From assembly GCF_900129225.1 (NCBI RefSeq), contig NZ_FQUG01000005.1, positions 1 to 64,000 of the forward strand: a stretch of 64,000 nt of DNA, in the 5' to 3' direction. A model generated the notes under the pieces. It worked only from the letters and a program-made list of their open reading frames with translations, ran no database searches and was not told the origin of the DNA. Positions within the stretch are counted from its first letter, which is position 1. The number at the start of each line of letters is the position of its first letter. Origin of the DNA: Schwartzia succinivorans DSM 10502. GTDB taxonomy: Bacteria; Bacillota; Negativicutes; Selenomonadales; Selenomonadaceae. Position numbers and translations under genes: made by a program. Below are positions 1-64,000 of this stretch, piece after piece.

Positions 1-104
1 ACAAGCTGGTAAGGCACCTTGAAGACGACAAGGTTGATAGGTTGGGAGTGGAAGTCCCGTGAGGGATGAAGCGGACCAATACTAATATGCCGAGGGCTTG
101 ACTT
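1..104 (+). rRNA. rrl: 23S ribosomal RNA, 3' end (partial)
   Basis: The window opens inside the last ~100 nt of 23S rRNA. The conserved tail is readable: GGTTGATAGG, GAGGGATGAAGCGGACCAAT and ACTAATATGCCGAGGGCTTG, which pairs with the 5' end of the mature molecule outside the window. The exact 3' end near 104 is estimated from the usual position of the GGCTTGAC ending. Confidence 0.93.
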
Positions 105-170
105 ACAAGACTAAAATGTTCGAATCTTCTTCTGTATAGTTTTGAGAGAGCAATCTCTTAACAAAATATA

Positions 171-287
171 TCCGGTGGTGATGCCTACGTGGTTCCACCT
201 GTTCCCATTCCGAACACAGTAGTTAAGCACGTAAAGGCCGAAAGTACTTGGCTGGAGACGGCCCGGGAGGATAGGAAGCTGCCGGTT
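171..287 (+). rRNA. rrf: 5S ribosomal RNA
   Basis: Typical bacterial 5S sequence: CCGGTGGTGATGCCTACGTG at the 5' end, the loop-A/B core CCATTCCGAACACAG, and a 3' end (GAAGCTGCCGG) complementary to the start. It lies about 67 nt after 23S with no tRNA between them, so the operon order is 23S-5S, followed by a strong terminator. Confidence 0.95.
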
Positions 288-290
288 GAT

Positions 291-322
291 AAAGAGACAT
301 GTATAACGCATGTCTCTTTTTT
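291..322 (+). terminator. rRNA operon terminator
   Basis: Perfect inverted repeat AAAGAGACATG / CATGTCTCTTT with a 7-nt loop, followed by a T run, directly after 5S rRNA. Confidence 0.9.
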
Positions 323-389
323 CGTGTATAGGAGTTACACCTTGTATGCAGCTCCTATTTTGTATGTTTTAGTCTGATTGATAATATAG

Positions 390-531
390 TATAACTCGGC
401 AAAAGATGTCCCCCACTTCTGTAAGTGGGGGAATTGGCAAATAACAGGCGGTGAGCATATATCTCCCGCCTCGTTGAAATGCCTTCAATCAAAGTTTGCC
501 TATGGCAAACTTTGATTGAAGGCATTATAAT
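390..531 (+). repeat. Structured dispersed repeat, family 1, copy 1
   Basis: Starts TATAACTCGGCAAAAGATG, then a CCCCCACTT/AAGTGGGGG hairpin, the shared core CAAATAACAGGCGGTGAGCA, a GGCGG...CCCGCC element, and ends in GGCATTATAAT. In this copy the last hairpin is a perfect 23-bp stem (478-500 with 504-526) around a 3-nt loop. Related copies lie at 1235-1397 and 50112-50276, with a fragment at 14194-14218. No ORF covers it. It resembles a non-autonomous element or a structured RNA; the CCCCCACTT hairpin recalls IS200/IS605-type ends, but that is only a resemblance. Confidence 0.8.
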
Positions 532-578
532 TAAATAAAAGGATTTACTATCGGCTTATTGCAGGGAAGGTGAGTACG

Positions 579-1136
579 ATGAGCGTTATGGGAATTTCCG
601 GCAGCGGAGTAAATTGGGGATACAGCTGGCAGCAGAATGGATATGGTTCAAATACTTCAGACCCTTTGGCATACGGTCAGGATGCGCTGAATCCAATGGC
701 ACAGGGAGAGGAAGAACGTCAGGGACCTATTCTTAACAGCGGTTCTACCGAAAAAGCTATGGGACGTAAATCTTCTCCGGCTGAGTGCCAGACGTGTAAG
801 AACAGAAAATACCAGGACGGCTCGAACGAGATGGTGTCATTCAAGGCAGCGGGGCATATTGCGCCGAGCAATGCGGCTGCTGTAGTAATGGGCCATGAGC
901 AGGAACATGTATCGAATGCTTATCAGAAGGCTGCGAACAATAACGGCGAGGTTGTTCGTGCTTCAGTACGCTTAAAGACTGATGTTTGTCCGGAATGCGG
1001 GCGAACCTACATTTCAGGTGGTGAAACCTCTACGCAGATACGGTACTACAACGAGTCAAATCCGTATCAGAAGGATATGAAGGAATCAGACGCGGACAAT
1101 AAGTACCGTGGGATGAATGTAGATATTGCGGCATAA
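579..1136 (+). CDS. Putative zinc-metallopeptidase-like protein with HEQEH motif
   Basis: About 185 aa. The ATG at 579 is preferred over an upstream GTG at 570 because GGAAGG at 565-570 is then well spaced. The N-terminal ~60 residues are polar and low in complexity. The C-terminal part carries a CxxC pair (CQTC), the metal-ligand-like motif HEQEH within VMGHEQEHVSNA, and a second CxxC (CPECG). This CxxC...HExEH...CPECG layout occurs in small Firmicutes proteins annotated as putative metalloproteases; I recall the pattern but no characterised member. No signal peptide is visible. It stands alone between two copies of the family 1 repeat and has its own terminator. Peptidase activity is inference. 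Confidence 0.7.
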   Translation: MSVMGISGSGVNWGYSWQQNGYGSNTSDPLAYGQDALNPMAQGEEERQGPILNSGSTEKAMGRKSSPAECQTCKNRKYQDGSNEMVSFKAAGHIAPSNAAAVVMGHEQEHVSNAYQKAANNNGEVVRASVRLKTDVCPECGRTYISGGETSTQIRYYNESNPYQKDMKESDADNKYRGMNVDIAA

Positions 1137-1147
1137 TGCAGCAGATG

Positions 1148-1175
1148 AGCGGAGCCAAAAGGTTCCGCTTTTTCC
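1148..1175 (+). terminator. Terminator after the HEQEH gene
   Basis: AGCGGAGCC, AAAA loop, GGTTCCGCT (one wobble), then TTTTCC, 11 nt past the stop codon. Confidence 0.75.
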
Positions 1176-1234
1176 TTCTGTGATTAATAGATTATTTTGT
1201 AATGTTAATTTAACTAACAATAACGCTGTCATGG

Positions 1235-1397
1235 TATAACTCGGCAAAAGATGTCCCCCACTTATGTAACTGGGGGCTGGGACAAATAACAGGCGGTGAG
1301 CATATCTCCCGCCTCGCGCGACGCGAAGCTAGTGCCATTGGCAAAATGCCGCAGAGGAAAGTTTGCCTTGGCAAACTTTGATTGAAGGCATTATAAT
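1235..1397 (+). repeat. Structured dispersed repeat, family 1, copy 2
   Basis: Same order as copy 1: TATAACTCGGCAAAAGATG, CCCCCACTT hairpin, CAAATAACAGGCGGTGAGCA, then CTCGCGCGACGCGAAGCTAG and GCCATTGGCAAAATGCC, which copy 3 shares and copy 1 lacks. The last hairpin is AAAGTTTGCC/GGCAAACTTT (1358-1379), and the 3' end TTGATTGAAGGCATTATAAT equals copy 1. It fills most of the gap before the next gene. Confidence 0.8.
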
Positions 1398-1434
1398 AAT
1401 AGATAAACTTAAATTAGGAGGAATACCTGCATTT

Positions 1435-2949
1435 ATGGATAATGTCTATCAGAAGGTTGCGCTTTTTTATGAGAAACGCAGCGCGCTTAACCCTTTGGTC
1501 AGGCAGTCACGGATTGAAAGATATCTAAGACAGCTTGCATGGAAGGGTAGCAGTGATGATGAACTCAGAAAAATCTGGGGTGCGCTTTCTGTTCTTTTAG
1601 ATTATGTTTTCAGCTCGGGACTGTTTTCTTTTGCCGCGCTCACGGAGTATGACTACCATGAGATTATGTATCGGCTTAAGGACGAGCATCCGGAGATGAA
1701 GTTCAATGAGCATTTTGTTAATGGGATGTTTGGAATTTTCTCGGATTTTTTGAGCGAATACTGTGGCAGGGATTCTGCTCATGTTAAGGCCATGGAAACG
1801 GCCAGGGAATCTTTTTTTAAGGACGGGGTGTTTTCCTGCCCGGAGCGGCCATCCTTTGATTCTGTGTATGAAAAGCTGAATCATGAGGAGGAGATTACGC
1901 CTGAGGAAGAGGATAAAATAAATGACGACCTTGCATCGCTGGTTGACCGGGTTCAGCGTTTTTTCCTTCAGCCTGCCTTCCGCTCCGACTATCTCAGAGC
2001 GCGGGCGCTTTTTGCCGGGCCTTACGGGGATGCTTCGCTGGAGGACAAGGAGGATTTTCTGTACGGCTTTTGGGATTATTTTTTCTTTGATTATCATATG
2101 ACGGAGGAGGATATTACACCAATCCGTTATTTTTATGAAAAAGGACGGCAGCTTTTGTCCCCAGGGGATAAATATATTCTTCAGGATCTCCTGAAGACAA
2201 GACTTTCCGTTTTTTACGTTACACATACTGAGGAAGACTGTATCTTTTGCAAAGATTTGTTTACCGATGAGGACATGCTTCTTCCTATTCCGGATAACGG
2301 CTTTACGGACTTTAAAAAGCTGATTTTATACGGACACGTATATCCTGAGGGAATTATGCTTTTGAATTATGTAACTGCAGTGCAGGCTTCGACGCATCTC
2401 AGAAAGCGCATAAAGGAAGAGGTGCTTGCACAGTATGAGTCCTTCAAGAAATATCAGATGCCGCACGCGTCGCTGAATGATTTTTTTACACGTCATGCAA
2501 TAGCGGTCAGGCATACAATCAATATTTTGGCAAATTACGCGCAGCTTAAGGTAATGCATGCAACTTCAGAGGAAATTCCGCTTCGGCCTGAGGGGAACGC
2601 TGCACTGCTTTCTCCGGGGCAGGATGAGATTGAGGAAAGGGCGTTAAGCTTTGGTTTCAGCTGCTATGCCGCAGAGATGGCAAAAAGGATGTACGCGGAT
2701 TACGTTTCTGTTACCGGAAGGCGTGAGCTTAGAAGTCGCAGGGCTGTTACGGCTGCGGTACTGATTCTTGTCCAGGGCCTTAACGGTATGGATTATATGG
2801 TTCCCGATGATATTATCCGTGAGGAACAAACTACGAAGCATGCGACTATTGCGATGATAGAGAAAATCGGTGAAGCGCTTCATATGGAGGAGCTGGACCC
2901 GAGATACAGGACTGAAGAGGGGTATGTACAGGCGTTGTATTCGACGTGA
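1435..2949 (+). CDS. Conserved-looking hypothetical protein
   Basis: About 504 aa, not recognised. The frame is open from 1363, but the first 72 nt lie inside the repeat. The ATG at 1435 with AGGAGG (1415-1420 region) upstream is the likely start (MDNVYQKVALFYEKRSA). The protein is rich in aromatic and charged residues and predicted mostly helical, with no signal peptide or membrane segment. A CIFC pair sits near residue 290. It ends 45 nt before a small zinc-ribbon membrane protein that may be co-transcribed. No function is proposed. Confidence 0.75.
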   Translation: MDNVYQKVALFYEKRSALNPLVRQSRIERYLRQLAWKGSSDDELRKIWGALSVLLDYVFSSGLFSFAALTEYDYHEIMYRLKDEHPEMKFNEHFVNGMFGIFSDFLSEYCGRDSAHVKAMETARESFFKDGVFSCPERPSFDSVYEKLNHEEEITPEEEDKINDDLASLVDRVQRFFLQPAFRSDYLRARALFAGPYGDASLEDKEDFLYGFWDYFFFDYHMTEEDITPIRYFYEKGRQLLSPGDKYILQDLLKTRLSVFYVTHTEEDCIFCKDLFTDEDMLLPIPDNGFTDFKKLILYGHVYPEGIMLLNYVTAVQASTHLRKRIKEEVLAQYESFKKYQMPHASLNDFFTRHAIAVRHTINILANYAQLKVMHATSEEIPLRPEGNAALLSPGQDEIEERALSFGFSCYAAEMAKRMYADYVSVTGRRELRSRRAVTAAVLILVQGLNGMDYMVPDDIIREEQTTKHATIAMIEKIGEALHMEELDPRYRTEEGYVQALYST

Positions 2950-2996
2950 TAATGTACGATACAAAATTATTTCAGCCATGAAAAGGAGGCGGTGTG

Positions 2997-3377
2997 ATGC
3001 GCTGTGAACGATGCGGTTCCGAAATGAATGCGGAGGGGAAATGTCCTGTCTGTGACGCTTCAGGAGCGTCGGAAAACAAGGTGCGTGTACTTACGCCGGA
3101 TGAAAAGATAAATTATGATGGAGTTACTATTGAGGAGCCCGGTTCTTATGATGAAAACAGCGGCCCCAGACAGGATATACGTTTTGAGCGTACGTCCTCA
3201 GGACCGCGGATTCACTATATGAGCTTTGGCAGCGGCAGTCCGCTGATGCGTAAAATCTGGCTCTTTTTGATAATTGCCGGGATTCTGGCATTTATCTTCT
3301 TTATTGCCCTGCCTGTGGCTGTTGTTGGCCTTGTTATTGCGGCGGCTGTATGGCTCTTTTTCAGCTTTTTTGGCTGA
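2997..3377 (+). CDS. Zinc-ribbon protein with C-terminal membrane anchor
   Basis: 126 aa. The N-terminus holds a zinc ribbon (CERCG at residues 3-7 and CPVC at about 16-19). A polar linker follows, then a strongly hydrophobic C-terminal stretch from residue ~85 to the end that could form one long or two short helices (FLIIAGILAFIFFIALPVAVV). ATG 2997 is chosen over GTG 2994 because AAAGGAGG at 2982-2989 is then spaced correctly. The stop overlaps the end of the convergent tmcAL gene by 17 nt. Similar double-zinc-ribbon tail-anchored proteins are common in Firmicutes, with no assigned role. Confidence 0.75.
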   Translation: MRCERCGSEMNAEGKCPVCDASGASENKVRVLTPDEKINYDGVTIEEPGSYDENSGPRQDIRFERTSSGPRIHYMSFGSGSPLMRKIWLFLIIAGILAFIFFIALPVAVVGLVIAAAVWLFFSFFG

Positions 3378-4596
3378 TGGGCTTTACATATACAGGGGAA
3401 AGAAGGAAATCCTCTCCTGCGTGAGGAATCGGGTCAAGCATGAGTCCCCTTATATCTGAAGCAAGCGTATCATAGCGCAGCATCCGCTGGGCCATGTTGT
3501 CGGGTTCATCCGCGCCGTGCCGCAAAAACGGCCTTACCCGTGATATAATCGGAAGGCGGCTTTTTTCACGTATAATCTTGAGAAGACCTCTGCCGCGTTC
3601 GTTAAAGGCGAGTACGCGGATGTAAAGAGGACCGAGACGGTCGAATTCCATGAGTTCTGAGGGTGAAAAAGAAAGCAGGAGCGCCAGCAGCGTTCTGGTG
3701 ATACGGCTCATGGGATATCGGCGGCTTCTTAAGGCAATGCAGAAGTCCTCGAGTGAATCTGCATTCTTTGCTGCTTCAAGAATACGATTCTCAAGACCTT
3801 CGGAAATTCCGAAGCCTGCGGCAAGGTCGCTGGGCGTCATGGTGTAGAGCTTCGCAAGGAGCGGGCGGAAAAGGTGTTCGCGCTCCGGGAAGCTTTTCTC
3901 GGCCGTCAGAGAAGAAAAGACAGAAGCAGGAACCGCGGTGCGGAGTGCTTCGGTAAGTCCGTGCTTCATTATACTGTTTCTTATGGCAGAGGCACTGGGA
4001 TATTTGCCGGAAAGCTCCGTATCGTTGTAGGCACTGCCTTCCCTGAGCAGCGGAAGCGCATGAAGCTCAGGTGCGAAGGTATGGATTGCCCGAAGGTATT
4101 CGACAGCGAGAATAGTGTTTGGCCGACGCAGCGCATCAGCCTCGTCAGCTGTCAGTGACAGCGCCTTTGTAACAGCTGCCGCATATGAAAGCCCATCCTT
4201 CATGGTGCTTCGGATTGCCTGCTGCGTTTCGCCGCTTTGCAGTCTTTCGGCGATTGAGGAAAGAAATTCTGCATCGTCGGTTTCCGTGCCGAAGGAAAGC
4301 GTATCCACTATACCAAGTGCTGCCAGAAGGCGCACACCACCCTCGGCAAAATACTGCGCGCTTCTGACAGCGAAAACCGTCGGAAGCTCGATTACGAGGT
4401 CAGCGCCGTTTTCAACTGCACAGCGGGCCCGCACTCCCTTTGAAAGAATGGCGGCACTGCCGCGCTGGGTAAAGGCTCCGCTCATGCAGACCACTATAGA
4501 TGCATCGGCACCGAGTTTTTTTCTGATTTTTTCAATCTGAAGACGGTGCCCGTTATGAAAAGGATTATATTCGGCTATAATGCCGGAGGTGTACAT
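3361..4596 (-). CDS. tmcAL: tRNA(Met) cytidine acetate ligase TmcAL
   Basis: 411 aa, the usual length for this family (formerly YlbM, DUF795). TmcAL uses acetate and ATP to acetylate the wobble cytidine (ac4C34) of elongator tRNA-Met. The N-terminal nucleotidyltransferase signature is clear: GIIAEYNPFHNGH with the HxGH-like NGH, then VVCMSGAFTQRG, and ADLVIELPTVFAVRSAQYFA. The middle (REGSAYND, YPSASAIRNSI) and the C-terminal helical part fit the family. It is the only minus-strand gene in this stretch and is convergent with, and overlaps, the zinc-ribbon gene. Confidence 0.93.
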   Translation of the reverse strand: MYTSGIIAEYNPFHNGHRLQIEKIRKKLGADASIVVCMSGAFTQRGSAAILSKGVRARCAVENGADLVIELPTVFAVRSAQYFAEGGVRLLAALGIVDTLSFGTETDDAEFLSSIAERLQSGETQQAIRSTMKDGLSYAAAVTKALSLTADEADALRRPNTILAVEYLRAIHTFAPELHALPLLREGSAYNDTELSGKYPSASAIRNSIMKHGLTEALRTAVPASVFSSLTAEKSFPEREHLFRPLLAKLYTMTPSDLAAGFGISEGLENRILEAAKNADSLEDFCIALRSRRYPMSRITRTLLALLLSFSPSELMEFDRLGPLYIRVLAFNERGRGLLKIIREKSRLPIISRVRPFLRHGADEPDNMAQRMLRYDTLASDIRGLMLDPIPHAGEDFLLSPVYVKPISQKS

Positions 4597-4668
4597 AATT
4601 CTCGCCCCTTTGCTTTTTCAAGTGTAACAGAAAAGCAGGGGAAAGAGAAGAAGGAAAGGAAAGTGAAA

Positions 4669-5415
4669 ATGGGTATCTTGTCAATGCCGGCTATATTTGC
4701 CGCAATCTTCATCATGGTAGTTCTTTGTTTTGCGTGTCTTGTTATGATGATACGCGTGAAGGGAATCGGAATGCGGCTCACATTTCTTGGAGCTGCAATG
4801 GTGCTTCTTGTCGTTATGGCGGTGTTTTCCATAACAGAATTTCAGATGCAGAGTATGGAAAAGCCGGAAAAGAAACCCGTGCAGGAAGAAACAAAGGACA
4901 AAAAGACACCGTCACAGCTTGCTCATTCTTACGGCTCAGTCGAGCTTAAAATAGATGAGGCGACGATTCCGAAGAATGAAGACAAGCTTCGTCAGCCTGA
5001 AAAGCTTGATTTGGAGACGGGAAATAAATCAACAGCGTCACCGCAGAAGCAGCAGGAAATCCGCCGCGTCGGCCGGCATTTGGGAGCCATAGAGCAGGAG
5101 CTTTTCGACAAGCTGGTCAAGCTTGACGCACAGAAGCAGGAGATTTCATCCGCCCAGGCATCAGGGCTTTTGGATAACTATGATTCGCTCTTGAAAATAT
5201 CGCAGATAAAGCTGCAGCAGGCAAAGCTTATTGAGCTTGCCATGCAGGAAAAGCTGAAGGTTCTTGACGAAGCAGTTGAGCTTACAGAGGATGAAAAGGC
5301 TAAAGACCGTGAACGCGTACAGCAGCGTATGCAGGCAGCTCAGCAAAAGCAGCAGGAATACAATCAGGTGATTTCGGAGATAACTGCAAATCCGGAGGTA
5401 TTCCATAAGCTCTAA
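4669..5415 (+). CDS. Membrane-anchored coiled-coil protein
   Basis: 248 aa starting MGILSMPAIF. The frame is open upstream to 4546, but that part overlaps tmcAL on the other strand; GGAAAGGAAAG before ATG 4669 supports this start. Two hydrophobic segments (about residues 5-24 and 30-50) suggest a hairpin in the membrane. A Lys/Glu-rich linker follows, then a long Gln/Lys/Glu-rich helix (about residues 125-245) with heptad-like spacing. No known family is recognised. Its TAA stop is formed by the end of a short inverted-repeat element (5413-5450). It precedes mnmA by 51 nt. Confidence 0.7.
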   Translation: MGILSMPAIFAAIFIMVVLCFACLVMMIRVKGIGMRLTFLGAAMVLLVVMAVFSITEFQMQSMEKPEKKPVQEETKDKKTPSQLAHSYGSVELKIDEATIPKNEDKLRQPEKLDLETGNKSTASPQKQQEIRRVGRHLGAIEQELFDKLVKLDAQKQEISSAQASGLLDNYDSLLKISQIKLQQAKLIELAMQEKLKVLDEAVELTEDEKAKDRERVQQRMQAAQQKQQEYNQVISEITANPEVFHKL

Positions 5416-5450
5416 GGAAACGAATTGACTTGTTCGGCGTTTTCATAAGG
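5413..5450. repeat. Minimal foldback element (MITE relic)
   Basis: Begins TAAGGAAACGAATTGA and ends TGTTCGGCGTTTTCATAAGG. The reverse complement of the right end (GAAAACGCCGAACAA) matches the left end of the larger foldback element at 37927-38092 (GGAAACACCGAACAA). This looks like the two ends of that element with the middle deleted. Its first three bases are the stop codon of the preceding gene. Confidence 0.6.
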
Positions 5451-5466
5451 GGAGGAAGAATTAAGA

Positions 5467-6561
5467 ATGACAGAAAAGAAGCGTGTACTCGCCGCAATGA
5501 GCGGAGGAGTAGACAGCTCCGTTACGGCGGCACTTCTTTTGGAGCAGGGTTATGAGGTCATCGGAGTTACCATGCGTCTTTCGGAAGAAAGCCGGGAGGC
5601 AGATGACGATAAGGGCTGCTGCTCTATAAAATCGGTAAATGACGCACAGCATGTTGCCTCAATCCTTGGAATTCCGCACTATGTGCTGGACTTCCGCGAA
5701 CAGTTCGAGAAGCATGTAATATGTAATTTCCTGGATGAATACGCCAAAGGCAGGACCCCAAATCCGTGTATCGAGTGCAACAGGGCCATGAAATTCGGTG
5801 CCCTCATGCAGAAGGCGCGGGAGCTGGGAGCGGACTTTGTGGCAACGGGCCACTATGCGCGCATAACATATAATGAGGAAAAAGGACTTTATGAGCTGAA
5901 AAAGGGACTGGACGAGAAAAAGGACCAGTCCTATGTGCTCTATCACCTGAATCAGGAAACTCTGGCACATTTTCTCCTGCCTCTCGGGGGCTTTACAAAG
6001 CCTGAGGTACGGGAGATGGCAGAGAAGTATAAGCTTCCTGTAGCCCATAAGGCAGAAAGTCAGGAAATATGCTTTATACCCGATGACGACCATGGGCGCT
6101 TCTTGCGTGAGCATCGTCCTGAGGCATTGATTCCGGGGGATATTGTCGATATGGAAGGACACGTGCTGGGACATCACCTGGGAGTGCCCCTCTACACCAT
6201 AGGGCAGCGCAAGGGCCTGGGCATAGCAGCACCGGAGCCGCTTTACGTTGTCAGACTGGATACTGAGCACAATCGTGTTATAGTAGGCGGAGCGCAGGAT
6301 GTATTTTTCGGAGGGCTTACCGCGGGGAATGTGTCATGGACTATTCCTGCTCCGACGGAGCCTTTGAGATGTACAGCGAAAGTGCGCTATGGACGGCGTG
6401 AGGGAGCGTGCACGGCTGAAATCACGGTGGATGGAGCACTTCATGTTGTCTTCGATGAACCCCAGCGCGCAGTAACGCCGGGGCAGTCTGTTGTACTCTA
6501 TGACGGTGAGCGCGTATTGGGAGGCGGCATCATAGAAAGCGCCGAGCCGGTAAAAAAGTAA
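5467..6561 (+). CDS. mnmA: tRNA-specific 2-thiouridylase MnmA
   Basis: 364 aa, standard length. MnmA activates U34 of tRNA-Lys, -Glu and -Gln with ATP and transfers sulfur to make s2U. Visible features: PP-loop SGGVDSS (residues 12-18), catalytic Cys101 in TPNPCIECN, FVATGHYARI, KKDQSYVLY and the second catalytic Cys202 in SQEICFIPDDD. The C-terminal beta-barrel domain begins around HHLGVPLYTIGQRKGLG. Start ATG 5467 has GGGGAGGAAG upstream. It is followed by an unrelated membrane protein gene after ~120 nt. Confidence 0.96.
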   Translation: MTEKKRVLAAMSGGVDSSVTAALLLEQGYEVIGVTMRLSEESREADDDKGCCSIKSVNDAQHVASILGIPHYVLDFREQFEKHVICNFLDEYAKGRTPNPCIECNRAMKFGALMQKARELGADFVATGHYARITYNEEKGLYELKKGLDEKKDQSYVLYHLNQETLAHFLLPLGGFTKPEVREMAEKYKLPVAHKAESQEICFIPDDDHGRFLREHRPEALIPGDIVDMEGHVLGHHLGVPLYTIGQRKGLGIAAPEPLYVVRLDTEHNRVIVGGAQDVFFGGLTAGNVSWTIPAPTEPLRCTAKVRYGRREGACTAEITVDGALHVVFDEPQRAVTPGQSVVLYDGERVLGGGIIESAEPVKK

Positions 6562-6683
6562 CATGAAATTTTGTTTAGAGAATTTCTTGCGAATTGCTTT
6601 GACTGGGTGCATAATATGGTAAACAGGAAACGACGTGCATTTGTTTTTGCAAGTTTTTGTTACAGATTGGAAGGATGATTCCG

Positions 6684-7736
6684 ATGGCAGGCGGATTTTC
6701 AAAACAGGGAAAGCTAAGGCTTATCATAGCGGCGCTCATACTGGCTGCCGCCGTGGCAGGCGGAGTTACATGGTATTTCGGTTATTATACAAAGACACCG
6801 GAGTACTCTGTCCGTATGATGCAGGAAGCTGTTGCGAAGCATGACCAGGAAAAATTTGCCCGCTATGTGGATGTTGAAAACCTCGTAAACACCTCCTGTG
6901 ATGCGTTGTTCGAAGGAATCATGGATGCCGACGCTTCCATGAACGACGCCCAGAGAAACGCAGTGGCGGGCTACATGGACTTTTTCAAGGCTCCGCTTCG
7001 TGCAGGCTTTACATCTGTTATCAAGGATTTCGTAAAAACAGGTGAATGGGGCGGAAATGCCGGCGGCACCGCAGCGCTCTCGGTTGATTCCGACGTCGTG
7101 GTTAACAAGGCAGGCCTGAAAAATATTACATTCCGCGGATTAGAAGGAATAGAGCAGAACAAAGAGGACGGTACAGCAGTCGTGTCTGCCTGCGTTTTCC
7201 CTGAAGATGTAGGTCAGGAATTTGTACTGAAGGGCCTCCTGAAAAAAACAGAGGACGGCTTCTGGAGGCTGGAGGAAATCTCCAATTTCCGTGAATTCAT
7301 ACGGTTTATCGCAGTATCGAGACAGGGCAGAGTAAAAGCCTATGTCGAAGAAACAGACCGAATCATGCAGGCACATGACGCCGCTATTCATGAGCTTGAC
7401 AAAAAATTCGTAGACATCGTGCAGACAGGAAACCTCAGTCAGGACGCTACAAGAATGGCGCTCAGAAAAGTAATGCTGGAGGAAATACTTCCGGACTGGC
7501 AGAAACGCCATGAGGAGCTTGCGGCCGTCGAGGTTCCGCAGGCAGCTCAGACACTGCACCGCCTGCGCCTCCATATATGTGAGCTTCGTGAGTCCTACGC
7601 CAAAACCTACGCCGAATGGCTGGAAACAAAAGCTGCGCCGACCATCCGCAAAGCGAACGAAATGCGCCGCGACGTAAAAGAAATGGAAAGCGAAGCAAAA
7701 CGTATCCGTGAACAGATGCGCGCAAAAGGTCTTTGA
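6684..7736 (+). CDS. Membrane-anchored DUF2939-like protein, paralogue 1
   Basis: 350 aa. ATG 6684 is chosen because GGAAGG (6669-6674) is 9 nt upstream; TTG 6657 and ATG 6675 are less well placed. One N-terminal membrane segment (about residues 10-30) is followed by TKTPEYSVRMMQEAVAKHDQ and FARYVDVENLV, a pattern like DUF2939 or other anchored lipid-binding-type domains. The C-terminal ~100 residues are helical and charged. A clear paralogue lies at 34798-35898 on the other strand, with shared blocks TPEYS, VDVENL/IDLDML, and TGEW. Function unknown; it probably faces the periplasm. Confidence 0.75.
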   Translation: MAGGFSKQGKLRLIIAALILAAAVAGGVTWYFGYYTKTPEYSVRMMQEAVAKHDQEKFARYVDVENLVNTSCDALFEGIMDADASMNDAQRNAVAGYMDFFKAPLRAGFTSVIKDFVKTGEWGGNAGGTAALSVDSDVVVNKAGLKNITFRGLEGIEQNKEDGTAVVSACVFPEDVGQEFVLKGLLKKTEDGFWRLEEISNFREFIRFIAVSRQGRVKAYVEETDRIMQAHDAAIHELDKKFVDIVQTGNLSQDATRMALRKVMLEEILPDWQKRHEELAAVEVPQAAQTLHRLRLHICELRESYAKTYAEWLETKAAPTIRKANEMRRDVKEMESEAKRIREQMRAKGL

Positions 7737-7753
7737 TACGGAAGGAGTCCTGT

Positions 7754-8404
7754 ATGACATACAAAGCAGCCGTCTTTGACCTTGACGGAACGCTCATAAA
7801 CTCACTGAGCGATTTGACCGACAGCGGAAATGAAGTATTGGAAAAATACGGAAGGCCGAAGGAAACAGAAGATGCTTTCCGCTATTTTGTCGGCAACGGC
7901 TCCAAAAAGCTGATAGAAAGAATCCTGCCTGACCTTGACAATGACGGCATTGAAAAGGCACTGGCAGAATATAAGGAAATATACGCCAAGCGTCTTTTGA
8001 ACAGGACAAAGCCTTATGACGGTATTACTGAAATGCTTGAAGAGCTCAAAAAACGCGGCATAAAAATCGGAGTCTGCACCAATAAGCACATGTCGGCGGC
8101 AGAGAAAATACTGGGAAAGCTGTTCAGAGAAGGGACATTTGATGCCTATGTTGGCGGAAGGCAGGGCGTACCGCATAAGCCTGACCCTGCCAACGTATTT
8201 TACGTTCTTGAAAAACTCGTAGTAAAGCCTGAGGAAACAGTGTATCTCGGAGACACCTCCGTGGATATGGAAACCGCGCACAACACCGGCGCGCTGGCGG
8301 TGGGAGTTACCTGGGGCTTCAGACCGGAAAAAGAACTCATAGAAAGCGGAGCGGAGATACTTATTTCGCACCCCATGGAGCTTTTTGAAAAAGTAAGATT
8401 TTGA
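7754..8404 (+). CDS. gph: HAD hydrolase, phosphoglycolate phosphatase type
   Basis: 216 aa. HAD motifs are in order: DLDGT (nucleophile Asp, residues ~9-13), motif II in CTNKHMS, motif III Lys in GVPHKPDP, and motif IV in YLGDTSVDMETA. A four-helix cap between motifs I and II marks subclass IA, to which Gph/PGP belong. Likely substrates are 2-phosphoglycolate or a similar small phosphate; substrate cannot be fixed from sequence. ATG 7754 follows GGAAGGAG and lies 15 nt after the preceding stop, so the two genes are probably co-transcribed. Confidence 0.88.
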   Translation: MTYKAAVFDLDGTLINSLSDLTDSGNEVLEKYGRPKETEDAFRYFVGNGSKKLIERILPDLDNDGIEKALAEYKEIYAKRLLNRTKPYDGITEMLEELKKRGIKIGVCTNKHMSAAEKILGKLFREGTFDAYVGGRQGVPHKPDPANVFYVLEKLVVKPEETVYLGDTSVDMETAHNTGALAVGVTWGFRPEKELIESGAEILISHPMELFEKVRF

Positions 8405-8411
8405 AGGACAA

Positions 8412-8448
8412 AACGTCCGGCAGAAAATCCCTGTCGGACGTTATTTTT
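8412..8448 (+). terminator. Terminator between gph and the rRNA methyltransferase
   Basis: AACGTCCGGCAG pairs with CTGTCGGACGTT (one wobble), 7-nt loop, then ATTTTTG. It lies just before the next start codon. Confidence 0.85.
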
Positions 8449-8465
8449 GAATGGAGAGAAACACA

Positions 8466-9845
8466 TTGAAGAAAGAAATTCCTGTCACAAAAGGACAGAG
8501 CATTGAAATAAATATCGAACGCCTCGGCACAGGCGGAGAAGGTGTAGGCAGAGTAGACGGATTCACCGTTTTCGTACAGGGGGCACTGCCCGGAGAAAAG
8601 GTTGAGGCAGTCATAGAAACAGTAAAGAAAAACTATGCCGCGGGAAAACTCCTGCGCATTATCGAGGAAAGTAAAGACAGAACAGCCCCACAGTGTCCTA
8701 TTTACAAAGAGTGCGGCGGCTGCCAGCTTCAGCACCTTTCCTACGAAGCGCAGCTCAAAATGAAAAAACAGCAGGTAATAGACGCCCTGGTTCATATCGG
8801 CGGACAGAAGGACGTTCCCGTGCATGAAACCCTCGGCTCGGCTCCGTGGAACTACAGAAACAAAATGCAGTTCCCTGTGGGCCTGGAAAAAGGAAAGGCC
8901 GTTATCGGCTGCTTTGCACAGGGCTCACATGACATCATAAACACAGAGAACTGCCTGATACAGAAGGAAGAAAACAACATCATCGCCGCTGTAATGCGTG
9001 AAGCCGTTGAAAAATATCACATCCCTGTCTACAACGAGGACAAGCATACAGGCGTGCTGCGCCACGTAATGGGCCGAGTGGGAAAAGACGGCAGCGTAAT
9101 GGTCGTACTGGTCACGGCGAAGGAAGAGCTTCACCACGCAAAGGAAATCGTAAAGCTTCTCCGTGCACGGATACCAAAGCTCGTCAGCGTACAGCAGAAC
9201 ATCCAGACATATCATAACAACGTAATTCTCGGAAGAAAAACCAATATCCTTTGGGGAAAGCCGACAATCCTTGACTCCATTGGAGCATTGACCTTCCATA
9301 TCTCAGCCCGTTCCTTCTTTCAGGTCAACACGGAACAGGCAGAGGTGCTATATAACAAGGCATTGGAATACGCAGCACTGACAGGAAAAGAAACAGTAAT
9401 CGACGCTTACTGCGGAACAGGCACCATAAGCCTTTTCCTTGCACAGCGGGCACGCAGAGTATACGGCATAGAAATAGTGGCTCCTGCCATACGCGATGCC
9501 GAAAAGAATGCAAGAGACAACCACATAAGAAACGCGGAATTTATAGTAGGAGATGCCACGGCAGTAATGCCGAGACTCTACAAAGAAGGAATACGCCCCG
9601 ACGTAATCGTCGTAGACCCTCCGAGGGCAGGCTGTACTCCTGTAGTACTTGAAACAATAGCAAGAATGAACCCAACGCGCATAGTATACGTAAGCTGCAA
9701 CCCGGCCTCCCTGGCGAGAGACCTCAAAATCCTCGAAGACCTGGGCTACAAAGCCAACGAAGCCCAGCCCGTGGATATGTTTCCCCAGACTTCGCACGTC
9801 GAAACCGTCGCGAGGATTGAAAAAATTTTCGTCAAAAAACAGTAA
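8466..9845 (+). CDS. rlmCD: 23S rRNA (uracil-C5)-methyltransferase, RlmCD/RlmD type
   Basis: 459 aa. It makes m5U in 23S rRNA with SAM (U747 and/or U1939 in this family). An N-terminal TRAM domain comes first, then the [4Fe-4S] ligands in CPIYKECGGCQLQHL, the SAM site with DAYCGTGTISL, VDPPRAGC, and catalytic Cys in YVSCNPASLARDL. The C-terminal HVETVARIEK is the usual family end. TTG 8466 is preferred because GGAGAG (8453-8458) is 7 nt upstream; ATG 8451 has no good site and touches the terminator. Its last codons are partly duplicated 680 nt downstream, a sign of an integration site. Confidence 0.92.
   Translation: MKKEIPVTKGQSIEINIERLGTGGEGVGRVDGFTVFVQGALPGEKVEAVIETVKKNYAAGKLLRIIEESKDRTAPQCPIYKECGGCQLQHLSYEAQLKMKKQQVIDALVHIGGQKDVPVHETLGSAPWNYRNKMQFPVGLEKGKAVIGCFAQGSHDIINTENCLIQKEENNIIAAVMREAVEKYHIPVYNEDKHTGVLRHVMGRVGKDGSVMVVLVTAKEELHHAKEIVKLLRARIPKLVSVQQNIQTYHNNVILGRKTNILWGKPTILDSIGALTFHISARSFFQVNTEQAEVLYNKALEYAALTGKETVIDAYCGTGTISLFLAQRARRVYGIEIVAPAIRDAEKNARDNHIRNAEFIVGDATAVMPRLYKEGIRPDVIVVDPPRAGCTPVVLETIARMNPTRIVYVSCNPASLARDLKILEDLGYKANEAQPVDMFPQTSHVETVARIEKIFVKKQ
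9798..9826 (+). repeat. Left copy of rlmCD 3'-end direct repeat (candidate attL)
   Basis: Bases encoding VETVARIEK within rlmCD. About 26 of 30 positions match the segment at 10475-10504. The two copies bracket the gene at 9897-10361. Confidence 0.6.
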
Positions 9846-9896
9846 AAATGCTGTAAAAGATATTTTGCAGAAGCAACAAATGGAGGGAGATCCGCA

Positions 9897-10361
9897 ATGG
9901 GAGTATCGTTCAGACATTCTGCTGGTTTCGGAAAGAGAATTGAATACAACTTAGTAGGACAGATGCTTATGGAAGGGCTGGACGTTTATATGCCTCTTGT
10001 CGATGATCATGGCGTTGATTGCGTAATAAAGAAAGAGGATGGGACTTTCATTGAAATCCAGATAAAAGCCCGCTCCAATGAGGTAACTGACGGTGATGCA
10101 GCGTTGTTTTCAGCCATTACGCATGAGCAGACTGAGAATTTTTATTTTGTATTCTATTCCGAACGGCTTGAAATGATGTGGATCATGTCTTCTGAAGAAT
10201 TCCTTAAGGAATGTGTTACGAACAAGAACGGAAAGAATAAAGGGAAAAGAAGTATCTGGTTTAATGGAAATAGGACCGACAAACAGACTGGAGAAAAGAA
10301 AGAATACAGCAAAAAACAATTTGAGAAATATATAGCAAGGGATTTTTCCCGCTTTTATTGA
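9897..10361 (+). CDS. PD-(D/E)XK nuclease-like protein
   Basis: 154 aa. The pattern HGVDCVIKKEDG then FIEIQIKAR gives Asp41, Glu53 and Lys57, the D-ExK core of PD-(D/E)XK nucleases; the fold resembles endonuclease-like domains such as DUF4365. A helical N-terminus with GFGKRIEYNLVGQMLMEG precedes it, as in that group. The C-terminus is Lys-rich and basic, plausible for DNA contact. It sits alone between two copies of the rlmCD 3' end and has AT-richer codon use than rlmCD, so it looks like recently acquired cargo. Nuclease activity and target are inference. Confidence 0.72.
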   Translation: MGVSFRHSAGFGKRIEYNLVGQMLMEGLDVYMPLVDDHGVDCVIKKEDGTFIEIQIKARSNEVTDGDAALFSAITHEQTENFYFVFYSERLEMMWIMSSEEFLKECVTNKNGKNKGKRSIWFNGNRTDKQTGEKKEYSKKQFEKYIARDFSRFY

Positions 10362-10460
10362 GGAGAAGTAGAGTTAATTCATCGTATGTTTGCTCCTGTG
10401 AATCTTTTCACCAGTGATTCGTTTCCTGTTGCTGCGTGGCTTAAACGGACATTGCCATGT

Positions 10461-10516
10461 CTGTCTTGTTGTATGTGGAAACAGTCGCGTGGATTGAAAA
10501 AAATTCCGGAAAATAA
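10461..10516 (+). pseudogene. Displaced 3' fragment of rlmCD (candidate attR side)
   Basis: In frame this stretch reads LLYVETVAWIEKNSGK and a stop, closely matching the end of the rlmCD product (SHVETVARIEK). No other part of the gene is present. The direct repeat itself spans 10475-10504. A terminator follows within 25 nt, as expected for the original end of rlmCD. Best read as the old 3' end pushed away by an insertion at the gene's end. Confidence 0.65.
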
Positions 10517-10538
10517 AAGTAAAATTTATCATTTAAGC

Positions 10539-10585
10539 AAAAACGCAAGGCTGGACTGAAAATGTCTGCCTTGCGTTTTTGTTTA
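10539..10585 (+). terminator. Terminator, probably the ancestral rlmCD one
   Basis: AAAAACGCAAGGC pairs with GCCTTGCGTTTTT across a 16-nt loop, then GTTT. It lies just past the displaced rlmCD end. Confidence 0.75.
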
Positions 10586-10647
10586 TGGTTGATACAATAA
10601 AGAACCCGTCAGTAGTGCTGACGGGTAAATAGCCTTTTGAAATTGTT

Positions 10648-10887
10648 CTATGCGATTTTTTCTGTTGGCGGTTCGGCCGGTTCAGGGATAGGCATACCAT
10701 CGGCCAATGTGTTTTCAAGCCAACACCTTTTAGCATCTTCAATCATAAAGAGCAGTTCATCCCAAGTCTCAGCACAGGTTATACAGCCTGGCAAATCGGT
10801 AACACGTGCAGCATAGCCACCTTCAGGGCTGGGGAAGATTTCAACTTTGTAAGGGAGACTCATATAATATTTTAAGTCCTTCTTCAT
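10648..10887 (-). CDS. hicB: HicB family antitoxin
   Basis: 79 aa. The HicB partial RNase-H-like fold is readable: YYMSLPYKVEIFPSPEGGYAARVTDLPGCITCAETWDELL, split around the conserved LPGC turn, followed by the helix with EDAKRCWL. HicB binds and blocks HicA and usually represses the operon. This short form lacks an obvious C-terminal DNA-binding domain. Its start overlaps the end of hicA by 4 nt, so expression is coupled, with the toxin gene first. Confidence 0.9.
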   Translation of the reverse strand: MKKDLKYYMSLPYKVEIFPSPEGGYAARVTDLPGCITCAETWDELLFMIEDAKRCWLENTLADGMPIPEPAEPPTEKIA

Positions 10888-11120
10888 AAGATTCCCTCTC
10901 TTTCAAGTGTTTCTTTTACAAGTCTTATGTAAGTTAAATTCATTGGCTTATGTCTTGGCAACGTAAAACCGTACACATTAGGCTTACTGAAAAAGTAATG
11001 GCTGGAACCGTTATTGCGGATTGTGTATCCATTCTTTTTTAGGACATGTGCCAATTCTTCAAATGTTAAGCCTTTGTCGAGTTTGCGAATTCTTTCTAAT
11101 GCTTTTTCGTATTTAGACAT
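10884..11120 (-). CDS. hicA: HicA family mRNA interferase toxin
   Basis: 78 aa. HicA is a small double-stranded-RNA-binding-like RNase that cleaves mRNA when free of HicB. The signature GSSHYFFSKP carries the catalytic His (residue 41), with the usual LTFEELAHVLKKNGY helix before it and TLPRHK after it. It is slightly longer than many HicA proteins because of an N-terminal helix (KALERIRKLDKGLT). First gene of the hicAB pair; read on the minus strand within the accessory island. Confidence 0.92.
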   Translation of the reverse strand: MSKYEKALERIRKLDKGLTFEELAHVLKKNGYTIRNNGSSHYFFSKPNVYGFTLPRHKPMNLTYIRLVKETLEREGIL

Positions 11121-11238
11121 TTAGTTCACCTGCATTTATTATACCATATACTGAGGTGTATATAATCATTAAGCAATAATTATTCAACCGCAGGAGGAAA
11201 GAGCGCGGCAGGATAATGGGGTATGTGGCGTTATTTCT

Positions 11239-11273
11239 TTTCTGCATATATAATGATGGATTATATGCAGAAA
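11239..11273. promoter_or_regulatory. Operator-like inverted repeat 1 upstream of fic
   Basis: TTTCTGCATATA, 11-bp spacer, TATATGCAGAAA: a perfect 12-bp inverted repeat. An identical arrangement with different spacer sequence lies 53 bp downstream. Confidence 0.75.
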
Positions 11274-11291
11274 GTGTTAATAATGCTTAAC

Positions 11292-11326
11292 TTTCTGCAT
11301 ATAAAATGCTATTATATATGCAGAAA
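11292..11326. promoter_or_regulatory. Operator-like inverted repeat 2 upstream of fic
   Basis: Same arms TTTCTGCATATA / TATATGCAGAAA and the same 11-bp spacer as repeat 1. It ends at the fic ribosome binding site, so a bound protein would block transcription or translation start. Confidence 0.75.
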
Positions 11327-11337
11327 GGGGGCGGAGT

Positions 11338-12387
11338 ATGAGAAAGTTTGATTATGGATTCCTTGATAATGGGTTACTTCCGTCAAATATTTTAGATATC
11401 ACAAGTAATATTTATTCTTTGAGGACAGCTGCTGGGTCAAGAAAATCGCAATATAGTGCGGTTTTTACGGAATTGGAAGCGGTTGCGAGAGTTCAGTCCG
11501 TTAAAAGCTCTAATGCGATTGAGGGGATAATTACAAGCGACCAGCGCATAGCAGATATCGTCAATAACAGCAGCGCTCCTCTCAATCATGATGAGGCAGA
11601 AATTGCCGGATATCGTGATGCGCTCAATATGATTCACACTGAACACGCACATATTGATTTTGGGGAAAAAGATATTCTGCACTTGCATGAAATCATGCTG
11701 TCTCATACAGGGGACAGTTTGGCAGGAAAATACAAACAGACGAATAATGTTATCATCGAGCTCGATTCTCAAGGAAATAGAAAAGTTCGATTTCGTCCTG
11801 TTCCTGCAGATGAGACCGGAGCGGCTATGGAACAATTGGAGCTTGCGTATCTTGATGCCTGCTCAAACTCAAATATCAATCAGCTTCTGCTTGTTCCGTG
11901 CGTGATACTGGATTTTCTCTGCATTCATCCGTTTCGTGATGGTAATGGAAGAATGTCACGATTGCTTTCGCTGCTTCTTTTGTATAAAAATGGATTTGAT
12001 GCAGGAAAATATATTTCTTTTGAAGAACAGATAAACAAGTATAAAGATTTGTATTATGACGCGTTAAAGAAGTCTTCTTTAGGTTGGAATACAAATGAAA
12101 ATGATTATTTCCCGTTTATGCAGAATTTCCTGTCAACGCTGTATATGTGTTATAAGGAATTGGACAAACGCTTTGCGGTTGTTCACGGAAAACGAGTCAC
12201 GAAAACTGCGCGTGTCGAGGCGACGGTGCTTGGCAGTTTGATTCCAATATCAAAGGCAGAGATTTGCGCGATACATCCCGATATAAGTCCGACTACTGTT
12301 GAAGCGGTTTTAGGTAAAATGGTAAAGGTCGGGCAGATAAAGCGGATTGGTGCGTCCAGAGGGTCGAGATATGTGCGAAACAAGTAG
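11338..12387 (+). CDS. Fic family AMP-transferase-like protein
   Basis: 349 aa. The Fic core motif HPFRDGNGRMSR is intact at residues 197-208 (catalytic His197). An inhibitory helix motif S/TxxxEG is present N-terminal to it (Ser58 to Glu62-Gly63 in SSNAIEG), as in class II Fic proteins, whose AMPylation activity is self-restrained. The C-terminal ~70 residues (VEATVLGSLIPISKAEICAI, TTVEAVLGKMVKVGQIKRI) form a winged-helix domain. Two identical palindromes in front of the gene are probable binding sites for that domain. This architecture is common in stand-alone Fic regulators or toxin-like proteins. The target is unknown. Confidence 0.9.
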   Translation: MRKFDYGFLDNGLLPSNILDITSNIYSLRTAAGSRKSQYSAVFTELEAVARVQSVKSSNAIEGIITSDQRIADIVNNSSAPLNHDEAEIAGYRDALNMIHTEHAHIDFGEKDILHLHEIMLSHTGDSLAGKYKQTNNVIIELDSQGNRKVRFRPVPADETGAAMEQLELAYLDACSNSNINQLLLVPCVILDFLCIHPFRDGNGRMSRLLSLLLLYKNGFDAGKYISFEEQINKYKDLYYDALKKSSLGWNTNENDYFPFMQNFLSTLYMCYKELDKRFAVVHGKRVTKTARVEATVLGSLIPISKAEICAIHPDISPTTVEAVLGKMVKVGQIKRIGASRGSRYVRNK

Positions 12388-12500
12388 TTGTGTGTAAGTA
12401 CGGAAGCTTGTTAGTGTTCGGCAGAATATCCTAACTCATCAAAATGATATTTTTCCGTAACATATTTGCGGATTAAAACAACAGAAACGAGGTATGGGTT

Positions 12501-13490
12501 ATGGCAAATGATGAAAAGAAAATATGGGGAATACATACTTATGATGACGCCTTGTTCCTTAAGGGGAGTGTAATAGCAATCGGATGGAGCGAAATGGGCA
12601 ATCTTAGTGATATTGAGGCAAATAGGGAAGCGTTCAAAGAAAAATATGCACAAGTTTATCCGGATACGAAGAAGCGTAGCGTATCAAATGCGGCGGGGAT
12701 GTTATATCGTTTTCTTTACGAAGCTCAGATTGGCGATTATGTCGTATTTCCATCAAAAAGCAATCGCGAAGTAAATATCGGTGTGATTGAAGGGGAATAT
12801 GTCTATGATTCATCGCAGCAGGAATATGTACAAACGAGAAAAGTGAAATGGCTTAAGCATTTGCCACGCATGGCATTTTCACAAGGTGCGCTTTATGAAA
12901 TAGGTTCGGCGCTGACCTTCTTTGCGGTAAAGAATTATGCTGATGAGTTTTTGGCTGCGCTTGATAAAAACTTTAAGAAAAATGATTCTGCCGAGGATGA
13001 AGATGAGAGTGTTGGTCCAACTGCTGACGATATCATTGAAAGCACGAAAGATTTTATACTAAAGGAATTAAGTCGACAGCTTAAAGGGTATGATTTAGAA
13101 GGGTTCGTTGCAGACCTTCTTCGTGCGATGGGATACAGAACCATTGTTTCACCGAAGGGCGGTGACAGTGGAATAGATATTACCGCATATAAAGATGAAC
13201 TTCCTCCACGTATCCTTGTTCAGGTGAAGAGTCAAGATGGGGATATCAAGGAAACAACGATTCAATCTTTAAAGGGTGCAATGCGTGAAGGTGATTATGG
13301 TTTATTTGTAACACTTTCAAATTATACGAAGAATGCACAGAAGTATCTAGATAATACTCCAATCATTCGTGGGATTAATGGGACAGAGCTTGTTGAGCTC
13401 ATTTTGAAGTATTATGAGGATTTAAGTGAAAAGTATCGGAAAATGATTCCGCTCAAGAAGGTGTTTATTCCAGGGGCGAAAGAAGAATAA
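12501..13490 (+). CDS. Mrr-type restriction endonuclease
   Basis: 329 aa. The C-terminal half (about residues 190-305) is a Mrr catalytic domain: LEGFVADLLRAMGYRTIVSP, GGDSGIDITAYKDE and ILVQVKSQ supply the D...QxK form of the PD-(D/E)XK site. The N-terminal ~130 residues (WGIHTYDDALFLKGSVIAIGW, GDYVVFPSKSNREVNIGVIEG) match the modified-base-sensing N-terminal domains seen in many restriction-system proteins. Mrr-type enzymes cut DNA with foreign methylation (type IV). No modification gene lies beside it, which fits a methylation-dependent enzyme. Start ATG 12501 has ACGAGG upstream. Confidence 0.85.
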   Translation: MANDEKKIWGIHTYDDALFLKGSVIAIGWSEMGNLSDIEANREAFKEKYAQVYPDTKKRSVSNAAGMLYRFLYEAQIGDYVVFPSKSNREVNIGVIEGEYVYDSSQQEYVQTRKVKWLKHLPRMAFSQGALYEIGSALTFFAVKNYADEFLAALDKNFKKNDSAEDEDESVGPTADDIIESTKDFILKELSRQLKGYDLEGFVADLLRAMGYRTIVSPKGGDSGIDITAYKDELPPRILVQVKSQDGDIKETTIQSLKGAMREGDYGLFVTLSNYTKNAQKYLDNTPIIRGINGTELVELILKYYEDLSEKYRKMIPLKKVFIPGAKEE

Positions 13491-13531
13491 TTTGTCAAAG
13501 ATTGGAAAATGAAATTACGGGGGGCAGAGAT

Positions 13532-14155
13532 ATGGAGTGTACGGTCAGGCTTGAGCGGGAATCGGAATACCGCGCGGTGGAAAATCTGGTGAGAAATTCG
13601 TTTTGGAATGTGTACCGCCCGGGTGCAATGGAGCATTATGTGCTGCACTGTTTTCGCGGAAATCCGATATTTATAAAGGAGCTTGGGCTGGTGCTGGAAA
13701 AGGATGGAAAGCTTATCGGATATACTATGTATGTGAAATCGGAAATCTGCCTTGATGACGGCGGAGCGCTTCCAATCATCACCCTTGGGCCTATCTGCAT
13801 TGCAAATGAGTACAAGCGGCAGGGCTGTGGAAAGATTCTCCTTGATGCATCCCTTGAAAAAGCCAGGGCGCTGGGCTTTGGTGGTGTCGTCATGGAGGGA
13901 AATATTGATTTTTATGGCAAGTCCGGCTTTGTTGTGGCGAAAGAAAGAGGCATCAGCTATGCGGATGACCCTGAGGCGGAGTATCTTCTTTGTCAGGAGC
14001 TGAAGCCGGGATATTTTGACGGGGTAAGTGGGACGTTCGCCGACCCCGAAGGATATTTCGTCTGTCAAAACGATGCAGAGGGTTTTGCTTCATTCGATGC
14101 GGAATTTCCAAAGAAAGAGAAGAAAAGACTGCCGGGGCAGCTTTTTAGTGAATAG
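13532..14155 (+). CDS. GNAT family N-acetyltransferase
   Basis: 207 aa. The acetyl-CoA binding loop is RQGCGK within YKRQGCGKILLDASLEKARAL, and the beta4 strand LPIITLGPICIANE precedes it. The N-terminal substrate part (VRLERESEYRAVENLVRNSFW) matches acetyltransferases resembling the YhbS/COG3153 group. The C-terminal ~50 residues after YFDGVSGTF are variable. The ATG at 13532 follows GGGGGGCAG; an upstream in-frame start at 13502 has no site. Substrate unknown. It lies 41 nt after the Mrr-type gene on the same strand. Confidence 0.85.
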   Translation: MECTVRLERESEYRAVENLVRNSFWNVYRPGAMEHYVLHCFRGNPIFIKELGLVLEKDGKLIGYTMYVKSEICLDDGGALPIITLGPICIANEYKRQGCGKILLDASLEKARALGFGGVVMEGNIDFYGKSGFVVAKERGISYADDPEAEYLLCQELKPGYFDGVSGTFADPEGYFVCQNDAEGFASFDAEFPKKEKKRLPGQLFSE

Positions 14156-14193
14156 ACAGTTTCATGAAGCTTTCCCAAACCTCTGCAGGTTGT

Positions 14194-14218
14194 CAAATAA
14201 CAGGCGCTGAACATATCT
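14194..14218 (+). repeat. Fragment of family 1 repeat core
   Basis: CAAATAACAGGCGCTGAACATATCT closely matches the core of the family 1 repeat. The flanking hairpins are absent. The rest of the 14156-14468 gap holds a hairpin with T run near 14287-14325 and the promoter region of the next gene. Confidence 0.5.
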
Positions 14219-14363
14219 TCAATTCGTACGATATGAAGATGGCGGAATTTGGTAAAGCGTATTAATATCGTATGAATGAATAGAACGCGAAGGCAGACGT
14301 GGAAAGTTTGCTTTCGCTTTTTTAGTTTGTGAAAATTATGCTACGAAAAAATTTTTTAGGGAC

Positions 14364-14445
14364 TTGTGCAACGTCTGCTGACGATGTATAATTTGGCTGT
14401 AACCACAGCAGACGATGTATAATTTCATTAAAACTACAGCAGACG
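14364..14445 (+). promoter_or_regulatory. Promoter with three CAGCAGACG operator-like sites
   Basis: TTGTGC (14364-14369), 17-bp spacer, TATAAT (14387-14392). The 9-mer CAGCAGACG occurs inverted at 14372-14380, inside the spacer, and directly at 14406-14414 and 14437-14445. A second TATAAT lies at 14418. The pattern suggests a repressor or autoregulator site array before the DUF1413-like gene. Confidence 0.6.
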
Positions 14446-14468
14446 ATGAAACGAGGAGGGTTTTTGGT

Positions 14469-14825
14469 GTGACAACATGGAGATTTGATCTGAATGATGA
14501 ATATTCGAGGAAGCTGGAGGAGGCGGCAGCGGTAAGGCGGCTGAGCGTTCCGGATTATATTCGGTACAAGCTGTTTGGTGAAATGACGATTTTCTCTGTT
14601 GATGAGGTCATCAAAAGGATTCAGGCGGGCGATTTTGAAGGCAGGGAATTTACAATACCTGATGTATTTTCGGACGAGGAATGGTCACATATCAGCAAGG
14701 GAAGTGCGGGCGTGCTTGGAAAGAATTTCAATGCTTACATTATGGAGCATCCCAGCCTGGGAATCAGATTTATCGCGGATAAGACAATTAAGCGCAGAGC
14801 GGTGTACACATATATCATTAATTAA
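14469..14825 (+). CDS. DUF1413-like small protein
   Basis: 118 aa from the GTG at 14469, which has AGGAGG 9 nt upstream; the open frame extends back to ATG 14415 but that ATG lies within the operator repeats. The N-terminus (TTWRFDLNDEYSRKLEEAAAVRRLSVPDYIRYKL, split by the usual turn) looks like a ribbon-helix-helix DNA-binding segment. The C-terminal part (GREFTIPDVFSDEEWSHI, LGKNFNAYI) matches the DUF1413 pattern. An RHH plus DUF1413 layout suggests it could bind the repeats in front of its own gene. First gene of a three-gene run. Confidence 0.65.
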   Translation: MTTWRFDLNDEYSRKLEEAAAVRRLSVPDYIRYKLFGEMTIFSVDEVIKRIQAGDFEGREFTIPDVFSDEEWSHISKGSAGVLGKNFNAYIMEHPSLGIRFIADKTIKRRAVYTYIIN

Positions 14826-14854
14826 GCATGGAGAATCATGAAAGGATGATTATT

Positions 14855-15229
14855 ATGTTGTATTCAATTGATAATGGAAAATACGTGAGACACATTCCCC
14901 ATAAGAAGGAATTTGATAAATGGATGGCGATGCTTTCAAAAGCGGATTACGCGAAAATAGAAAACGAACTTAATAAGAGAATCAACATGAGCGATGTCAA
15001 TACTGCTGGTTGGATTCCAGGGCATGACTGGACAGGTACAGTATTTGAGCCTATTTATCATGCCTGCGGACAGAATATTACTCATTCGGCGATGTTTTTT
15101 GGACTCATTGTGTTTAATCTGCTGATGAATCGTCAGGATAAAGTATGGGGGTTTGGAAGATTTGAAAAGGATGGTAAACCGATAGAAAGCATGACATATT
15201 TCGTGCTCGATAATCCACCATCATTTTAA
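14855..15229 (+). CDS. Hypothetical protein
   Basis: 124 aa, not recognised. ATG 14855 has AAAGGA 8 nt upstream; in-frame ATGs at 14828 and 14846 lack a spaced site. The sequence contains GWIPGHDWTGTVFEPIYHAC and a hydrophobic stretch AMFFGLIVFNLLMN, followed by VWGFGRFE; the Trp-rich central part suggests a compact globular domain. It lies 29 nt after the DUF1413-like gene and 52 nt before the PARG-like gene, so the three are likely one transcript. Confidence 0.65.
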   Translation: MLYSIDNGKYVRHIPHKKEFDKWMAMLSKADYAKIENELNKRINMSDVNTAGWIPGHDWTGTVFEPIYHACGQNITHSAMFFGLIVFNLLMNRQDKVWGFGRFEKDGKPIESMTYFVLDNPPSF

Positions 15230-15281
15230 AAATTCAATGCCAATAGGAAAGTGACATTATTGCCATAGGAGGCCTTTACAC

Positions 15282-16130
15282 ATGTCGACTGCACAGGAAA
15301 GAATAGAAATCTTTCAGGATACACTGGAATGGATCAGGACTAATGAAGCTCTTTCTGCATCCATACCTATTGCAAAGATGAAAACAACATTGTTTTACGA
15401 GGATGATTATCCTGATTTTGGTGTATCAAAAATAAAAGATACGATTGTGACTATTTCGGGTGACAGAAGTTATCAAGCGGCGATGAGGCTTCATCGTGAG
15501 AATCCTGAGGCGAAGATAGCAGTCATGAACTTTGCCAATGCATTTCATGCAGGTGGCGGAGTTACCAGAGGCAGTGGAGCTCAGGAGGAATGTTTGTGTA
15601 GGACTTCAACGTTGTATCCTTTGCTGTATCGAAAGACACTTCGTGATACATTTTATAAGCTTCATAATGATCGGAATTCTTCTAAAGCTACGGATTCGCT
15701 CATATACACTGAGGACGTTATTATTTGTAAGACTGATGAAGATTTGCCAAAGAGAATGCCACAGGAGGACTGGGTTACGGTAGATGTTATCACGATTGCT
15801 GCTCCTGACCTTCGCGACAAATCAAATATTCATGCTCCGCTTGTAAACGGCGGTACGTACATGAATGATGCAGAGCTTTTCGGGTATCATGTAAAGCGCG
15901 CTATTCATATGCTGACATGTGCGGCAGCAAAGGGAGCAGATATTCTTATTCTTGGCGCATTTGGCTGCGGCGCGTTTCAGAATAATCCTGAAGTAGTTGC
16001 GAGGGCCTATAAAACAGCATTACAGGAATTTCCAAGGGTATTTGAGAAGATTGAGTTTGCTGTGTATTGCCCGCCGGGCAACAGCAGAAATTATGATGTG
16101 TTCACTAAGATATTGAGAGATATAGGCTGA
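15282..16130 (+). CDS. TIGR02452-type PARG-like macrodomain protein
   Basis: 282 aa, typical for the microbial PARG (TIGR02452/DUF2263) family, which removes ADP-ribose from modified molecules. The catalytic loop is intact: NFANAFHAGGGVTRGSGAQEE, in which GGG and the paired acidic residues of QEE are the PARG signature. The macrodomain strand-loop ILILGAFGCGAFQNNP follows and binds the distal phosphate-ribose region. An AGGAGG site precedes ATG 15282. As last gene after a possible regulator and an unknown protein it may reverse ADP-ribosylation by an enzyme not seen in this window. Confidence 0.88.
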   Translation: MSTAQERIEIFQDTLEWIRTNEALSASIPIAKMKTTLFYEDDYPDFGVSKIKDTIVTISGDRSYQAAMRLHRENPEAKIAVMNFANAFHAGGGVTRGSGAQEECLCRTSTLYPLLYRKTLRDTFYKLHNDRNSSKATDSLIYTEDVIICKTDEDLPKRMPQEDWVTVDVITIAAPDLRDKSNIHAPLVNGGTYMNDAELFGYHVKRAIHMLTCAAAKGADILILGAFGCGAFQNNPEVVARAYKTALQEFPRVFEKIEFAVYCPPGNSRNYDVFTKILRDIG

Positions 16131-16274
16131 CTTGTAAGATGATGGTGCTGTTCTTATACGATAAATCTGTTGATAAAAAGGTCTCATCTGACGTAGAATT
16201 ATCAGTGTAGGATAAGATTTTGAAGTGTGTTTGACTATGGAAGACGTGAACAGGATTTCAAAGGGGGACTGAGT

Positions 16275-17606
16275 ATGAAAAAAAGGTTTTTTGCAGGTAT
16301 TGTTTTATGCGCGTTGTTGCTGTCGGTATGGACTGTCGGTATAAGCAAGGGGTTTGCGGCGCAGGTGTTTGTGAATCCGACGGCTCCGATGGTGCAGACA
16401 CGGGTGCGTGCTTCAGAGTCCTTCAGGGATATGCTGGAGAAGAATCCTGAGGTTCAGGCGCTGGTGGTAAAATCAATCGCAAAGGCGGCAGAGATCAATC
16501 CCGACAGGGTAACTAATCCTGCTCAGTCTCTGGATGAGTTGTATTCTTTTTTGGACTACACTGTGACATGCATGCCGTGGAATATCCTGCAGGAGGAGAA
16601 ATACGACAGCTTTGCCACAAAATGCGACCAGAGTATTCTTTATGTTTACTGGCTTCTTGACCAGCCTCTTGAGGAGCTTGAGGGTAAAGGTCTTTTCTAT
16701 CCTTCGGTAGAGTATCTTGAGCCGGTTTATAAATGGCTTACGGTTTATAACAATAAATGGCGTGAGTATCTTGATACGGAAAAATCGTGGAAACAGGAAT
16801 ACCTTGACATGCTGATGGCCGACCCGACATGGAATCTTGATAAGGGCTGGTACGAGCCGTCTGATAAATGGCACACCTTCAATGAGTTTTTCTCCCGGAG
16901 ATTGGCAAATGACGCAGCGCGCCCGATTGCAGCGCCTGAGGATGACAGTGTTGTAGTATCACCTGCGGATTCGCTTCCTCAGGGGGTATGGCAGATAGAT
17001 AAGGACGGAAGGTTCTTCGCTGACCCGATTATGAAGGAAGACGGTGTGACAATAAAAAGCTCCACATACGTCACCGTTGAGCAGCTGCTTGGCGAGCCGG
17101 GAGCTGCATACGCGAAATATTTCTACAATGGCATACTTACTCACACATATCTTAATTATGACGATTATCACAGATACCATTTCCCTGTTTCGGGAGAGGT
17201 TGAGGCTGTGTATATTGTTCCATACGCAAACGCGGTTGGCGGAGTTGTTTACTGGGATGAAGAGAAGGGCCTTTATGTTCTTGAGTCGAATTCTCTTTCA
17301 TGGCAGAGTGTTGAAACGAGAGGCTGCGTAATCCTTAAAACGGAGTATGGACGGGTTGCGGTCATTCCTGTGGGAATGGGACAGGTATCCAGTGTCAATT
17401 TTGTTGAAAGCGTAAAGCCCGGAACAAAGGTGAAAAAGGGCGATGAGCTGGGATATTTCCTCTTCGGCGGCTCTGACTGCGTGATGCTTTTCGAGGGAAG
17501 CTCGGGATTCAAGCTGACCGTAGGCAAGGGAGAAAAATCCGGCTACTCTGCAGGCTATGCCCATGTTCTTTGCAGGGAAGAGTATGGCAGATTTGTACGT
17601 AAGTAA
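16275..17606 (+). CDS. Exported phosphatidylserine decarboxylase-like protein
   Basis: 443 aa. A clear signal peptide is present (MKKRFFAGIVLCALLLSVW, cleavage near AQA-type site at FAAQV). The C-terminal half is a PSD domain: TFNEFFSRRL (residues 201-210), SPAD (Asp232 region), YDDYHRYHFPVSG (His299/His302), and GGSDCV with Ser400 at the place of the LGST self-cleavage site that makes the pyruvoyl group. The Asp-His-Ser triad therefore appears kept. The ~170-residue N-terminal extension is unfamiliar. Known bacterial Psd enzymes act at the cytoplasmic face, so a Sec signal is unusual. Substrate uncertain. ATG 16275 follows AAAGGGGGA. Confidence 0.8.
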   Translation: MKKRFFAGIVLCALLLSVWTVGISKGFAAQVFVNPTAPMVQTRVRASESFRDMLEKNPEVQALVVKSIAKAAEINPDRVTNPAQSLDELYSFLDYTVTCMPWNILQEEKYDSFATKCDQSILYVYWLLDQPLEELEGKGLFYPSVEYLEPVYKWLTVYNNKWREYLDTEKSWKQEYLDMLMADPTWNLDKGWYEPSDKWHTFNEFFSRRLANDAARPIAAPEDDSVVVSPADSLPQGVWQIDKDGRFFADPIMKEDGVTIKSSTYVTVEQLLGEPGAAYAKYFYNGILTHTYLNYDDYHRYHFPVSGEVEAVYIVPYANAVGGVVYWDEEKGLYVLESNSLSWQSVETRGCVILKTEYGRVAVIPVGMGQVSSVNFVESVKPGTKVKKGDELGYFLFGGSDCVMLFEGSSGFKLTVGKGEKSGYSAGYAHVLCREEYGRFVRK

Positions 17607-17652
17607 GGTTGATTTTGGTACAGAAGCAATAACGAAATTATGAAAAGCAAGT

Positions 17653-17692
17653 AAAAAGGGCACAGGCTCGAAATGAGTCTGTGCCCTTTTTG
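17653..17692. terminator. Bidirectional terminator
   Basis: AAAAAGGGCACAGGCT and AGTCTGTGCCCTTTTT form a long stem with A and T runs on both sides, between two convergent genes (PSD-like and nrdJ). Confidence 0.88.
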
Positions 17693-17730
17693 TGTTTCGA
17701 TGAATTTACGCTTAATGTAGTTTCACCGGT

Positions 17731-19977
17731 TTATTCGCATTTTGACCAGCCGCACCAGCTGCAGGTTACGCAGTTGCCTTCGGGGCGCAGTGTGTGGTGA
17801 TGGCACTCGGGACATTCGCGGTTGATGGCGGCGTTGTCATGTTCGTCATGGTAGCGGTCCGCGTCATTCTGCTGGGTTTCGTTGTAGACCTCGGCAAGGG
17901 CGGAGGCTATTGCATTTCCGCAGGAGAGGGAGATATCCCGCCTGCCGTCGCGTATGAGTGCCTGACATGCGGAGCAGCGTGCGTTTGCCAGCTGTTTTAT
18001 GATTGTCGGCACGCGTACGCCCGCGCGGAGTGCAAGGGAGGTGAGACGCGTTATGGTGGCGATGTTTGACTGGCAGCCGCCTGATGCGTTTGTGAATACC
18101 TCAAAAATCTGCCCCTCCGGGGTGCGGTTTATGGTGATGTACATTTTGTCTACACAGGAGGTGTGGCGCACAAGGGTGCAGCCGTTGACTCTCGCGATGT
18201 CGTTGCGGCGTACCGGCTCGATGGTGTTGTATGCGATGGTTGGAGCCTGCGAGGTGACGCCTAAGATGTTGCCGCGCTTGCAGCCGTCGCGGAATACGGT
18301 TATGCCCTTGCATTTAGCTTTCCATGCTGCGAGGTAGATGGAGCGTATTTCCTGCGGTGTAGCTTCCGTGCGGAGGTTGACCGTGGAGGAAATGGAGTTG
18401 TCCACGTATTTCTGCATTGCAGCCTGGAGCTTTACACGGTTGAGGAAAGGCACTTCGTGACTTTCGATTACCCACGGGAAGCGCTTTCTTATGTCCGCGT
18501 CGCTGAGGTCGTCGCCAAGCTTGTGATATTTCAGCAGGTCATGGACAGAGTGAGCGAAGACACGGAAGGATTTATGCTCCAGCTCCATTTTGTGGGTGGT
18601 GCGCTCATAGCTGATTTTGTACAGCGGTTCGCAGCCGCCTGTGAAGGTTCCCATGAGAAGGGATATTGAGCCTGTTGGCGCGATGGAGATGAGGGTGCCG
18701 TTTCGGAGCCCGTTTTTCTCTATGAGTGCGTAGACATCAGGGGCTTCTTCCTTCAAAAGCTCAATAAGAGGTGAGAGCTTCGTCTTTTCCCAGTCGTAGC
18801 GGCCGAAGGGGGCTTTTTCTCCCGCGACTGTTGCAGAGGTGCGTGCGGCTTCGATGAAAAGCTCACGCATGACATCTGCGGTGAACTTATTCGCTTCGTC
18901 GCTGCCGTAGGTGAGCTTCATGGCGATGAGAGCATCCGCGAGTCCGAAGAGACCGAGACCTACGCTGCGCCAGTCGTCGATGCAGGTGCGGTTCGCATCC
19001 AGCGGCTGTGTCTCGTAGCCGTAGTCGAGGATTTCGTCGAGGGCGCGGATTGCGGTGTGGACAGCATCGGCAAAGGCCTCCTTGTTAAGGTGCGGATTTT
19101 CACCGAATTTGTCGTCTATGAAATTGTAGAGATTTATGCTCATGAGGTTGCAGGAGTTGTATGCGTTGCTTCCAAACTCACCGCAGGGGTTTGTGATCTC
19201 AATATTATAGTCGTCGTAGCCTGACAGAAGATTGTAGTCGTTCAGGCGGTCAACGAAGAGCGCTCCCGGGTCACCCCAGTTCCACTGCGTACGGCAGTAT
19301 TCATCGAAGAACTCCGATGCGTTGATTGTGCGGCGGATTTTTTCGCCCGTCGCTTCTACATCAAAACGCAGCTCGTAGGGCTTTTTGTCGATTACTGCCT
19401 GCATGAAATCATCCTTGAAAAGGACGGATAAGTTCATGGAGGCGAGCTTTTCGTTTTCCTGCTTCATGTGCAGAAACTCGTATATGTCGGGATGGTCGCA
19501 GTTGAGGCCTACCAGCATTGCGCCGCGGCGTCCGTTCTGGCTGATGACCTCGCCTGTGCTGTCGAAGATTTTAAGGAAGGAGATAGCTCCCGTCGATGTA
19601 CGCGCAACATTTTTTACGCGGCTTCCCTTCGGTCTGAGACAGCTGATGTTTACGCCTATACCGCCGCCGTAGGAGAAGATTTTCGCAATTTCCTCATTGA
19701 TTTGAAAAATCGACTCGATATCGTCCTGAGGTGAGGGCAGTATGTAGCAGTTGGAAAGGCTGCTCTTGAATTTTCCCTTTGCGCCCGCGGCATAAAGAGT
19801 GCGTCCTGCAGGGCAGACCGATGCTTCCTCCAGGTATCGGCGCATTGCCTCTCTGACCTTCGGGGAGAAGATTCCCGTCACTCTGTCCATGAACTGCTGT
19901 GGTGTAGTCTCGCCGGGGTGATAGTATTTTGCCTTTAATATTCCCTGGCCGATTTCGCTTTCATACCATTTTTCCAT
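17731..19977 (-). CDS. nrdJ: Adenosylcobalamin-dependent ribonucleotide reductase (class II)
   Basis: 748 aa. Converts ribonucleotides to deoxyribonucleotides using a B12-derived thiyl radical, without oxygen. Family motifs: LSNCYILPSP, FSYGGGIGVN, NPCGE (ITNPCGEF), NSCNLMSINL and the radical/active-site barrel, then APTGSISLLMGTFTGGCEP. The C-terminus has a redox/zinc region CPECHHHTL...CVTCSWCGWSKC, typical of NrdJ. ATG 19977 is chosen because AGGAG is 8 nt upstream; GTG 19986 is too close. The divergent Crp/Fnr regulator starts 204 nt away. No cobalamin riboswitch was seen in front. Confidence 0.95.
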   Translation of the reverse strand: MEKWYESEIGQGILKAKYYHPGETTPQQFMDRVTGIFSPKVREAMRRYLEEASVCPAGRTLYAAGAKGKFKSSLSNCYILPSPQDDIESIFQINEEIAKIFSYGGGIGVNISCLRPKGSRVKNVARTSTGAISFLKIFDSTGEVISQNGRRGAMLVGLNCDHPDIYEFLHMKQENEKLASMNLSVLFKDDFMQAVIDKKPYELRFDVEATGEKIRRTINASEFFDEYCRTQWNWGDPGALFVDRLNDYNLLSGYDDYNIEITNPCGEFGSNAYNSCNLMSINLYNFIDDKFGENPHLNKEAFADAVHTAIRALDEILDYGYETQPLDANRTCIDDWRSVGLGLFGLADALIAMKLTYGSDEANKFTADVMRELFIEAARTSATVAGEKAPFGRYDWEKTKLSPLIELLKEEAPDVYALIEKNGLRNGTLISIAPTGSISLLMGTFTGGCEPLYKISYERTTHKMELEHKSFRVFAHSVHDLLKYHKLGDDLSDADIRKRFPWVIESHEVPFLNRVKLQAAMQKYVDNSISSTVNLRTEATPQEIRSIYLAAWKAKCKGITVFRDGCKRGNILGVTSQAPTIAYNTIEPVRRNDIARVNGCTLVRHTSCVDKMYITINRTPEGQIFEVFTNASGGCQSNIATITRLTSLALRAGVRVPTIIKQLANARCSACQALIRDGRRDISLSCGNAIASALAEVYNETQQNDADRYHDEHDNAAINRECPECHHHTLRPEGNCVTCSWCGWSKCE

Positions 19978-20181
19978 TCCATTCACTCCTGTGTATGCTA
20001 TTGAAAATTCATACTATGTATGGTTATGCGTTAGAGAATAGTATATGATAAAGAGAGAAAACAGGCAAAAAGAGTTCGACGTAGAAAAGTGGATTTTTTA
20101 GCATATATGGTGGTAATATCTCTGTATATGTCCATATCTTGTATATTTTGCTTGGCAAAAGCTTTGAAAAGAGGCGTTGAC

Positions 20182-20859
20182 ATGGAAAAGAAAGCGACAG
20201 ACCTGTATATTCAAAAATTTTCCTTTTGGGAGCATCTGTCGGATGAAGAGAGGAAATTTTTGAATGACCATACACATCCCGTGAAGTTTGCAAAGGGTGA
20301 AATGGTGCAGAGCGGAAGTGACCGCTGCGCTGGTGTCATGCTGGTGAAAAAGGGAAGGCTTCGGACGTATACGCTGTCTTCCGACGGGCGGGAGGTGACT
20401 CTGTATCGCATAGAGGAGTGTGATGTGGGTGTGATGTCCGCGTCATGCGCGCTGCAGTCTGTGACCTTTCACGTTCTCATAGAGGCAGAGGAGGATACGG
20501 AGGTGCTTCTTACGGAGTCTGATGCCTTCCGCCGTCTGGCGAATGAAAATGTTTATGTGCGCTGCTTCGGTTATGAAAAGGCATCTGAGCGCCTGAGCGA
20601 GATGCTTTGGAAGCTTCAGCAGGTGCTGTTTTTGAGCGCGGATCAGCGGCTTGCGCTGTTTCTTAGCGGAGAAAGTGAAAAGACCGGAAAAGAGGAGCTG
20701 CATCTCACGCATGAGCAGATTGCAAAATATATGGGAAGCGCCAGAGAGGTTGTGAGCCGTCTTTTGAAATACTTTTCTCAGGAGGGAATTGTTGAAGTCC
20801 GTCGTGGCGCAATCAGGATAAAAGATAAAAACAGGCTTCATCAGATGGCGGAGGGATGA
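20182..20859 (+). CDS. Crp/Fnr family transcription regulator
   Basis: 225 aa. An N-terminal cNMP-binding-type beta barrel (FWEHLSDEERKFLNDHTHPVKF split at the usual loop, GVMLVKKGRLRTYTLSSDGRE, LYRIEECDVGV) is followed by the long dimer helix and a C-terminal helix-turn-helix (LTHEQIAKYMGSAREVVSRLLKYF). It lacks the FNR N-terminal Cys cluster, so it is not an obvious oxygen sensor; the effector is unknown. ATG 20182 was taken because the frame upstream is poorly conserved-looking. Divergent from nrdJ, which it may control. Confidence 0.9.
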   Translation: MEKKATDLYIQKFSFWEHLSDEERKFLNDHTHPVKFAKGEMVQSGSDRCAGVMLVKKGRLRTYTLSSDGREVTLYRIEECDVGVMSASCALQSVTFHVLIEAEEDTEVLLTESDAFRRLANENVYVRCFGYEKASERLSEMLWKLQQVLFLSADQRLALFLSGESEKTGKEELHLTHEQIAKYMGSAREVVSRLLKYFSQEGIVEVRRGAIRIKDKNRLHQMAEG

Positions 20860-20875
20860 TGGAGATTTTCTTATA

Positions 20876-20960
20876 CGATGCTTACGGGCGCTAAGACTAC
20901 CGCTTCCAAAGCGGGAGATAAGCGCCAGCAAAAAGCCCTGAATAAATCTCATTTTACGTG
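20876..20960 (+). repeat. Structured dispersed repeat, family 2, copy A
   Basis: Starts CGATGCTTACGGGCGCTAAGACT; GGCGCT pairs with AGCGCC and encloses CCGCTT/AGCGGG. Ends GCCCTGAATAAATCTCATTTT ACGTG. Both ends match copy B (38169-38291), which has ~40 extra internal bases. The remainder of the 20860-21202 gap holds only a GCGGTT/AACCGC hairpin near 21022-21050. Confidence 0.6.
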
Positions 20961-21202
20961 AAAAATATGAAGGAATGCTTTGCAAAATTTGCTTATTACA
21001 ATCGGCTGTGATATCATAAAAAGCGGTTTGATTATTTTTGGCTGAACCGCAATTTGATTGCTCCATGTTCTGCATGGAAGGCTGAAATGAATTTTGTGTT
21101 TTCATCAGGATAAAAATCGTGGAAGGTTTATTGTCCTTTTGAAAATGTGAAATAAGTTCCGTCATGGAAACAGAAAATTTCAAAGACAAAGGAGAATGAA
21201 TC

Positions 21203-21445
21203 TTGCCACAGGAAAAATCAGAGTTAATACTTTCTATTTGGTTGATGACTTACAACACGCTTAAGAATGCTTTCTCGCAGGAGGATGCAATGAAGCTGCA
21301 GAACACGATTCTGCCGGAGGTTGTTAAGGATGTAACGGAAACTGCCCAGTCGAGAAACTCAGGCAGCGAAATCGACTTCACGTCCGAGGACGTCCGCACA
21401 TCTATCGGCCGCGTTCTTCTCAGAAAATGCGGAGTCGCTTACTAA
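21203..21445 (+). CDS. Small hypothetical protein
   Basis: 80 aa with a TTG start at 21203, supported by AAAGGAG 8 nt upstream. The sequence is mostly helical and acidic (LSIWLMTYNTLKNAFSQEDA, TSEDVRTSIGRVLLRKCG) with no membrane segment and no recognised family. A strong terminator follows within 10 nt, so it forms a one-gene unit. The ribosome binding site and terminator are the main reasons to accept it. Confidence 0.6.
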   Translation: MPQEKSELILSIWLMTYNTLKNAFSQEDAMKLQNTILPEVVKDVTETAQSRNSGSEIDFTSEDVRTSIGRVLLRKCGVAY

Positions 21446-21452
21446 AAAATTT

Positions 21453-21500
21453 AGAGCTTTCCCACGAAGGAAATTTCCTCGTGAGAAAGCTCTTTTTTTG
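21453..21500 (+). terminator. Terminator after the 80-aa gene
   Basis: AGAGCTTTCCCACGAAGG pairs with CCTCGTGAGAAAGCTCT, followed by TTTTTTTG; A-rich on the other side, so it may also serve the convergent minus-strand gene. Confidence 0.85.
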
Positions 21501-21520
21501 TGCGTTTTTCTGGGCAACGG

Positions 21521-22342
21521 TTAATTTTGTGATTCCTGCAGCGACGCGTAGTAAGCCTTGACAACCATAAGGGTAAACTCCTGACTGATTACTCCAGCTT
21601 CGGGATTAAAGGACTCACTGTGGAGCTCCGTGTTGGACAGGACGCGGAGACCGATGAAGGGAATACCGTACATCTTACAGATCTGTGCGGAAGAGTGTGT
21701 TTCCATTTCCTCGCATAAAGAACCGTATTCCGTGTTAAGAAAATGAATCCTTCCCGGTGTCCGGTTCCAGCTGTTGGCGGTAGCAATCGTTCCGGCAACG
21801 GCCTTCCCCCTTGTGTAGTATTTTGCCTGTTCCTTGGCGATTTTCAGAAGCTTTTCGTCCGCATGGAGCTTTATATCGTAATGGAGCTCGTCATTTTCGT
21901 TGTAGGCGAAGAATCTTATGTCCTCCGCGCTGGCGGTATGCACTTGGGGCTGACTCACCCATGCACTGTAATCAAAGGAGTCGGCACCGATGACAAGGTC
22001 GAAGGTGTGCAGTGACGGGTCATGACCGCCGCAGGTGCCCTGGTTGATGACGGCGATTGGCTTGAAATGCTCAATCCCCAGCACCGTAGATGCCGCGGCG
22101 TTGCTCATGCCGATACGGGTGACCGATACGACTACGGGAACGCCCTGATAATCACCGCTGACAAAACGCCACGGACCAATCCGTTCATCTCTGGGATTCG
22201 TCAGAGCGGCAATCATGCTTTCAGTTTCGCAGGCCATGGCTCCCTGAATTATGATGGGGGCAGAGGCCTGCACCCGCATCGGAAGGATTACAAACAGGAA
22301 AATAAAAACAAAGGCAAAATACCTTCTCGTCAAATGTTTCAT
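21521..22342 (-). CDS. Exported MTA/SAH nucleosidase-like protein
   Basis: 273 aa. A signal peptide (residues 1-27, FAFVFIFLFVILPMRVQASA) precedes a nucleoside phosphorylase-fold domain related to 5'-methylthioadenosine/S-adenosylhomocysteine nucleosidase (Pfs/MtnN): GAMACETE at the start, TRIGMSNAAAS, VINQGTCGG, and EEMETHSSAQICKMYGIPF. In Pfs the catalytic Asp follows in AISD; here it is Asn237 (RVLSNTEL). So the protein is either a different periplasmic purine-nucleoside hydrolase or has changed chemistry. It is divergent from the GT41 gene. The fold is certain, the activity is not. Confidence 0.8.
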   Translation of the reverse strand: MKHLTRRYFAFVFIFLFVILPMRVQASAPIIIQGAMACETESMIAALTNPRDERIGPWRFVSGDYQGVPVVVSVTRIGMSNAAASTVLGIEHFKPIAVINQGTCGGHDPSLHTFDLVIGADSFDYSAWVSQPQVHTASAEDIRFFAYNENDELHYDIKLHADEKLLKIAKEQAKYYTRGKAVAGTIATANSWNRTPGRIHFLNTEYGSLCEEMETHSSAQICKMYGIPFIGLRVLSNTELHSESFNPEAGVISQEFTLMVVKAYYASLQESQN

Positions 22343-22518
22343 GAAAATATCCTCCTTTTTGCCAGGCTATTAATTGGATTATAACATAGTATTCATTGTC
22401 ATTAACATCAGAGCTTTTTTGTTTGCAATGGGAAGCATTGTTGGTAGAATATATTTGAGTGAGCGTGGAAGCACATACCAAGGCGCTTGCTGTAATTTGA
22501 ATGAAAAGCGGTGGGAAG

Positions 22519-24174
22519 ATGGAAAAACTGTACAATAGCATCTATAACAGCCTGGACAGACGGGACTATACTGCCGCACGGAAATATATTGAGGAGCTGG
22601 CTCCCCATGATCCGGTGGAAGCAGCAAGGCTGATGGTCAGCCTGTATATTGAGCAGGAGGACAGCCGCGGAGCTATGCAGGCCTGGGATAAGCTCGATAC
22701 ACTTCTTCCCCATGATTTTTTTACACAATTTCTCCATGCACGGATTCTTTTTATGGAGAAGCGTTATGTCAGTGCTTATAAAGAATTAAAAGATATTCAG
22801 CTGCCCTCGGATAAGATGTATGGCTATGGGGAAAAGATAGCGAACCTGATGGGGCAGTGCTGTCGGATTTTAGGCAGAACAGGCGAGGCTGCACAGGCGT
22901 ATAAGAAGGCGGCGGAGTGGGCATCAGAGCCGGCTCTGAAAGCTATGGAATACAGCAATTACCTGTTTAATCTCCATTACAGCGGCAGCCACAGTGCCGA
23001 ATACCTGCGGCAGCAGGCGGCAGGCTTTGGTCAGCTTTTCCGAGAGATAGATGCGTTTAAGCAGTACAGACAGCGGGATTCGGAGAAGCCTCTGCGCATA
23101 GGCTATCTTTCACCGGATATCCGGCATCATGTGGTGCTGTGTTTTTGTTACGATTTACTGACTGCATATAGTCGGGATAAATTCGAAGTGTATGTCTATA
23201 TGCTGGGGCCTGAGGACGAATACAGCGATAAAATCAGGCGTCATGTGACAGGCTGGCGCAATCTCAGAGGTCTGCCGTTCCGTGATGCCGCGCGTGTTAT
23301 CCACGATGATGAAATAGATATTCTGGTAGATTTGGCAGGGCATACCAAGGGAAACGGGCTGCCGATTATGGCATATAAGCCTGCGCCGGTACAGATTTCA
23401 GGCATTGGATACTTTGCCTCCACGGGACTTGATGCAGTGGATTATTTCCTTGGGGATTGTTCCCTTGACGGAGATGGGGCTTCCCATGAATTTGTGGAAG
23501 ATTTGATTGTTCTGCCCCATAGCCATTTTTGCTACAGGCCGCTGCATAATGTACCTCTTCCGAAGGAAGCTCCTTTCCTGGGCAATGGTTATGTGACCTT
23601 CGGCAGCTTTAATAACTTCGCAAAAGTAACAGATGAAGTGCTTGCCGTATGGAACAAGATTTTGACGGCTGTACCCCAAAGCCATCTGCTGTTAAAGGCG
23701 TCGGTATTTGACGGCGGAGAAACAGAGGGCTATACCCGTGAGAGACTTTTGAAGGCGGGACTGCCGATGGACAGGGTAGAGTGCCGGGGCTTCAGTGAGG
23801 ATTATTTGTCATCCTACGGAGATATGGATATTGCGCTGGATACCTTTCCCTATCCCGGAGGAGGAACAAGCTGTGACGCGCTCTACATGGGAAGACCTCT
23901 TATATCGCTGGTGGGTAAAAGCCACGGGGAAAGGTTTGGCTACAGTTTGCTGAAGAATTTAGGGCTGGAGGAACTGGCAGCTTTTTCAGAAGATGAGTAC
24001 ATTTCTCGGGCTGTGATGCTGGCAGAAGACAGAGAACTTCTTGCAGGACTGCAGAAAAGCATCCGCGGTATGATGCAGAAATCCCCGCTTATGGACAGCA
24101 GACTGTACCTGCAGGAAATGGAAGCCGCCTATTCTGATGCATGGGAGAAATATGAATTAGGGCAAAGGAAATAA
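22519..24174 (+). CDS. GT41 (O-GlcNAc transferase-like) protein glycosyltransferase
   Basis: About 551 aa. The N-terminal ~170 residues are helical repeats of TPR type (DYTAARKYIEELAPHDPVEA, AAQAYKKAAEWASEP). The rest is a GT-B catalytic region of the OGT/SPINDLY family: LRIGYLSPDIRHHVV, DILVDLAGHTKGNGLPIMAY, APVQISGIGYFASTGLDAVD, VTFGSFNNFAKVTDEVLAVW, and the UDP site DIALDTFPYPGGGTSCDALY. Such enzymes in this phylum can glycosylate flagellin or surface proteins; none of those targets is nearby. Start is uncertain: ATG 22519 matches homolog-like MEKL, ATG 22501 is in frame. Rejected longer start has no ribosome site. Confidence 0.87.
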   Translation: MEKLYNSIYNSLDRRDYTAARKYIEELAPHDPVEAARLMVSLYIEQEDSRGAMQAWDKLDTLLPHDFFTQFLHARILFMEKRYVSAYKELKDIQLPSDKMYGYGEKIANLMGQCCRILGRTGEAAQAYKKAAEWASEPALKAMEYSNYLFNLHYSGSHSAEYLRQQAAGFGQLFREIDAFKQYRQRDSEKPLRIGYLSPDIRHHVVLCFCYDLLTAYSRDKFEVYVYMLGPEDEYSDKIRRHVTGWRNLRGLPFRDAARVIHDDEIDILVDLAGHTKGNGLPIMAYKPAPVQISGIGYFASTGLDAVDYFLGDCSLDGDGASHEFVEDLIVLPHSHFCYRPLHNVPLPKEAPFLGNGYVTFGSFNNFAKVTDEVLAVWNKILTAVPQSHLLLKASVFDGGETEGYTRERLLKAGLPMDRVECRGFSEDYLSSYGDMDIALDTFPYPGGGTSCDALYMGRPLISLVGKSHGERFGYSLLKNLGLEELAAFSEDEYISRAVMLAEDRELLAGLQKSIRGMMQKSPLMDSRLYLQEMEAAYSDAWEKYELGQRK

Positions 24175-24275
24175 GCTTCTTTTGGGGGAAAATAAAAGAT
24201 GGGGGTTGTAATACAGATATAATTTTATATTTTTGCAGTTTTGTTTATATTTTTGATTTGATAGTCAACAAAAAT

Positions 24276-24307
24276 AGCCCTCTGCGGAAAATCGCAGGGG
24301 GCTTTTG
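24276..24307. terminator. Bidirectional terminator
   Basis: AGCCCTCTGCG / CGCAGGGGGCT with a 6-nt loop and T or A runs on both flanks, between the convergent GT41 and thioredoxin genes. Confidence 0.85.
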
Positions 24308-24322
24308 AATTTGGGGGTTATT

Positions 24323-24631
24323 TTATTCTACAAGAGCCTCAACGCCTTCTTTTGGGATGAGGCCGACGGACTGTTTTACTGCCTGTCCGTTCTTGAATAC
24401 GAGCAGTGTCGGGATGCTCATGATGTCGAAGCGGGAAGCGAGAGTTGGCTGTTCGTCAACGTTGATTTTGCCAACCTTTACGCCGGGGTGCGCGGAGGCA
24501 ACCTCATCTATAATCGGAGAAAGCATACGGCACGGGCCGCACCAGCCTGCCCAGAAGTCAACGAGGACTGTTTCCTTCGACTGAAGCACTTCCTTTTCAA
24601 AGTTTTCTGCTGTAATTGTAATGGGTTCCAT
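24323..24631 (-). CDS. trxA: Thioredoxin
   Basis: 102 aa. The active site WCGPC sits at about residues 30-34 in VDFWAGWCGPCRML, followed by DVEQ-type strand KINVDEQPTLASRFDIMSIPTL with the cis-proline Pro. Cytoplasmic, no signal peptide. It can reduce ribonucleotide reductase and other disulfides; nrdJ is about 4 kb away, not co-transcribed. It is read divergently from the NifH-like operon, sharing a ~150-nt intergenic region. Confidence 0.96.
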   Translation of the reverse strand: MEPITITAENFEKEVLQSKETVLVDFWAGWCGPCRMLSPIIDEVASAHPGVKVGKINVDEQPTLASRFDIMSIPTLLVFKNGQAVKQSVGLIPKEGVEALVE

Positions 24632-24704
24632 GATGATATATGGCTCCTTTCATGTGATTGTTTATCCTATGTTCAAAGAGTACCATGATGTGAGTTCATT
24701 TTCT

Positions 24705-24745
24705 GTGACTTTGTCACGCGGGGAAGAAAGGAAATATGGTATACT
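24705..24745 (+). promoter_or_regulatory. Candidate activator-dependent promoter of the nif-like/hyp operon
   Basis: A -10 box TATACT is at 24740-24745, but no -35 consensus lies 16-18 bp before it. Instead a palindrome GTGAC-TTT-GTCAC is centred at 24711, about 41 bp before the expected start site. That is the class II position used by Crp/Fnr-type activators. The factor is unknown; the regulator gene at 20182-20859 is a candidate. Confidence 0.45.
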
Positions 24746-24779
24746 ATACACTAATTAAAACATAAAAGGCGGAGACCGC

Positions 24780-25538
24780 ATGTTAAAGATAGCAATCTAC
24801 GGAAAAGGCGGAATAGGCAAGTCTACGGTAACGGGAAATCTCGCGGCGGCGTTTGCTCATTTGGGTAAACGTGTCATTCAGATTGGCTGCGACCCGAAGG
24901 CTGATTCCACAATCAACCTTTTAGGCGGCACGGTTATGCCGTCTGTTATGGGATACATACGTGAGCATGATGCGGAGCCGGAGAGGCTTGAGGAGATTTC
25001 TCGTGTAGGCTTTGGCGGCGTTCTTTGCATAGAGACGGGAGGGCCTACTCCCGGGCTTGGCTGCGCCGGGCGCGGAATAATAGCGACCTTCAGGCTGCTT
25101 GAGGATATGGAGCTGTTTGATTCGTTTAATCCTGATGTTGTTCTGTACGACGTCCTGGGGGATGTTGTGTGCGGAGGCTTTGCGGCCCCTATACGTGAGG
25201 GATACGCGGAAAAGGTGCTGATTGTGACATCGGGGGAAAAGATGGCTCTTTACGCGGCCAATAATATTAATTCGGCTGTTGAGAATTTTGCTGACAGGGG
25301 CTATGCGAAGGTAGGGGGAATTATTTTGAACCGGCGCAATGTTCCCGATGAGACGGAAAAGGTAGAGGCCTTCGCAAAGGAGAGAGGTCTTTCTATTGTT
25401 GCGGATATACCGCGAAGCGATGATATAAACCGTTTCGAAGATGAAGGAAAGACTGTTATTGAGGGCGATGCCGGCCTTTTTGTGAGCAGGAAATTTATTG
25501 AGCTGGCGGAGAAGCTTTTGGATGAGGAGAAGCTATGA
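24780..25538 (+). CDS. NifH-like ATPase (nitrogenase-like reductase component)
   Basis: 252 aa. The P-loop GKGGIGKST (residues 8-16) and the deviant Lys are intact. Cys95 (GLGCAGRGI) and Cys131 ([10 protein letters not shown]) match the two Cys per subunit that hold the bridging [4Fe-4S] cluster of NifH/BchL/CfbC proteins, and Arg98 corresponds to the NifH Arg100 region. Switch I CDPKADST and switch II YDVLGD are kept. It should be an ATP-driven electron donor dimer. It is shorter than NifH. It overlaps the next gene by 4 nt (ATGA), whose product is component-1-like, so they form a two-protein reductase. Not a true nitrogenase: no nifE/N/B nearby. Confidence 0.9.
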
Positions 25539-27910
25539 AGGAGCCTTTTTTCAAGACCGCGGCAGAGCTTGCGGCACTGGGAAAAGAGAATATTCCTGAT
25601 GCGTTCCGGCTGGACACGCATCTTATTTATAATTCACCGGCGGCGCTGGATTTCAATTCACCGGGAGCGCAGGGCTATGGTGTAAAAAGAGCAGGGCTTT
25701 CTGTGCCTGATTCTGTGATGCTGCTCATTGCACCCCGAAGCTGCGGACGAAATACGTCGGGACTGGCAGCAGGAGATACGGAGCGTTTCGGCTGGCTTCT
25801 GATGGACGAAACGGATATTGTGACAGGCCGTCATCTGAAAAAAATTCCTGAGGCAGTCAGGGCGTTTGTTGAGTCACGGGAAAAGCAGCCTTCTGTTGTG
25901 ATGCTGTGTATTACCTGTGTTGACGCGCTTCTCGGTACGGATATGGAGCGTGTCTGCCGAAGGGCGGAGGAAGCTGTGGGCATCCCCGTCCGTCCGTGCT
26001 ATATGTATGCGCTGACCCGGGACAGCAAAAAGCCGCCTATGGCGTATGTCCGTGAGACTGTGTACTCGCTTTTGAGGCCGCGAAAGAAAAATCCCAGAGC
26101 TGTAAATCTCATGGGATATTTTGCTCCGCTATCCGATGACTCGGAGCTTTATGAGGTTTTGAAGGGCTTCGGCCTTAAATATATCCGCGAGCTTGGACGC
26201 TGCAAAACAGTTGATGAATACCATGAGCTTTCGGAGGCGAATTTTAATCTGCTTTTGTCCGCTGATGCCCGCGACGCCGCGGCGATGCTTGAGAAAAAGC
26301 TGGCAATTCCTTCTGTTGAGATTACGCGGCTCTACGAGATTGATAAAATCGGGAGCCAGTATAAGAGTCTGGCAAGGGTGCTGGGGGCAGACTACAAAGA
26401 GCCTTCCATGAAAAATGAGGCGGAAATGGCTGTGGCTGAGCTTTTGGCTATTACGCCAAAGCCTGTTTTTGCTATCGGAAGCCGTCTGAACGCGAACGCC
26501 TTTGAGCTCTCTCTGGCGCTTGTGCGGTACGGCGCGGAGGTTGCTGAGATATACGGTGATCCGCAGCCTCAGGATTTTTCGTATATACGCCGCCTTGCGG
26601 AGATATCCCCGGATACACGGATTTATTCGAATCTTTCTCCGACCATGGCGGTTTACGATGAGGAAAAGAGTCCTGTTACCGTCGCTGTGGGACGTGATGC
26701 GGTGTATTATCACGAAAACGCTGTGCATGTTCCCTGGAGCGATGAGACACAGCCCTTCGGCTTTTCGGCTGTGCGGGATTTTTGCCGTGCGGTCATTTCG
26801 GCGTGTGAAGGAAAGGAGCAGGAAAAACAGCCGTCAAAGGTATCTTTGGGGGAGAAAATTGTTTCAAGCCATGAAATACACGGACTGAGGCTTGCCATTG
26901 CCCCGTTTGCTCCTGATACATCCGGGGCGGCGGCAGTGCTGTTCCCTCTTGACGCGCTCACTGTAATTGTTGATGCCGGAGGCTGCGCAGGAAATATCTG
27001 CGGCTTTGACGAGCCGCGCTGGGATGTGAAAAGCTTCGCGAAAAGAAGCACTGTGTTCAGCGCGGGCCTCCGTGACATGGATGCCATTATGGGGCGTGAC
27101 GACCGTCTTATGGAAAAGCTGGCTCTTGCGGCAGACGAAGTCGACGCGTCCTTTGCAGCACTCATCGGAACCCCTGTGCCTGCGGTTATCGGTACGGATT
27201 ACAGGGCTCTTGTACGGCTGATAGAAAAAAGGCTGCAGCTTCCTGCTGTGGCAGTGGATACTGATGGGACAAAGCTCTATGATGAGGGCGCGTCGAAAAC
27301 CTGGGAGACTCTTATGAAGACCTTTGCCACGGCAGGAGAGCCATGTGATGCTGTCGGCGTTATAGGCGTTACACCGCTTGATTTTTCCTCAGAAGAAGCG
27401 GAAAATATCCGTAAGAGCATTGACGGAGATGTGCTTCTCTACGGATGGGACGGGGAGCTTTCCAATATAAAACGCGCAGGCCGCGTGAAGAAAAATTACG
27501 TCGCCTCGGCGTCGGGACTTCGCGCGGCAAAGTATCTGGAAAAGAAATTCGGAGTTCCTTATGAAATATTGTGTCCTCTCAGCGCAGTGGAGAAAAGCGC
27601 GGTAAGTGAGGCTTCTGAGCAGGGAGGGCGGATGCTTGTTATACACGAGCCTGTCCGTGCAGAGGCATTCAGAAAAGCGCTGGCCGAAGCAGGGGCTGCC
27701 GAGGTTACTGTGGGTACATGGTTTACCCCTGTGAGGGAGCTTTCAAGGGACGGCGATGTTCATTTTAAGGAGGAAGCGCAGTTTGCACGGTTTGTGGAGC
27801 AGGGAGGTTTTTCCTGTGTTATAGCTGATGCGGCGCTTCGGAAGGCTGCTCCGCGTTATATCGGTGTTTGGCTGGATGTGCCGCATTTTGCGGTATCGGG
27901 AGAAAGATAA
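25535..27910 (+). CDS. Fused two-half nitrogenase component-1-like protein
   Basis: 791 aa, a tandem fusion of two NifD/NifK-like domains. N-half (about 1-425): LLIAPRSCG with Cys70 at the place of the second NifD P-cluster Cys (GPVGC), and [15 protein letters not shown] with Cys128 at the place of NifD Cys154; the first P-cluster Cys appears missing ([10 protein letters not shown]). C-half (about 445-791): [12 protein letters not shown] (Cys484, Cys489), [20 protein letters not shown], and [12 protein letters not shown] where the usual Cys is Pro547 or nearby. So cluster ligands are unevenly kept. No FeMo-cofactor Cys/His pair is obvious. Likely a new group of nitrogenase-like reductase; substrate unknown. 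HypF starts 20 nt later. Confidence 0.82.
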
Positions 27911-27930
27911 CGAAAAGGAGGGAACGGCGC

Positions 27931-30213
27931 ATGGAAAAAACAGCAGTTATTCTGCGTGTATACGGGATTGTGCAGGGCGTCGGTTTCCGACCTTTTGTGG
28001 CGCGGCTGGCGGCGGAGCATGGACTCATGGGAAGTGTCTGCAATAAGGGCCCCTATGTAGAAATTTATCTTGAGGGTGAGGAGTCACCGATAAAGCTTTT
28101 TTCCGAAGAGCTTATCACAAAGGCACCGCCACGTTCAGCCATATTAAAGGTGGACGGGGAACAGACAGAGCCAAAAGGTTCCTTGTCATTTGAAATAATT
28201 GAAAGCGCAAAGGAACGGGGAGCGATTTTCGTTTCTCCTGATATAGCCACATGTCCGGAGTGCAAAAAGGAGCTTTTTGACCCGAAGGACAGGCGCTATC
28301 TGCACCCGTTCATAAACTGTACTGCCTGCGGCCCGAGACTTACGATTCTTGATGCGATGCCCTATGACAGGGAACGCACCAGCATGAAGGCGTTTCCTAT
28401 GTGTGAAAGGTGCGCTGAGGAATATAATTCACCGACATCACGGCGCTACGACGCCCAGCCTGTCTGCTGTAACGACTGCGGTCCTGAGGTATACATCCTC
28501 GGCACGGAAACAAAGGGAGCAGGGGCAATAACGGAAATCCGCAGGCGTATAGCCGACGGAGAAATTGTCGCCATAAAGGGAATCGGCGGTTTTCACCTTT
28601 GCTGTGACGCCACAAACGAAAATGCAGTATCGCTTTTAAGAGAGAGAAAGCACCGTCCCGTAAAGCCCTTTGCCGTGATGGTGAGGGACATGGAGGCAGC
28701 ACGGAGAGCCGTAAAGGTGACGCCTGCGGCAGAGGAAATCCTTGAGGGCCCGAAAAAACCGATTCTTCTTCTCGAACGGCAGGAAAACAGCACCATAGCA
28801 CCCTCGGCCGCTCCGGGAAATCCCAAAATAGGAATTATGCTTCCTTACGCGCCCGTGCAGATGCTCCTTTTCGATTATCCTGACGGAATAAAGATGCCTG
28901 AGGCTTTTATCATGACAAGCGGAAATCCTTCAGGCGCGCCTATATGCCGTACTGATGATGATGCGCGGGAAGCTCTCGGCCCTCTCTGCGAGGCGGTGCT
29001 GTCACATGACCGCCGTATCCGAGTCCGTGCGGATGATTCGGTGATGGATTTTTACCATGAAGCACCGTACATGATAAGACGAAGCCGCGGATATGCTCCG
29101 CTGCCTGTTATGGTAAAGGGCTTCAGGGGTGAGGTGCTGGCCCTTGGCGGTGAGCTTAAAAATACCTTCTGTATAGGACGTGACGAGCTTTTTTATCCCT
29201 CGGCATATGTGGGGGATATGTCGGATCTGCGTACTATGCAGGCTCTGCGCGAGACCTCAAAGCGCATGACGGAGCTTTTGGAAACGGAGCCGTCCGTGAC
29301 TGCCTGTGACCTTCATCCGAGATACAACACGACACAGCTTGCAAATGAGCTTGGCAAGCCTGTCATACAGGTGCAGCACCATTATGCGCATGTAGTGAGC
29401 TGCATGGCTGAAAATGAGGTGTCGGAGCCTGTTATCGGGGTGTCCTTTGACGGCACGGGATACGGTACTGACGGTACCGTATGGGGCGGAGAGTTTCTCC
29501 GTGCGGATTACCACGGCTTTGAGCGCCTTGGTTCAATTGAGCCGTTCTGTCAGGCAGGCGGAGACCGCTCTTCAAAAGAGGGATGGCGTATTGCCGTGAA
29601 TCTTTTGTACAGTCTCAGCGGCTCGAAGGAAGAAACTGCCGATACTGCCGGGCGGTTGAAAATAGCCTCGGCGGAGCAGGTAAATGCCCAGTGTTTTATG
29701 GCGGATAACGGTGTGAACTGCGTTACTTCCACCAGTGCGGGAAGACTCTTTGACGCAGTGAGCGCGGTGCTGGGTATAAGAAAACAGGTCTCCTTTGAGG
29801 GAGAGGCGGCAATGTTCCTTGAATACGCCGCAAGGAACGGAAGGAACAGCAAAAAAATTTCACTGCCTGAGATTTTTGAAAGAGAAGGACGGTTTATCCT
29901 TCCGACGGCAGAGATTTTTTCAAATATAGTTGAACGAACGGTTTCGGGCGATGAACCGCCTGTGCTTGCGAGATTTTTTCACGAAGCCCTTGCGGATGAA
30001 ATTGTCGCAGGCTGTGAAAGAGCAAGAGAAATGACGGGAATCACAACGGCGGCACTTTCAGGCGGCGTGTTTCAGAATCTGCTCCTTTTGGAGCTGGTGG
30101 AAACAGGGCTTGAGGAAAAAGGCTTCCGTGTGCTGAGGCATCATCTCATTCCTCCAAACGACGGAGGGATATGTCTTGGACAGGCCGTTTACGCAATGGC
30201 GCAGATTCAGTGA
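27931..30213 (+). CDS. hypF: Hydrogenase maturation carbamoyltransferase HypF
   Basis: 760 aa. HypF makes thiocarbamoylated HypE from carbamoyl phosphate, the source of the CN ligands of [NiFe] hydrogenase. Domains in order: acylphosphatase (VQGVGFRPFVARLA, residues ~13-26), two zinc fingers (CPECKKELFD, INCTACGPR, CERCAEEYN, CCNDCGPE), a YrdC-like nucleotide domain (VAIKGIGGFHLCCDATNENA) and a Kae1-like C-terminal domain (QVQHHYAHVVSCMAENE, GVSFDGTGYGTDGTVWGGE). All are intact. ATG 27931 follows AAAGGAGGG; the in-frame start 63 nt upstream overlaps the previous gene. Confidence 0.97.
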   Translation: MEKTAVILRVYGIVQGVGFRPFVARLAAEHGLMGSVCNKGPYVEIYLEGEESPIKLFSEELITKAPPRSAILKVDGEQTEPKGSLSFEIIESAKERGAIFVSPDIATCPECKKELFDPKDRRYLHPFINCTACGPRLTILDAMPYDRERTSMKAFPMCERCAEEYNSPTSRRYDAQPVCCNDCGPEVYILGTETKGAGAITEIRRRIADGEIVAIKGIGGFHLCCDATNENAVSLLRERKHRPVKPFAVMVRDMEAARRAVKVTPAAEEILEGPKKPILLLERQENSTIAPSAAPGNPKIGIMLPYAPVQMLLFDYPDGIKMPEAFIMTSGNPSGAPICRTDDDAREALGPLCEAVLSHDRRIRVRADDSVMDFYHEAPYMIRRSRGYAPLPVMVKGFRGEVLALGGELKNTFCIGRDELFYPSAYVGDMSDLRTMQALRETSKRMTELLETEPSVTACDLHPRYNTTQLANELGKPVIQVQHHYAHVVSCMAENEVSEPVIGVSFDGTGYGTDGTVWGGEFLRADYHGFERLGSIEPFCQAGGDRSSKEGWRIAVNLLYSLSGSKEETADTAGRLKIASAEQVNAQCFMADNGVNCVTSTSAGRLFDAVSAVLGIRKQVSFEGEAAMFLEYAARNGRNSKKISLPEIFEREGRFILPTAEIFSNIVERTVSGDEPPVLARFFHEALADEIVAGCERAREMTGITTAALSGGVFQNLLLLELVETGLEEKGFRVLRHHLIPPNDGGICLGQAVYAMAQIQ

Positions 30214-30250
30214 GCTTTGAGTACATGTTGTGTTTGAAAGGATGTTTTGT

Positions 30251-30457
30251 ATGTGTGTCGGTTTGCCTGCAAAGGTTGTCAGTATAAAGGACGGCATGGC
30301 GCTGGTGGACGCTTCGGGCGCGAAGCGTGAGGTTTCGGCGGAGCTTCTTGATGAGCTTGACCCCGGGGATTATGTCATGGTGCATGCCGGTATAGCTATC
30401 GCAAAAATAACAGATGATGATGCCTCAGAGGCAGCGTCTGTAATGGGAGAGCTCTGA
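30251..30457 (+). CDS. hypC: Hydrogenase maturation chaperone HypC
   Basis: 68 aa. It starts MCVGLPAKVV; the N-terminal Cys2 after Met is the essential residue that holds the Fe(CN)2CO unit with HypD. ATG 30251 has GAAAGGA 8 nt upstream, so longer in-frame starts are rejected because HypC must begin with Met-Cys. The DELDPGDYVMVHAGIAI block is standard for HypC/HupF. Only 1 nt separates it from hypD. Confidence 0.96.
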   Translation: MCVGLPAKVVSIKDGMALVDASGAKREVSAELLDELDPGDYVMVHAGIAIAKITDDDASEAASVMGEL

Positions 30458-30458
30458 T

Positions 30459-31523
30459 ATGACGGAGGAAGGAAAGCAGGCCGTCGCAAAGGCGCGCGCA
30501 ATATTGGAAAACTATAAAGGTAAAAAGCTGCGCATTATGGAGGTCTGCGGTACTCATACACACGCCATATTCAAGGCAGGACTCAGGCAGCTGATGCCGG
30601 AAAACGTGGAGCTTATCTCAGGCCCGGGCTGCCCTGTGTGCGTCACTCCGGCGGATTTTATTGATGAGGCGGTGTGGCTTGCCACTGAAAAAAACGCTGT
30701 CATCACAACCTTCGGCGACCTTGTCAGGGTACCAGGAAGCGAGATGAGCCTTGCGGGAGCGCGCTCCGAAGGTGCGGATATAGTGCCTGTTTACACACCG
30801 ATTGACGCGGTGGAATACGCAAAGACTCATCCCGACCGTGAGGTGGTTTTCCTTTCCGTGGGATTTGAGACAACAACTCCGTCGGCGTGTCTTGCCGTGC
30901 AGCGCGCGGAAAAGGCGGGGCTCAAAAATTTCTCCATCCTGACGGCGAACAAGACAATGGATGAAGCGTACCGTGCGCTGAAGGACAGCGTTGACGCCTA
31001 TATTTATCCCGGTCATGTATGCGCCATTGTTGGAACGAGGCTGACCGAGGAACTGACGGGGGAAGGGATATCGGGTGTCGTGGCAGGCTTTACTCCAAGC
31101 GAGCTTGTTACTGCTGCCGCGACACTTGTGGAGCTTTGCTCCAAATCCGATGAACCTTTCTTCAGAAACTGCTATCCCCGTGTTGTCACACGGGACGGCA
31201 GCACGGCGGCAAAAAAGCTGGTAGAAAAATATATGGAGCCTGCAGATGCGGTGTGGCGCGGACTCGGAATAATACCAAAAAGCGGAATGGTGCTTCGGGA
31301 TGAATATGCGGCATTTGACGCACGGAAAAAATTCTCTGTACCGTCCTTTAAGGCGAAAAATCCACCGGGATGCCGCTGCGGAGAAATACTGCAGGGAAAA
31401 TGCAAGCCCACTGACTGCCCGTTATTTGGTAAAACCTGCACCCCCGAGCATCCTGTTGGGGCATGTATGGTTTCTCAGGAGGGTACATGCGCGGCATACT
31501 ATCAATACGGAGGTGTAGTGTGA
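30459..31523 (+). CDS. hypD: Hydrogenase maturation protein HypD
   Basis: 354 aa. HypD carries a [4Fe-4S] cluster and is the scaffold on which the Fe(CN)2CO group is built with HypC and HypE. Conserved blocks: MEVCGTHTHAIFKAGLRQLM, GPGCPVCVTP (active-site Cys residues), FGDLVRVPG, and the C-terminal cluster Cys region CRCGEILQGKCKPTDCPLF, CTPEHPVGACMVSQEGTCAA. Complete. The start is coupled to the hypC stop. Confidence 0.97.
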   Translation: MTEEGKQAVAKARAILENYKGKKLRIMEVCGTHTHAIFKAGLRQLMPENVELISGPGCPVCVTPADFIDEAVWLATEKNAVITTFGDLVRVPGSEMSLAGARSEGADIVPVYTPIDAVEYAKTHPDREVVFLSVGFETTTPSACLAVQRAEKAGLKNFSILTANKTMDEAYRALKDSVDAYIYPGHVCAIVGTRLTEELTGEGISGVVAGFTPSELVTAAATLVELCSKSDEPFFRNCYPRVVTRDGSTAAKKLVEKYMEPADAVWRGLGIIPKSGMVLRDEYAAFDARKKFSVPSFKAKNPPGCRCGEILQGKCKPTDCPLFGKTCTPEHPVGACMVSQEGTCAAYYQYGGVV

Positions 31524-32527
31524 TGGAAGAAAAGGTCATGCTGGTTCACGGAGGCGGAGGTAAGCAGACCTCGGAGCTTATACATGAGGTATTTGCAAAA
31601 CGGTTCAGGAATCTCTATCTGACGGAGGATGATGCGGCGATTCTTCCGCCGCCTGCATCAAATATTGCTTTTACGACCGACGGTTTTATCGTGTCGCCGT
31701 GGAAGTTTCCAGGAGGGAACATCGGAAAGCTCAGCATCTGCGGTACGGTCAATGATATCTCCTGCATGGGAGCACGTCCGAAATATCTGTCCTGTGCTTT
31801 TGTAATTGAGGAAGGTTTTCCTGTAAAGAGTCTTGAGGAAATCGCTGACGCAATGGCGCTCACGGCGAGGGAAGCAGGCGTCAGCATTGTGGCAGGGGAT
31901 ACCAAGGTGGCAGGACATGGCCAGGTAGACGGTGTTTTCATCACGACCACGGGAATCGGTGAGCGCCTGCCGGGAGCACATCCTTCAGGAAAAAGCGCCC
32001 GTCCCGGGGATGCTGTCATAGTCAGCGGCGATGTGGGGCGCCACGGCTGCACGATACTTCTTGCCCGCGGCGAGTACGGTATTGATGCAGAGGTTACAAG
32101 TGACTGCGCGCCGCTTTGGGGCATGGCATCCTCCGTCTTTGACGTGTGCCGTGATGTTCATGTGCTGCGTGATGCCACGCGCGGCGGTGTGGGCACGGTG
32201 CTTCATGAGATTGCGGGACAGAGCGGTGTCGGCATCCGTCTTGACGCGTCCGCGGTTCCTGTTGACCCTGCGGTAGCAGGAGTCTGCGGCATGCTTGGGC
32301 TTGAGCCTTTGTATCTTGCATGTGAGGGACGCCTGGTAATTTTTGTCCCCAAAGAGGACGCCGAGGCTGTTGTGGCTGAGCTTAAGAAAAGCCCATACGG
32401 AGAAAATGCCGCAGTAATTGGTGAAGTCACCCCCGACGAGCCGGGACGCGTTGTTATGACGACAGAGCTCGGAACTCAGACGGTCCTTCCGCCGCCGGGT
32501 GGAGAGCTTCTTCCCAGAATATGCTAA
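31523..32527 (+). CDS. hypE: Hydrogenase maturation cyanide-forming protein HypE
   Basis: 334 aa. HypE (PurM/ThiL fold) dehydrates the thiocarbamate on its C-terminal Cys to thiocyanate. The end PRIC with terminal Cys is present, as required. The ATP-binding N-terminus HGGGGKQTSELIHEVF and the DDAAI, GGTV, DTKVAGHGQ-type motifs are intact, with RDATRGGVGTVLHEIA near residue 220. Its ATG shares the last base of the hypD stop (TGATG). GGAGGTG lies upstream. Last gene of the operon, closed by a terminator. Confidence 0.97.
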   Translation: MEEKVMLVHGGGGKQTSELIHEVFAKRFRNLYLTEDDAAILPPPASNIAFTTDGFIVSPWKFPGGNIGKLSICGTVNDISCMGARPKYLSCAFVIEEGFPVKSLEEIADAMALTAREAGVSIVAGDTKVAGHGQVDGVFITTTGIGERLPGAHPSGKSARPGDAVIVSGDVGRHGCTILLARGEYGIDAEVTSDCAPLWGMASSVFDVCRDVHVLRDATRGGVGTVLHEIAGQSGVGIRLDASAVPVDPAVAGVCGMLGLEPLYLACEGRLVIFVPKEDAEAVVAELKKSPYGENAAVIGEVTPDEPGRVVMTTELGTQTVLPPPGGELLPRIC

Positions 32528-32531
32528 ATAA

Positions 32532-32566
32532 AGCCCCATGAGTTTTCTTTGCTCATGGGGCTTTGC
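32532..32566. terminator. Bidirectional terminator between hypE and tatA
   Basis: AGCCCCATGAG / CTCATGGGGCT with a 9-nt loop; T-rich after hypE and A-rich (T-rich on the minus strand) at the tatA side. Confidence 0.88.
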
Positions 32567-32746
32567 TTATGCTTCTTTTTTCTTTTCAGGGAGCTCTTTG
32601 GCTTCGTCCTCACCGGTTGATGCGGATTTGAATTCCTTGATGCTCTTGCCGAGAGCCTTTCCTACCTGCGGCAGCTTGCCGGGGCCGAAGAGTACAAGAC
32701 CGATAACGAGGATGAGTGCGAGTTCCGGTACGCCGAGTCCGAACAT
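32567..32746 (-). CDS. tatA: Sec-independent translocase subunit TatA
   Basis: 59 aa, read on the minus strand. Sequence begins [20 protein letters not shown], one membrane helix with the conserved Glu, then the [17 protein letters not shown] amphipathic helix, and a Lys/Glu tail ending KKKEA. TatA multimerises to let folded cofactor proteins, such as hydrogenases, cross the inner membrane. GGAGG precedes the start. No tatC lies beside it. Its position after the hyp genes fits Tat export of a hydrogenase encoded elsewhere. Confidence 0.93.
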
Positions 32747-32996
32747 AGAGGTTGCCTCCTTTATATTACATACAATAAATAGTTTATCATTATTCCTTAC
32801 TATTATTTTAGTATATTATGGCACGAAGGTGCAATAGTATATACAAATAAGTGTTATAATGAAATAGAATAAACGGCCACAAAGAGTATTTTTTTACTTG
32901 ATTGGGACTTATGTCCGCGGGGTTTGCCATGAAATGAGTCATTATATGACAAAAGTATAGGAATATTTTTCCGTAGCAAAATATATATCATGGCGT

Positions 32997-33140
32997 TATA
33001 ATTTAATCGATGGGCACCCTGTGTGCTCACTTTTTGGTTAAAAAGTGAGCGGCAGGCAGAGCACGATGTGCCTGAGCCTGTTTCCACCGGGATTTTTTTC
33101 GGTGATATGTTCCGTAGTTTTTTTTGTTGAAGCAGGAGGT
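32997..33140 (+). promoter_or_regulatory. Structured leader before the NlpC/P60 gene
   Basis: The 32747-33145 gap has no ORF. TATAAT is at 32997-33002 without a clear -35. Downstream are a GCTCACTTTTT/AAAAAGTGAGC hairpin, a GCAC/GTGC element, and CACCG/CGGTG around a T run, then GCAGGAGG before ATG 33146. This looks like a folded 5' leader. It does not match the c-di-AMP (ydaO), c-di-GMP or fluoride riboswitch cores that I know. Confidence 0.4.
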
Positions 33141-33145
33141 TTTTT

Positions 33146-33826
33146 ATGCAAGTTGTAAAAAGAATATTGTCTGTATTTGTCTTGGCCGCAGTTTTGGCAA
33201 TCCCGGGGATGGGTTCCTGTCAAAACTTCAGTCAGGGTGACCGTGGAGAGTCTGTGCTGAAGCTGCAGCGCGTCCTCTGTGATAACGGATATGATGTAGT
33301 TGTGGACGGTATTTACGGGCCGGCTATGGAGGCTGCGGTTCGTGAGTACGAGGTCAAAAAAGGACTTGCGGTTGACGGAATCGCAGGAGAAGCTGTTCAG
33401 CTGGCGCTTTTGGGCGAGGTTCTGCCGGAAGCGAAGCAGCCGAGGATTGGTTCGGCAGAGGGCAGCGCAATCGTAAAGGATGCACAGCAGTATTTGGGTG
33501 TTCCGTATGTATACGGCGGGGCATCGCCCAGTGACGGCTTTGACTGCTCCGGATTTGTGTACTATGTTTTCGGGAAGCATGGAATCAGCCTGCCCCGTAC
33601 GGCAGATGACCAGGCGCTTGTTGGAAGACATGTTTCTGTATCTGAGCTTCAGCCCGGGGATCTTGTTTTCTTCTCGGCAGACGGATATGAAATCAATCAT
33701 GTAGGAATTTATGTGGGAAACGACCAGTTTATCCATGCAAATTCTGAGGATGAGCTTATTGATTACGATTCAATGAAACGTGATTATCGCGTACGCGCCT
33801 TCGCAGGAGCAACGCGTCTCGTGTAA
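33146..33826 (+). CDS. NlpC/P60 cell-wall endopeptidase with PG-binding domain
   Basis: 226 aa. A signal sequence is followed by a Cys (GMGSCQN), a weak lipobox, so it may be a lipoprotein or simply secreted. Residues ~30-90 form a peptidoglycan-binding type 1 domain (GDRGESVLKLQRVLCDNGY, VDGIYGPAMEAAV). The C-terminus is NlpC/P60: catalytic Cys in FDCSGFVYYVF, His in INHVGIYVG, and His in QFIHANS. It likely cuts D-Glu to diamino-acid bonds in peptidoglycan. It has its own leader and terminator. Confidence 0.92.
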   Translation: MQVVKRILSVFVLAAVLAIPGMGSCQNFSQGDRGESVLKLQRVLCDNGYDVVVDGIYGPAMEAAVREYEVKKGLAVDGIAGEAVQLALLGEVLPEAKQPRIGSAEGSAIVKDAQQYLGVPYVYGGASPSDGFDCSGFVYYVFGKHGISLPRTADDQALVGRHVSVSELQPGDLVFFSADGYEINHVGIYVGNDQFIHANSEDELIDYDSMKRDYRVRAFAGATRLV

Positions 33827-33832
33827 AAATTT

Positions 33833-33868
33833 GAAGGTATCGCATTAACGTGCGGTGCCTTCTTTTTG
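33833..33868 (+). terminator. Terminator after the NlpC/P60 gene
   Basis: GAAGGTATCGCA / TGCGGTGCCTTC (two wobbles), 6-nt loop, then TTTTTG. Confidence 0.85.
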
Positions 33869-33974
33869 TATATGCGGCAATGGCAGCACGGAAGGTGATG
33901 TATTTAGATGACCTTCGTGCTATGATATATCTGCAAGGACATTGTGAAATTATTGAAAAGGGTGTGATGAGTGA

Positions 33975-34202
33975 ATGAGTGACATCGTAAGAAAGATAGG
34001 GAATAAGACTATCCGGGTAGTATCGGAGGGAAGTGAGCCGATGAACATTAATGATGCTGAAATGGATCGGCGTGCGTCAGCAGCGGTTCACGCCGCGATA
34101 GATAAGGCTAAAATATGTAAAAAACCTATAGCCGGATATGAAGTGGAAACAAAACGTGCGTTTCTTGAATATCCGGATGGGAGCATAAAATATGTCGAAT
34201 AA
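33975..34202 (+). CDS. Putative antitoxin of a zeta-type module
   Basis: 75 aa, not similar to epsilon or PezA as far as I can see. A charged protein with a central helix (DAEMDRRASAAVHAAIDKAKI) and a C-terminal segment YEVETKRAFLEYPDGSIKYVE. It overlaps the zeta-like gene by 11 nt, the layout of a toxin-antitoxin pair. The role as antitoxin is inferred from position and size only. AT-richer than the surrounding core genes. Confidence 0.65.
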   Translation: MSDIVRKIGNKTIRVVSEGSEPMNINDAEMDRRASAAVHAAIDKAKICKKPIAGYEVETKRAFLEYPDGSIKYVE

Positions 34203-34746
34203 AAAACCGATGATTTTAGTCATTGCAGGGCCTAATGGTTCAGGCAAAAGTACATTCACAAGGTATTTTGAAACTGTTGGTGAGTATACTAATGCCGATG
34301 ATGTTGTTGCCGCGACAGGAATGGATAATATGGAAGCTGCCCGGCTGGTAGATAAAAAACGCTATGCTGCGATTGAAGGTAAAATGGATTTTACCTTCGA
34401 AACGGTGCTTTCGTCGGACTATAAGATGGAAATACTGCGAAAGGCAAAGTCGGAAGGTTATTTCATAAAGTGCATTTTTGTTTTGACGGTGGATCCGTAT
34501 GTGAATGTTGCCAGAGTTCGGTCAAGAGTAGCGCAGGGCGGACATGACGTAGAAAAAGATAAAATAATTTCAAGGTATAAAAAGTCACTTGGGCAGATAA
34601 AAGAACTGATGGAGTTATGTGATATATTACATGTATATGACAATACAGTGACTCCGTTCAGAATAATACGCAAGCATAAAGAAGATATTTCAATTTTCGC
34701 GAATAAACTGTGGAGTGAAGAGAAGATACTGGAACTTATGGAATAA
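34192..34746 (+). CDS. Zeta toxin family kinase
   Basis: 184 aa. P-loop AGPNGSGKST at residues 12-21, TNADDVV and FTFETVLSS substrate region, and the RVRSRVAQGGHDVEKDKI block (GGHDV-Ry pattern) with ISRYKKSL typify small zeta-type ATPases. Classical zeta toxins phosphorylate UDP-N-acetylglucosamine and stop cell-wall synthesis; this short form may do so or may have another substrate. It overlaps the upstream small gene by 11 nt and is followed at once by a terminator. Confidence 0.85.
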   Translation: MSNKKPMILVIAGPNGSGKSTFTRYFETVGEYTNADDVVAATGMDNMEAARLVDKKRYAAIEGKMDFTFETVLSSDYKMEILRKAKSEGYFIKCIFVLTVDPYVNVARVRSRVAQGGHDVEKDKIISRYKKSLGQIKELMELCDILHVYDNTVTPFRIIRKHKEDISIFANKLWSEEKILELME

Positions 34747-34762
34747 ACATGAAAACCAAAAC

Positions 34763-34800
34763 CAGGGTATCGCATGATAAATGCGATACCCTGATTTTTA
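34763..34800. terminator. Terminator after the zeta-like gene
   Basis: CAGGGTATCGCAT / ATGCGATACCCTG, 5-nt loop, then ATTTTTAG. It runs into the stop of the convergent minus-strand gene. Confidence 0.88.
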
Positions 34801-35898
34801 GTCTATGTCCGGCAGTGACTGGCTTACGGTGTTGTGGCGGATTATGTCCTTTATCCGCATGTCAGTTTCCACTGCCTGCTTCAGGAGCGTTTCTGCCGTC
34901 TGAAATTCCTCATTTGAATGCTTTTCGATGGCGTGAAGGTAATGCTTCCACGCGTCTATTGAGAGGTCTGTTGACATGTGGCGCTGGTTTGCGAGATATT
35001 TCGCACCTGGGGGAATACTTACGGCATCAAGCTGTTCCTGCCGTTCCTTCAGTGTCGGCACGACCTCGTTTTGTATGAGTGCCTTGATTGAGGCAGCCAC
35101 AGGCCCCGTCAGATTTCCCTTTGCCTGAGCAGTGAGGGCCTGAAAACGTGCGCGCTGCGCCGCAAACTGCTCGTTATATTCATTCACGATACCGTGAGTT
35201 GCCGCGATGTAATCTGCTATGTCGCGGTTTTGGCGCGGCGATATGGTATCGAGATATGTACGGTAGTTTTTGATTTTTGTGATTTTCCAGTGACCGTCAG
35301 AATCCTGCTGCATGGTGAAGTGGAGCGTGAAGGTATACTGTGTAAAGCGGTCCTGCACGCTGACTGTTCCGACTGCGGTGTGCGCCCCCGTAACATGTAC
35401 GGCAGGAGCTCCTGCCAAATCTGTTGAGCGAAGCTGGGAGCGTTCAAGGAAACGTTCGAAGTCGATGCCGAGAAGTCTTCCCTTGGTGATGTCTGTTCCA
35501 TCGGGAAGAATCCATTCTCCCGTTGCCGCGTAGCGGAGGATTGTGTCCTTCATACCGCTGACAAGCTCAGGCTTTATCTGATTGTAAAATGCAGTGTATT
35601 TTTCTCTCGTTTCATCATTAAGTGCAGAGTCGTAGTGGAGCATATCGTCTGTCAGGTCGTCGTATGCGGAGCTGAGAAGCATGTCCAGGTCAATGCATCG
35701 TGCGGCAGTATCCACGTCGTGCTGCTCTATTGCGTTTTGAAGCGTCTTCAGAGAGTACTCGGGAGTGCGCGTGTATATGAAATGATACCAGAGCCAGATG
35801 CCCAGTGCCAGCGAGAAAAAGGCGATGACTATGAGCAGCTGGTGCTGCTGTGCCTTGCGCCGCCGCTCAATCCGGCTCTTTACGGATTCACGGTTCAT
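34798..35898 (-). CDS. Membrane-anchored DUF2939-like protein, paralogue 2
   Basis: 366 aa. ATG 35898 has AAAGGA upstream; TTG 35913 is the open-frame start but poorly placed. One N-terminal membrane helix (LLIVIAFFSLALGIWLWYHF) is followed by TRTPEYSLKTLQNAIEQHDV and ARCIDLDMLLSSAYDDL, paralogous to 6684-7736: TPEYS, HD, D-L, TGEW and the helical C-terminus align throughout. The C-terminal ~70 residues (LANQRHMSTDLSIDAWKHYL, EETLLKQAVETD-type) form a helical tail absent from paralogue 1 in that form. Function unknown. Confidence 0.75.
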   Translation of the reverse strand: MNRESVKSRIERRRKAQQHQLLIVIAFFSLALGIWLWYHFIYTRTPEYSLKTLQNAIEQHDVDTAARCIDLDMLLSSAYDDLTDDMLHYDSALNDETREKYTAFYNQIKPELVSGMKDTILRYAATGEWILPDGTDITKGRLLGIDFERFLERSQLRSTDLAGAPAVHVTGAHTAVGTVSVQDRFTQYTFTLHFTMQQDSDGHWKITKIKNYRTYLDTISPRQNRDIADYIAATHGIVNEYNEQFAAQRARFQALTAQAKGNLTGPVAASIKALIQNEVVPTLKERQEQLDAVSIPPGAKYLANQRHMSTDLSIDAWKHYLHAIEKHSNEEFQTAETLLKQAVETDMRIKDIIRHNTVSQSLPDID

Positions 35899-36053
35899 AA
35901 AAATTCCTTTCAATTTAAAGAATACGGTAATTTAAATCACAGTATAAGTATACGTGTCACAACATTTTCGCGCAAGCGATGCAATTAAAACGGGATTTTT
36001 TAAAACATTTGTGCTACAATAAAATAGAACAAAACAGAACGGAAGTGAAACGG

Positions 36054-36509
36054 ATGAAATGGGTTACTCATGAGGTGGTTACAGGTGTGCTGGTGTATAC
36101 GGCAACGGAGGATTTAACGCTGACGGCGTGCGCCATGGCAGGAGCCGTTATCCCCGACCGCCTTGACGGTGACCCGAGAAAGGCACGGGATTACTGGCTT
36201 TGGCGGAGCGGACACAGAGGCTGGTCACACTGGCCCGCGCCTTATCTTTTTGTTATCGCGGCGGTGCTTTCGGCAGGACAGGGGATGGATTTGGGCGGAG
36301 ATGACAGATGGTTCATGCTGCCTGTGGCTGTCATGGCGGGAGCGCTTCTGCATATTCTGGAGGATGCTGTCTGCGGCAAGGTACCCCTTGTTTTCCCGGG
36401 AGAAAAAATAGGGATAAAGCTCTTTCCTGTCGGCTCCTTTAGGGAATACTTCTTTGGGCTTGCGGTGGTGCTGGCGGCGTATGGCATAAAGCTTCTCTAT
36501 GGAAGCTGA
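36054..36509 (+). CDS. YdjM-like inner membrane metal-dependent hydrolase family protein
   Basis: 151 aa. MKWVTHEVVTG at the start, PDRLDGD and SGHRGWSHWP carry the His/Asp residues of the LexA-binding/YdjM (DUF457) family, and ALLHILEDAVCGKVPLVFP continues it. Several hydrophobic segments suggest 3-4 membrane helices. ATG 36054 (after CGGAAGTG) is preferred over the open-frame start at 35979. Substrate unknown in the whole family. Confidence 0.8.
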   Translation: MKWVTHEVVTGVLVYTATEDLTLTACAMAGAVIPDRLDGDPRKARDYWLWRSGHRGWSHWPAPYLFVIAAVLSAGQGMDLGGDDRWFMLPVAVMAGALLHILEDAVCGKVPLVFPGEKIGIKLFPVGSFREYFFGLAVVLAAYGIKLLYGS

Positions 36510-36554
36510 GCTCTTGTATACATTGACATGATTACATGCACAATGCTATGATAA

Positions 36555-36588
36555 AACCGTTGAGCCGCTATCGGCTCAGCGGGTTTTT
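36555..36588 (+). terminator. Terminator before purB
   Basis: AACCGTTGAGCCG / CGGCTCAGCGGGTT with a CTAT loop, then TTT, between the YdjM-like gene and purB. Confidence 0.82.
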
Positions 36589-36636
36589 GTGTGCCCGCAG
36601 ACAGTATTTTCGAGTTTCTGGAGGAGGAAACAAAGA

Positions 36637-37929
36637 ATGATTCAACGTTATACAAACCCTGAGATGGGTAATCTGTGGTCGCTGCAGCATGAGTTCGAGG
36701 AAATTCTCGAAGTCGAGATGGCAGCCTGCGATGCGATGGCAGAGCTCGGAGAGATTCCGGCAGAGGCCGCGAAGAATATCCGTGCAAAAGCAAACTTCAA
36801 TCTGGAGCGCGTTCATGAGATTGAGAAGGTCACGAACCATGATATCATTGCCTTCCTGACGAATGTCGCCGAGTATGTCGGTGATGACTCGAAATACATC
36901 CATAAAGGTCTCACGTCCAGTGATGTCAAGGATACTGCTCTTGGCATCATGATGAAAAAATCCGCGGATATCATCCTTGATGATCTTCGCAAATTCCATG
37001 AGGTTTTGAAACGCCGTGCGGCGGAGTTCAAGCATACGCCGTGCATTGGCCGTACCCACGGTATTCACGCAGAACCGATGACCTTCGGCTTGAAGCTCTG
37101 TCTGTGGATGGCAGAGGTCGAGCGCGACATCGAGCGTGTTGAGCATGCACAGAAGATAGTTGCAGTAGGTAAGCTTTCCGGCGCAGTCGGAACGTATTCC
37201 AACATCGACCCGCGCATCGAGGAAATCGTCTGCAAGAAGCTGGGCCTTACACCAGTACGCCTTGCAACACAGGTTATCCAGCGCGACCGCCATGCAGAAT
37301 ACATGACGACTCTCGCCATTGTCGCAAGCTCCTTTGAGAAATTCGCGACAGAGGTAAGAAATCTTCAGCGCACGGATATCCGTGAGGCAGAGGAATACTT
37401 CAGCCCGGGACAGAAGGGCTCTTCCGCAATGCCGCATAAACGCAATCCTATCACCTGCGAGCGTGTCGCAGGTATGGCGCGTCTTGTCCGCGGCAACGCA
37501 ATCGCTGCAATGGAGGATATCACCCTCTGGCATGAGCGTGATATATCCCACTCCTCTGTTGAGCGCGTAATCCTTCCGGACAGCACAATCAATGTTGATT
37601 ACTGCATCAAGAAGTTCACGAACATCATAGACAAGCTTCTGGTTTATCCGGACGCCATGATGGCAAACATGAACAAGACCGGCGGCCTTATCTACAGCCA
37701 GCGCATCATGCTCGCTGTGGTCAGCAAAGGCGTGCTGCGTGAAGATGCATATAAATGGGTACAGCGCAATGCAATGAAACGCTGGCTCGAGGGTGAAGAC
37801 TTCCGCACGAACGTCGAGAAGGACCCGGATATCACTAAGTATCTCACGAAGGAAGAAATTGATGAGTGCTTCGATTATAAATACTTCCTGCGCAATGTCG
37901 ATATGATTTTCGAGCGCTTTGGACTTTAA
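36637..37929 (+). CDS. purB: Adenylosuccinate lyase
   Basis: 430 aa. PurB acts twice in purine synthesis: SAICAR to AICAR and adenylosuccinate to AMP. Family signature SSAMPHKRNP is intact (residues ~265-275), with GLTSSDVKDTALG, GRTHGIHAEPMT and HERDISHSSVERVILPD. ATG 36637 has GGAGGAGG upstream; upstream in-frame codons to 36589 lie in the terminator region. Its TAA stop is the first triplet of a foldback element. purA follows after 383 nt, so both adenylate-branch steps are neighbours. Confidence 0.96.
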   Translation: MIQRYTNPEMGNLWSLQHEFEEILEVEMAACDAMAELGEIPAEAAKNIRAKANFNLERVHEIEKVTNHDIIAFLTNVAEYVGDDSKYIHKGLTSSDVKDTALGIMMKKSADIILDDLRKFHEVLKRRAAEFKHTPCIGRTHGIHAEPMTFGLKLCLWMAEVERDIERVEHAQKIVAVGKLSGAVGTYSNIDPRIEEIVCKKLGLTPVRLATQVIQRDRHAEYMTTLAIVASSFEKFATEVRNLQRTDIREAEEYFSPGQKGSSAMPHKRNPITCERVAGMARLVRGNAIAAMEDITLWHERDISHSSVERVILPDSTINVDYCIKKFTNIIDKLLVYPDAMMANMNKTGGLIYSQRIMLAVVSKGVLREDAYKWVQRNAMKRWLEGEDFRTNVEKDPDITKYLTKEEIDECFDYKYFLRNVDMIFERFGL

Positions 37930-38092
37930 GGAAACACCGAACAATTCCCTTCCGTCCATACCGGAGCTTTTTCCGCCATGCTGTGTCAGATGCCACTTGG
38001 CGTAGCAGTACTACGCCTTCGCGTCATCTTACTTGCTTGACGAAAAAATCCCTCGACATGGCCTGGAATTGAATTATTCGTCGTTTCCTTAG
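37927..38092. mobile_element. Foldback MITE-like element between purB and purA
   Basis: Left end TAAGGAAACACCGAACAATTC and right end (reverse complement) TAAGGAAACGACGAATAATTC are imperfect terminal inverted repeats. The interior also folds: GGCGTAG-CAGTA-CTACGCC at the tip, flanked by GATG/CATC. About 166 bp with no coding potential. A minimal version is at 5413-5450. The left end supplies the purB stop codon. Confidence 0.72.
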
Positions 38093-38132
38093 GAAATTGA
38101 CCGGTTTCAGACGGCAGTTCCTGATATATGAT

Positions 38133-38156
38133 AAAGCGCCGGCAACGGCGCTTTTC
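38133..38156 (+). terminator. Hairpin between purB and purA
   Basis: AAAGCGCCG, GCAA loop, CGGCGCTTT, then TCTAACTTTTT. A plausible purB terminator. Confidence 0.75.
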
Positions 38157-38168
38157 TAACTTTTTATC

Positions 38169-38291
38169 CGATGCTGACAGGTGCTAAAACTCCCCACCAA
38201 GGTGTGAGCTAAGCCCCTGTAAAGCCCTGGATAAGTTCAACTAAATTCAAAGGGAGTCTGAAACTCCCCTGAATAAGTTTCACTTTACATG
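38169..38291 (+). repeat. Structured dispersed repeat, family 2, copy B (purA leader)
   Basis: Begins CCGATGCTGACAGGTGCTAA and ends CCTGAATAAGTTTCACTTTAC-ATG, matching both ends of copy A at 20876-20960. Between them are AGCCCTGGATAAGTTCAAC and a GGGAGT/ACTCCC hairpin. It lies 21 nt before the purA start, so it may be in the purA leader. It may be a relic of an IS200/IS605-type end or a regulatory RNA. Confidence 0.55.
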
Positions 38292-38312
38292 TTTTTTAAG
38301 GAGAAATGAATT

Positions 38313-39599
38313 ATGTCAGCAGTAGTAGTAATGGGCAGCCAGTGGGGCGACGAGGGTAAAGGTAAGATTGTTGATTATCTTGCACAGCAGGCAGAGGCAG
38401 TCGTGCGCTATGGCGGCGGCAGCAACGCAGGCCACACGGTTGCGGTAAACGGCGAAGAATACAAGCTCCGCCTTCTTCCGTCCGGCATCCTTTACAAAGG
38501 AACGCTTTGTGTCATCGGCAACGGCGTTGTCGTAGACCCGAAGGTTATGCTTGAGGAAATGGACGCTATGGCAGCACGCGGCATTGATGTCAGCGGTATC
38601 CGTCTGTCGAACCGTGCCCATGTTGTTCTCCCGTATCACAGCCTCATCGACGAGCTCAGCGAGGAGCTTCGCGGCAACAGCAAAATAGGAACGACGAAGC
38701 GCGGCATCGGCCCCTGCTATCAGGACAAGGCAAAGCGCGTAGGTATCCGTGTCTGCGATCTCATGGACAAGGAAGAATTCGCAAAACGCCTTAAGGAAAA
38801 TCTTGCGGTCAAGAACATCGAGCTTGAGCGTATGTACAACCATGCGCCTCTCGACTACGATACGATTCTCAAGGAATACGAGGGCTACGCTGAGCGTCTC
38901 CGTCCGTATGTCTGCGACACTATTGCTCTTCTTAACGATGAGCTTGCAAAGGGCAAAAAGGTTCTCTTCGAGGGCGCGCAGGCAACCATGCTTGATGTTG
39001 ACTACGGTACATATCCGTATGTTACATCCTCCCATCCTGTTGCAGGCGGTATCGGCATCGGCGCAGGTGTTGCACCGAACAAGCTGCAGACTGTTGTCGG
39101 CGTAGTCAAGGCATACTGCACCCGCGTCGGCGCAGGTCCGTTCCCGACAGAGCAGCTTAATGAAATCGGCGAAAAGCTCCGTGAAGCAGGGCATGAGTTC
39201 GGTACTGTCACAGGCCGTCCGCGCCGTACAGGCTGGCTGGATGCTTTCGTTGTCCGCTATGCGGGAATGCTCTCCGGCATCACCCACATGGCCATCACCC
39301 GTCTTGATATTCTCGATGGTTTCGATGAAATCAAGATGTGCACAGGCTACAAATATAAGGGAGAGCTTCTTAACGAAATCCCTGCAAGCCTCAAGGTGCT
39401 TGCTGAGGTTGAGCCTGTCTATGAGACCTTCAAGGGCTGGAAAACCAGCATCAGCGATATCCGCAAATACGAGGATCTGCCGAAGGAAGCACGCGTATAT
39501 CTCGAGCGTATGGCAGAGGTCACCGGCATTAAGCTCGGTATCGTATCCGTCGGACCGAACCGTGACCAGACTATCGTTCTGGACGAGCATATTTTCTGA
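38313..39599 (+). CDS. purA: Adenylosuccinate synthetase
   Basis: 428 aa. Makes adenylosuccinate from IMP, aspartate and GTP, the step before PurB. N-terminal GSQWGDEGKGKIVDYLA with the P-loop-like GDEGKGK, GGSNAGHTV, GTTKRGIGPCYQDKA-type KIGTTKRGIGP, EGAQATMLDVDYGTYPYVTS and TVTGRPRRTGWLD are all present. AAGGAGA precedes ATG 38313. Complete and normal in length. Confidence 0.97.
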   Translation: MSAVVVMGSQWGDEGKGKIVDYLAQQAEAVVRYGGGSNAGHTVAVNGEEYKLRLLPSGILYKGTLCVIGNGVVVDPKVMLEEMDAMAARGIDVSGIRLSNRAHVVLPYHSLIDELSEELRGNSKIGTTKRGIGPCYQDKAKRVGIRVCDLMDKEEFAKRLKENLAVKNIELERMYNHAPLDYDTILKEYEGYAERLRPYVCDTIALLNDELAKGKKVLFEGAQATMLDVDYGTYPYVTSSHPVAGGIGIGAGVAPNKLQTVVGVVKAYCTRVGAGPFPTEQLNEIGEKLREAGHEFGTVTGRPRRTGWLDAFVVRYAGMLSGITHMAITRLDILDGFDEIKMCTGYKYKGELLNEIPASLKVLAEVEPVYETFKGWKTSISDIRKYEDLPKEARVYLERMAEVTGIKLGIVSVGPNRDQTIVLDEHIF

Positions 39600-39612
39600 T
39601 TCGAAACTCAAA

Positions 39613-39644
39613 GCCGTCTGCTTGCAAAAGCAGGCGGTTTTTTT
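39613..39644 (+). terminator. purA terminator
   Basis: GCCGTCTGCTT / AAGCAGGCGGT with a short loop, then a T run. Confidence 0.9.
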
Positions 39645-39724
39645 ATGTTTTATTTATATTAAATAGGTATTTAGCATGATATAATGGACAAAGCAAGTTA
39701 ATCTTCAACAGGGGGCACCGGCCA

Positions 39725-40849
39725 ATGTTTAAGGATAAGAGAATGCGGATTCTGGCAATAGTAATGGGGGTAATAGTAGCTATTGTTGCGTTTCGTGTTG
39801 GGATGAATATAGTTGAGAAAAACGCAAAGGCGAAAAACAGCGGCGGTGGAAAGAGCGCTGTGGTGACGGCAGGAAATCCTGTCCGTCAGACAATAACTCC
39901 GAAATACAAATTTTCCGGTACGCTTGAGCCTGTGTGGCAGGCTGATGTAGCAGCCAAGGTAGACGGAAGAATCGAGCAGGTGCTTGTTGACGAAGGCGAT
40001 AAGGTCTCGGCAGGGCAGGCGCTTGTTATACTGGAGCAGACGGATACAAACGCAAACCTCATGCAGGCTCGCGGCTCCTATATTGATGCCCAGGCAACAG
40101 TAGAGAAGGCACAGCACGACTATGACCGTGCAAAATATCTTTTCGAAAAGGGCGCAATTTCGGAAGAGGAGCTGGAGCACGCCCAGTTTGCGCTGGACAA
40201 TGCCCTTGGTAAGCTGGCGAACGCGGAAGGCTCCGTGGCAGCCGCAGACTCCAAGGTGGGCGGTACTACTGTAACGACTCCGCGCGCCGGTATCGTGCAG
40301 AAGCGCTATTATCAGGAGGGCTACTACGCAAAGGTTGGAACGGCTCTCTTTAACATAGCCGACATCTCTGTTCTGCGCGCCAAAATCGACGTGCCTGAGG
40401 GCTTTATCTCAAGCATAGCCGTGGGCGGACGTGTAGAATGTGTCATACCGTCTATGGATAATCTTCGTGTTGTCGGGACAATCACACGCATCAGCCCGGT
40501 GGCGGTGCAGCCGTCCCGTACCTTCGAGGCGGAGGTCACGGTGAATAACGCAGACGGAAAGCTTCGCGGCGGTATTTACGCGGATGCGATTTTGACGGCG
40601 CTGCCGAAAACAAACGTGCTGACAGTACCTCTTTCGGCTATTGTAATGCGCGATGACCAGCGTACTGTATATGTTGTTGAGGACGGAATAGCCGTCCGCA
40701 AGGTATTAAAGACAGGCTATATCGGTGACGATATCGTAGAGGTTCTCGATGGAGTCACTGAGCAGGATGTCATCATCACCGGCGGACTGAATAAGGTCCG
40801 CGAAGGCTCCAAAGTTAAAATATCCGAACGGGGAGCGGAAGAAAAATGA
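39725..40849 (+). CDS. RND efflux periplasmic adaptor (MFP), pump 1
   Basis: 374 aa. One N-terminal membrane anchor (ILAIVMGVIVAIVAFRVG), then the barrel-sandwich/lipoyl halves (ADVAAKVDGRIEQVLVDEGD and TTVTTPRAGIVQKR), a helical hairpin (QARGSYIDAQATVEKAQHDY, EELEHAQFALDNALGKLA) and beta-barrel plus membrane-proximal domains (LTVPLSAIVMRDDQRTVYVV). AcrA/MexA-type adaptor linking the inner-membrane pump to an outer-membrane channel not encoded here. Its stop overlaps the pump gene by 4 nt. Confidence 0.93.
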   Translation: MFKDKRMRILAIVMGVIVAIVAFRVGMNIVEKNAKAKNSGGGKSAVVTAGNPVRQTITPKYKFSGTLEPVWQADVAAKVDGRIEQVLVDEGDKVSAGQALVILEQTDTNANLMQARGSYIDAQATVEKAQHDYDRAKYLFEKGAISEEELEHAQFALDNALGKLANAEGSVAAADSKVGGTTVTTPRAGIVQKRYYQEGYYAKVGTALFNIADISVLRAKIDVPEGFISSIAVGGRVECVIPSMDNLRVVGTITRISPVAVQPSRTFEAEVTVNNADGKLRGGIYADAILTALPKTNVLTVPLSAIVMRDDQRTVYVVEDGIAVRKVLKTGYIGDDIVEVLDGVTEQDVIITGGLNKVREGSKVKISERGAEEK

Positions 40850-43800
40850 TAGATACGTTTATCCGGCGCCCTGTATTTACGACCATGTTCATACTTGTAC
40901 TGGTCGTATTCGGTATAAAATCCTATCCGACACTGGGTGTAGACCTTTATCCGGACATAGAGCTTCCTATGGTTGCCGTCACCGTCACCTACGAGGGTAC
41001 GGCTCCTGAGGAAATGGAGACTCTTGTCACGAAGCCCATAGAAAACAGAATCAGTCAGGTATCGGGAATCAAGACGATTACCTCTACCATCCGCGAGGGA
41101 TATTCCCAGACAATGCTTGAATTTGAAATGGGAACTGACCCGAGGCAGATGGCCAGCGAAGTGCGCGAAAAGGTTGCAGGTGTCCGCAAGCGTCTGCCTG
41201 ACGATATCGACGAGCCTGTAGTACAGCGTTTTGACGTGTCCTCACGTCCTGTAGCGACGTATTCCTTCTCTTCGGAAACAAGAAGTCCTGGAGAAATCCG
41301 CCGCCTTCTGAACGACCTTGTAATCGATGAGCTGCAGATGCTGGACGGTGTGGCTGATGTCACGGTATACGGTGCAAGCAACCGTTCCATCAAAATAACA
41401 ATCAATCCCGATAAGCTGAAAAAGTACGGGATTTCCATGCAGACAGTGCTGGCGAAAACCAACAGCGCGAACCTCAACACGCCGGGCGGTAAAATCCGCA
41501 GCGACAACAACACCATTACCGTTCGTACTGTAGGAAAGCTGACCAGCGTTGACGACTTCAAAAACATCCTTGTTGCAAATGTTGACGGACGTCCTATACG
41601 GCTCGTAGATGTTGCAGATGTAGAGGATGCCTGGGTGGACTCGGAATCCTTTTCCCGTACCAACGGCGTGCCCTCGGTTACCCTCGCGGTCAGGAAGCAG
41701 TCAAGAACGAACACTGTTGATGTTATTGATCGCGTAAACGAGACGGTGGACAAGCTCATAAAAAATGACCTGCCGCCGGATATCAAAATGAACCGTGTCA
41801 TGGACCAGTCCAGATACGTGCGTGAAAATATCGGTGACGTATGGAATACCATCCTTTTCGGCGGATTCCTGGCACTTGCAATCACCTACATGTTCCTCAG
41901 GGATATCCGCGCCACCATCATAGGCGGTCTCGCGATACCGACCTCCATCGTAGCTACATTCTATCTCATGAAGCAGATGGATTTCACGTTGAACAACATG
42001 TCCCTCATGGGACTGTCGCTGGCTGTAGGATTTCTTATCGACGATGCTATCGTTCTCGTTGAGAATATCTTCCGACACATGGAAATGGGAAAGAACCCGT
42101 TCAAGGCCTCCAGTGACGCTACCAAAGAACTCATGCTGGCGATACTTGCCACATCCATGTCACTCCTTGCGGTATTCGTGCCGATTGGAAGCATGGGCGA
42201 GACGGTTGGACAGTATTTCAAGCAGTTCGGTCTTACTGTAGCCTTTGCACTGGCGTTCTCCACATTGGCGGCCTATACGCTGACACCGATGGTTTCCGCG
42301 TACTGGCTGAAGCCGCTCAATGAGGGCAGCGCAAACCGTCCGAAATTCATATCACGAATACTTGAAGGCTTTAATGAACGCTTTGAAAAGCTTCGGGAGC
42401 TGTACAACGATATAATGGCGATTGCCATAAAGCATCCGAAAAAAATAATTGTCGGTTCGCTTATCACATTGTTTTTCAATCTGCTTCTGCTGCCGTTTCT
42501 CGGAACTGAGCTGCAGCCGACCTATGATTCGGGCGAATTTACGGTTAACATCAAAGGTCCTGCGGGGACAAGTCTTGAACAGATGGCACGCTGGGCGAAG
42601 CCCCTTGAAGAAACGGTTCAGGCACTGCCTGAGCTTGACGTAGAGGAAATGCACCTGGGCGGGGTCCGTACCTCCGTAAACGAAGGAAGTATCCGCGTGA
42701 AGCTGAAGCCTATGGAGGATAGAGACCGCGGAATGCTGGATATTATGGCGGAGCTTCGCAGGGACTTTGCCGATGTGGGAGTCATGAAGGTTGGCGTCGT
42801 CACCAACCAGGGCGCACGCAGCGACCCGCGTCCGGTACAGATAGGTATTCGAGGCAGCGATATAAAAAAATTGAATCAGTACGCGGAGGATTTGGCTGAA
42901 AAACTCCGTCATACCCCGGGCGCAACAGATGTTGAGGTCATAGGAAGCGATCCTGAGCCTGAAATTCTCATTAGACTGAATCAGACGAAGGCAAGCCAGC
43001 TCGGACTGGACAACACAAACGTCGGACGTGTCGTGCAGTACGCATTTCAGGGAAAGAAAACAGGAAATTCCTATACCATCGGAAACAACGACTACGATAT
43101 CATAATGCAGCTTGATAAAGGCGACAGACGGACGCTGCAGGACGTTGCGAACCTTCAGGTATCCACAGATTCCGGAGAATACATACGTCTTGGCGATATA
43201 GCTGAGGTCTCCATGGGTTCAGGTCCGCAGCGTATCGACCGCGAAGGCCGTCAGCGCCAGGTGGCTGTATACGCGAATGCCACAGGCGTATCACCGGGCG
43301 AGCTTCTCAAGACAACACAGGAAAAGCTCATTCCTGAGCTGAACATGGATATCGGCTACAGATATAAGATGATTGGTGACGCGGATATGATGAACCGTGT
43401 TTTCAGCGAGGTAGTAAAGGCTGTTGTTCTGGCCATAGTACTTATCTACATGGTGCTGGCGGCAGAATTTGAAAGCTACTCCCAGCCCTTCGTCATAATG
43501 ATGAGTCTGCCCTTCGCCGTAATCGGCGCGGTGCTCGGCCTTCTTGTTGCGAACCAGACTGCCAACATGATGTCCCTCATCGGATTTACCATGCTTCTCG
43601 GTCTTGTTACGAAGAACGCTATCCTGCTTATCGACTACGCCAATCAGGCGAGAGAGCGCGGTATGGAAATTCGTGAAGCGGTGCTGGAGGCATGCTCACT
43701 GCGTCTCCGTCCGATTATCATGACGACGCTCTCCACAATGCTCGGTATGCTGCCGATTGCCCTTGGCATAGGCGCGGGCGCTGAGCTTCGTCAGTCAATG

Positions 43801-43920
43801 GGTGTAGTCCTCATAGGCGGACTGACCACATCAACGCTTCTGACTCTCGTCGTCGTTCCTCTTATCTACATTCTCACTGAGGAATGGAAGGAAAAACGAA
43901 AAGCACAGAAAACGGCGTAA
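40846..43920 (+). CDS. RND efflux pump, HAE1/AcrB type, pump 1
   Basis: 1024 aa. 12 membrane segments with two large periplasmic loops. N-terminal [19 protein letters not shown], typical of HAE1 transporters; TM4 has the proton-relay Asp pair in [14 protein letters not shown] (~residue 398), and [15 protein letters not shown] lies in TM10-11. Drives proton-coupled export of drugs, bile acids or other amphiphiles; substrate not predictable. Translation coupled to the adaptor. No TolC-type gene in the window. Terminator follows. Confidence 0.95.
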
Positions 43921-43943
43921 GACGAGAAAAATTACATAAAAAG

Positions 43944-43983
43944 AAAAATTCCGTGGGAGATTAGAGCACCCACGGAATTTTTA
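43944..43983. terminator. Bidirectional terminator
   Basis: AAAAATTCCGTGGG / CCCACGGAATTTTT with an 11-nt loop between the convergent pump 1 and ATPase genes. Confidence 0.9.
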
Positions 43984-43990
43984 TCTTGTC

Positions 43991-45370
43991 TTATGAAAAC
44001 AATTCTTTAAGCTGTATAAGTTTCACTTCATCCGTTTCTTTCGCTTCAAATCCGGAGCGTGATATAAATACATACTTATAACAGCGCAGTCCTGTTTTAT
44101 TAATCTGCTCGATTTCTTGATCAATCATTTGATTGGTAACCGGCTTTTTCCTGAATTTCACTTCATAGAACACATAACCATTTTCGTCGTATGTAACCAC
44201 GTCAAATTCTCCGTTTGTGTGGTTTTTCGGGTCATCATAATAGTATTTGCCGATTTTTTCAGCCGGCGGTGTTATGTTTCCAAGCTTATTCTGACGTATC
44301 AGATATTGTCTGCATATCTGTTCAAATCTGTGTGGCACATACCATTCTTCAAAATCCTTGCTGATATATTTCTCATAGAATACATCTTCATCCATTATTT
44401 TCTGCTGAGATAAATATCGAAAGATGTATCTGAAATAAAACAAAGACAGATTGTCGCTTATATGATACCCGGCTTTTTTCTTGTTTCCTTCGTCGTTTAT
44501 TGGCGCGGTTCTTTCAACAACATCCATGCGGATAAGCCGATCCAGAACATCCGCTAATGTCGGACCGCTGGACACATGCGACTGTGCCAGTATATCGCTG
44601 TACTTCGAATAATTCTGCGCCAGCGCGGCAAACACTTCGTTGGCATTTGCCATCTTGGATATTTCGGAGTTCAAATACATTGATACTTCGTTTTCCAGAC
44701 GTGACCCCGGAGCAGCAATCAGCCTCAGGATGTTTTCCTTAACAGATTGTTTATCATCTATCAGCTGGTTGTAGTAAGGAATTCCGCCAAAAACAGAATA
44801 GATTCTTACTTTGTCTTCATCTGAAAAGTTTGGATAGAACAGAGCAGATTCATAATAGTCCATCTGCTTAAGTTCAATAGTTAAATCTACTCGGCCATAC
44901 AGCGGATTGGAGACGGCAAGCAATGATTTCATAATATCCATGAAGGAGCCCAAAAGTATCAGGGACAGCTTTGCTTTGCCTTTATAATTGTCAATCAATG
45001 CCTGCAAAATGCTGTCTATTCCTTTGACAGTTTCCCGCAGATATGGATATTCATCCAGAATGAATGTAACCTTTTCTTTTTCCGAAAGCTGAAAAATATA
45101 CTCGAAAATTTCCTCCGCAGAAGTAAAACCGAGTTTGGGCAGATTAAAAATATCCGAAACTATGCTGCATATATTTTTTACATTGCTTGCTTCTGCTATC
45201 TGGCGGCACTCATAGTAAATAATCTTTGCATCGGTCTTTTGCACTGCCTGTTTAACCAATTCGCTTTTTCCGACGCGTCTGCGCCCGTATATAAGTGTCG
45301 TGTTCAATTTATCCATATTCAGTGCGCTTGCTAATTGTTTTAGCTGCTTTTCGCGGCCGATAAAATTCAT
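43991..45370 (-). CDS. AAA ATPase with C-terminal nuclease-like domain (DUF234 type)
   Basis: 459 aa. Starts MNFIGREKQLKQL; Walker A is YGRRRVGKSEL (~residues 27-37), Walker B TFILDEYPYL, and a LGSF sensor-like block follows. A helical winged domain follows (LADVLDRLIRMDVVERTAPI). The C-terminal ~90 residues (GEFDVVTYDENGYVFYEVKFRKKP, split) hold a D...ExK pattern of the DUF234/PD-(D/E)XK type. This ATPase family is common in anaerobes and archaea; function unknown, perhaps genome-defence or DNA-linked. ATG 45370 chosen; two 18-bp operator-like repeats lie in front of it. Confidence 0.82.
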   Translation of the reverse strand: MNFIGREKQLKQLASALNMDKLNTTLIYGRRRVGKSELVKQAVQKTDAKIIYYECRQIAEASNVKNICSIVSDIFNLPKLGFTSAEEIFEYIFQLSEKEKVTFILDEYPYLRETVKGIDSILQALIDNYKGKAKLSLILLGSFMDIMKSLLAVSNPLYGRVDLTIELKQMDYYESALFYPNFSDEDKVRIYSVFGGIPYYNQLIDDKQSVKENILRLIAAPGSRLENEVSMYLNSEISKMANANEVFAALAQNYSKYSDILAQSHVSSGPTLADVLDRLIRMDVVERTAPINDEGNKKKAGYHISDNLSLFYFRYIFRYLSQQKIMDEDVFYEKYISKDFEEWYVPHRFEQICRQYLIRQNKLGNITPPAEKIGKYYYDDPKNHTNGEFDVVTYDENGYVFYEVKFRKKPVTNQMIDQEIEQINKTGLRCYKYVFISRSGFEAKETDEVKLIQLKELFS

Positions 45371-45388
45371 TTTAGTCGACTCCTTCCG

Positions 45389-45406
45389 ACTCGGTTCTGT
45401 TCGAGT
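45389..45406. promoter_or_regulatory. Operator-like repeat O1 of the ATPase gene
   Basis: ACTCGG-TTCTGT-TCGAGT: 6-bp arms with one mismatch and a 6-bp spacer, just inside the expected transcribed region of the minus-strand ATPase gene. Confidence 0.65.
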
Positions 45407-45413
45407 TAAATTC

Positions 45414-45442
45414 ATCATACATCTTATAAAGTATTTTGTAAA
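45414..45442 (-). promoter_or_regulatory. Promoter of the ATPase gene
   Basis: On the minus strand TTTACA (45442-45437), 17-bp spacer, TATGAT (45419-45414). It sits between two copies of the ACTCGG-N6-CCGAGT element. Confidence 0.7.
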
Positions 45443-45447
45443 GTTTT

Positions 45448-45465
45448 ACTCGGATTCGACCGAGT
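45448..45465. promoter_or_regulatory. Operator-like repeat O2 of the ATPase gene
   Basis: ACTCGG-ATTCGA-CCGAGT: perfect arms with the same 6-bp spacer as O1, just upstream of the -35 box. The two sites flank the promoter, with centres 59 bp apart. Confidence 0.7.
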
Positions 45466-45570
45466 CGGTTTTGTCCAACAAAAATAAGGCCGTCTTTTTC
45501 AGAAAAAAATGAGAAAAATCATCTATGCTGTATGAGCTTTACAAAATCGAAAAGAAAGAAGTGCATGCTC

Positions 45571-45711
45571 ATGAAGTGGGAAGTAAATACCTGGAAATCA
45601 ACACGTAAGGTAAAATACGAGGTGCATTATTCAAACAATGCAAAGCTGCTGATAAAAGCAGTGAAATTCTTGACAGAGAAGCTAAAGAATCTGACTCATC
45701 AGGCACATTAA
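45571..45711 (+). CDS. Possible small ORF
   Basis: 46 aa (MKWEVNTWKSTRKVKYEVHY...), basic and AT-rich. An in-frame ATG lies at 45565 and only a weak purine-rich site precedes it. It could be a real small protein or the start of a decayed gene. The remaining part of the 45371-45799 gap holds the ATPase promoter and, before 45800, AACAGGAGG. Confidence 0.3.
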   Translation: MKWEVNTWKSTRKVKYEVHYSNNAKLLIKAVKFLTEKLKNLTHQAH

Positions 45712-45799
45712 ACAACGTCTGTCTGCTTCCTAAAAAATCTGTTACAATATATAGGAATCGTAAAATCATTGTTTCCGTGGTAACAGGAGGTAACTCTCT

Positions 45800-47755
45800 A
45801 TGATAAAGAAATGGCTGAAACGCAGTGCGGCAGCTGCTGTGGCTTTGATGATTTCTGTTGTTCCTGTGCTTCCGAATGTCCCTGCACCTGTTGCATCCCG
45901 TGCGGAGATGGAAAGCGGCGACGCAATAGCGGCGCTTTTCGGACTTCTCGGCACAGGCGCTATGTATGGCAGCTACCTCTCCGCTGTCATGGACGCAGGA
46001 AACAATTCCATATATCAGGAGCAGACGGATATCTATGACGCGAGAGAAAACGGAATCTCCACCAACTCTATAGATCAGGAGCTTGCCAATAACATCATGA
46101 ATCAGCTGGTGGAGCGCGGCGACTATGTACTGGATATACGCTCACTTCCGTTCCGCTGGCGTGTGAATGCAAGCAACGAATTTAACGCCGCATGCTTTCC
46201 TACGAACATGGTGACAATAAACAGCGGACTTATCCGTGGACTTGGCCGTGACACCGACGAAATCGCAGGTGTTCTTGCCCATGAAATGACACACGGACTG
46301 AAGCTCCATGCCGCGTATACCTATGCCAGAGCGGCGGCACAGTCCTTCGGTATTCAGTTTTTGAGCATGGTAACAGGAGCGGCAGACGGCAGAGTGGCCT
46401 CGGTTCTTGCGGATTACTCTGTTGCAAAAAATATCATCCTGCCTGTTGAGTACGAGGCCGACGAGGGAGGCTTTTACCTTGCGGCAAGCGCAGGCTTTAA
46501 CCCCGGCGGCTCTGCGGCGGCAATGTCCAGGATGCTCTACCTCAGCCAGCACCCGGAGACCTTCGACAGAAGCTACGGCATGGAGGCCTATGACCACCCT
46601 GATACCGACAAACGCGAGGCAAAGCTTGCACAGATGATGACTGCCTACAGCTGCGGGCATGTGACTGTAGAAAAAGGCAATGAAATCTACATCGACGGAG
46701 TAAGGCTTCTGAAGGCGAAATACACGACAGAGCTTTACGACAACTCAAAGGAAAACGCATATCTCATAGCAGGAGGACTGGCTGCTGCGTTCCACGAATA
46801 CCATTCCGCGGACGGCTGGAATTTCCGCGCGGGCATGAACGGACGTGTGGATTACCTTGATGACAACCGTATTTACGAACCTCTGAAGGATGCTGTAGCC
46901 GCGGCAAACATGGACGGCGTTCTCGAACGTCTGGTAAGGGCGGCATACAGCCATGAAGGTCACAGCGGAGCCCGTATCAAAATGATAACTGATGCGGCAA
47001 ACCGCTCCCTCAAATGGAAGGAACGAAAAGAAAAAAATGCGGCTGCATCCACAAACCTTGTGGAGCGCCTCTATAACAACGCGGACTGGTACAACGACTG
47101 CTACCGCCCGGAGCTTGCCATAAAAGAAGCTGAGAGAATGTTCGGCTGCGTTACGACCATACGTCAGCAGTCGGGACTCTATGCGGTACGCGGAAGAGCA
47201 AATGCACTCCTGGGGAACTTTGAAAACGCAATGGAGGATTGCAATCACGCCGTAGAACTCGATCCTAAATTCGCATACGCATACCTGAACCGGGCAGAGG
47301 TATGGCGCGCTCAGGGAAATACCGACGAAGCCATGGCGGACATCCGCCGTGCCATAGACTGCGACGAAAAAAACATGGCGGCGTACCATATGGCAGGTGA
47401 CATAGAGGACGAGCTTGGCGATAAGGAAGCCGCGAAAAAGGACTACACGGAGTACCTCAAGCTCAATAAGGACGCAAGAGACCTTCCGGATGAATACCTG
47501 AAGGAGCTGGCTCCGAAGACCTGGGAAGAAATCCAAAAGGAAAAGGCAAAGGCTGAAAAGGAAAAGAAGGAAGCCGAAGCCGAGAAAAAGAAAAAGGAAG
47601 AAAAAGAAGCGGCAAAGAAAAAGGACGCGAAGGCTGAGGATGCCAAGGCAGCAAAGGAATCTGATAAGGGCAGCGACAAGAAAGAAAAGACGGCTGCCCC
47701 TGTTGATTCGAAAAATGCGGAAAATAGTAATAAATCAGGAAACACGGTCAAGTAA
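45800..47755 (+). CDS. Exported M48-type metallopeptidase with TPRs and Lys-rich tail
   Basis: 651 aa. A signal peptide (to about residue 35) is followed by an M48-like domain: zinc site HEMTHG in GVLAHEMTHGLKLHA, downstream ligand Glu in EYEADEGGFYL and AGFNPGGSAAAM. TPR repeats follow (about residues 435-545: GLYAVRGRANALLGNFENAM, AYLNRAEVWRAQGNTDEAMA). The last ~90 residues are a Lys/Glu/Ala-rich tail of charged low complexity. BepA-like zinc proteases with TPR act on outer-membrane or periplasmic proteins. A close paralogue without the tail is at 52088-53788. Confidence 0.87.
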   Translation: MIKKWLKRSAAAAVALMISVVPVLPNVPAPVASRAEMESGDAIAALFGLLGTGAMYGSYLSAVMDAGNNSIYQEQTDIYDARENGISTNSIDQELANNIMNQLVERGDYVLDIRSLPFRWRVNASNEFNAACFPTNMVTINSGLIRGLGRDTDEIAGVLAHEMTHGLKLHAAYTYARAAAQSFGIQFLSMVTGAADGRVASVLADYSVAKNIILPVEYEADEGGFYLAASAGFNPGGSAAAMSRMLYLSQHPETFDRSYGMEAYDHPDTDKREAKLAQMMTAYSCGHVTVEKGNEIYIDGVRLLKAKYTTELYDNSKENAYLIAGGLAAAFHEYHSADGWNFRAGMNGRVDYLDDNRIYEPLKDAVAAANMDGVLERLVRAAYSHEGHSGARIKMITDAANRSLKWKERKEKNAAASTNLVERLYNNADWYNDCYRPELAIKEAERMFGCVTTIRQQSGLYAVRGRANALLGNFENAMEDCNHAVELDPKFAYAYLNRAEVWRAQGNTDEAMADIRRAIDCDEKNMAAYHMAGDIEDELGDKEAAKKDYTEYLKLNKDARDLPDEYLKELAPKTWEEIQKEKAKAEKEKKEAEAEKKKKEEKEAAKKKDAKAEDAKAAKESDKGSDKKEKTAAPVDSKNAENSNKSGNTVK

Positions 47756-47787
47756 GAATTTGCATAATTGAAGCGACTGTAAAGCAA

Positions 47788-47826
47788 AACACTGCGTACA
47801 AGAAAATTTTGTGCGCAGTGTTTTTG
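47788..47826 (+). terminator. Terminator after the first M48-TPR gene
   Basis: AACACTGCGTAC / GTGCGCAGTGTT (one wobble), then TTTTG. Confidence 0.85.
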
Positions 47827-47828
47827 TG

Positions 47829-47928
47829 TTGAAAAAATATTTAGCTGGTGTATAATAGAAAATATGTTCTAATGCTTTGAGGCTATTGGGAAATTATTTC
47901 TTCAATTAAGTCCGTGTACGGACTTAAT
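47829..47928 (+). promoter_or_regulatory. Promoter and palindrome before the DpnD-like gene
   Basis: TTGAAA (47829-47834), 16-bp spacer, TATAAT (47851-47856). At 47905-47928 is ATTAAGTCCG-TGTA-CGGACTTAAT, a perfect 10-bp arm palindrome with a 4-nt centre, likely an operator. AAGGAGG follows at 47940 near the start codon. Confidence 0.6.
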
Positions 47929-47953
47929 AATGTAAGTCAAGGAGGCTTAGAAA

Positions 47954-48325
47954 ATGAAATTTTGTATTGAAATTGAGGAAGTGTACGCAAAGGATATTGT
48001 CGTGGAATCAGATAAATGGCAGGATGCGTTAATGTCAGCTATAAAGAAATCCGATAAAGGCCAGTTCATAATGCTTCCGGAGGATATGAAAGAGGAAAAC
48101 GTATACGTTAAGGGATGGCCCTATTCGGTATGCGATAAGTGGTCTGTTGATGATGTTGATGAGTATGTAAAAAAACAACCTCATTGGATGTCCTTGAACA
48201 TCACGGAAGATGAAAAACGTAAGGCATTGGTCTTCATGAAGGAGCATGTCGATAAAAACACAGGGTTCAATTGGAAGTCATTGGAGCAAGCGCTAACTGC
48301 TGTTGTTGAAAAACGAAAATGTTAA
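47954..48325 (+). CDS. DpnD/PcfM-like hypothetical protein
   Basis: 123 aa. The N-terminal MKFCIEIEEVYAKDIVVE and DKGQFIMLPEDMKEE resemble the small DpnD/PcfM-type fold found beside DpnI-like systems; the C-terminal part (WSVDDVDEYVKKQPHWMSLN, ALVFMKEHVDKNTGF) is not recognised. AAGGAGG lies 8 nt before ATG 47954. A DpnI-like nuclease gene is ~1 kb downstream with a HigBA pair between. Link to restriction is suggestive only. Confidence 0.55.
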   Translation: MKFCIEIEEVYAKDIVVESDKWQDALMSAIKKSDKGQFIMLPEDMKEENVYVKGWPYSVCDKWSVDDVDEYVKKQPHWMSLNITEDEKRKALVFMKEHVDKNTGFNWKSLEQALTAVVEKRKC

Positions 48326-48380
48326 TGTTGTTTTGTCTCTGCATGGTAGTGTATGGAAATGTTTTGCGCATAAATTGCAG

Positions 48381-48404
48381 AATGTTATCAAATATGATAA
48401 CATT
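48381..48404. promoter_or_regulatory. Operator of the HigBA-type module
   Basis: AATGTTATCA-AATA-TGATAACATT, perfect 10-bp arms with a 4-nt centre, 17 nt before the toxin start codon. This is the expected site for autorepression by the Xre antitoxin. Confidence 0.75.
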
Positions 48405-48420
48405 AGTTTGAGGAGATTTT

Positions 48421-48786
48421 ATGAAGTGGGAAATAGAGTACTACATGAAAGAAAATGGTGAAATTCCCGTTTATGATTTTTTACAGACGTTAGAACCGAA
48501 GATGCGGGCAAAAGTTAGAAGCATGATCGGGTTGCTGGAACGGTGTGGAACAGAGCTTCGAGAGCCGTATGTAAATTCTGTTAAAGGCGAAAAATATAAG
48601 GGTTTGTGGGAATTGAGAGTTAAATTTGCCTCTGATATAACGAGGGTATTTTATTTTACTTTTACTGGCGGAAAATTTGTTCTATTGCATGGAATAAAAA
48701 AGAAAACTCAAAAAACACCACAAGTTGAAATTGAAAGAGCCATGCGATATAAGCGTGACTACGAGAGGAGAATGGAAGATGCGTAG
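48421..48786 (+). CDS. HigB/Gp49-type toxin (RelE superfamily)
   Basis: 121 aa. PF05973-like toxin: MKWEIEYYMKENGEIPVYDF, then VRSMIGLLERCGTELREPY, the KGEKYKGLWELRVKF block and TRVFYFTFTGGKFVLLHGIKKKTQKTP, which holds the Arg/Lys-rich active core. It cleaves mRNA at the ribosome in this family. Overlaps the antitoxin gene by 8 nt, toxin first as in higBA. GAGGA precedes ATG 48421. Confidence 0.9.
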   Translation: MKWEIEYYMKENGEIPVYDFLQTLEPKMRAKVRSMIGLLERCGTELREPYVNSVKGEKYKGLWELRVKFASDITRVFYFTFTGGKFVLLHGIKKKTQKTPQVEIERAMRYKRDYERRMEDA

Positions 48787-49063
48787 AGCAGGCATTAGTT
48801 CGGCAGAAATTGATATGATGCTTAATGAAGATTCGGAATATAAGGCTGAGTATGAGCGCCTGAAACCGAGATATGAGCTTATTGCGCAGATTATCCATGC
48901 CAGGAATGAGCAGAAAATAACGCAGGCAGAGATGGCTGAACGCATGGGTACAAAAAAATCCAATATCAGTCGTTTTGAGAGCGGCACATATAATCCATCA
49001 TTAGATTTTTTGATACGGGCAGCAGCTTCTTTGGGGAAAAAAATCAGTTTTTCACTGGAATGA
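48779..49063 (+). CDS. Xre family antitoxin (HigA type)
   Basis: 94 aa. C-terminal helix-turn-helix KITQAEMAERMGTKKSNISRF with ESGTYNPSLDFLIRAAASLG, the Xre/HigA fold. The N-terminal ~35 residues (SSAEIDMMLNEDSEYKAEYE) form the toxin-binding part. ATG 48779 is preferred because it overlaps the toxin stop, rather than the earlier in-frame start 48725. It binds the 48381-48404 palindrome by analogy. Confidence 0.9.
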   Translation: MRRAGISSAEIDMMLNEDSEYKAEYERLKPRYELIAQIIHARNEQKITQAEMAERMGTKKSNISRFESGTYNPSLDFLIRAAASLGKKISFSLE

Positions 49064-49127
49064 TTGCATGAAATATTTTGAACTTGAAAAGTATGAGAAA
49101 CAGATGCAAAAAAGAATGAATAACAAG

Positions 49128-49172
49128 AAATGCGTTACACTGTTAAATACAAGCTTGTAACGCATTTTTATT
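49128..49172 (+). terminator. Terminator after HigBA
   Basis: AAATGCGTTACA / TGTAACGCATTT with a 16-nt loop, then TTTATTTTT. Confidence 0.75.
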
Positions 49173-49326
49173 TTTGCATTGGAATGTAAAAATTTGTAAA
49201 AATGGTTTGCTCTATGGTAGGAATGATATTACTATTGTTCTAGATCAGGAATAAAATATTACCGGTTTTGTGGAACGATAACATAAATAGTATATTTATA
49301 AGTACCGGAACAAGGGGATGAATGTT

Positions 49327-50106
49327 ATGAATATACAAATGGATGCTGCGTTGGGAATGCAGTATCATAGTCCGCAACAACAGGCCAGAGTGATAACCGA
49401 AACATGGGCTGCTGACAATATGTACTGTGTTATTTGCGGAGCGCCTCATTTAGAGTCGCTGAAGAACAATCGCCCTGTGGCAGATTTGACTTGTCCTGGT
49501 TGTCATAGCATTTTCGAATTAAAAAGTCACAACGGGAGATTTGGCGGAATAATATCTGATGGTGCATATGATACGATGATGGCGCGACTTGCCGATGATA
49601 ATAATCCACATCTTTTTGTCATGGAATATAATCGCGCTGAATACGTGGTGGAAAACCTTTGGGTTATACCGAAATATTTTTTCACGTCGGAGATTATAAT
49701 GAAAAGAAAACCTCTTTCAGCAAATGCACGGAGAGCAGGATGGACTGGATGTAATATTGCATGGAAAAACATTCCTGCGCAGGGGAAAATTGCTGTGATT
49801 AGCAAAAGAGTGATACTTGATCCTGCAAAAGTTCGAGAAAAAGTTTCAGTAACTGGATCGCTTGCAACTGATAGAATCAAAGAGAGAGGCTGGCTTATGG
49901 ATGTTCTCTATTGCTTAAATCAAATTGGTACGGAATATTTTGCGCTTAGTGATGTATATAAATTTACTGATTATTTACAGGAAAGGCATCAAGACAACCA
50001 TAATGTTCATCCTAAAATTCGTCAGCAATTGCAAGTTTTACGCGATAAAGGATTCGTAGAATTTCTGGGGAGAGGAAAGTATCGAATTACAGAAAGATGT
50101 AGTTGA
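49327..50106 (+). CDS. DpnI-like methylation-dependent endonuclease
   Basis: 259 aa, close in length to DpnI. It cuts methylated DNA in this Dam-replacing family. Zinc ligands Cys34/Cys37 (YCVICG) and Cys56/Cys59 (CPGC), then the PD-(D/E)XK residues Asp53, Glu64 and Lys66 (SIFELKS) at the positions expected for DpnI. The C-terminal winged helix (HPKIRQQLQVLRDKGFVEFL) is present, as in DpnI, which uses it to read GATC. ATG 49327 has AAGGGG 9 nt upstream; ATG 49318 would overlap it. No DNA methylase nearby, as expected. Confidence 0.88.
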   Translation: MNIQMDAALGMQYHSPQQQARVITETWAADNMYCVICGAPHLESLKNNRPVADLTCPGCHSIFELKSHNGRFGGIISDGAYDTMMARLADDNNPHLFVMEYNRAEYVVENLWVIPKYFFTSEIIMKRKPLSANARRAGWTGCNIAWKNIPAQGKIAVISKRVILDPAKVREKVSVTGSLATDRIKERGWLMDVLYCLNQIGTEYFALSDVYKFTDYLQERHQDNHNVHPKIRQQLQVLRDKGFVEFLGRGKYRITERCS

Positions 50107-50111
50107 AAATA

Positions 50112-50276
50112 TTATAACTCGGCAAAAGATGTCCCCCACTTCTGTAAGTGGGGGCTGGGGCAAATAACAGGCGGCGAGCATATCTCCCGCCTCGCGCGAC
50201 GCGAAGCTAGTGCCATTGGCAAAACGCTGATAGAGTAAGTTTTGCCTTCGGCAAAACTGGAACGAAGGCGTTATAA
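50112..50276 (+). repeat. Structured dispersed repeat, family 1, copy 3
   Basis: Same order as copies 1 and 2: TATAACTCGGCAAAAGATG, CCCCCACTTCTGTAAGTGGGGG (split by the loop), CAAATAACAGGCGGCGAGCA, CTCGCGCGACGCGAAGCTAG, GCCATTGGC. The last hairpin differs: GTTTTGCC-TTC-GGCAAAAC, with GAACGAAGGCGTTATAAC at the end. Compensating stem changes (AAAGTTTGCC to AGTTTTGCC) keep the hairpin. Lies right after the DpnI-like gene. A GGCGGCTC/GAGCCGC terminator is at 50326-50364. Confidence 0.8.
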
Positions 50277-50325
50277 CAGTGAATATGAAATTGGACGTAC
50301 ATGCTTACGGCTCACAATAATTCAA

Positions 50326-50364
50326 AAGGCGGCTCTTTCGTGATGGAAGGAGCCGCTTTCCTTA
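50326..50364 (+). terminator. Terminator after the repeat
   Basis: AAAGGCGGCTCTTTC with GGAAGGAGCCGCTTTCCTT, small loop, upstream of the gdhA promoter. Confidence 0.65.
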
Positions 50365-50479
50365 TATTTTGCCTGATTTGAAAAATTGTCGAAAAATTGT
50401 AAACTTTTATGCGAAAACATATGCTTTCGGGTGTAAATTTACAACTTTTGTATGTATACAGTATTTCTCCAAAGGAGCA

Positions 50480-51902
<1,423 letters not shown>

Positions 51903-51923
51903 TTTTTTAGAAATTGACATACA

Positions 51924-51964
51924 AAAGCGGCGGGGAGCTTTGACTTCTCCGCCGCTTTTTTCGA
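51924..51964 (+). terminator. gdhA terminator
   Basis: AGCGGCGGGGAG / CTCCGCCGCT with loop, then a T run. Confidence 0.9.
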
Positions 51965-52087
51965 ATGAAAATAGGCCTTTTATTCTATCATATATAGTGA
52001 TATAGTATTCGAAGATGGTCGTAACCTGTTTTTCAGATTACAAACAAAAATGCTTTCGCAATGGAAATGCATCATGGAGGAAATTGT

Positions 52088-53788
52088 ATGACAAAGAAAC
52101 AACTATGGAAGAAAATTCAGATGACCTTTGCCGCCGGCGGCGTTATGATGACGATGCTGGCAGGCCCTGCTGCACCTGTGGCGCATGCTGAGGATTGGGG
52201 AAATATTCTCGGTGGCGTTATAGGTATAAGCAACACATATAACCAGTATCTTAGCGCGCTTTTGTCCCTGGGAAATGATCCTCGTCAGCAGAATGCGGCT
52301 TTGACGAAGGATATGGATGACAACGGCCGCTGCTATGACGAGGAGACGAACGCCGTTGTCACCAGCGTTATGGAGCAGCTCATAAACAAGGGTGAGTATG
52401 CGATGATGCCGGATTCTCTCCCTTTCCGCTGGCGTGTAAATAACAGTGAGGAATTCAATGCTTTCTGTACTGCCATGGATTATGTCAGTGTAAACCGCGG
52501 CGCTGTTGAGCAGCTCAATTATAACCGCGATGAGCTGGCAGGCGTGCTTGCCCATGAGATGATTCACGGTCTCAAGCAGCACGTGGCATATGATAACGCA
52601 AAGACTATTGCTACACAGTATGGTGTGTCACTTCTTCAGGGTTCAACGGACATTCTGACAGGAACACTCCTGCAGGTTATGGCAAACTACAATGCGGCAA
52701 AGAACTACACCGCTCCGTCGGAGAATGAAGCTGACGAGATGGGCTTCTACCTCATGGCATCTGCCGGCTTTAATCCCGGCGGCTTCCCTGCAATGGTTTC
52801 CCGTATGCCGGACAGCCCGGGTGAATCCCTCTTGAATCCGGATAATCATCCTGAGACGAGAACCCGTCTTACCCGCGGCGCTAAATGGATGTCGGATTAC
52901 GGCTTCGGACATGTAACTGTTGACGGTACTACGGTGCTTATCGACGGCACGCCGCTCGTTACTATGCAGGCAGACGATACGCTGAGCGGTGTTGAGCGTG
53001 CTTATTTTGTTGCCGGCGGCATCTCAAAGGGCTTCCATGACAACCGTCTTGCTTCCACATGGTTCTTCAAGCAGACCGGCAATACAATCAGCTATCTGAA
53101 TGATGATGAGGTATATCGTCCGCTGAAGGAGGCTGTTCGTGAGGCAGGTGTTGAAGGGCTCCTGCAGCAGCTTGTTGAGGCAGCTTACAAGAGCGACGCG
53201 AAGACAGGAAACCGTGAGAAGTATCTTGCCGAGGAAAAGGAACGCCGTGATGATATTAAAAAGGAGCAGCAGAAGGCTCTGAAAAAATCGGACGAAAATA
53301 TCGCTACATATCAGCATAAGTCCGACACCTATAATGCACTCGGACTTACGAAGCTGGCTGTTCATGAGGCAAACCGTCTCCTGGCTGTAGACCCTAACAG
53401 CGCATTCGCTCATGGCGAGCTTGGCTGGGCACATTACCAGGAGGGCAATTATGCCGCATCCGCAGAGGAGCATAAAAAGGCTATCGCCATTGACCCGATG
53501 AATAACTGGAACCATCTGCGACTCGGTTATGCCTGCAACGCTCTCGGTGATGTAGAAGGAGCTCTCGCAGCCTGCGCTTTCCTCGACAAAAACGCGCCAG
53601 GCAGATATAACGACGAGTACTGGCTCAAGGGTAAGATTTTCGACCAGATGGGCGACGAGGCAAAGGCACAGCGCGCTTTTGCTCAGTACATTTCCGTTGC
53701 ACCTGATGATATAAACGCTGTTCCTGAGCATTACCGCATGGCGATTAAGGAAGAAAAAGAACGCGTAGAACAGAAATACAGCAACTGA
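52088..53788 (+). CDS. Exported M48-type metallopeptidase with TPRs
   Basis: 566 aa. Signal peptide to about residue 35 (ending AHA-ED). M48-like zinc motif HEMIHG in GVLAHEMIHGLKQHV, Glu ligand in SENEADEMGFYLMASAGFNPGG. TPRs follow at about residues 420-540 (GLTKLAVHEANRLLAVDPNS, AHGELGWAHYQEGNYAASAE). Paralogous with 45800-47755 along the full length but lacking its Lys-rich tail. ATG 52088 has GGAGG upstream. Likely periplasmic. Confidence 0.88.
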   Translation: MTKKQLWKKIQMTFAAGGVMMTMLAGPAAPVAHAEDWGNILGGVIGISNTYNQYLSALLSLGNDPRQQNAALTKDMDDNGRCYDEETNAVVTSVMEQLINKGEYAMMPDSLPFRWRVNNSEEFNAFCTAMDYVSVNRGAVEQLNYNRDELAGVLAHEMIHGLKQHVAYDNAKTIATQYGVSLLQGSTDILTGTLLQVMANYNAAKNYTAPSENEADEMGFYLMASAGFNPGGFPAMVSRMPDSPGESLLNPDNHPETRTRLTRGAKWMSDYGFGHVTVDGTTVLIDGTPLVTMQADDTLSGVERAYFVAGGISKGFHDNRLASTWFFKQTGNTISYLNDDEVYRPLKEAVREAGVEGLLQQLVEAAYKSDAKTGNREKYLAEEKERRDDIKKEQQKALKKSDENIATYQHKSDTYNALGLTKLAVHEANRLLAVDPNSAFAHGELGWAHYQEGNYAASAEEHKKAIAIDPMNNWNHLRLGYACNALGDVEGALAACAFLDKNAPGRYNDEYWLKGKIFDQMGDEAKAQRAFAQYISVAPDDINAVPEHYRMAIKEEKERVEQKYSN

Positions 53789-53808
53789 TTACGGCAGCTG
53801 ATTAAATG

Positions 53809-53838
53809 ACGCCTTTCCTTCGGGAAAGGCGTTTTCGT
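53809..53838 (+). terminator. Terminator after the second M48-TPR gene
   Basis: ACGCCTTTCC, TTCG tetraloop, GGAAAGGCGT, then TTTCG. Confidence 0.9.
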
Positions 53839-54002
53839 TGTTATTAGGATAAAACATGATTATGCATAGCCACACTGGCAATAATAATAGATTATTAATA
53901 ATTGGCCTTGATTTTTAATTTGCTGTGCACTTGACGGTGCAGATGGGGTGTGTTATTTTTTGAAAGACAACTGGTTATATTTTGTCAGGAGGAAGATGTT
54001 GT

Positions 54003-54356
54003 ATGAAAAAGATTGCTATTTTTAACTGCGTCATGGCCAATGAACGCTGTACAAGCTCCGGGTGCTTTAAGGCATTTAATAACAAGGAAGCTGCTTTTGA
54101 GCGGTATGCAGAGGAGGGCGCAGAGCTGATGGCTTTTGTGCGCTGCAATGACTGCGGCCACGATTGGGATAATGACGAAAACCTCGCGAAGAAGATAGAC
54201 CGTCTGAAGGATATCGGCGTAGAGGTTGTGCATTTCGGTGCCTGCACGATTCATAACGGCAAGGAATGCAAGTTCATTACTCGTTTGGGCGAGAAGTTCA
54301 ACGAAATGGGCATTGAGACTGTACGCGGAACGCACAGAACACATAAAGCAAGTTAA
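54003..54356 (+). CDS. CGGC-domain putative metal-binding protein
   Basis: 117 aa. Cys-rich: NCVMANERCTSSGCF, RCNDCGHDW (in place of the CGGC motif) and GACTIHNGKECKFITRLG. This matches the CGGC-domain family (PF08821) seen in anaerobes and archaea, thought to bind metal or an Fe-S centre; here the motif is C-N-D-C. No signal peptide. AGGAGG 9 nt before ATG 54003 sets the start. Single-gene unit with its own terminator. Confidence 0.78.
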   Translation: MKKIAIFNCVMANERCTSSGCFKAFNNKEAAFERYAEEGAELMAFVRCNDCGHDWDNDENLAKKIDRLKDIGVEVVHFGACTIHNGKECKFITRLGEKFNEMGIETVRGTHRTHKAS

Positions 54357-54372
54357 TATTGATTTGAAAAGA

Positions 54373-54413
54373 GGCTGTGAAAAATGCGAAGGTATTTTTC
54401 ACAGCCCTTTTTT
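54373..54413 (+). terminator. Terminator after the CGGC gene
   Basis: GGCTGTGAAAAAT / ATTTTTCACAGCC, 8-nt loop, then a T run, which merges with the marR promoter region. Confidence 0.9.
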
Positions 54414-54414
54414 A

Positions 54415-54475
54415 TTGACATGACATGAAAATCAGTGTATAGTTGATGACATCAATTATTGACTTTATCAACTAT
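54415..54475 (+). promoter_or_regulatory. marR-RND operon promoter and operator
   Basis: TTGACA (54415-54420), 17-bp spacer, TATAGT (54438-54443). Overlapping it are ATAGTTGAT (54439-54447) and inverted ATCAACTAT (54467-54475), and within them TTGATGACATCAA at 54443-54455. Typical MarR-type operator overlapping its promoter. Confidence 0.78.
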
Positions 54476-54490
54476 ATTGGGGTGAAAATT

Positions 54491-54967
54491 ATGCAGGATA
54501 ATCTTGCTATAGCCCACAGCTTCGGGTGTCTTCATAGAAATGCAAAGGCATATATCGTAGATGCCTGCCGTGCGTGGAATCTTACATATTCGGAATACGT
54601 GCTGCTGCTCCGGCTCTATGAGGAGGAGGGACGCAGTCAGGAGGAGCTTGCGGCGGAGCTTGATCTGGACAAGGCGGCAATAACGAGGAGTATACAGCTT
54701 CTTGAGCAGAAAAATTTCCTGCGCAGGGAAACGGACGCAAAGGACAAGCGCAGAAAGCATCTTTTTGTCACGGAGTACGCCCGTACTCAGCAGAATGAAC
54801 TGCAGGATATTCTTGGTACGTGGGTGGAATATCTTTCCGAGGGGATTTCAAAAAGCGAGCAGGATATCGTAGTGCAGGCGCTTACAAAGCTTGCGGTGCG
54901 CTCAGGCGAAGCGGATTTTATCGGAAATGTGCGCAAGCGGATTCGTAAGGAGGTGAAAAGGTCATGA
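54491..54967 (+). CDS. MarR family repressor
   Basis: 158 aa. MarR winged helix: RSQEELAAELDLDKAAITRSI (recognition helix), then LEQKNFLRRETDAKDKRRKHLFVTE with the wing RRETDAKDKR. Dimer helices flank it. ATG 54491 (after GGGGTG) is used rather than the upstream in-frame start. Likely autoregulated through the 54439-54475 site and by an efflux substrate. Stop overlaps the adaptor gene by 4 nt. Confidence 0.92.
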   Translation: MQDNLAIAHSFGCLHRNAKAYIVDACRAWNLTYSEYVLLLRLYEEEGRSQEELAAELDLDKAAITRSIQLLEQKNFLRRETDAKDKRRKHLFVTEYARTQQNELQDILGTWVEYLSEGISKSEQDIVVQALTKLAVRSGEADFIGNVRKRIRKEVKRS

Positions 54968-56049
54968 GGAAAAGAGCGGTAATGGCAGCAGCATGCGTGC
55001 TTCTGGTGCTTGCATCGGGCTGCGGGAAAAAGGAAGAAGCTGCGGCGCGTCCGCCAATGGTAAAATATCAGCGCGTTTCGGAAAGCACCGCGGAGTCCGC
55101 ATCGTCTTACGCGGGTACGGTAAGAGGAAGATATGAGACAAATCTCGCGTTTCAGGTAGGCGGACAGATTCTTTCGCGAAATGTGCAGCTTGGCGACAGG
55201 GTGGCGGCAGGTCAGGTGCTCATGACAATAGATCCGAAGGATGTCGCTCAGAAAGTAAATCAGGGCGACGCGGCAGTGCAGTCTGCTGAGGCACAGCTTG
55301 CGCTGGCAGAGGCGAATTACGCACGCTATCAGCAGCTCTACGCGGCAGACGCGGTATCGGCTATGGTGCTTGACCAGTACAGGACATCCTACGAAGCGGC
55401 TCTTGCTGCGTATAACAATGCGGCAGCCCAGGCGGCGCAGGCACAGAACGCGCTTTCATATACGCAGCTCACCGCTACAGGCGACGGCGTCATATCCGCA
55501 GTAAACGCGGAAGCAGGGCAGGTGGTAGCCGCAGGCACTCCTGTTATGTCGCTTGTTCAGACGGGAGAGCTTGAAATCGAGATAAACGTTCCTGAGAGCA
55601 AGGTGGCGGAATTTACCGCAGGAAAGCCCTGCACAGTGTCCTTCTGGGCGCTGAACGGCGCATCGGCAGCGGGAACAGTGCGCGAGACTGCTCCTATGGC
55701 GGACCCTGTGTCACGTACCTACAAGGTTCGCGTTTCCGTGCCGAATCCGCCGCAGGGCATGGCACTCGGCATGACGGCGAATGTGTCCTTTGAGGACGGC
55801 AGTGCGCCTGCAGAAAGAAGTGTGCTGCTTCCCATGTCGGCAATCTATCAGACGGGAGACAGTCCGCAGGTGTGGGCAGTTGATGCGGAGAACAGGGTTC
55901 ATCTGAAAAATGTATCGGTTGAAAAATTTGACGGCAACAATGTGCGCGTTTCAGGACTTTCAAATGATGATATCGTTGTCACGGCAGGAGTTCACCGCCT
56001 GCAGGAGGGGCTTTTGGTGCGGCTCGGGACAGAGGGTGACAAGCCATGA
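54964..56049 (+). CDS. RND efflux periplasmic adaptor lipoprotein, pump 2
   Basis: 361 aa. Signal with lipobox LASGC (Cys ~20), so a lipoprotein. Lipoyl halves (YETNLAFQVGGQILSRNVQL, YTQLTATGDGVISAVNAEAG), an Ala-rich helical hairpin with many A/Q (AQLALAEANYARYQQLYAAD) and beta-barrel VSFWALNGASAAGTVRETAP and PMSAIYQTGDSPQVWAVD follow. Adaptor between pump and an outer-membrane channel. Coupled by 4-nt overlaps to marR and to the pump gene. Confidence 0.93.
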   Translation: MRKRAVMAAACVLLVLASGCGKKEEAAARPPMVKYQRVSESTAESASSYAGTVRGRYETNLAFQVGGQILSRNVQLGDRVAAGQVLMTIDPKDVAQKVNQGDAAVQSAEAQLALAEANYARYQQLYAADAVSAMVLDQYRTSYEAALAAYNNAAAQAAQAQNALSYTQLTATGDGVISAVNAEAGQVVAAGTPVMSLVQTGELEIEINVPESKVAEFTAGKPCTVSFWALNGASAAGTVRETAPMADPVSRTYKVRVSVPNPPQGMALGMTANVSFEDGSAPAERSVLLPMSAIYQTGDSPQVWAVDAENRVHLKNVSVEKFDGNNVRVSGLSNDDIVVTAGVHRLQEGLLVRLGTEGDKP

Positions 56050-59000
56050 GGAATCTGACCGAGGTATCACTGAAAAATAAGGATCTTGTCTGGTATTTTA
56101 TAGTTGTTGCGTTCCTGGCAGGAATATTCTCCTTTTCAAAGCTCGGGCGCATGGAGGACCCCGATTTCACCATACGCACCATGGTTGTTACGGCGGCATG
56201 GCCTGGCGCAAGCGCGGATTTGATGGAGGAGCAGGTAACAGACAAGCTGGAAAGAAAGTTTCAGGACCTTCCGGGTATTGATAACATCGAAAGCTTTACG
56301 CGGGCAGGACAGACCTGCATATACGTTTCCCTGCGGGAGGACTTGGACGCATCTCTTATACGAACCAGCTGGAGAGATATCCGGAATTTCGGCAATGACA
56401 TAAAAGAGGACCTTCCTGACGGCGTGTACGGCCCTTATTATGACGACCGTTTTGATGACGTTTTCGGCTCAATTTACGCTATCACGGGAGACGGCTATTC
56501 CTACGAGGAAATGCGCCGCGCCGCAGAAAAAGCGCGCCGCCTTATACTGCAGGTTCCGAATGTTCAGAAGGTAGAGCTTCTGGGAGTTCAGGAGGAAAAA
56601 GTCTACGTGGAAATCGAGAATGCAAAGCTGGCATCTCTCGGTATTCCGCCAACGGCAATATCCTCTGCCATAAAAAGCCAGAATATAATAAGTCCGTCGG
56701 CAATGGTGGAAACAGAAACGGACAATGTGTATCTCCGCATCACAGGTACCTTTGATGACCTTGAGGCTATCAGAGAAACTCCTGTATCAGCCAACGGAAA
56801 AATATTCCGTCTCGGTGATATAGCGACTGTTGAGCGCCGTACCGCAGAGCCGATGGACCCGAAGATGTACTACAACGGCGAGCCTGCCATAGGAATCGCC
56901 GTGTCAATGGAGCCCGGCGGAAATGTGCTTGAGCTGGGGGATGACCTGGATGAGCTGATAAAGAAAATCAGCGACAGCGAGCCTGTGGGGCTTGAAATAC
57001 ATCAGGTATCAGACCAGCCGAAGGTTGTCGAGGAATCCATCAGCGAATTTGTAAGTACCTTAAGGGAAGCGGTCATAATCGTCCTTATCGTGAGCTTTTT
57101 GAGTCTCGGAATGAGGACGGGCATGGTGGTGGCAGGCTGTATTCCTCTGGTACTGGTAGCGACCTTCTGCGGCATGTATATCATGGGCATAGATTTGCAG
57201 AAGGTATCTCTGGGTTCGCTTATCATTTCATTGGGATTGTTTGTTGATGATGAAATCATAGCCGTTGAAATGATGAGCGTGAAGCTTGAAGAGGGCCTCA
57301 GCCGTATGGAGGCGGCGTGCTACGCATTCCGCGCAACGGCGATGCCGATGCTCACGGGAACACTCATCACCTGCATGGGCTTTATACCGATAGCCTTTGC
57401 AAAGGGAATTACCTCGGAATTCTGCCAGTCAATGTTCCCTGTTATAGCGATGTCGCTTCTCGTTTCCTGGGTTATCTCCGTCATGGTGGCTCCGCTTTTC
57501 GGCACATATCTGATCAAGGTTAAGGTCACGGACGAAACCGGCAGTAAAAAGAACGACATGTATCAGAGCAGATTTTACGTGATTTTCCGCAGTGTGCTGA
57601 AATGGTGCCTTACTCATAAGGCTGTTGTTATTGCTGCTACGGCAGGTGTTTTCGCGGCTTCGGTAGTTCTCATGGACCATGTTCATCAGGAATTTTTCCC
57701 TCAGTCCGTGCGGCCGGAAATCATAATGTCCATGCGCCTGCCGGAGGGAAGCTCCCTTAAGGATACTGAGGAGGAAGGCAGACGCTTCGCGGAGTTCCTT
57801 GATGCCCACAGCGATAAGATAAATAATTATTCCTATTATGTGGGAACAGGCGCGCCGCGCTTTGTCCTGACCATTGACCCTGAAGCAGACGCGTCGAATT
57901 TTGCTCAGTTTGTCATCGTTTCAAAGGATGTGGACTCGCGAAATGAAATGACGGCGGCTATAAGAAAAGAGCTTTCGGATAATTTCCCCAACATTCGCCC
58001 GAACCTCCAGTACATACAGACAGGGCCGCCTGCCGATTATCCTGTTATGATGCGCGTGTCGGGCTACGACAAGGATGAGGTGCGCAGGATTTCGGATGAG
58101 GTAGTCAGAAGACTTGTGGCGGATGGCGGCTACGTAGATATAGGCCGCAACTGGAACGAAAAGACAAAGACGGTGCATCTTGAGCTTGACCAGGCGAAGC
58201 TCCGCGCCATGGGGATTTCGGGACAGCAGCTGGCGCAGACTCTCTACACGGAGATTTCGGGAGCAGGTATTGCCGAGTATTACAAGGGTGACCGCACCAT
58301 TGAGATACAGCTCCGGCTGAAGGACGTTGACAGAAGCGACCTTTCGAAGCTCAAGGATATTCAGGTATACATAGGCGAGAAGGGCTATGTGCCCCTTTCT
58401 CAGATTGCGAAGATTTCCTATGAGGCGGAGAACGGGCTTATATGGCGGTACAATCTCCTGCCAACCATAACGGTACAGGCAAATCTCGCGTCGGGCACAG
58501 GCAATGACGGCGCTATAGCCGCCTACGATATGACTGAGGACATAAGAAAGGAGCTTCCGCTGGGATATTCCATTACTCCTGCAGGCTCATTGGAGGACAG
58601 CGACACAGCCATGGACTTCCTGTTGACTCCTGTGCCTGTCACGGTATTCATCGTAGTGACACTTCTCATGATACAGCTTCGCAGGGTAAAGCTTGTGATA
58701 CTCACGCTTCTTACCGCGCCTATGGGCGTTATCGGCGTCACCTTCGGAATGCTGTTCTTTGACAAGGCACTGGGCTTTGTGGCGTATCTCGGAATACTTG
58801 CTCTCATGGGCATGATTATCCGAAACTCCGTTGTGCTTATCGACCAGATAGAAAAGCATCTTGAGGAGGGAGAGACGCCCTGGGATGCAGTGGTGGATTC
58901 CGCGATTAAGCGTTTCCGCCCGATAATGCTGACGGCGGCCACTACAATCCTCGGTATGCTGCCGCTTATGACGAGCGCCTTCTGGGGGCCGATGGCGACA

Positions 59001-59093
59001 GCTATCGCCTGCGGCCTTGTGATTGCGACAGCGCTGACGCTTCTGGTGCTTCCCACCATGTACGCCGCGGTTTACAGGATAAAAGAAGAGTAG
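56046..59093 (+). CDS. RND efflux pump, pump 2
   Basis: 1015 aa with 12 membrane segments and two large periplasmic loops. Starts MRNLTEVSLKNKDLVWYFIV; RMEDPDF and WPGASADLMEEQVTD are typical of the AcrB/MMPL-unrelated RND (HAE-like) group distinct from pump 1. Relay residues in LGLFVDDEIIAVEMM (~residue 400). MarR control suggests export of a phenolic or other toxic compound. Terminator at 59111. Confidence 0.94.
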   Translation: MRNLTEVSLKNKDLVWYFIVVAFLAGIFSFSKLGRMEDPDFTIRTMVVTAAWPGASADLMEEQVTDKLERKFQDLPGIDNIESFTRAGQTCIYVSLREDLDASLIRTSWRDIRNFGNDIKEDLPDGVYGPYYDDRFDDVFGSIYAITGDGYSYEEMRRAAEKARRLILQVPNVQKVELLGVQEEKVYVEIENAKLASLGIPPTAISSAIKSQNIISPSAMVETETDNVYLRITGTFDDLEAIRETPVSANGKIFRLGDIATVERRTAEPMDPKMYYNGEPAIGIAVSMEPGGNVLELGDDLDELIKKISDSEPVGLEIHQVSDQPKVVEESISEFVSTLREAVIIVLIVSFLSLGMRTGMVVAGCIPLVLVATFCGMYIMGIDLQKVSLGSLIISLGLFVDDEIIAVEMMSVKLEEGLSRMEAACYAFRATAMPMLTGTLITCMGFIPIAFAKGITSEFCQSMFPVIAMSLLVSWVISVMVAPLFGTYLIKVKVTDETGSKKNDMYQSRFYVIFRSVLKWCLTHKAVVIAATAGVFAASVVLMDHVHQEFFPQSVRPEIIMSMRLPEGSSLKDTEEEGRRFAEFLDAHSDKINNYSYYVGTGAPRFVLTIDPEADASNFAQFVIVSKDVDSRNEMTAAIRKELSDNFPNIRPNLQYIQTGPPADYPVMMRVSGYDKDEVRRISDEVVRRLVADGGYVDIGRNWNEKTKTVHLELDQAKLRAMGISGQQLAQTLYTEISGAGIAEYYKGDRTIEIQLRLKDVDRSDLSKLKDIQVYIGEKGYVPLSQIAKISYEAENGLIWRYNLLPTITVQANLASGTGNDGAIAAYDMTEDIRKELPLGYSITPAGSLEDSDTAMDFLLTPVPVTVFIVVTLLMIQLRRVKLVILTLLTAPMGVIGVTFGMLFFDKALGFVAYLGILALMGMIIRNSVVLIDQIEKHLEEGETPWDAVVDSAIKRFRPIMLTAATTILGMLPLMTSAFWGPMATAIACGLVIATALTLLVLPTMYAAVYRIKEE

Positions 59094-59110
59094 AATAGGC
59101 ATGAATAAAA

Positions 59111-59142
59111 GCTCCAAGGCATCTGACCTTGGAGTTTTTTCT
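59111..59142 (+). terminator. Terminator after pump 2
   Basis: CTCCAAGG / CCTTGGAG with 7-nt loop, then TTTTTTC. Confidence 0.9.
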
Positions 59143-59214
59143 TTATCTGGATATAGAATATGGTCAGAGCCTGTCCTATACTTTGGTGTAATACAGAAAA
59201 TCAAGGTGATATAA

Positions 59215-60081
59215 ATGACGAACACAAATGAATTTCAGCAGAAGCGCGTCCTTGCCGTGCATGACATTTCCTGTGTCGGCAAATGCTCCCTCACGGTGGC
59301 GCTTCCAATAATATCAGCGGCAGGTGTGGAATGCTCCGTTCTGCCTACGGCGGTGCTTTCAACGCACACAGGCGGCTTCAGGGACTTTACCTTCCGTGAC
59401 CTCACAGAGGATATACGCCCCATCATTGTGCACTGGAAATCCCTGGGAATTCATTTTGACGCGATATATACAGGTTATCTCGGCTCCTTCGAGCAGATAG
59501 ATATAGTCTCGGCACTTTTTGACGAGTTTGCCTCGGAGGATACTACAATAATCGTAGACCCGGTCATGGGTGACAACGGAACGCTCTACGCGGCTTTCGA
59601 CGATACCTTTCCGCCGGAAATGAAAAAGCTCTGCGGAAAGGCGGACGTCATTCTGCCGAATCTCACAGAGGCAACGGCCATGCTTGGCGAAAAATATAAG
59701 GACGGCCCGTATACGAAGAATTACATAGAAAAAATCTTCCGCCGTCTTGAGGAAGCAACCAACACGAAAAAAATCGTCCTGACAGGCGTGAACCTGGATA
59801 ATGAAAAAATGGGTGCCGCCACCTACGACGCGGAAACAGGAAACATTGACTACATCCTCGGAGAAAATATCCCGGGAAGATATCACGGTACGGGTGATGT
59901 ATTCGGCAGTGCTGTCGTCGGTGCCCTTGCAAACGGCATGAGCCTTGCCGACTCAGTACGCGCCGCCGTGGATTTTACTGTGGAAAGTATCCGCTGGACC
60001 GCAAAGGCTGGGACAGACATCCGATATGGAGTAAACTTCGAAGCAAACCTCGCAGGATATATTAAGAGCGTACAAGGATAA
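59215..60081 (+). CDS. Pyridoxamine/pyridoxal kinase family protein
   Basis: 288 aa. Ribokinase-type fold: VLAVHDISCVGKCSLTVALP at the N-terminus, PTAVLSTHTGGF, TIIVDPVMGDNG and the phosphate-binding RYHGTGDVFGSAVVGAL with catalytic Asp (GTGD). The sequence matches PdxY/PdxK-type pyridoxine kinases in Firmicutes and anaerobes (salvage of vitamin B6 to PLP). The start ATG 59215 has AGGTGAT upstream. It lies just before the SAM riboswitch unit but is separately transcribed. Confidence 0.88.
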   Translation: MTNTNEFQQKRVLAVHDISCVGKCSLTVALPIISAAGVECSVLPTAVLSTHTGGFRDFTFRDLTEDIRPIIVHWKSLGIHFDAIYTGYLGSFEQIDIVSALFDEFASEDTTIIVDPVMGDNGTLYAAFDDTFPPEMKKLCGKADVILPNLTEATAMLGEKYKDGPYTKNYIEKIFRRLEEATNTKKIVLTGVNLDNEKMGAATYDAETGNIDYILGENIPGRYHGTGDVFGSAVVGALANGMSLADSVRAAVDFTVESIRWTAKAGTDIRYGVNFEANLAGYIKSVQG

Positions 60082-60183
60082 TATTTGTTATGGCGGGGGA
60101 TTTACATCTGACCATAGACTTTGATATACTGATAATGGTTTTACAGCTCATTCCTTAGTGAGCCGGACCAAAATATTAAATTT

Positions 60184-60292
60184 CATATTGTGAACCATGA
60201 AGAGAAGGCGAGAGACAAGCTCGATGACCCTTCAGCAACCTGCCGCGCGTGCAAACGCGGTAAGGTGCTAAAGCTTGATCGATGGGAATATG
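60184..60292 (+). promoter_or_regulatory. SAM (S-box, SAM-I clan) riboswitch
   Basis: Core elements in order: P1 CATATT (60184-60189) pairing with AATATG (60287-60292), AGAGAAGGCGAGAGACAAGC, TCGATGACCCTTCAGCAACC and GGTAAGGTGCTAA. These fit the S-box rules: AAGG/CCTT and GAG/CTC stems, the GATGA internal loop, and the AAGGTGCTAA J3/4-P4 strand. A downstream terminator and the repeated GATGGG allow an exclusive switch. It may be the SAM-I/IV variant. Confidence 0.88.
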
Positions 60293-60304
60293 CGTAGATA
60301 CTGC

Positions 60305-60330
60305 AAGCCCATCAGACGATGGGCTTTTTT
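60305..60330 (+). terminator. Riboswitch expression-platform terminator
   Basis: AAGCCCATC, AGAC, GATGGGCTT, then TTTT. GATGGG at 60281-60286 could pair with the same CCCATC instead, an antiterminator. Confidence 0.85.
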
Positions 60331-60367
60331 GCTTGCGTCTCTTTATGGTCGAAAGGAGACGCTTTTT

Positions 60368-61099
60368 ATGTTGGAAAAAATGTTGATTCACGTACCCCAT
60401 GCTTCCCTCTATATCCCTGAGGAGTACATCCCGGACTACGATTTGGAGGTGCTGAGCCACGAGATGCTTGTTATGACGGACTGGTACTGCAACGAGCTTT
60501 TTGACTGCGAGGCAGAGATGGTAGCCATGCAGGTCAGCCGTCTCGTCTGTGACGTGGAAAGGTTCCGTGACGACAAGGACGAATCAATGAGCCGCCTCGG
60601 TATGGGACTGTATTACACGAAGAGCTCGGACAAGAAGGTATTCCGCAAGTTTTCCGAGGAAAAGAGGGAAGAGATTTTGACACGTTATTATGACCCGCAC
60701 CACGGAAGACTTGCCGCTGCTGTGGCAGAAAGGCTGAAAACTCACGGAGAATGTCTCATCATCGACGGCCATTCCTTCTATCCTGTGCCGCTGCCCTATG
60801 AGCTTGACCGCGAGGATAACCGCCCTGATATCTGTATCGGTACTGATGACTTCCATACGCCGAAGGCTTTGGTGGAGAAATGGGTGGATTACCTGAAGGG
60901 CTGCGGACTCTCGGTGAAAATCAACTCCCCCTTTGCAGGGGCGCTTGTTCCTATGGAGTATTACATGCGTGATGCCCGCGTCGGTTCCGTAATGATTGAG
61001 GTAAATCGCAGACTTTATATTGATGGGAAGGGACAGAAGACCGCTGATTTTGACAGGGTGAAGAAGGTTCTTAATGACATGATTCTGATGGCGGAATGA
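60368..61099 (+). CDS. N-formylglutamate amidohydrolase family protein
   Basis: 243 aa. The FGase (PF05013) signatures are present: IHVPHASLYIPEEYIPDYDL-type start, SRLVCDVERFRDDKDES, the DGHSFYP motif, and MIEVNRRLYID with Glu. The fold is a zinc-dependent deformylase/amidohydrolase. ATG 60368 has AAAGGAGA upstream, and earlier in-frame codons lie in the riboswitch terminator. SAM-riboswitch control implies a role in methionine or one-carbon metabolism rather than histidine breakdown; the true substrate is unknown. Confidence 0.86.
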   Translation: MLEKMLIHVPHASLYIPEEYIPDYDLEVLSHEMLVMTDWYCNELFDCEAEMVAMQVSRLVCDVERFRDDKDESMSRLGMGLYYTKSSDKKVFRKFSEEKREEILTRYYDPHHGRLAAAVAERLKTHGECLIIDGHSFYPVPLPYELDREDNRPDICIGTDDFHTPKALVEKWVDYLKGCGLSVKINSPFAGALVPMEYYMRDARVGSVMIEVNRRLYIDGKGQKTADFDRVKKVLNDMILMAE

Positions 61100-61209
61100 A
61101 AAGCACGTATAATATAATGGGAAGAAAAGAGAGGGAAATAGACACTTATTAATTTTCCGGCTGCAATGCGTATGGTAAAATAAGAAAGAATGAAAGGGGG
61201 ACGGGTGTA

Positions 61210-61884
61210 TTGCCCGTGTTTGATATGAAGAAATTGTGTATGATTATGATTGCCGCGTGGGTCCTGTTTTTGGGGCACACGGCGGAGGCTTACAGGCTGG
61301 ATGTCCGCACGCCCGGCGGGCAGACGGTATCTATCCTCAGACTTAGGATTGTGCTTTTTGTCAAGGATTATTATGGCGACAGCAAGTTCAGTCTGTTTTA
61401 TGATGAGAATGAGCGTGCGCTTTATTTTGATTGTCATGGAAGCGATGACGGGAAAATTCATTTTCAGGAGAGGAGGGAGTCTATCCCTGATACGGTAGAC
61501 AGGATGGTTCGGGGAGAGCTTGACCGTATAGGCAACCGTCCGATTGATAAGATATATTTGATGTCCTGCTATCAGGCGGCGCGGCATAAGAAGAATCCGG
61601 AGGAGCTTTATATCGGAGAATCGAAGGTTTTGGGCTGCCCCATCGTGGAAATGTTTCAGTTTCACGGTGTGCTGACTTCTGTATGGGAGAGCAATAAAAC
61701 TCATTTCTATGCAATCTGCTATGACGGTGATTATAACGATTTGTCTGATAAGTTTTACAGGAAAAATTTCAATGCAGTAATGGAGGCTGCGAAGGATGCC
61801 AAGCTGAAGTGGGCAGTCAGGATGCTGCGGAATATCAAAAAAGGAAGACTGAAAACCCATGATTTAGAGGAGTTGTTTGAGTAA
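61210..61884 (+). CDS. Exported protein with possible His/Cys dyad (clan CD-like)
   Basis: 224 aa from TTG 61210, which has AAAGGGGGA 8 nt upstream; ATG 61225 is the next in-frame Met. A signal peptide (LCMIMIAAWVLFLGHTAEA) comes first. Then a hydrophobic strand ends in YFDCHGSDDGK (His-Gly) and another ends in IDKIYLMSCYQAARHKK (Ser-Cys). The paired strand-HG and strand-xC layout is that of clan CD peptidases (caspase, CHAT, gingipain folds). No other domain. Peptidase activity is a hypothesis. A terminator follows at 61904. Confidence 0.6.
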   Translation: MPVFDMKKLCMIMIAAWVLFLGHTAEAYRLDVRTPGGQTVSILRLRIVLFVKDYYGDSKFSLFYDENERALYFDCHGSDDGKIHFQERRESIPDTVDRMVRGELDRIGNRPIDKIYLMSCYQAARHKKNPEELYIGESKVLGCPIVEMFQFHGVLTSVWESNKTHFYAICYDGDYNDLSDKFYRKNFNAVMEAAKDAKLKWAVRMLRNIKKGRLKTHDLEELFE

Positions 61885-61903
61885 ATAATTTTCCTTGGAA
61901 AAT

Positions 61904-61950
61904 AAAAGAGGTTCATTAGCTCAAAGGAGCTGGTGAACCTCTTTTGTTTT
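61904..61950 (+). terminator. Terminator after the clan CD-like gene
   Basis: AAAAGAGGTTCATTAGCTC / GAGCTGGTGAACCTCTTTT with a short loop, then TGTTTTT. Confidence 0.9.
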
Positions 61951-62035
61951 TGTGTTTTATGAGAATGGATGATGCTGATTAGATGATTGATAAGTCCTAT
62001 GGGTATGTAAAATCTAAAATATTATGTAAAATTAC

Positions 62036-62067
62036 TTGACATTATATATATATATATATAATGTCAA
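62036..62067. promoter_or_regulatory. 32-bp (TA)-rich perfect palindrome before a membrane-protein gene
   Basis: TTGACAT, an 18-bp run of TA, ATGTCAA: a perfect palindrome. It contains TTGACA on both strands and a TATAAT reading at 62057-62062, so it may be a promoter/cruciform site. The gene begins 27 nt later. Confidence 0.55.
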
Positions 62068-62093
62068 AAGAATCGTGAAATGGAGGGGGACAA

Positions 62094-62738
62094 ATGCGGG
62101 TAAGAAAATTTTGCTGGCTTGTCTTTTTTGTTACATTAGCGTATCTGGTAGGGTTCAAAATGGGTATATGGGGAGTTGATAATAAGAATCCGGCAGATCA
62201 GCAAATAGCAAAGACAAGTGCATCAAGCTCAAAGGATAAGAAAAAGACTTCAGATGACCGGGTAATGAGGGTCAGTGAAAATAAGGCTGAGTCTAAAGAA
62301 AGTTCTGAGCCGCGCAGTGATAATACAGCGAATAATAAGGGAAAAAAGAGCGAGCCAATAAATTATTCCAGGCAATCAGGACTTAGCGGCACTGTGGAAT
62401 CAGTAACACGTCCGAGATCGCTCACAGGACCGATGGGGACAGTGCAAGGACCGTTTGCTCTGATAAATCTAACAATTGTTAATCGAAGCAGTAATGCGGT
62501 GAGTATCGTGGGTTATGGTATAAAGCTGATTGACAAACAGGGCAGATCATATTCGCTTAGCAATGCGGCTATGGGAACATTATTTCACCTGCGGGAGGAT
62601 ACCTTTCATATGACAGATATTCAGCCGGGGATGAGTAAGACTGCTTATGTTGTATTCGCGATGCCGGCTGATGCGGTGCCGCATAAATTGCACATTCAGC
62701 CGCATGGATTTGGACCTTCCTTCGAAGTAGAAATTTAA
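62094..62738 (+). CDS. Membrane-anchored DUF4352-like protein
   Basis: 214 aa. One N-terminal membrane helix (FCWLVFFVTLAYLVGFKMG) is followed by a ~70-residue Ser/Lys-rich linker and a C-terminal ~110-residue immunoglobulin-like domain (FALINLTIVNRSSNAVSIVG, DTFHMTDIQPGMSKTAYVVF), resembling DUF4352 (TEFA-type extracellular). AATGGAGGGGG precedes ATG 62094. First gene of a run with a DUF805 protein and an Xre regulator. AT-rich. Function unknown. Confidence 0.68.
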   Translation: MRVRKFCWLVFFVTLAYLVGFKMGIWGVDNKNPADQQIAKTSASSSKDKKKTSDDRVMRVSENKAESKESSEPRSDNTANNKGKKSEPINYSRQSGLSGTVESVTRPRSLTGPMGTVQGPFALINLTIVNRSSNAVSIVGYGIKLIDKQGRSYSLSNAAMGTLFHLREDTFHMTDIQPGMSKTAYVVFAMPADAVPHKLHIQPHGFGPSFEVEI

Positions 62739-62757
62739 ATAAAAGGAGATGTTGGAA

Positions 62758-63453
62758 TTGGAAAAAGAGAGTCTTCCAATAGTTAAAATCAAACCTGAGG
62801 AAAATTTGTCGGAGAGCAAAGCAGTGGGGGAGGAATCGCTGCCGATAATTAAACAGCAAAAGACGGAGTTAGATGAAATGTCGACAATCAAACGGAATTA
62901 TTCAGAGAACAGTGAATTTGAAGAGAAAGGAAATACGGAAAAATTTGAACAGACTTCTGATGATTTGGCTGAAACTCCTGTCAGGAAAGCAGCAGGTTAT
63001 TGCACGGAATGCGGTCATCCTTTGCGGGCCGGCGCAAAATTTTGTGATAACTGCGGTAGGGAAACAGTTGAAGAAACAATCAGAAAAGAAGTGGGCCATT
63101 ATGACGGGTATATAAAAAATAAGATAAAGGAAATGATTAACTTTGATGGCAGACTGAGCCGCGGACAATATGTAAAGATTTGGCTGGTACTTTTCTTCAT
63201 TCATATTATTTTGCGTATTGCAATGATGACAACAGATTCGTTCCTTGGAATTATTATACTTTTGGCCATAACATTGCCTTTATGTGTATTTGGTGTGTCT
63301 GTTAACGTGCGGCGCTTCCATGATCTTGACAGAAGTGGCTGGTACTGCCTGTGGCTGCTCATTCCTATTGTGAATATCGGTTGGCTTATTTATTTGCTCT
63401 GCAAAAAAGGAACGGCGCGGGCTAATAATTATGGGATAGCGCCTTTAGACTAA
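62758..63453 (+). CDS. Zinc-ribbon protein with DUF805 membrane domain
   Basis: About 231 aa from TTG 62758, with AAAAGGAG 9 nt upstream (the ATG at 62749 overlaps that site). N-terminal ~80 residues are charged, then a zinc ribbon (CTECGHPLRAGAKFCDNCG), a helical region and a DUF805 domain with 3-4 membrane helices (FDGRLSRGQYVKIWLVLFFI, RRFHDLDRSGWY). The zinc-ribbon plus DUF805 layout is common in Firmicutes; role unknown. It follows the DUF4352-like gene by 19 nt. Confidence 0.75.
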   Translation: MEKESLPIVKIKPEENLSESKAVGEESLPIIKQQKTELDEMSTIKRNYSENSEFEEKGNTEKFEQTSDDLAETPVRKAAGYCTECGHPLRAGAKFCDNCGRETVEETIRKEVGHYDGYIKNKIKEMINFDGRLSRGQYVKIWLVLFFIHIILRIAMMTTDSFLGIIILLAITLPLCVFGVSVNVRRFHDLDRSGWYCLWLLIPIVNIGWLIYLLCKKGTARANNYGIAPLD

Positions 63454-63478
63454 TTGACAAGAAGGTGAGTGGTCTGAT

Positions 63479-64000
63479 TTGAAAGATATCTATACGGATT
63501 TACGAAATACGATGTTAAAAAGGATGCAGAATTCAGCATCTGAATTGCGTCGATTTATGGGATTAAGCGGGCAGGAGCTCAGCGAATATTTAGGGGTGAC
63601 ACGGCAAACCGTCAGCAATATTGAGCAGAAAAGAACTCCGATGAATATACCGTTGTATCTGGCTTATGGGGCTCTGCTGGATAATTATCTGGGCAAACAC
63701 AAGCAGGATATGAAGGCTATACAAGCTGTTATCCGCCGAAATAATCCGGAAATCGGTGAAGCGGATATGAATTTGGAATTAAATTCTGTCAACGGCTCAT
63801 TTTTGCAGGGGTGGTTTGCGTGTTTCCCAAGCAATGATGATAAGCGCCTATCGGAAGTTCCGGAGTATGAGTGCATGCAGATTTTAGCCAGACAGTATAA
63901 GGTTTTTTTGAATCATGATACGCTTCAAATGCTGGAATGCCGCGAGATGTTGCAAAGATTTACACCTGTACTGCAGGAGTTTAACAGTAAAATTATCGTT
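63479..64000 (+). CDS. Xre-type regulator, partial (runs off window)
   Basis: At least 174 aa; the frame is open to the window edge. TTG 63479 has GAAGGTGAG 9-10 nt upstream. Helix-turn-helix near residues 25-55: FMGLSGQELSEYLGVTRQTV and SNIEQKRTPMNIPLYLAYG, followed by a helical region (AIQAVIRRNNPEIGEADMNL). The start is 25 nt after the DUF805 stop, so it may control or belong to this cluster. The rest lies outside. Confidence 0.7.
   Translation, partial: MKDIYTDLRNTMLKRMQNSASELRRFMGLSGQELSEYLGVTRQTVSNIEQKRTPMNIPLYLAYGALLDNYLGKHKQDMKAIQAVIRRNNPEIGEADMNLELNSVNGSFLQGWFACFPSNDDKRLSEVPEYECMQILARQYKVFLNHDTLQMLECREMLQRFTPVLQEFNSKIIV

Follow-up and report, generated by a model that had tools for sequence, protein, structure and literature searches.

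In Schwartzia succinivorans DSM 10502, a candidate SAM riboswitch (S-box) stands directly before a gene of the N-formylglutamate amidohydrolase (FGase) family, a family otherwise placed in histidine breakdown. This arrangement raises the question of whether the switch is genuine and, if so, which reaction its target catalyzes. A preliminary description of the locus had proposed a methionine-linked substrate, for example N-formylmethionine. We analysed the locus in a window of 64,000 nucleotides (positions 1 to 64,000 of contig NZ_FQUG01000005.1) and compared it with related genomes. All features of the leader and the FGase gene given below lie on the + strand.

A SAM riboswitch precedes a single-gene unit

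The SAM riboswitch family RF00162 matched positions 60192-60288 with 48.9 bits, which exceeds its gathering score of 44.4, at an E value of 3.5e-8 over all 64 kb. The alignment spans the whole model, the SAM model wins its clan, and this is the only riboswitch found at that threshold within the window. Since an outer P1 helix can form between CAUAUU (60184-60189) and AAUAUG (60287-60292), it is reasonable to let the aptamer start at 60184, and we place it at 60184-60292 around the Rfam core. The SAM riboswitch announced for this interval in the preliminary description was thus borne out by the covariance model. A chance match to the SAM model was rejected, as the element is conserved in 12/12 relatives. 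A promoter-like site for the leader RNA (60101-60130; TTTACA, 18, TATACT with TG) reached 10/12 in a consensus scan and is weak, two such sites being present in the sequence as compared with 1.6 expected in shuffles.

The FGase open reading frame runs from the ATG at 60368 to the stop at 61099 and encodes 243 residues (PF05013, E 4.3e-50; 171.3 bits versus a cut-off of 28.9). Upstream of the switch, on the same strand, lies a pyridoxamine kinase gene (PRK07105, 59215-60081), which ends 110 bases 5' of the aptamer; the gene downstream of the FGase (61210-61884) matched no Pfam family. Given these neighbours, no gene besides the FGase is evident in the unit, which we regard as monocistronic, as had been claimed. 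An operon with a methionine gene was likewise rejected on the identity of the S. succinivorans neighbours, and the FGase genes of family f2 have other, unrelated ones. Taken as a whole, the locus very probably carries a functional SAM switch acting on the FGase gene.

Of note, S. succinivorans contains a second, partial FGase sequence (G000:C9:157926-158378; L004, L017) that repeats the final 151 residues with 98% identity. It is followed by a copy of the window gene 61210-61884 and adjoins a stretch of N in the assembly. This is a recent segmental duplication, of which the upstream part and any second S-box are hidden in the gap.

The pairing is conserved in Negativicutes

We searched 380 Negativicutes genomes for PF05013 and found an S-box just upstream of each of the 12 full-length FGase genes, which belong to two families and comprise that of S. 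succinivorans, five from Anaerovibrio (genus g3) and six from family f2 (G217 and five of g47). The survey thereby extends the pairing that the preliminary description had reported from one locus. Outside this count fall the partial duplicate of S. succinivorans, an FGase fragment that G185 carries at the edge of a contig, and, in family f25, four weak partial hits, these four having no S-box upstream. The G185 fragment (G185:C99; L016:8-202) covers residues 1-65 with 74% identity and one TGA, and is possibly a decaying copy in another genus.

The five Anaerovibrio orthologues, recovered by contig search, are 67 to 71% identical to the S. succinivorans enzyme and each has an RF00162 match at the same upstream distance. 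Scores upstream of the relatives' FGases ranged from 47.4 to 55.7 bits, the exception being G217, with a canonical box of 87.9 bits. In a sample of 398 genomes spread evenly over the phylum, no S-box was found in the flanks of about a dozen FGases checked outside Negativicutes. Two of the FGases from outside Negativicutes, in G476 and G523, belong by the tree to the same subfamily as the switch-controlled enzymes; both genomes have S-boxes elsewhere, and at the FGase genes neither a weak S-box nor any other Rfam element was detected up to E 5. No further subfamily members were found around G523 (4 genomes) or G476 (10 genomes). The pairing likely arose at least twice, with a canonical box in G217 and a box lacking the P4 helix elsewhere, and the S. 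succinivorans and g47 pairings may share one origin. No paper on an S-box paired with an FGase was found in the literature searched.

The controlled enzyme is unlikely to serve histidine breakdown

Both its Pfam score and its fold place the enzyme in PF05013. The AlphaFold model (pLDDT 92) superimposes on the FGase-family structure 2q7s with a TM score of 0.83, and the structure matches are led by the FGase-family entries 2q7s and 2odf; poly-gamma-glutamate hydrolase comes next, followed by aspartoacylase, which hydrolyses N-acyl amino acids. The fold and the conserved H, D, H, E and R positions are shared with the histidine-pathway enzyme HutG. Yet the S. succinivorans protein scored 64.5 with the HutG equivalog TIGR02017, far below the cut-off of 278.75, and the subfamily as a whole scored 41-76 bits; the other Bacillota FGases tested also miss this cut-off, so that the score by itself cannot tell the two groups apart. 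Urocanase (PF01175) was absent from all 12 genomes with a paired FGase, and was detected in three comparison genomes and in the controls. The enzyme further differs from HutG in its control by a SAM switch and in forming a clade apart from other Bacillota FGases (split 100/100 in the tree). On the urocanase survey and the HutG score we rejected a histidine-pathway role, which is unlikely.

The positions likely to be involved in metal binding or catalysis (H11, D38, R58, D62, R65, H112, D133, H135, E211 and R214) are common to the subfamily and to other Bacillota FGases. Several near-invariant positions differ between the two, among them H8/S, E64/N, Y83/K, Y199/H and M209/Q (subfamily residue first). 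A substrate lacking a carboxylate in its side chain might explain why a near-invariant lysine has been lost, in a comparison with a group that is not established HutG.

S. succinivorans has two S-boxes, upstream of metK and of the FGase gene, and the Anaerovibrio genomes also have two each, at metK and FGase. In G217 there are four: the canonical one at the FGase gene and those at metK, at a metQ-like lipoprotein gene and at a metNIQ-type transporter operon (an ABC transporter ATPase, a permease and two NLPA-type lipoproteins, named from sequence). By its gene content, the G217 set looks like a regulon for methionine uptake and SAM synthesis with the FGase as its fourth member.

A methionine-linked substrate is likely because the pairing is conserved and the histidine pathway is missing, and we consider a methionine- or SAM-linked role of the FGase probable. 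The reading that we favour, with reasonable rather than high confidence, is that of a SAM-responsive OFF switch on a one-gene unit encoding a methionine-linked N-formyl or N-acyl amidohydrolase, not HutG. The product would be a metal-dependent amidohydrolase of a PF05013 subfamily, made when methionine or SAM is short, and it would most likely cleave an N-formyl (or other N-acyl) amide to yield methionine or a precursor. The proposal of a methionine-linked rather than a histidine-linked substrate therefore held in its general form, with the conserved pairing, the urocanase survey and the G217 regulon in its favour. N-Formylmethionine is the best single candidate for the main substrate, and we put it forward tentatively, with the balance somewhat against it. 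Formylmethionine deformylase activity is known as EC 3.5.1.31. The activity proposed here is the same, as a proposal only, and no paper tying a PF05013 protein to it was found in the literature searched. Methionine auxotrophy as the driver is unsupported: a methionine synthase-type gene (PF02574) is present in 11/12 genomes, that of S. succinivorans included, and since nearly all of them have one, the FGase need not be the sole source of methionine.

We considered the possibility that the FGase hydrolyses a different amide feeding methionine, SAM or sulfur supply, such as N-acetylmethionine, a dipeptide containing methionine, or an N-formyl compound that would release formate into the one-carbon pool for methionine synthesis. 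The switch evidence is equally compatible with such substrates, the fold is common to aspartoacylase, poly-gamma-glutamate hydrolase and aminopeptidases, and the near-invariant positions that set the subfamily apart from other Bacillota FGases leave room for a substrate that is no formyl amino acid. PF05013 members are, however, annotated as deformylases and no neighbour gene indicates a particular alternative substrate, and we regard this possibility as rather unlikely, if still a serious one.

P4-less boxes also precede other genes

The box at the S. succinivorans FGase gene belongs to a form without P4, described below, that has multiplied in g47 to up to six copies per genome. Several of the g47 copies (L097, L098, L100, L102, L104, L105) stand before genes for which no connection with methionine can be seen. 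These are an HTH gene with an alpha-CTD (RNA polymerase) gene and a VWA/YfbK-type gene behind it, a gene whose product has a weak SEC-C motif, and several encoding proteins to which no family could be assigned. A P4-less box is thus in itself no proof of a methionine role, which weakens the premise of the preliminary description that methionine or cysteine genes lie downstream of nearly every S-box.

These copies lend some colour to the idea that the enzyme is an ordinary N-formylglutamate deformylase, as the Pfam family name has it, which acquired its S-box by chance promoter capture and has no role in methionine metabolism. This is improbable, considering that urocanase is absent in 12/12 genomes, that the score lies far under the HutG cut-off, and that the subfamily is preceded by S-boxes of two kinds, the canonical one in G217 and the P4-less one in all others.

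Some further features of the P4-less boxes were observed. The switch is expected to be ON at falling SAM, which is odd ahead of HTH, alpha-CTD and VWA genes. In G219 (L120), an HTH-like gene that appears related by eye also follows a box. In g47, truncated metK copies (114 residues) lie close to P4-less boxes at L097:8045-8389 and L101:2557-2901, which suggests duplication of DNA from the metK region.

The aptamer is a variant of SAM-I without P4

We aligned the leaders of the variant boxes with canonical S-boxes. The inner P1 consists of CCAU (60195-60198) paired with AUGG (60282-60285) and is invariant in the 12/12 variant leaders aligned. The pseudoknot PK-1 is formed by CAAG (60216-60219) and CUUG (60274-60277), and no P4 helix is found between PK-1 and the P1 3' strand: in the Rfam alignment the positions of the P4 hairpin show up as a deletion, and P4 is missing from all aligned variant leaders. 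The P4-less form with a fully paired CAAG:CUUG pseudoknot accounts for 11/12 Negativicutes FGase switches. The FGase boxes of S. succinivorans, Anaerovibrio and g47 are nearly identical to each other and unlike canonical boxes, having GAG:CUC instead of GGG:CCC in P2b, and CAAG:CUUG in PK-1 where canonical boxes have CUGG with CC(U/A)-type partners (in a register that we assume for canonical SAM-I), both sides having changed together. The tandem GA of the k-turn is retained, and the adjoining pair is C.C instead of G.A. P2a and P3 covary within the P4-less group, 97.6% of cells being able to pair compared with 24 to 36% in slid controls. When R1, a model of the P4-less form, was run across Negativicutes, the variant boxes scored at least 79.9 bits and all other listed boxes at most 61.3.

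More distant members were found in G159 (L121:1501-1606) and G215 (L119:1501-1607). They retain the architecture with different helices and show compensatory changes in P2b and PK-1, the latter being CAGU:ACUG in G159; both precede proteins without a convincing family.

As judged from these alignments, the switch is a P4-less variant of SAM-I and not a plain member. It shares with RF00162 the P1 helix, a P2 split by a k-turn into P2a and P2b, PK-1, P3, the GCAACC and AAGGUGC core and a terminator-type OFF platform, and it scores above the RF00162 threshold. It departs from that class in lacking P4 and with it the four-way junction, in its all-Watson-Crick PK-1, in P2b, in an inner P1 of only four pairs, and in a second hairpin that hides the Shine-Dalgarno sequence and is apparently opened by the P1 5' strand.

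SAM-IV has no P4, and has PK-1, a four-pair P1, PK-2 and P5, and a four-nucleotide turn in P2 (PMC6890682). The variant resembles it in the missing P4, the presence of PK-1 and the four-pair P1. In contrast to SAM-IV, it retains the six-nucleotide k-turn strand of SAM-I, it has no room for PK-2 (the P3 loop is very short in g47), and its downstream hairpins are a terminator and a Shine-Dalgarno hairpin, not P5. By inspection, PK-2, P5 and the four-nucleotide turn are lacking, and the variant is set apart from SAM-IV as described in PMC6890682. SAM-I/IV has an undivided P2, no PK-1 and a P4 (PMC6890682, PMC2864571) and was rejected on architecture, the variant being its opposite in all three respects by the published descriptions. 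No description of a P4-less SAM-I form was found in the literature searched, which is weak evidence of its absence.

The G of AAGAG, the AA of GCAACC and the UGC of GGUGC, which we take to be the SAM-contacting core of SAM-I, are invariant in 12/12 aligned leaders, and the aptamer presumably binds SAM. It is very improbable that the missing P4, the C.C pair in the k-turn and the unrelated genes downstream of the g47 boxes mark a natural variant that senses another ligand for a regulon not concerned with methionine, because these contact nucleotides are invariant, the SAM model wins its Rfam clan and a canonical box precedes the same gene in G217.

The expression platform seems to use both P1 strands

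Downstream of the aptamer, a terminator scan identified an intrinsic terminator at 60305-60330, AAGCCCAUC-AGAC-GAUGGGCUU (hairpin 60305-60326) followed by a U run, which is conserved in relatives. Both in a fold of the truncated leader and in the modelled ON state, GAUGGG (60281-60286), in the P1 3' strand, pairs with CCCAUC (60308-60313) as an antiterminator, a layout that is standard for OFF switches. The scan also found a second hairpin at 60335-60362, GCGUCUCUUU-AUGGUCGA-AAGGAGACGC, which hides the Shine-Dalgarno sequence (60353-60359); it is retained in the Anaerovibrio leaders and, with a changed sequence, in G241.

In addition, ACCAUGAAGAGA (60194-60205) is complementary over 12 contiguous pairs to UCUCUUUAUGGU (60338-60349). 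The former comprises the P1 5' strand and J1/2, and the latter is the anti-Shine-Dalgarno strand, that is, the first arm of the second hairpin. In S. succinivorans this long-range helix, assigned to the ON state, amounts to -16.8 kcal/mol, a value reached in 0/1000 plain letter shuffles, in which dinucleotides were not kept. A better control is provided by the other g47 leaders that share the aptamer strand, and the complement is missing in most of them. The helix is significant in 5/5 Anaerovibrio leaders and in G241, G243 and G232; it is weak in G234, and G235 has lost it. The complement is also present, near the ribosome site, in the G215 and G159 leaders, which precede other genes.

The free fold of the S. 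succinivorans leader (-68.3) contains the long-range helix, and the folds constrained to the SAM-bound and ON states came to -61.4 and -68.1, respectively. For G241 and the majority of the Anaerovibrio leaders, folding without constraints gave the OFF form, in which the Shine-Dalgarno hairpin is present. Since the free folds differ between leaders, the ON/OFF balance varies from species to species, and the dual mechanism has the status of a prediction.

In the modelled folds, the expression platform seems to use both P1 strands, and we give this dual use a slightly better than even chance. At low SAM, the P1 3' strand would pair through GAUGGG with CCCAUC in the 5' arm of the terminator and allow read-through; in the same RNA, the P1 5' strand with J1/2 would pair with the anti-Shine-Dalgarno strand and free the ribosome site. 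At high SAM, the aptamer would hold both P1 strands, allowing the terminator to form, and in RNA that escaped termination the second hairpin would conceal the ribosome site. The most specific version of our proposal is that a P4-less branch of SAM-I, with separate jobs for its P1 strands (3' for antitermination, 5' for unmasking the ribosome site), governs a methionine-salvage amidohydrolase acting as a deformylase on free N-formylmethionine. In this complete form we think it unlikely.

Implications

Few clues to the role of a misnamed enzyme are better than its riboswitch context. In the present case it moves a PF05013 subfamily from histidine breakdown towards methionine supply, with a short list of substrate candidates. 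The leader provides a natural minimal SAM-I aptamer without P4, which is useful for asking what purpose P4 serves, and it would, if the prediction is right, represent a case in which a single aptamer acts on termination with one strand of its P1 helix and on translation with the other.
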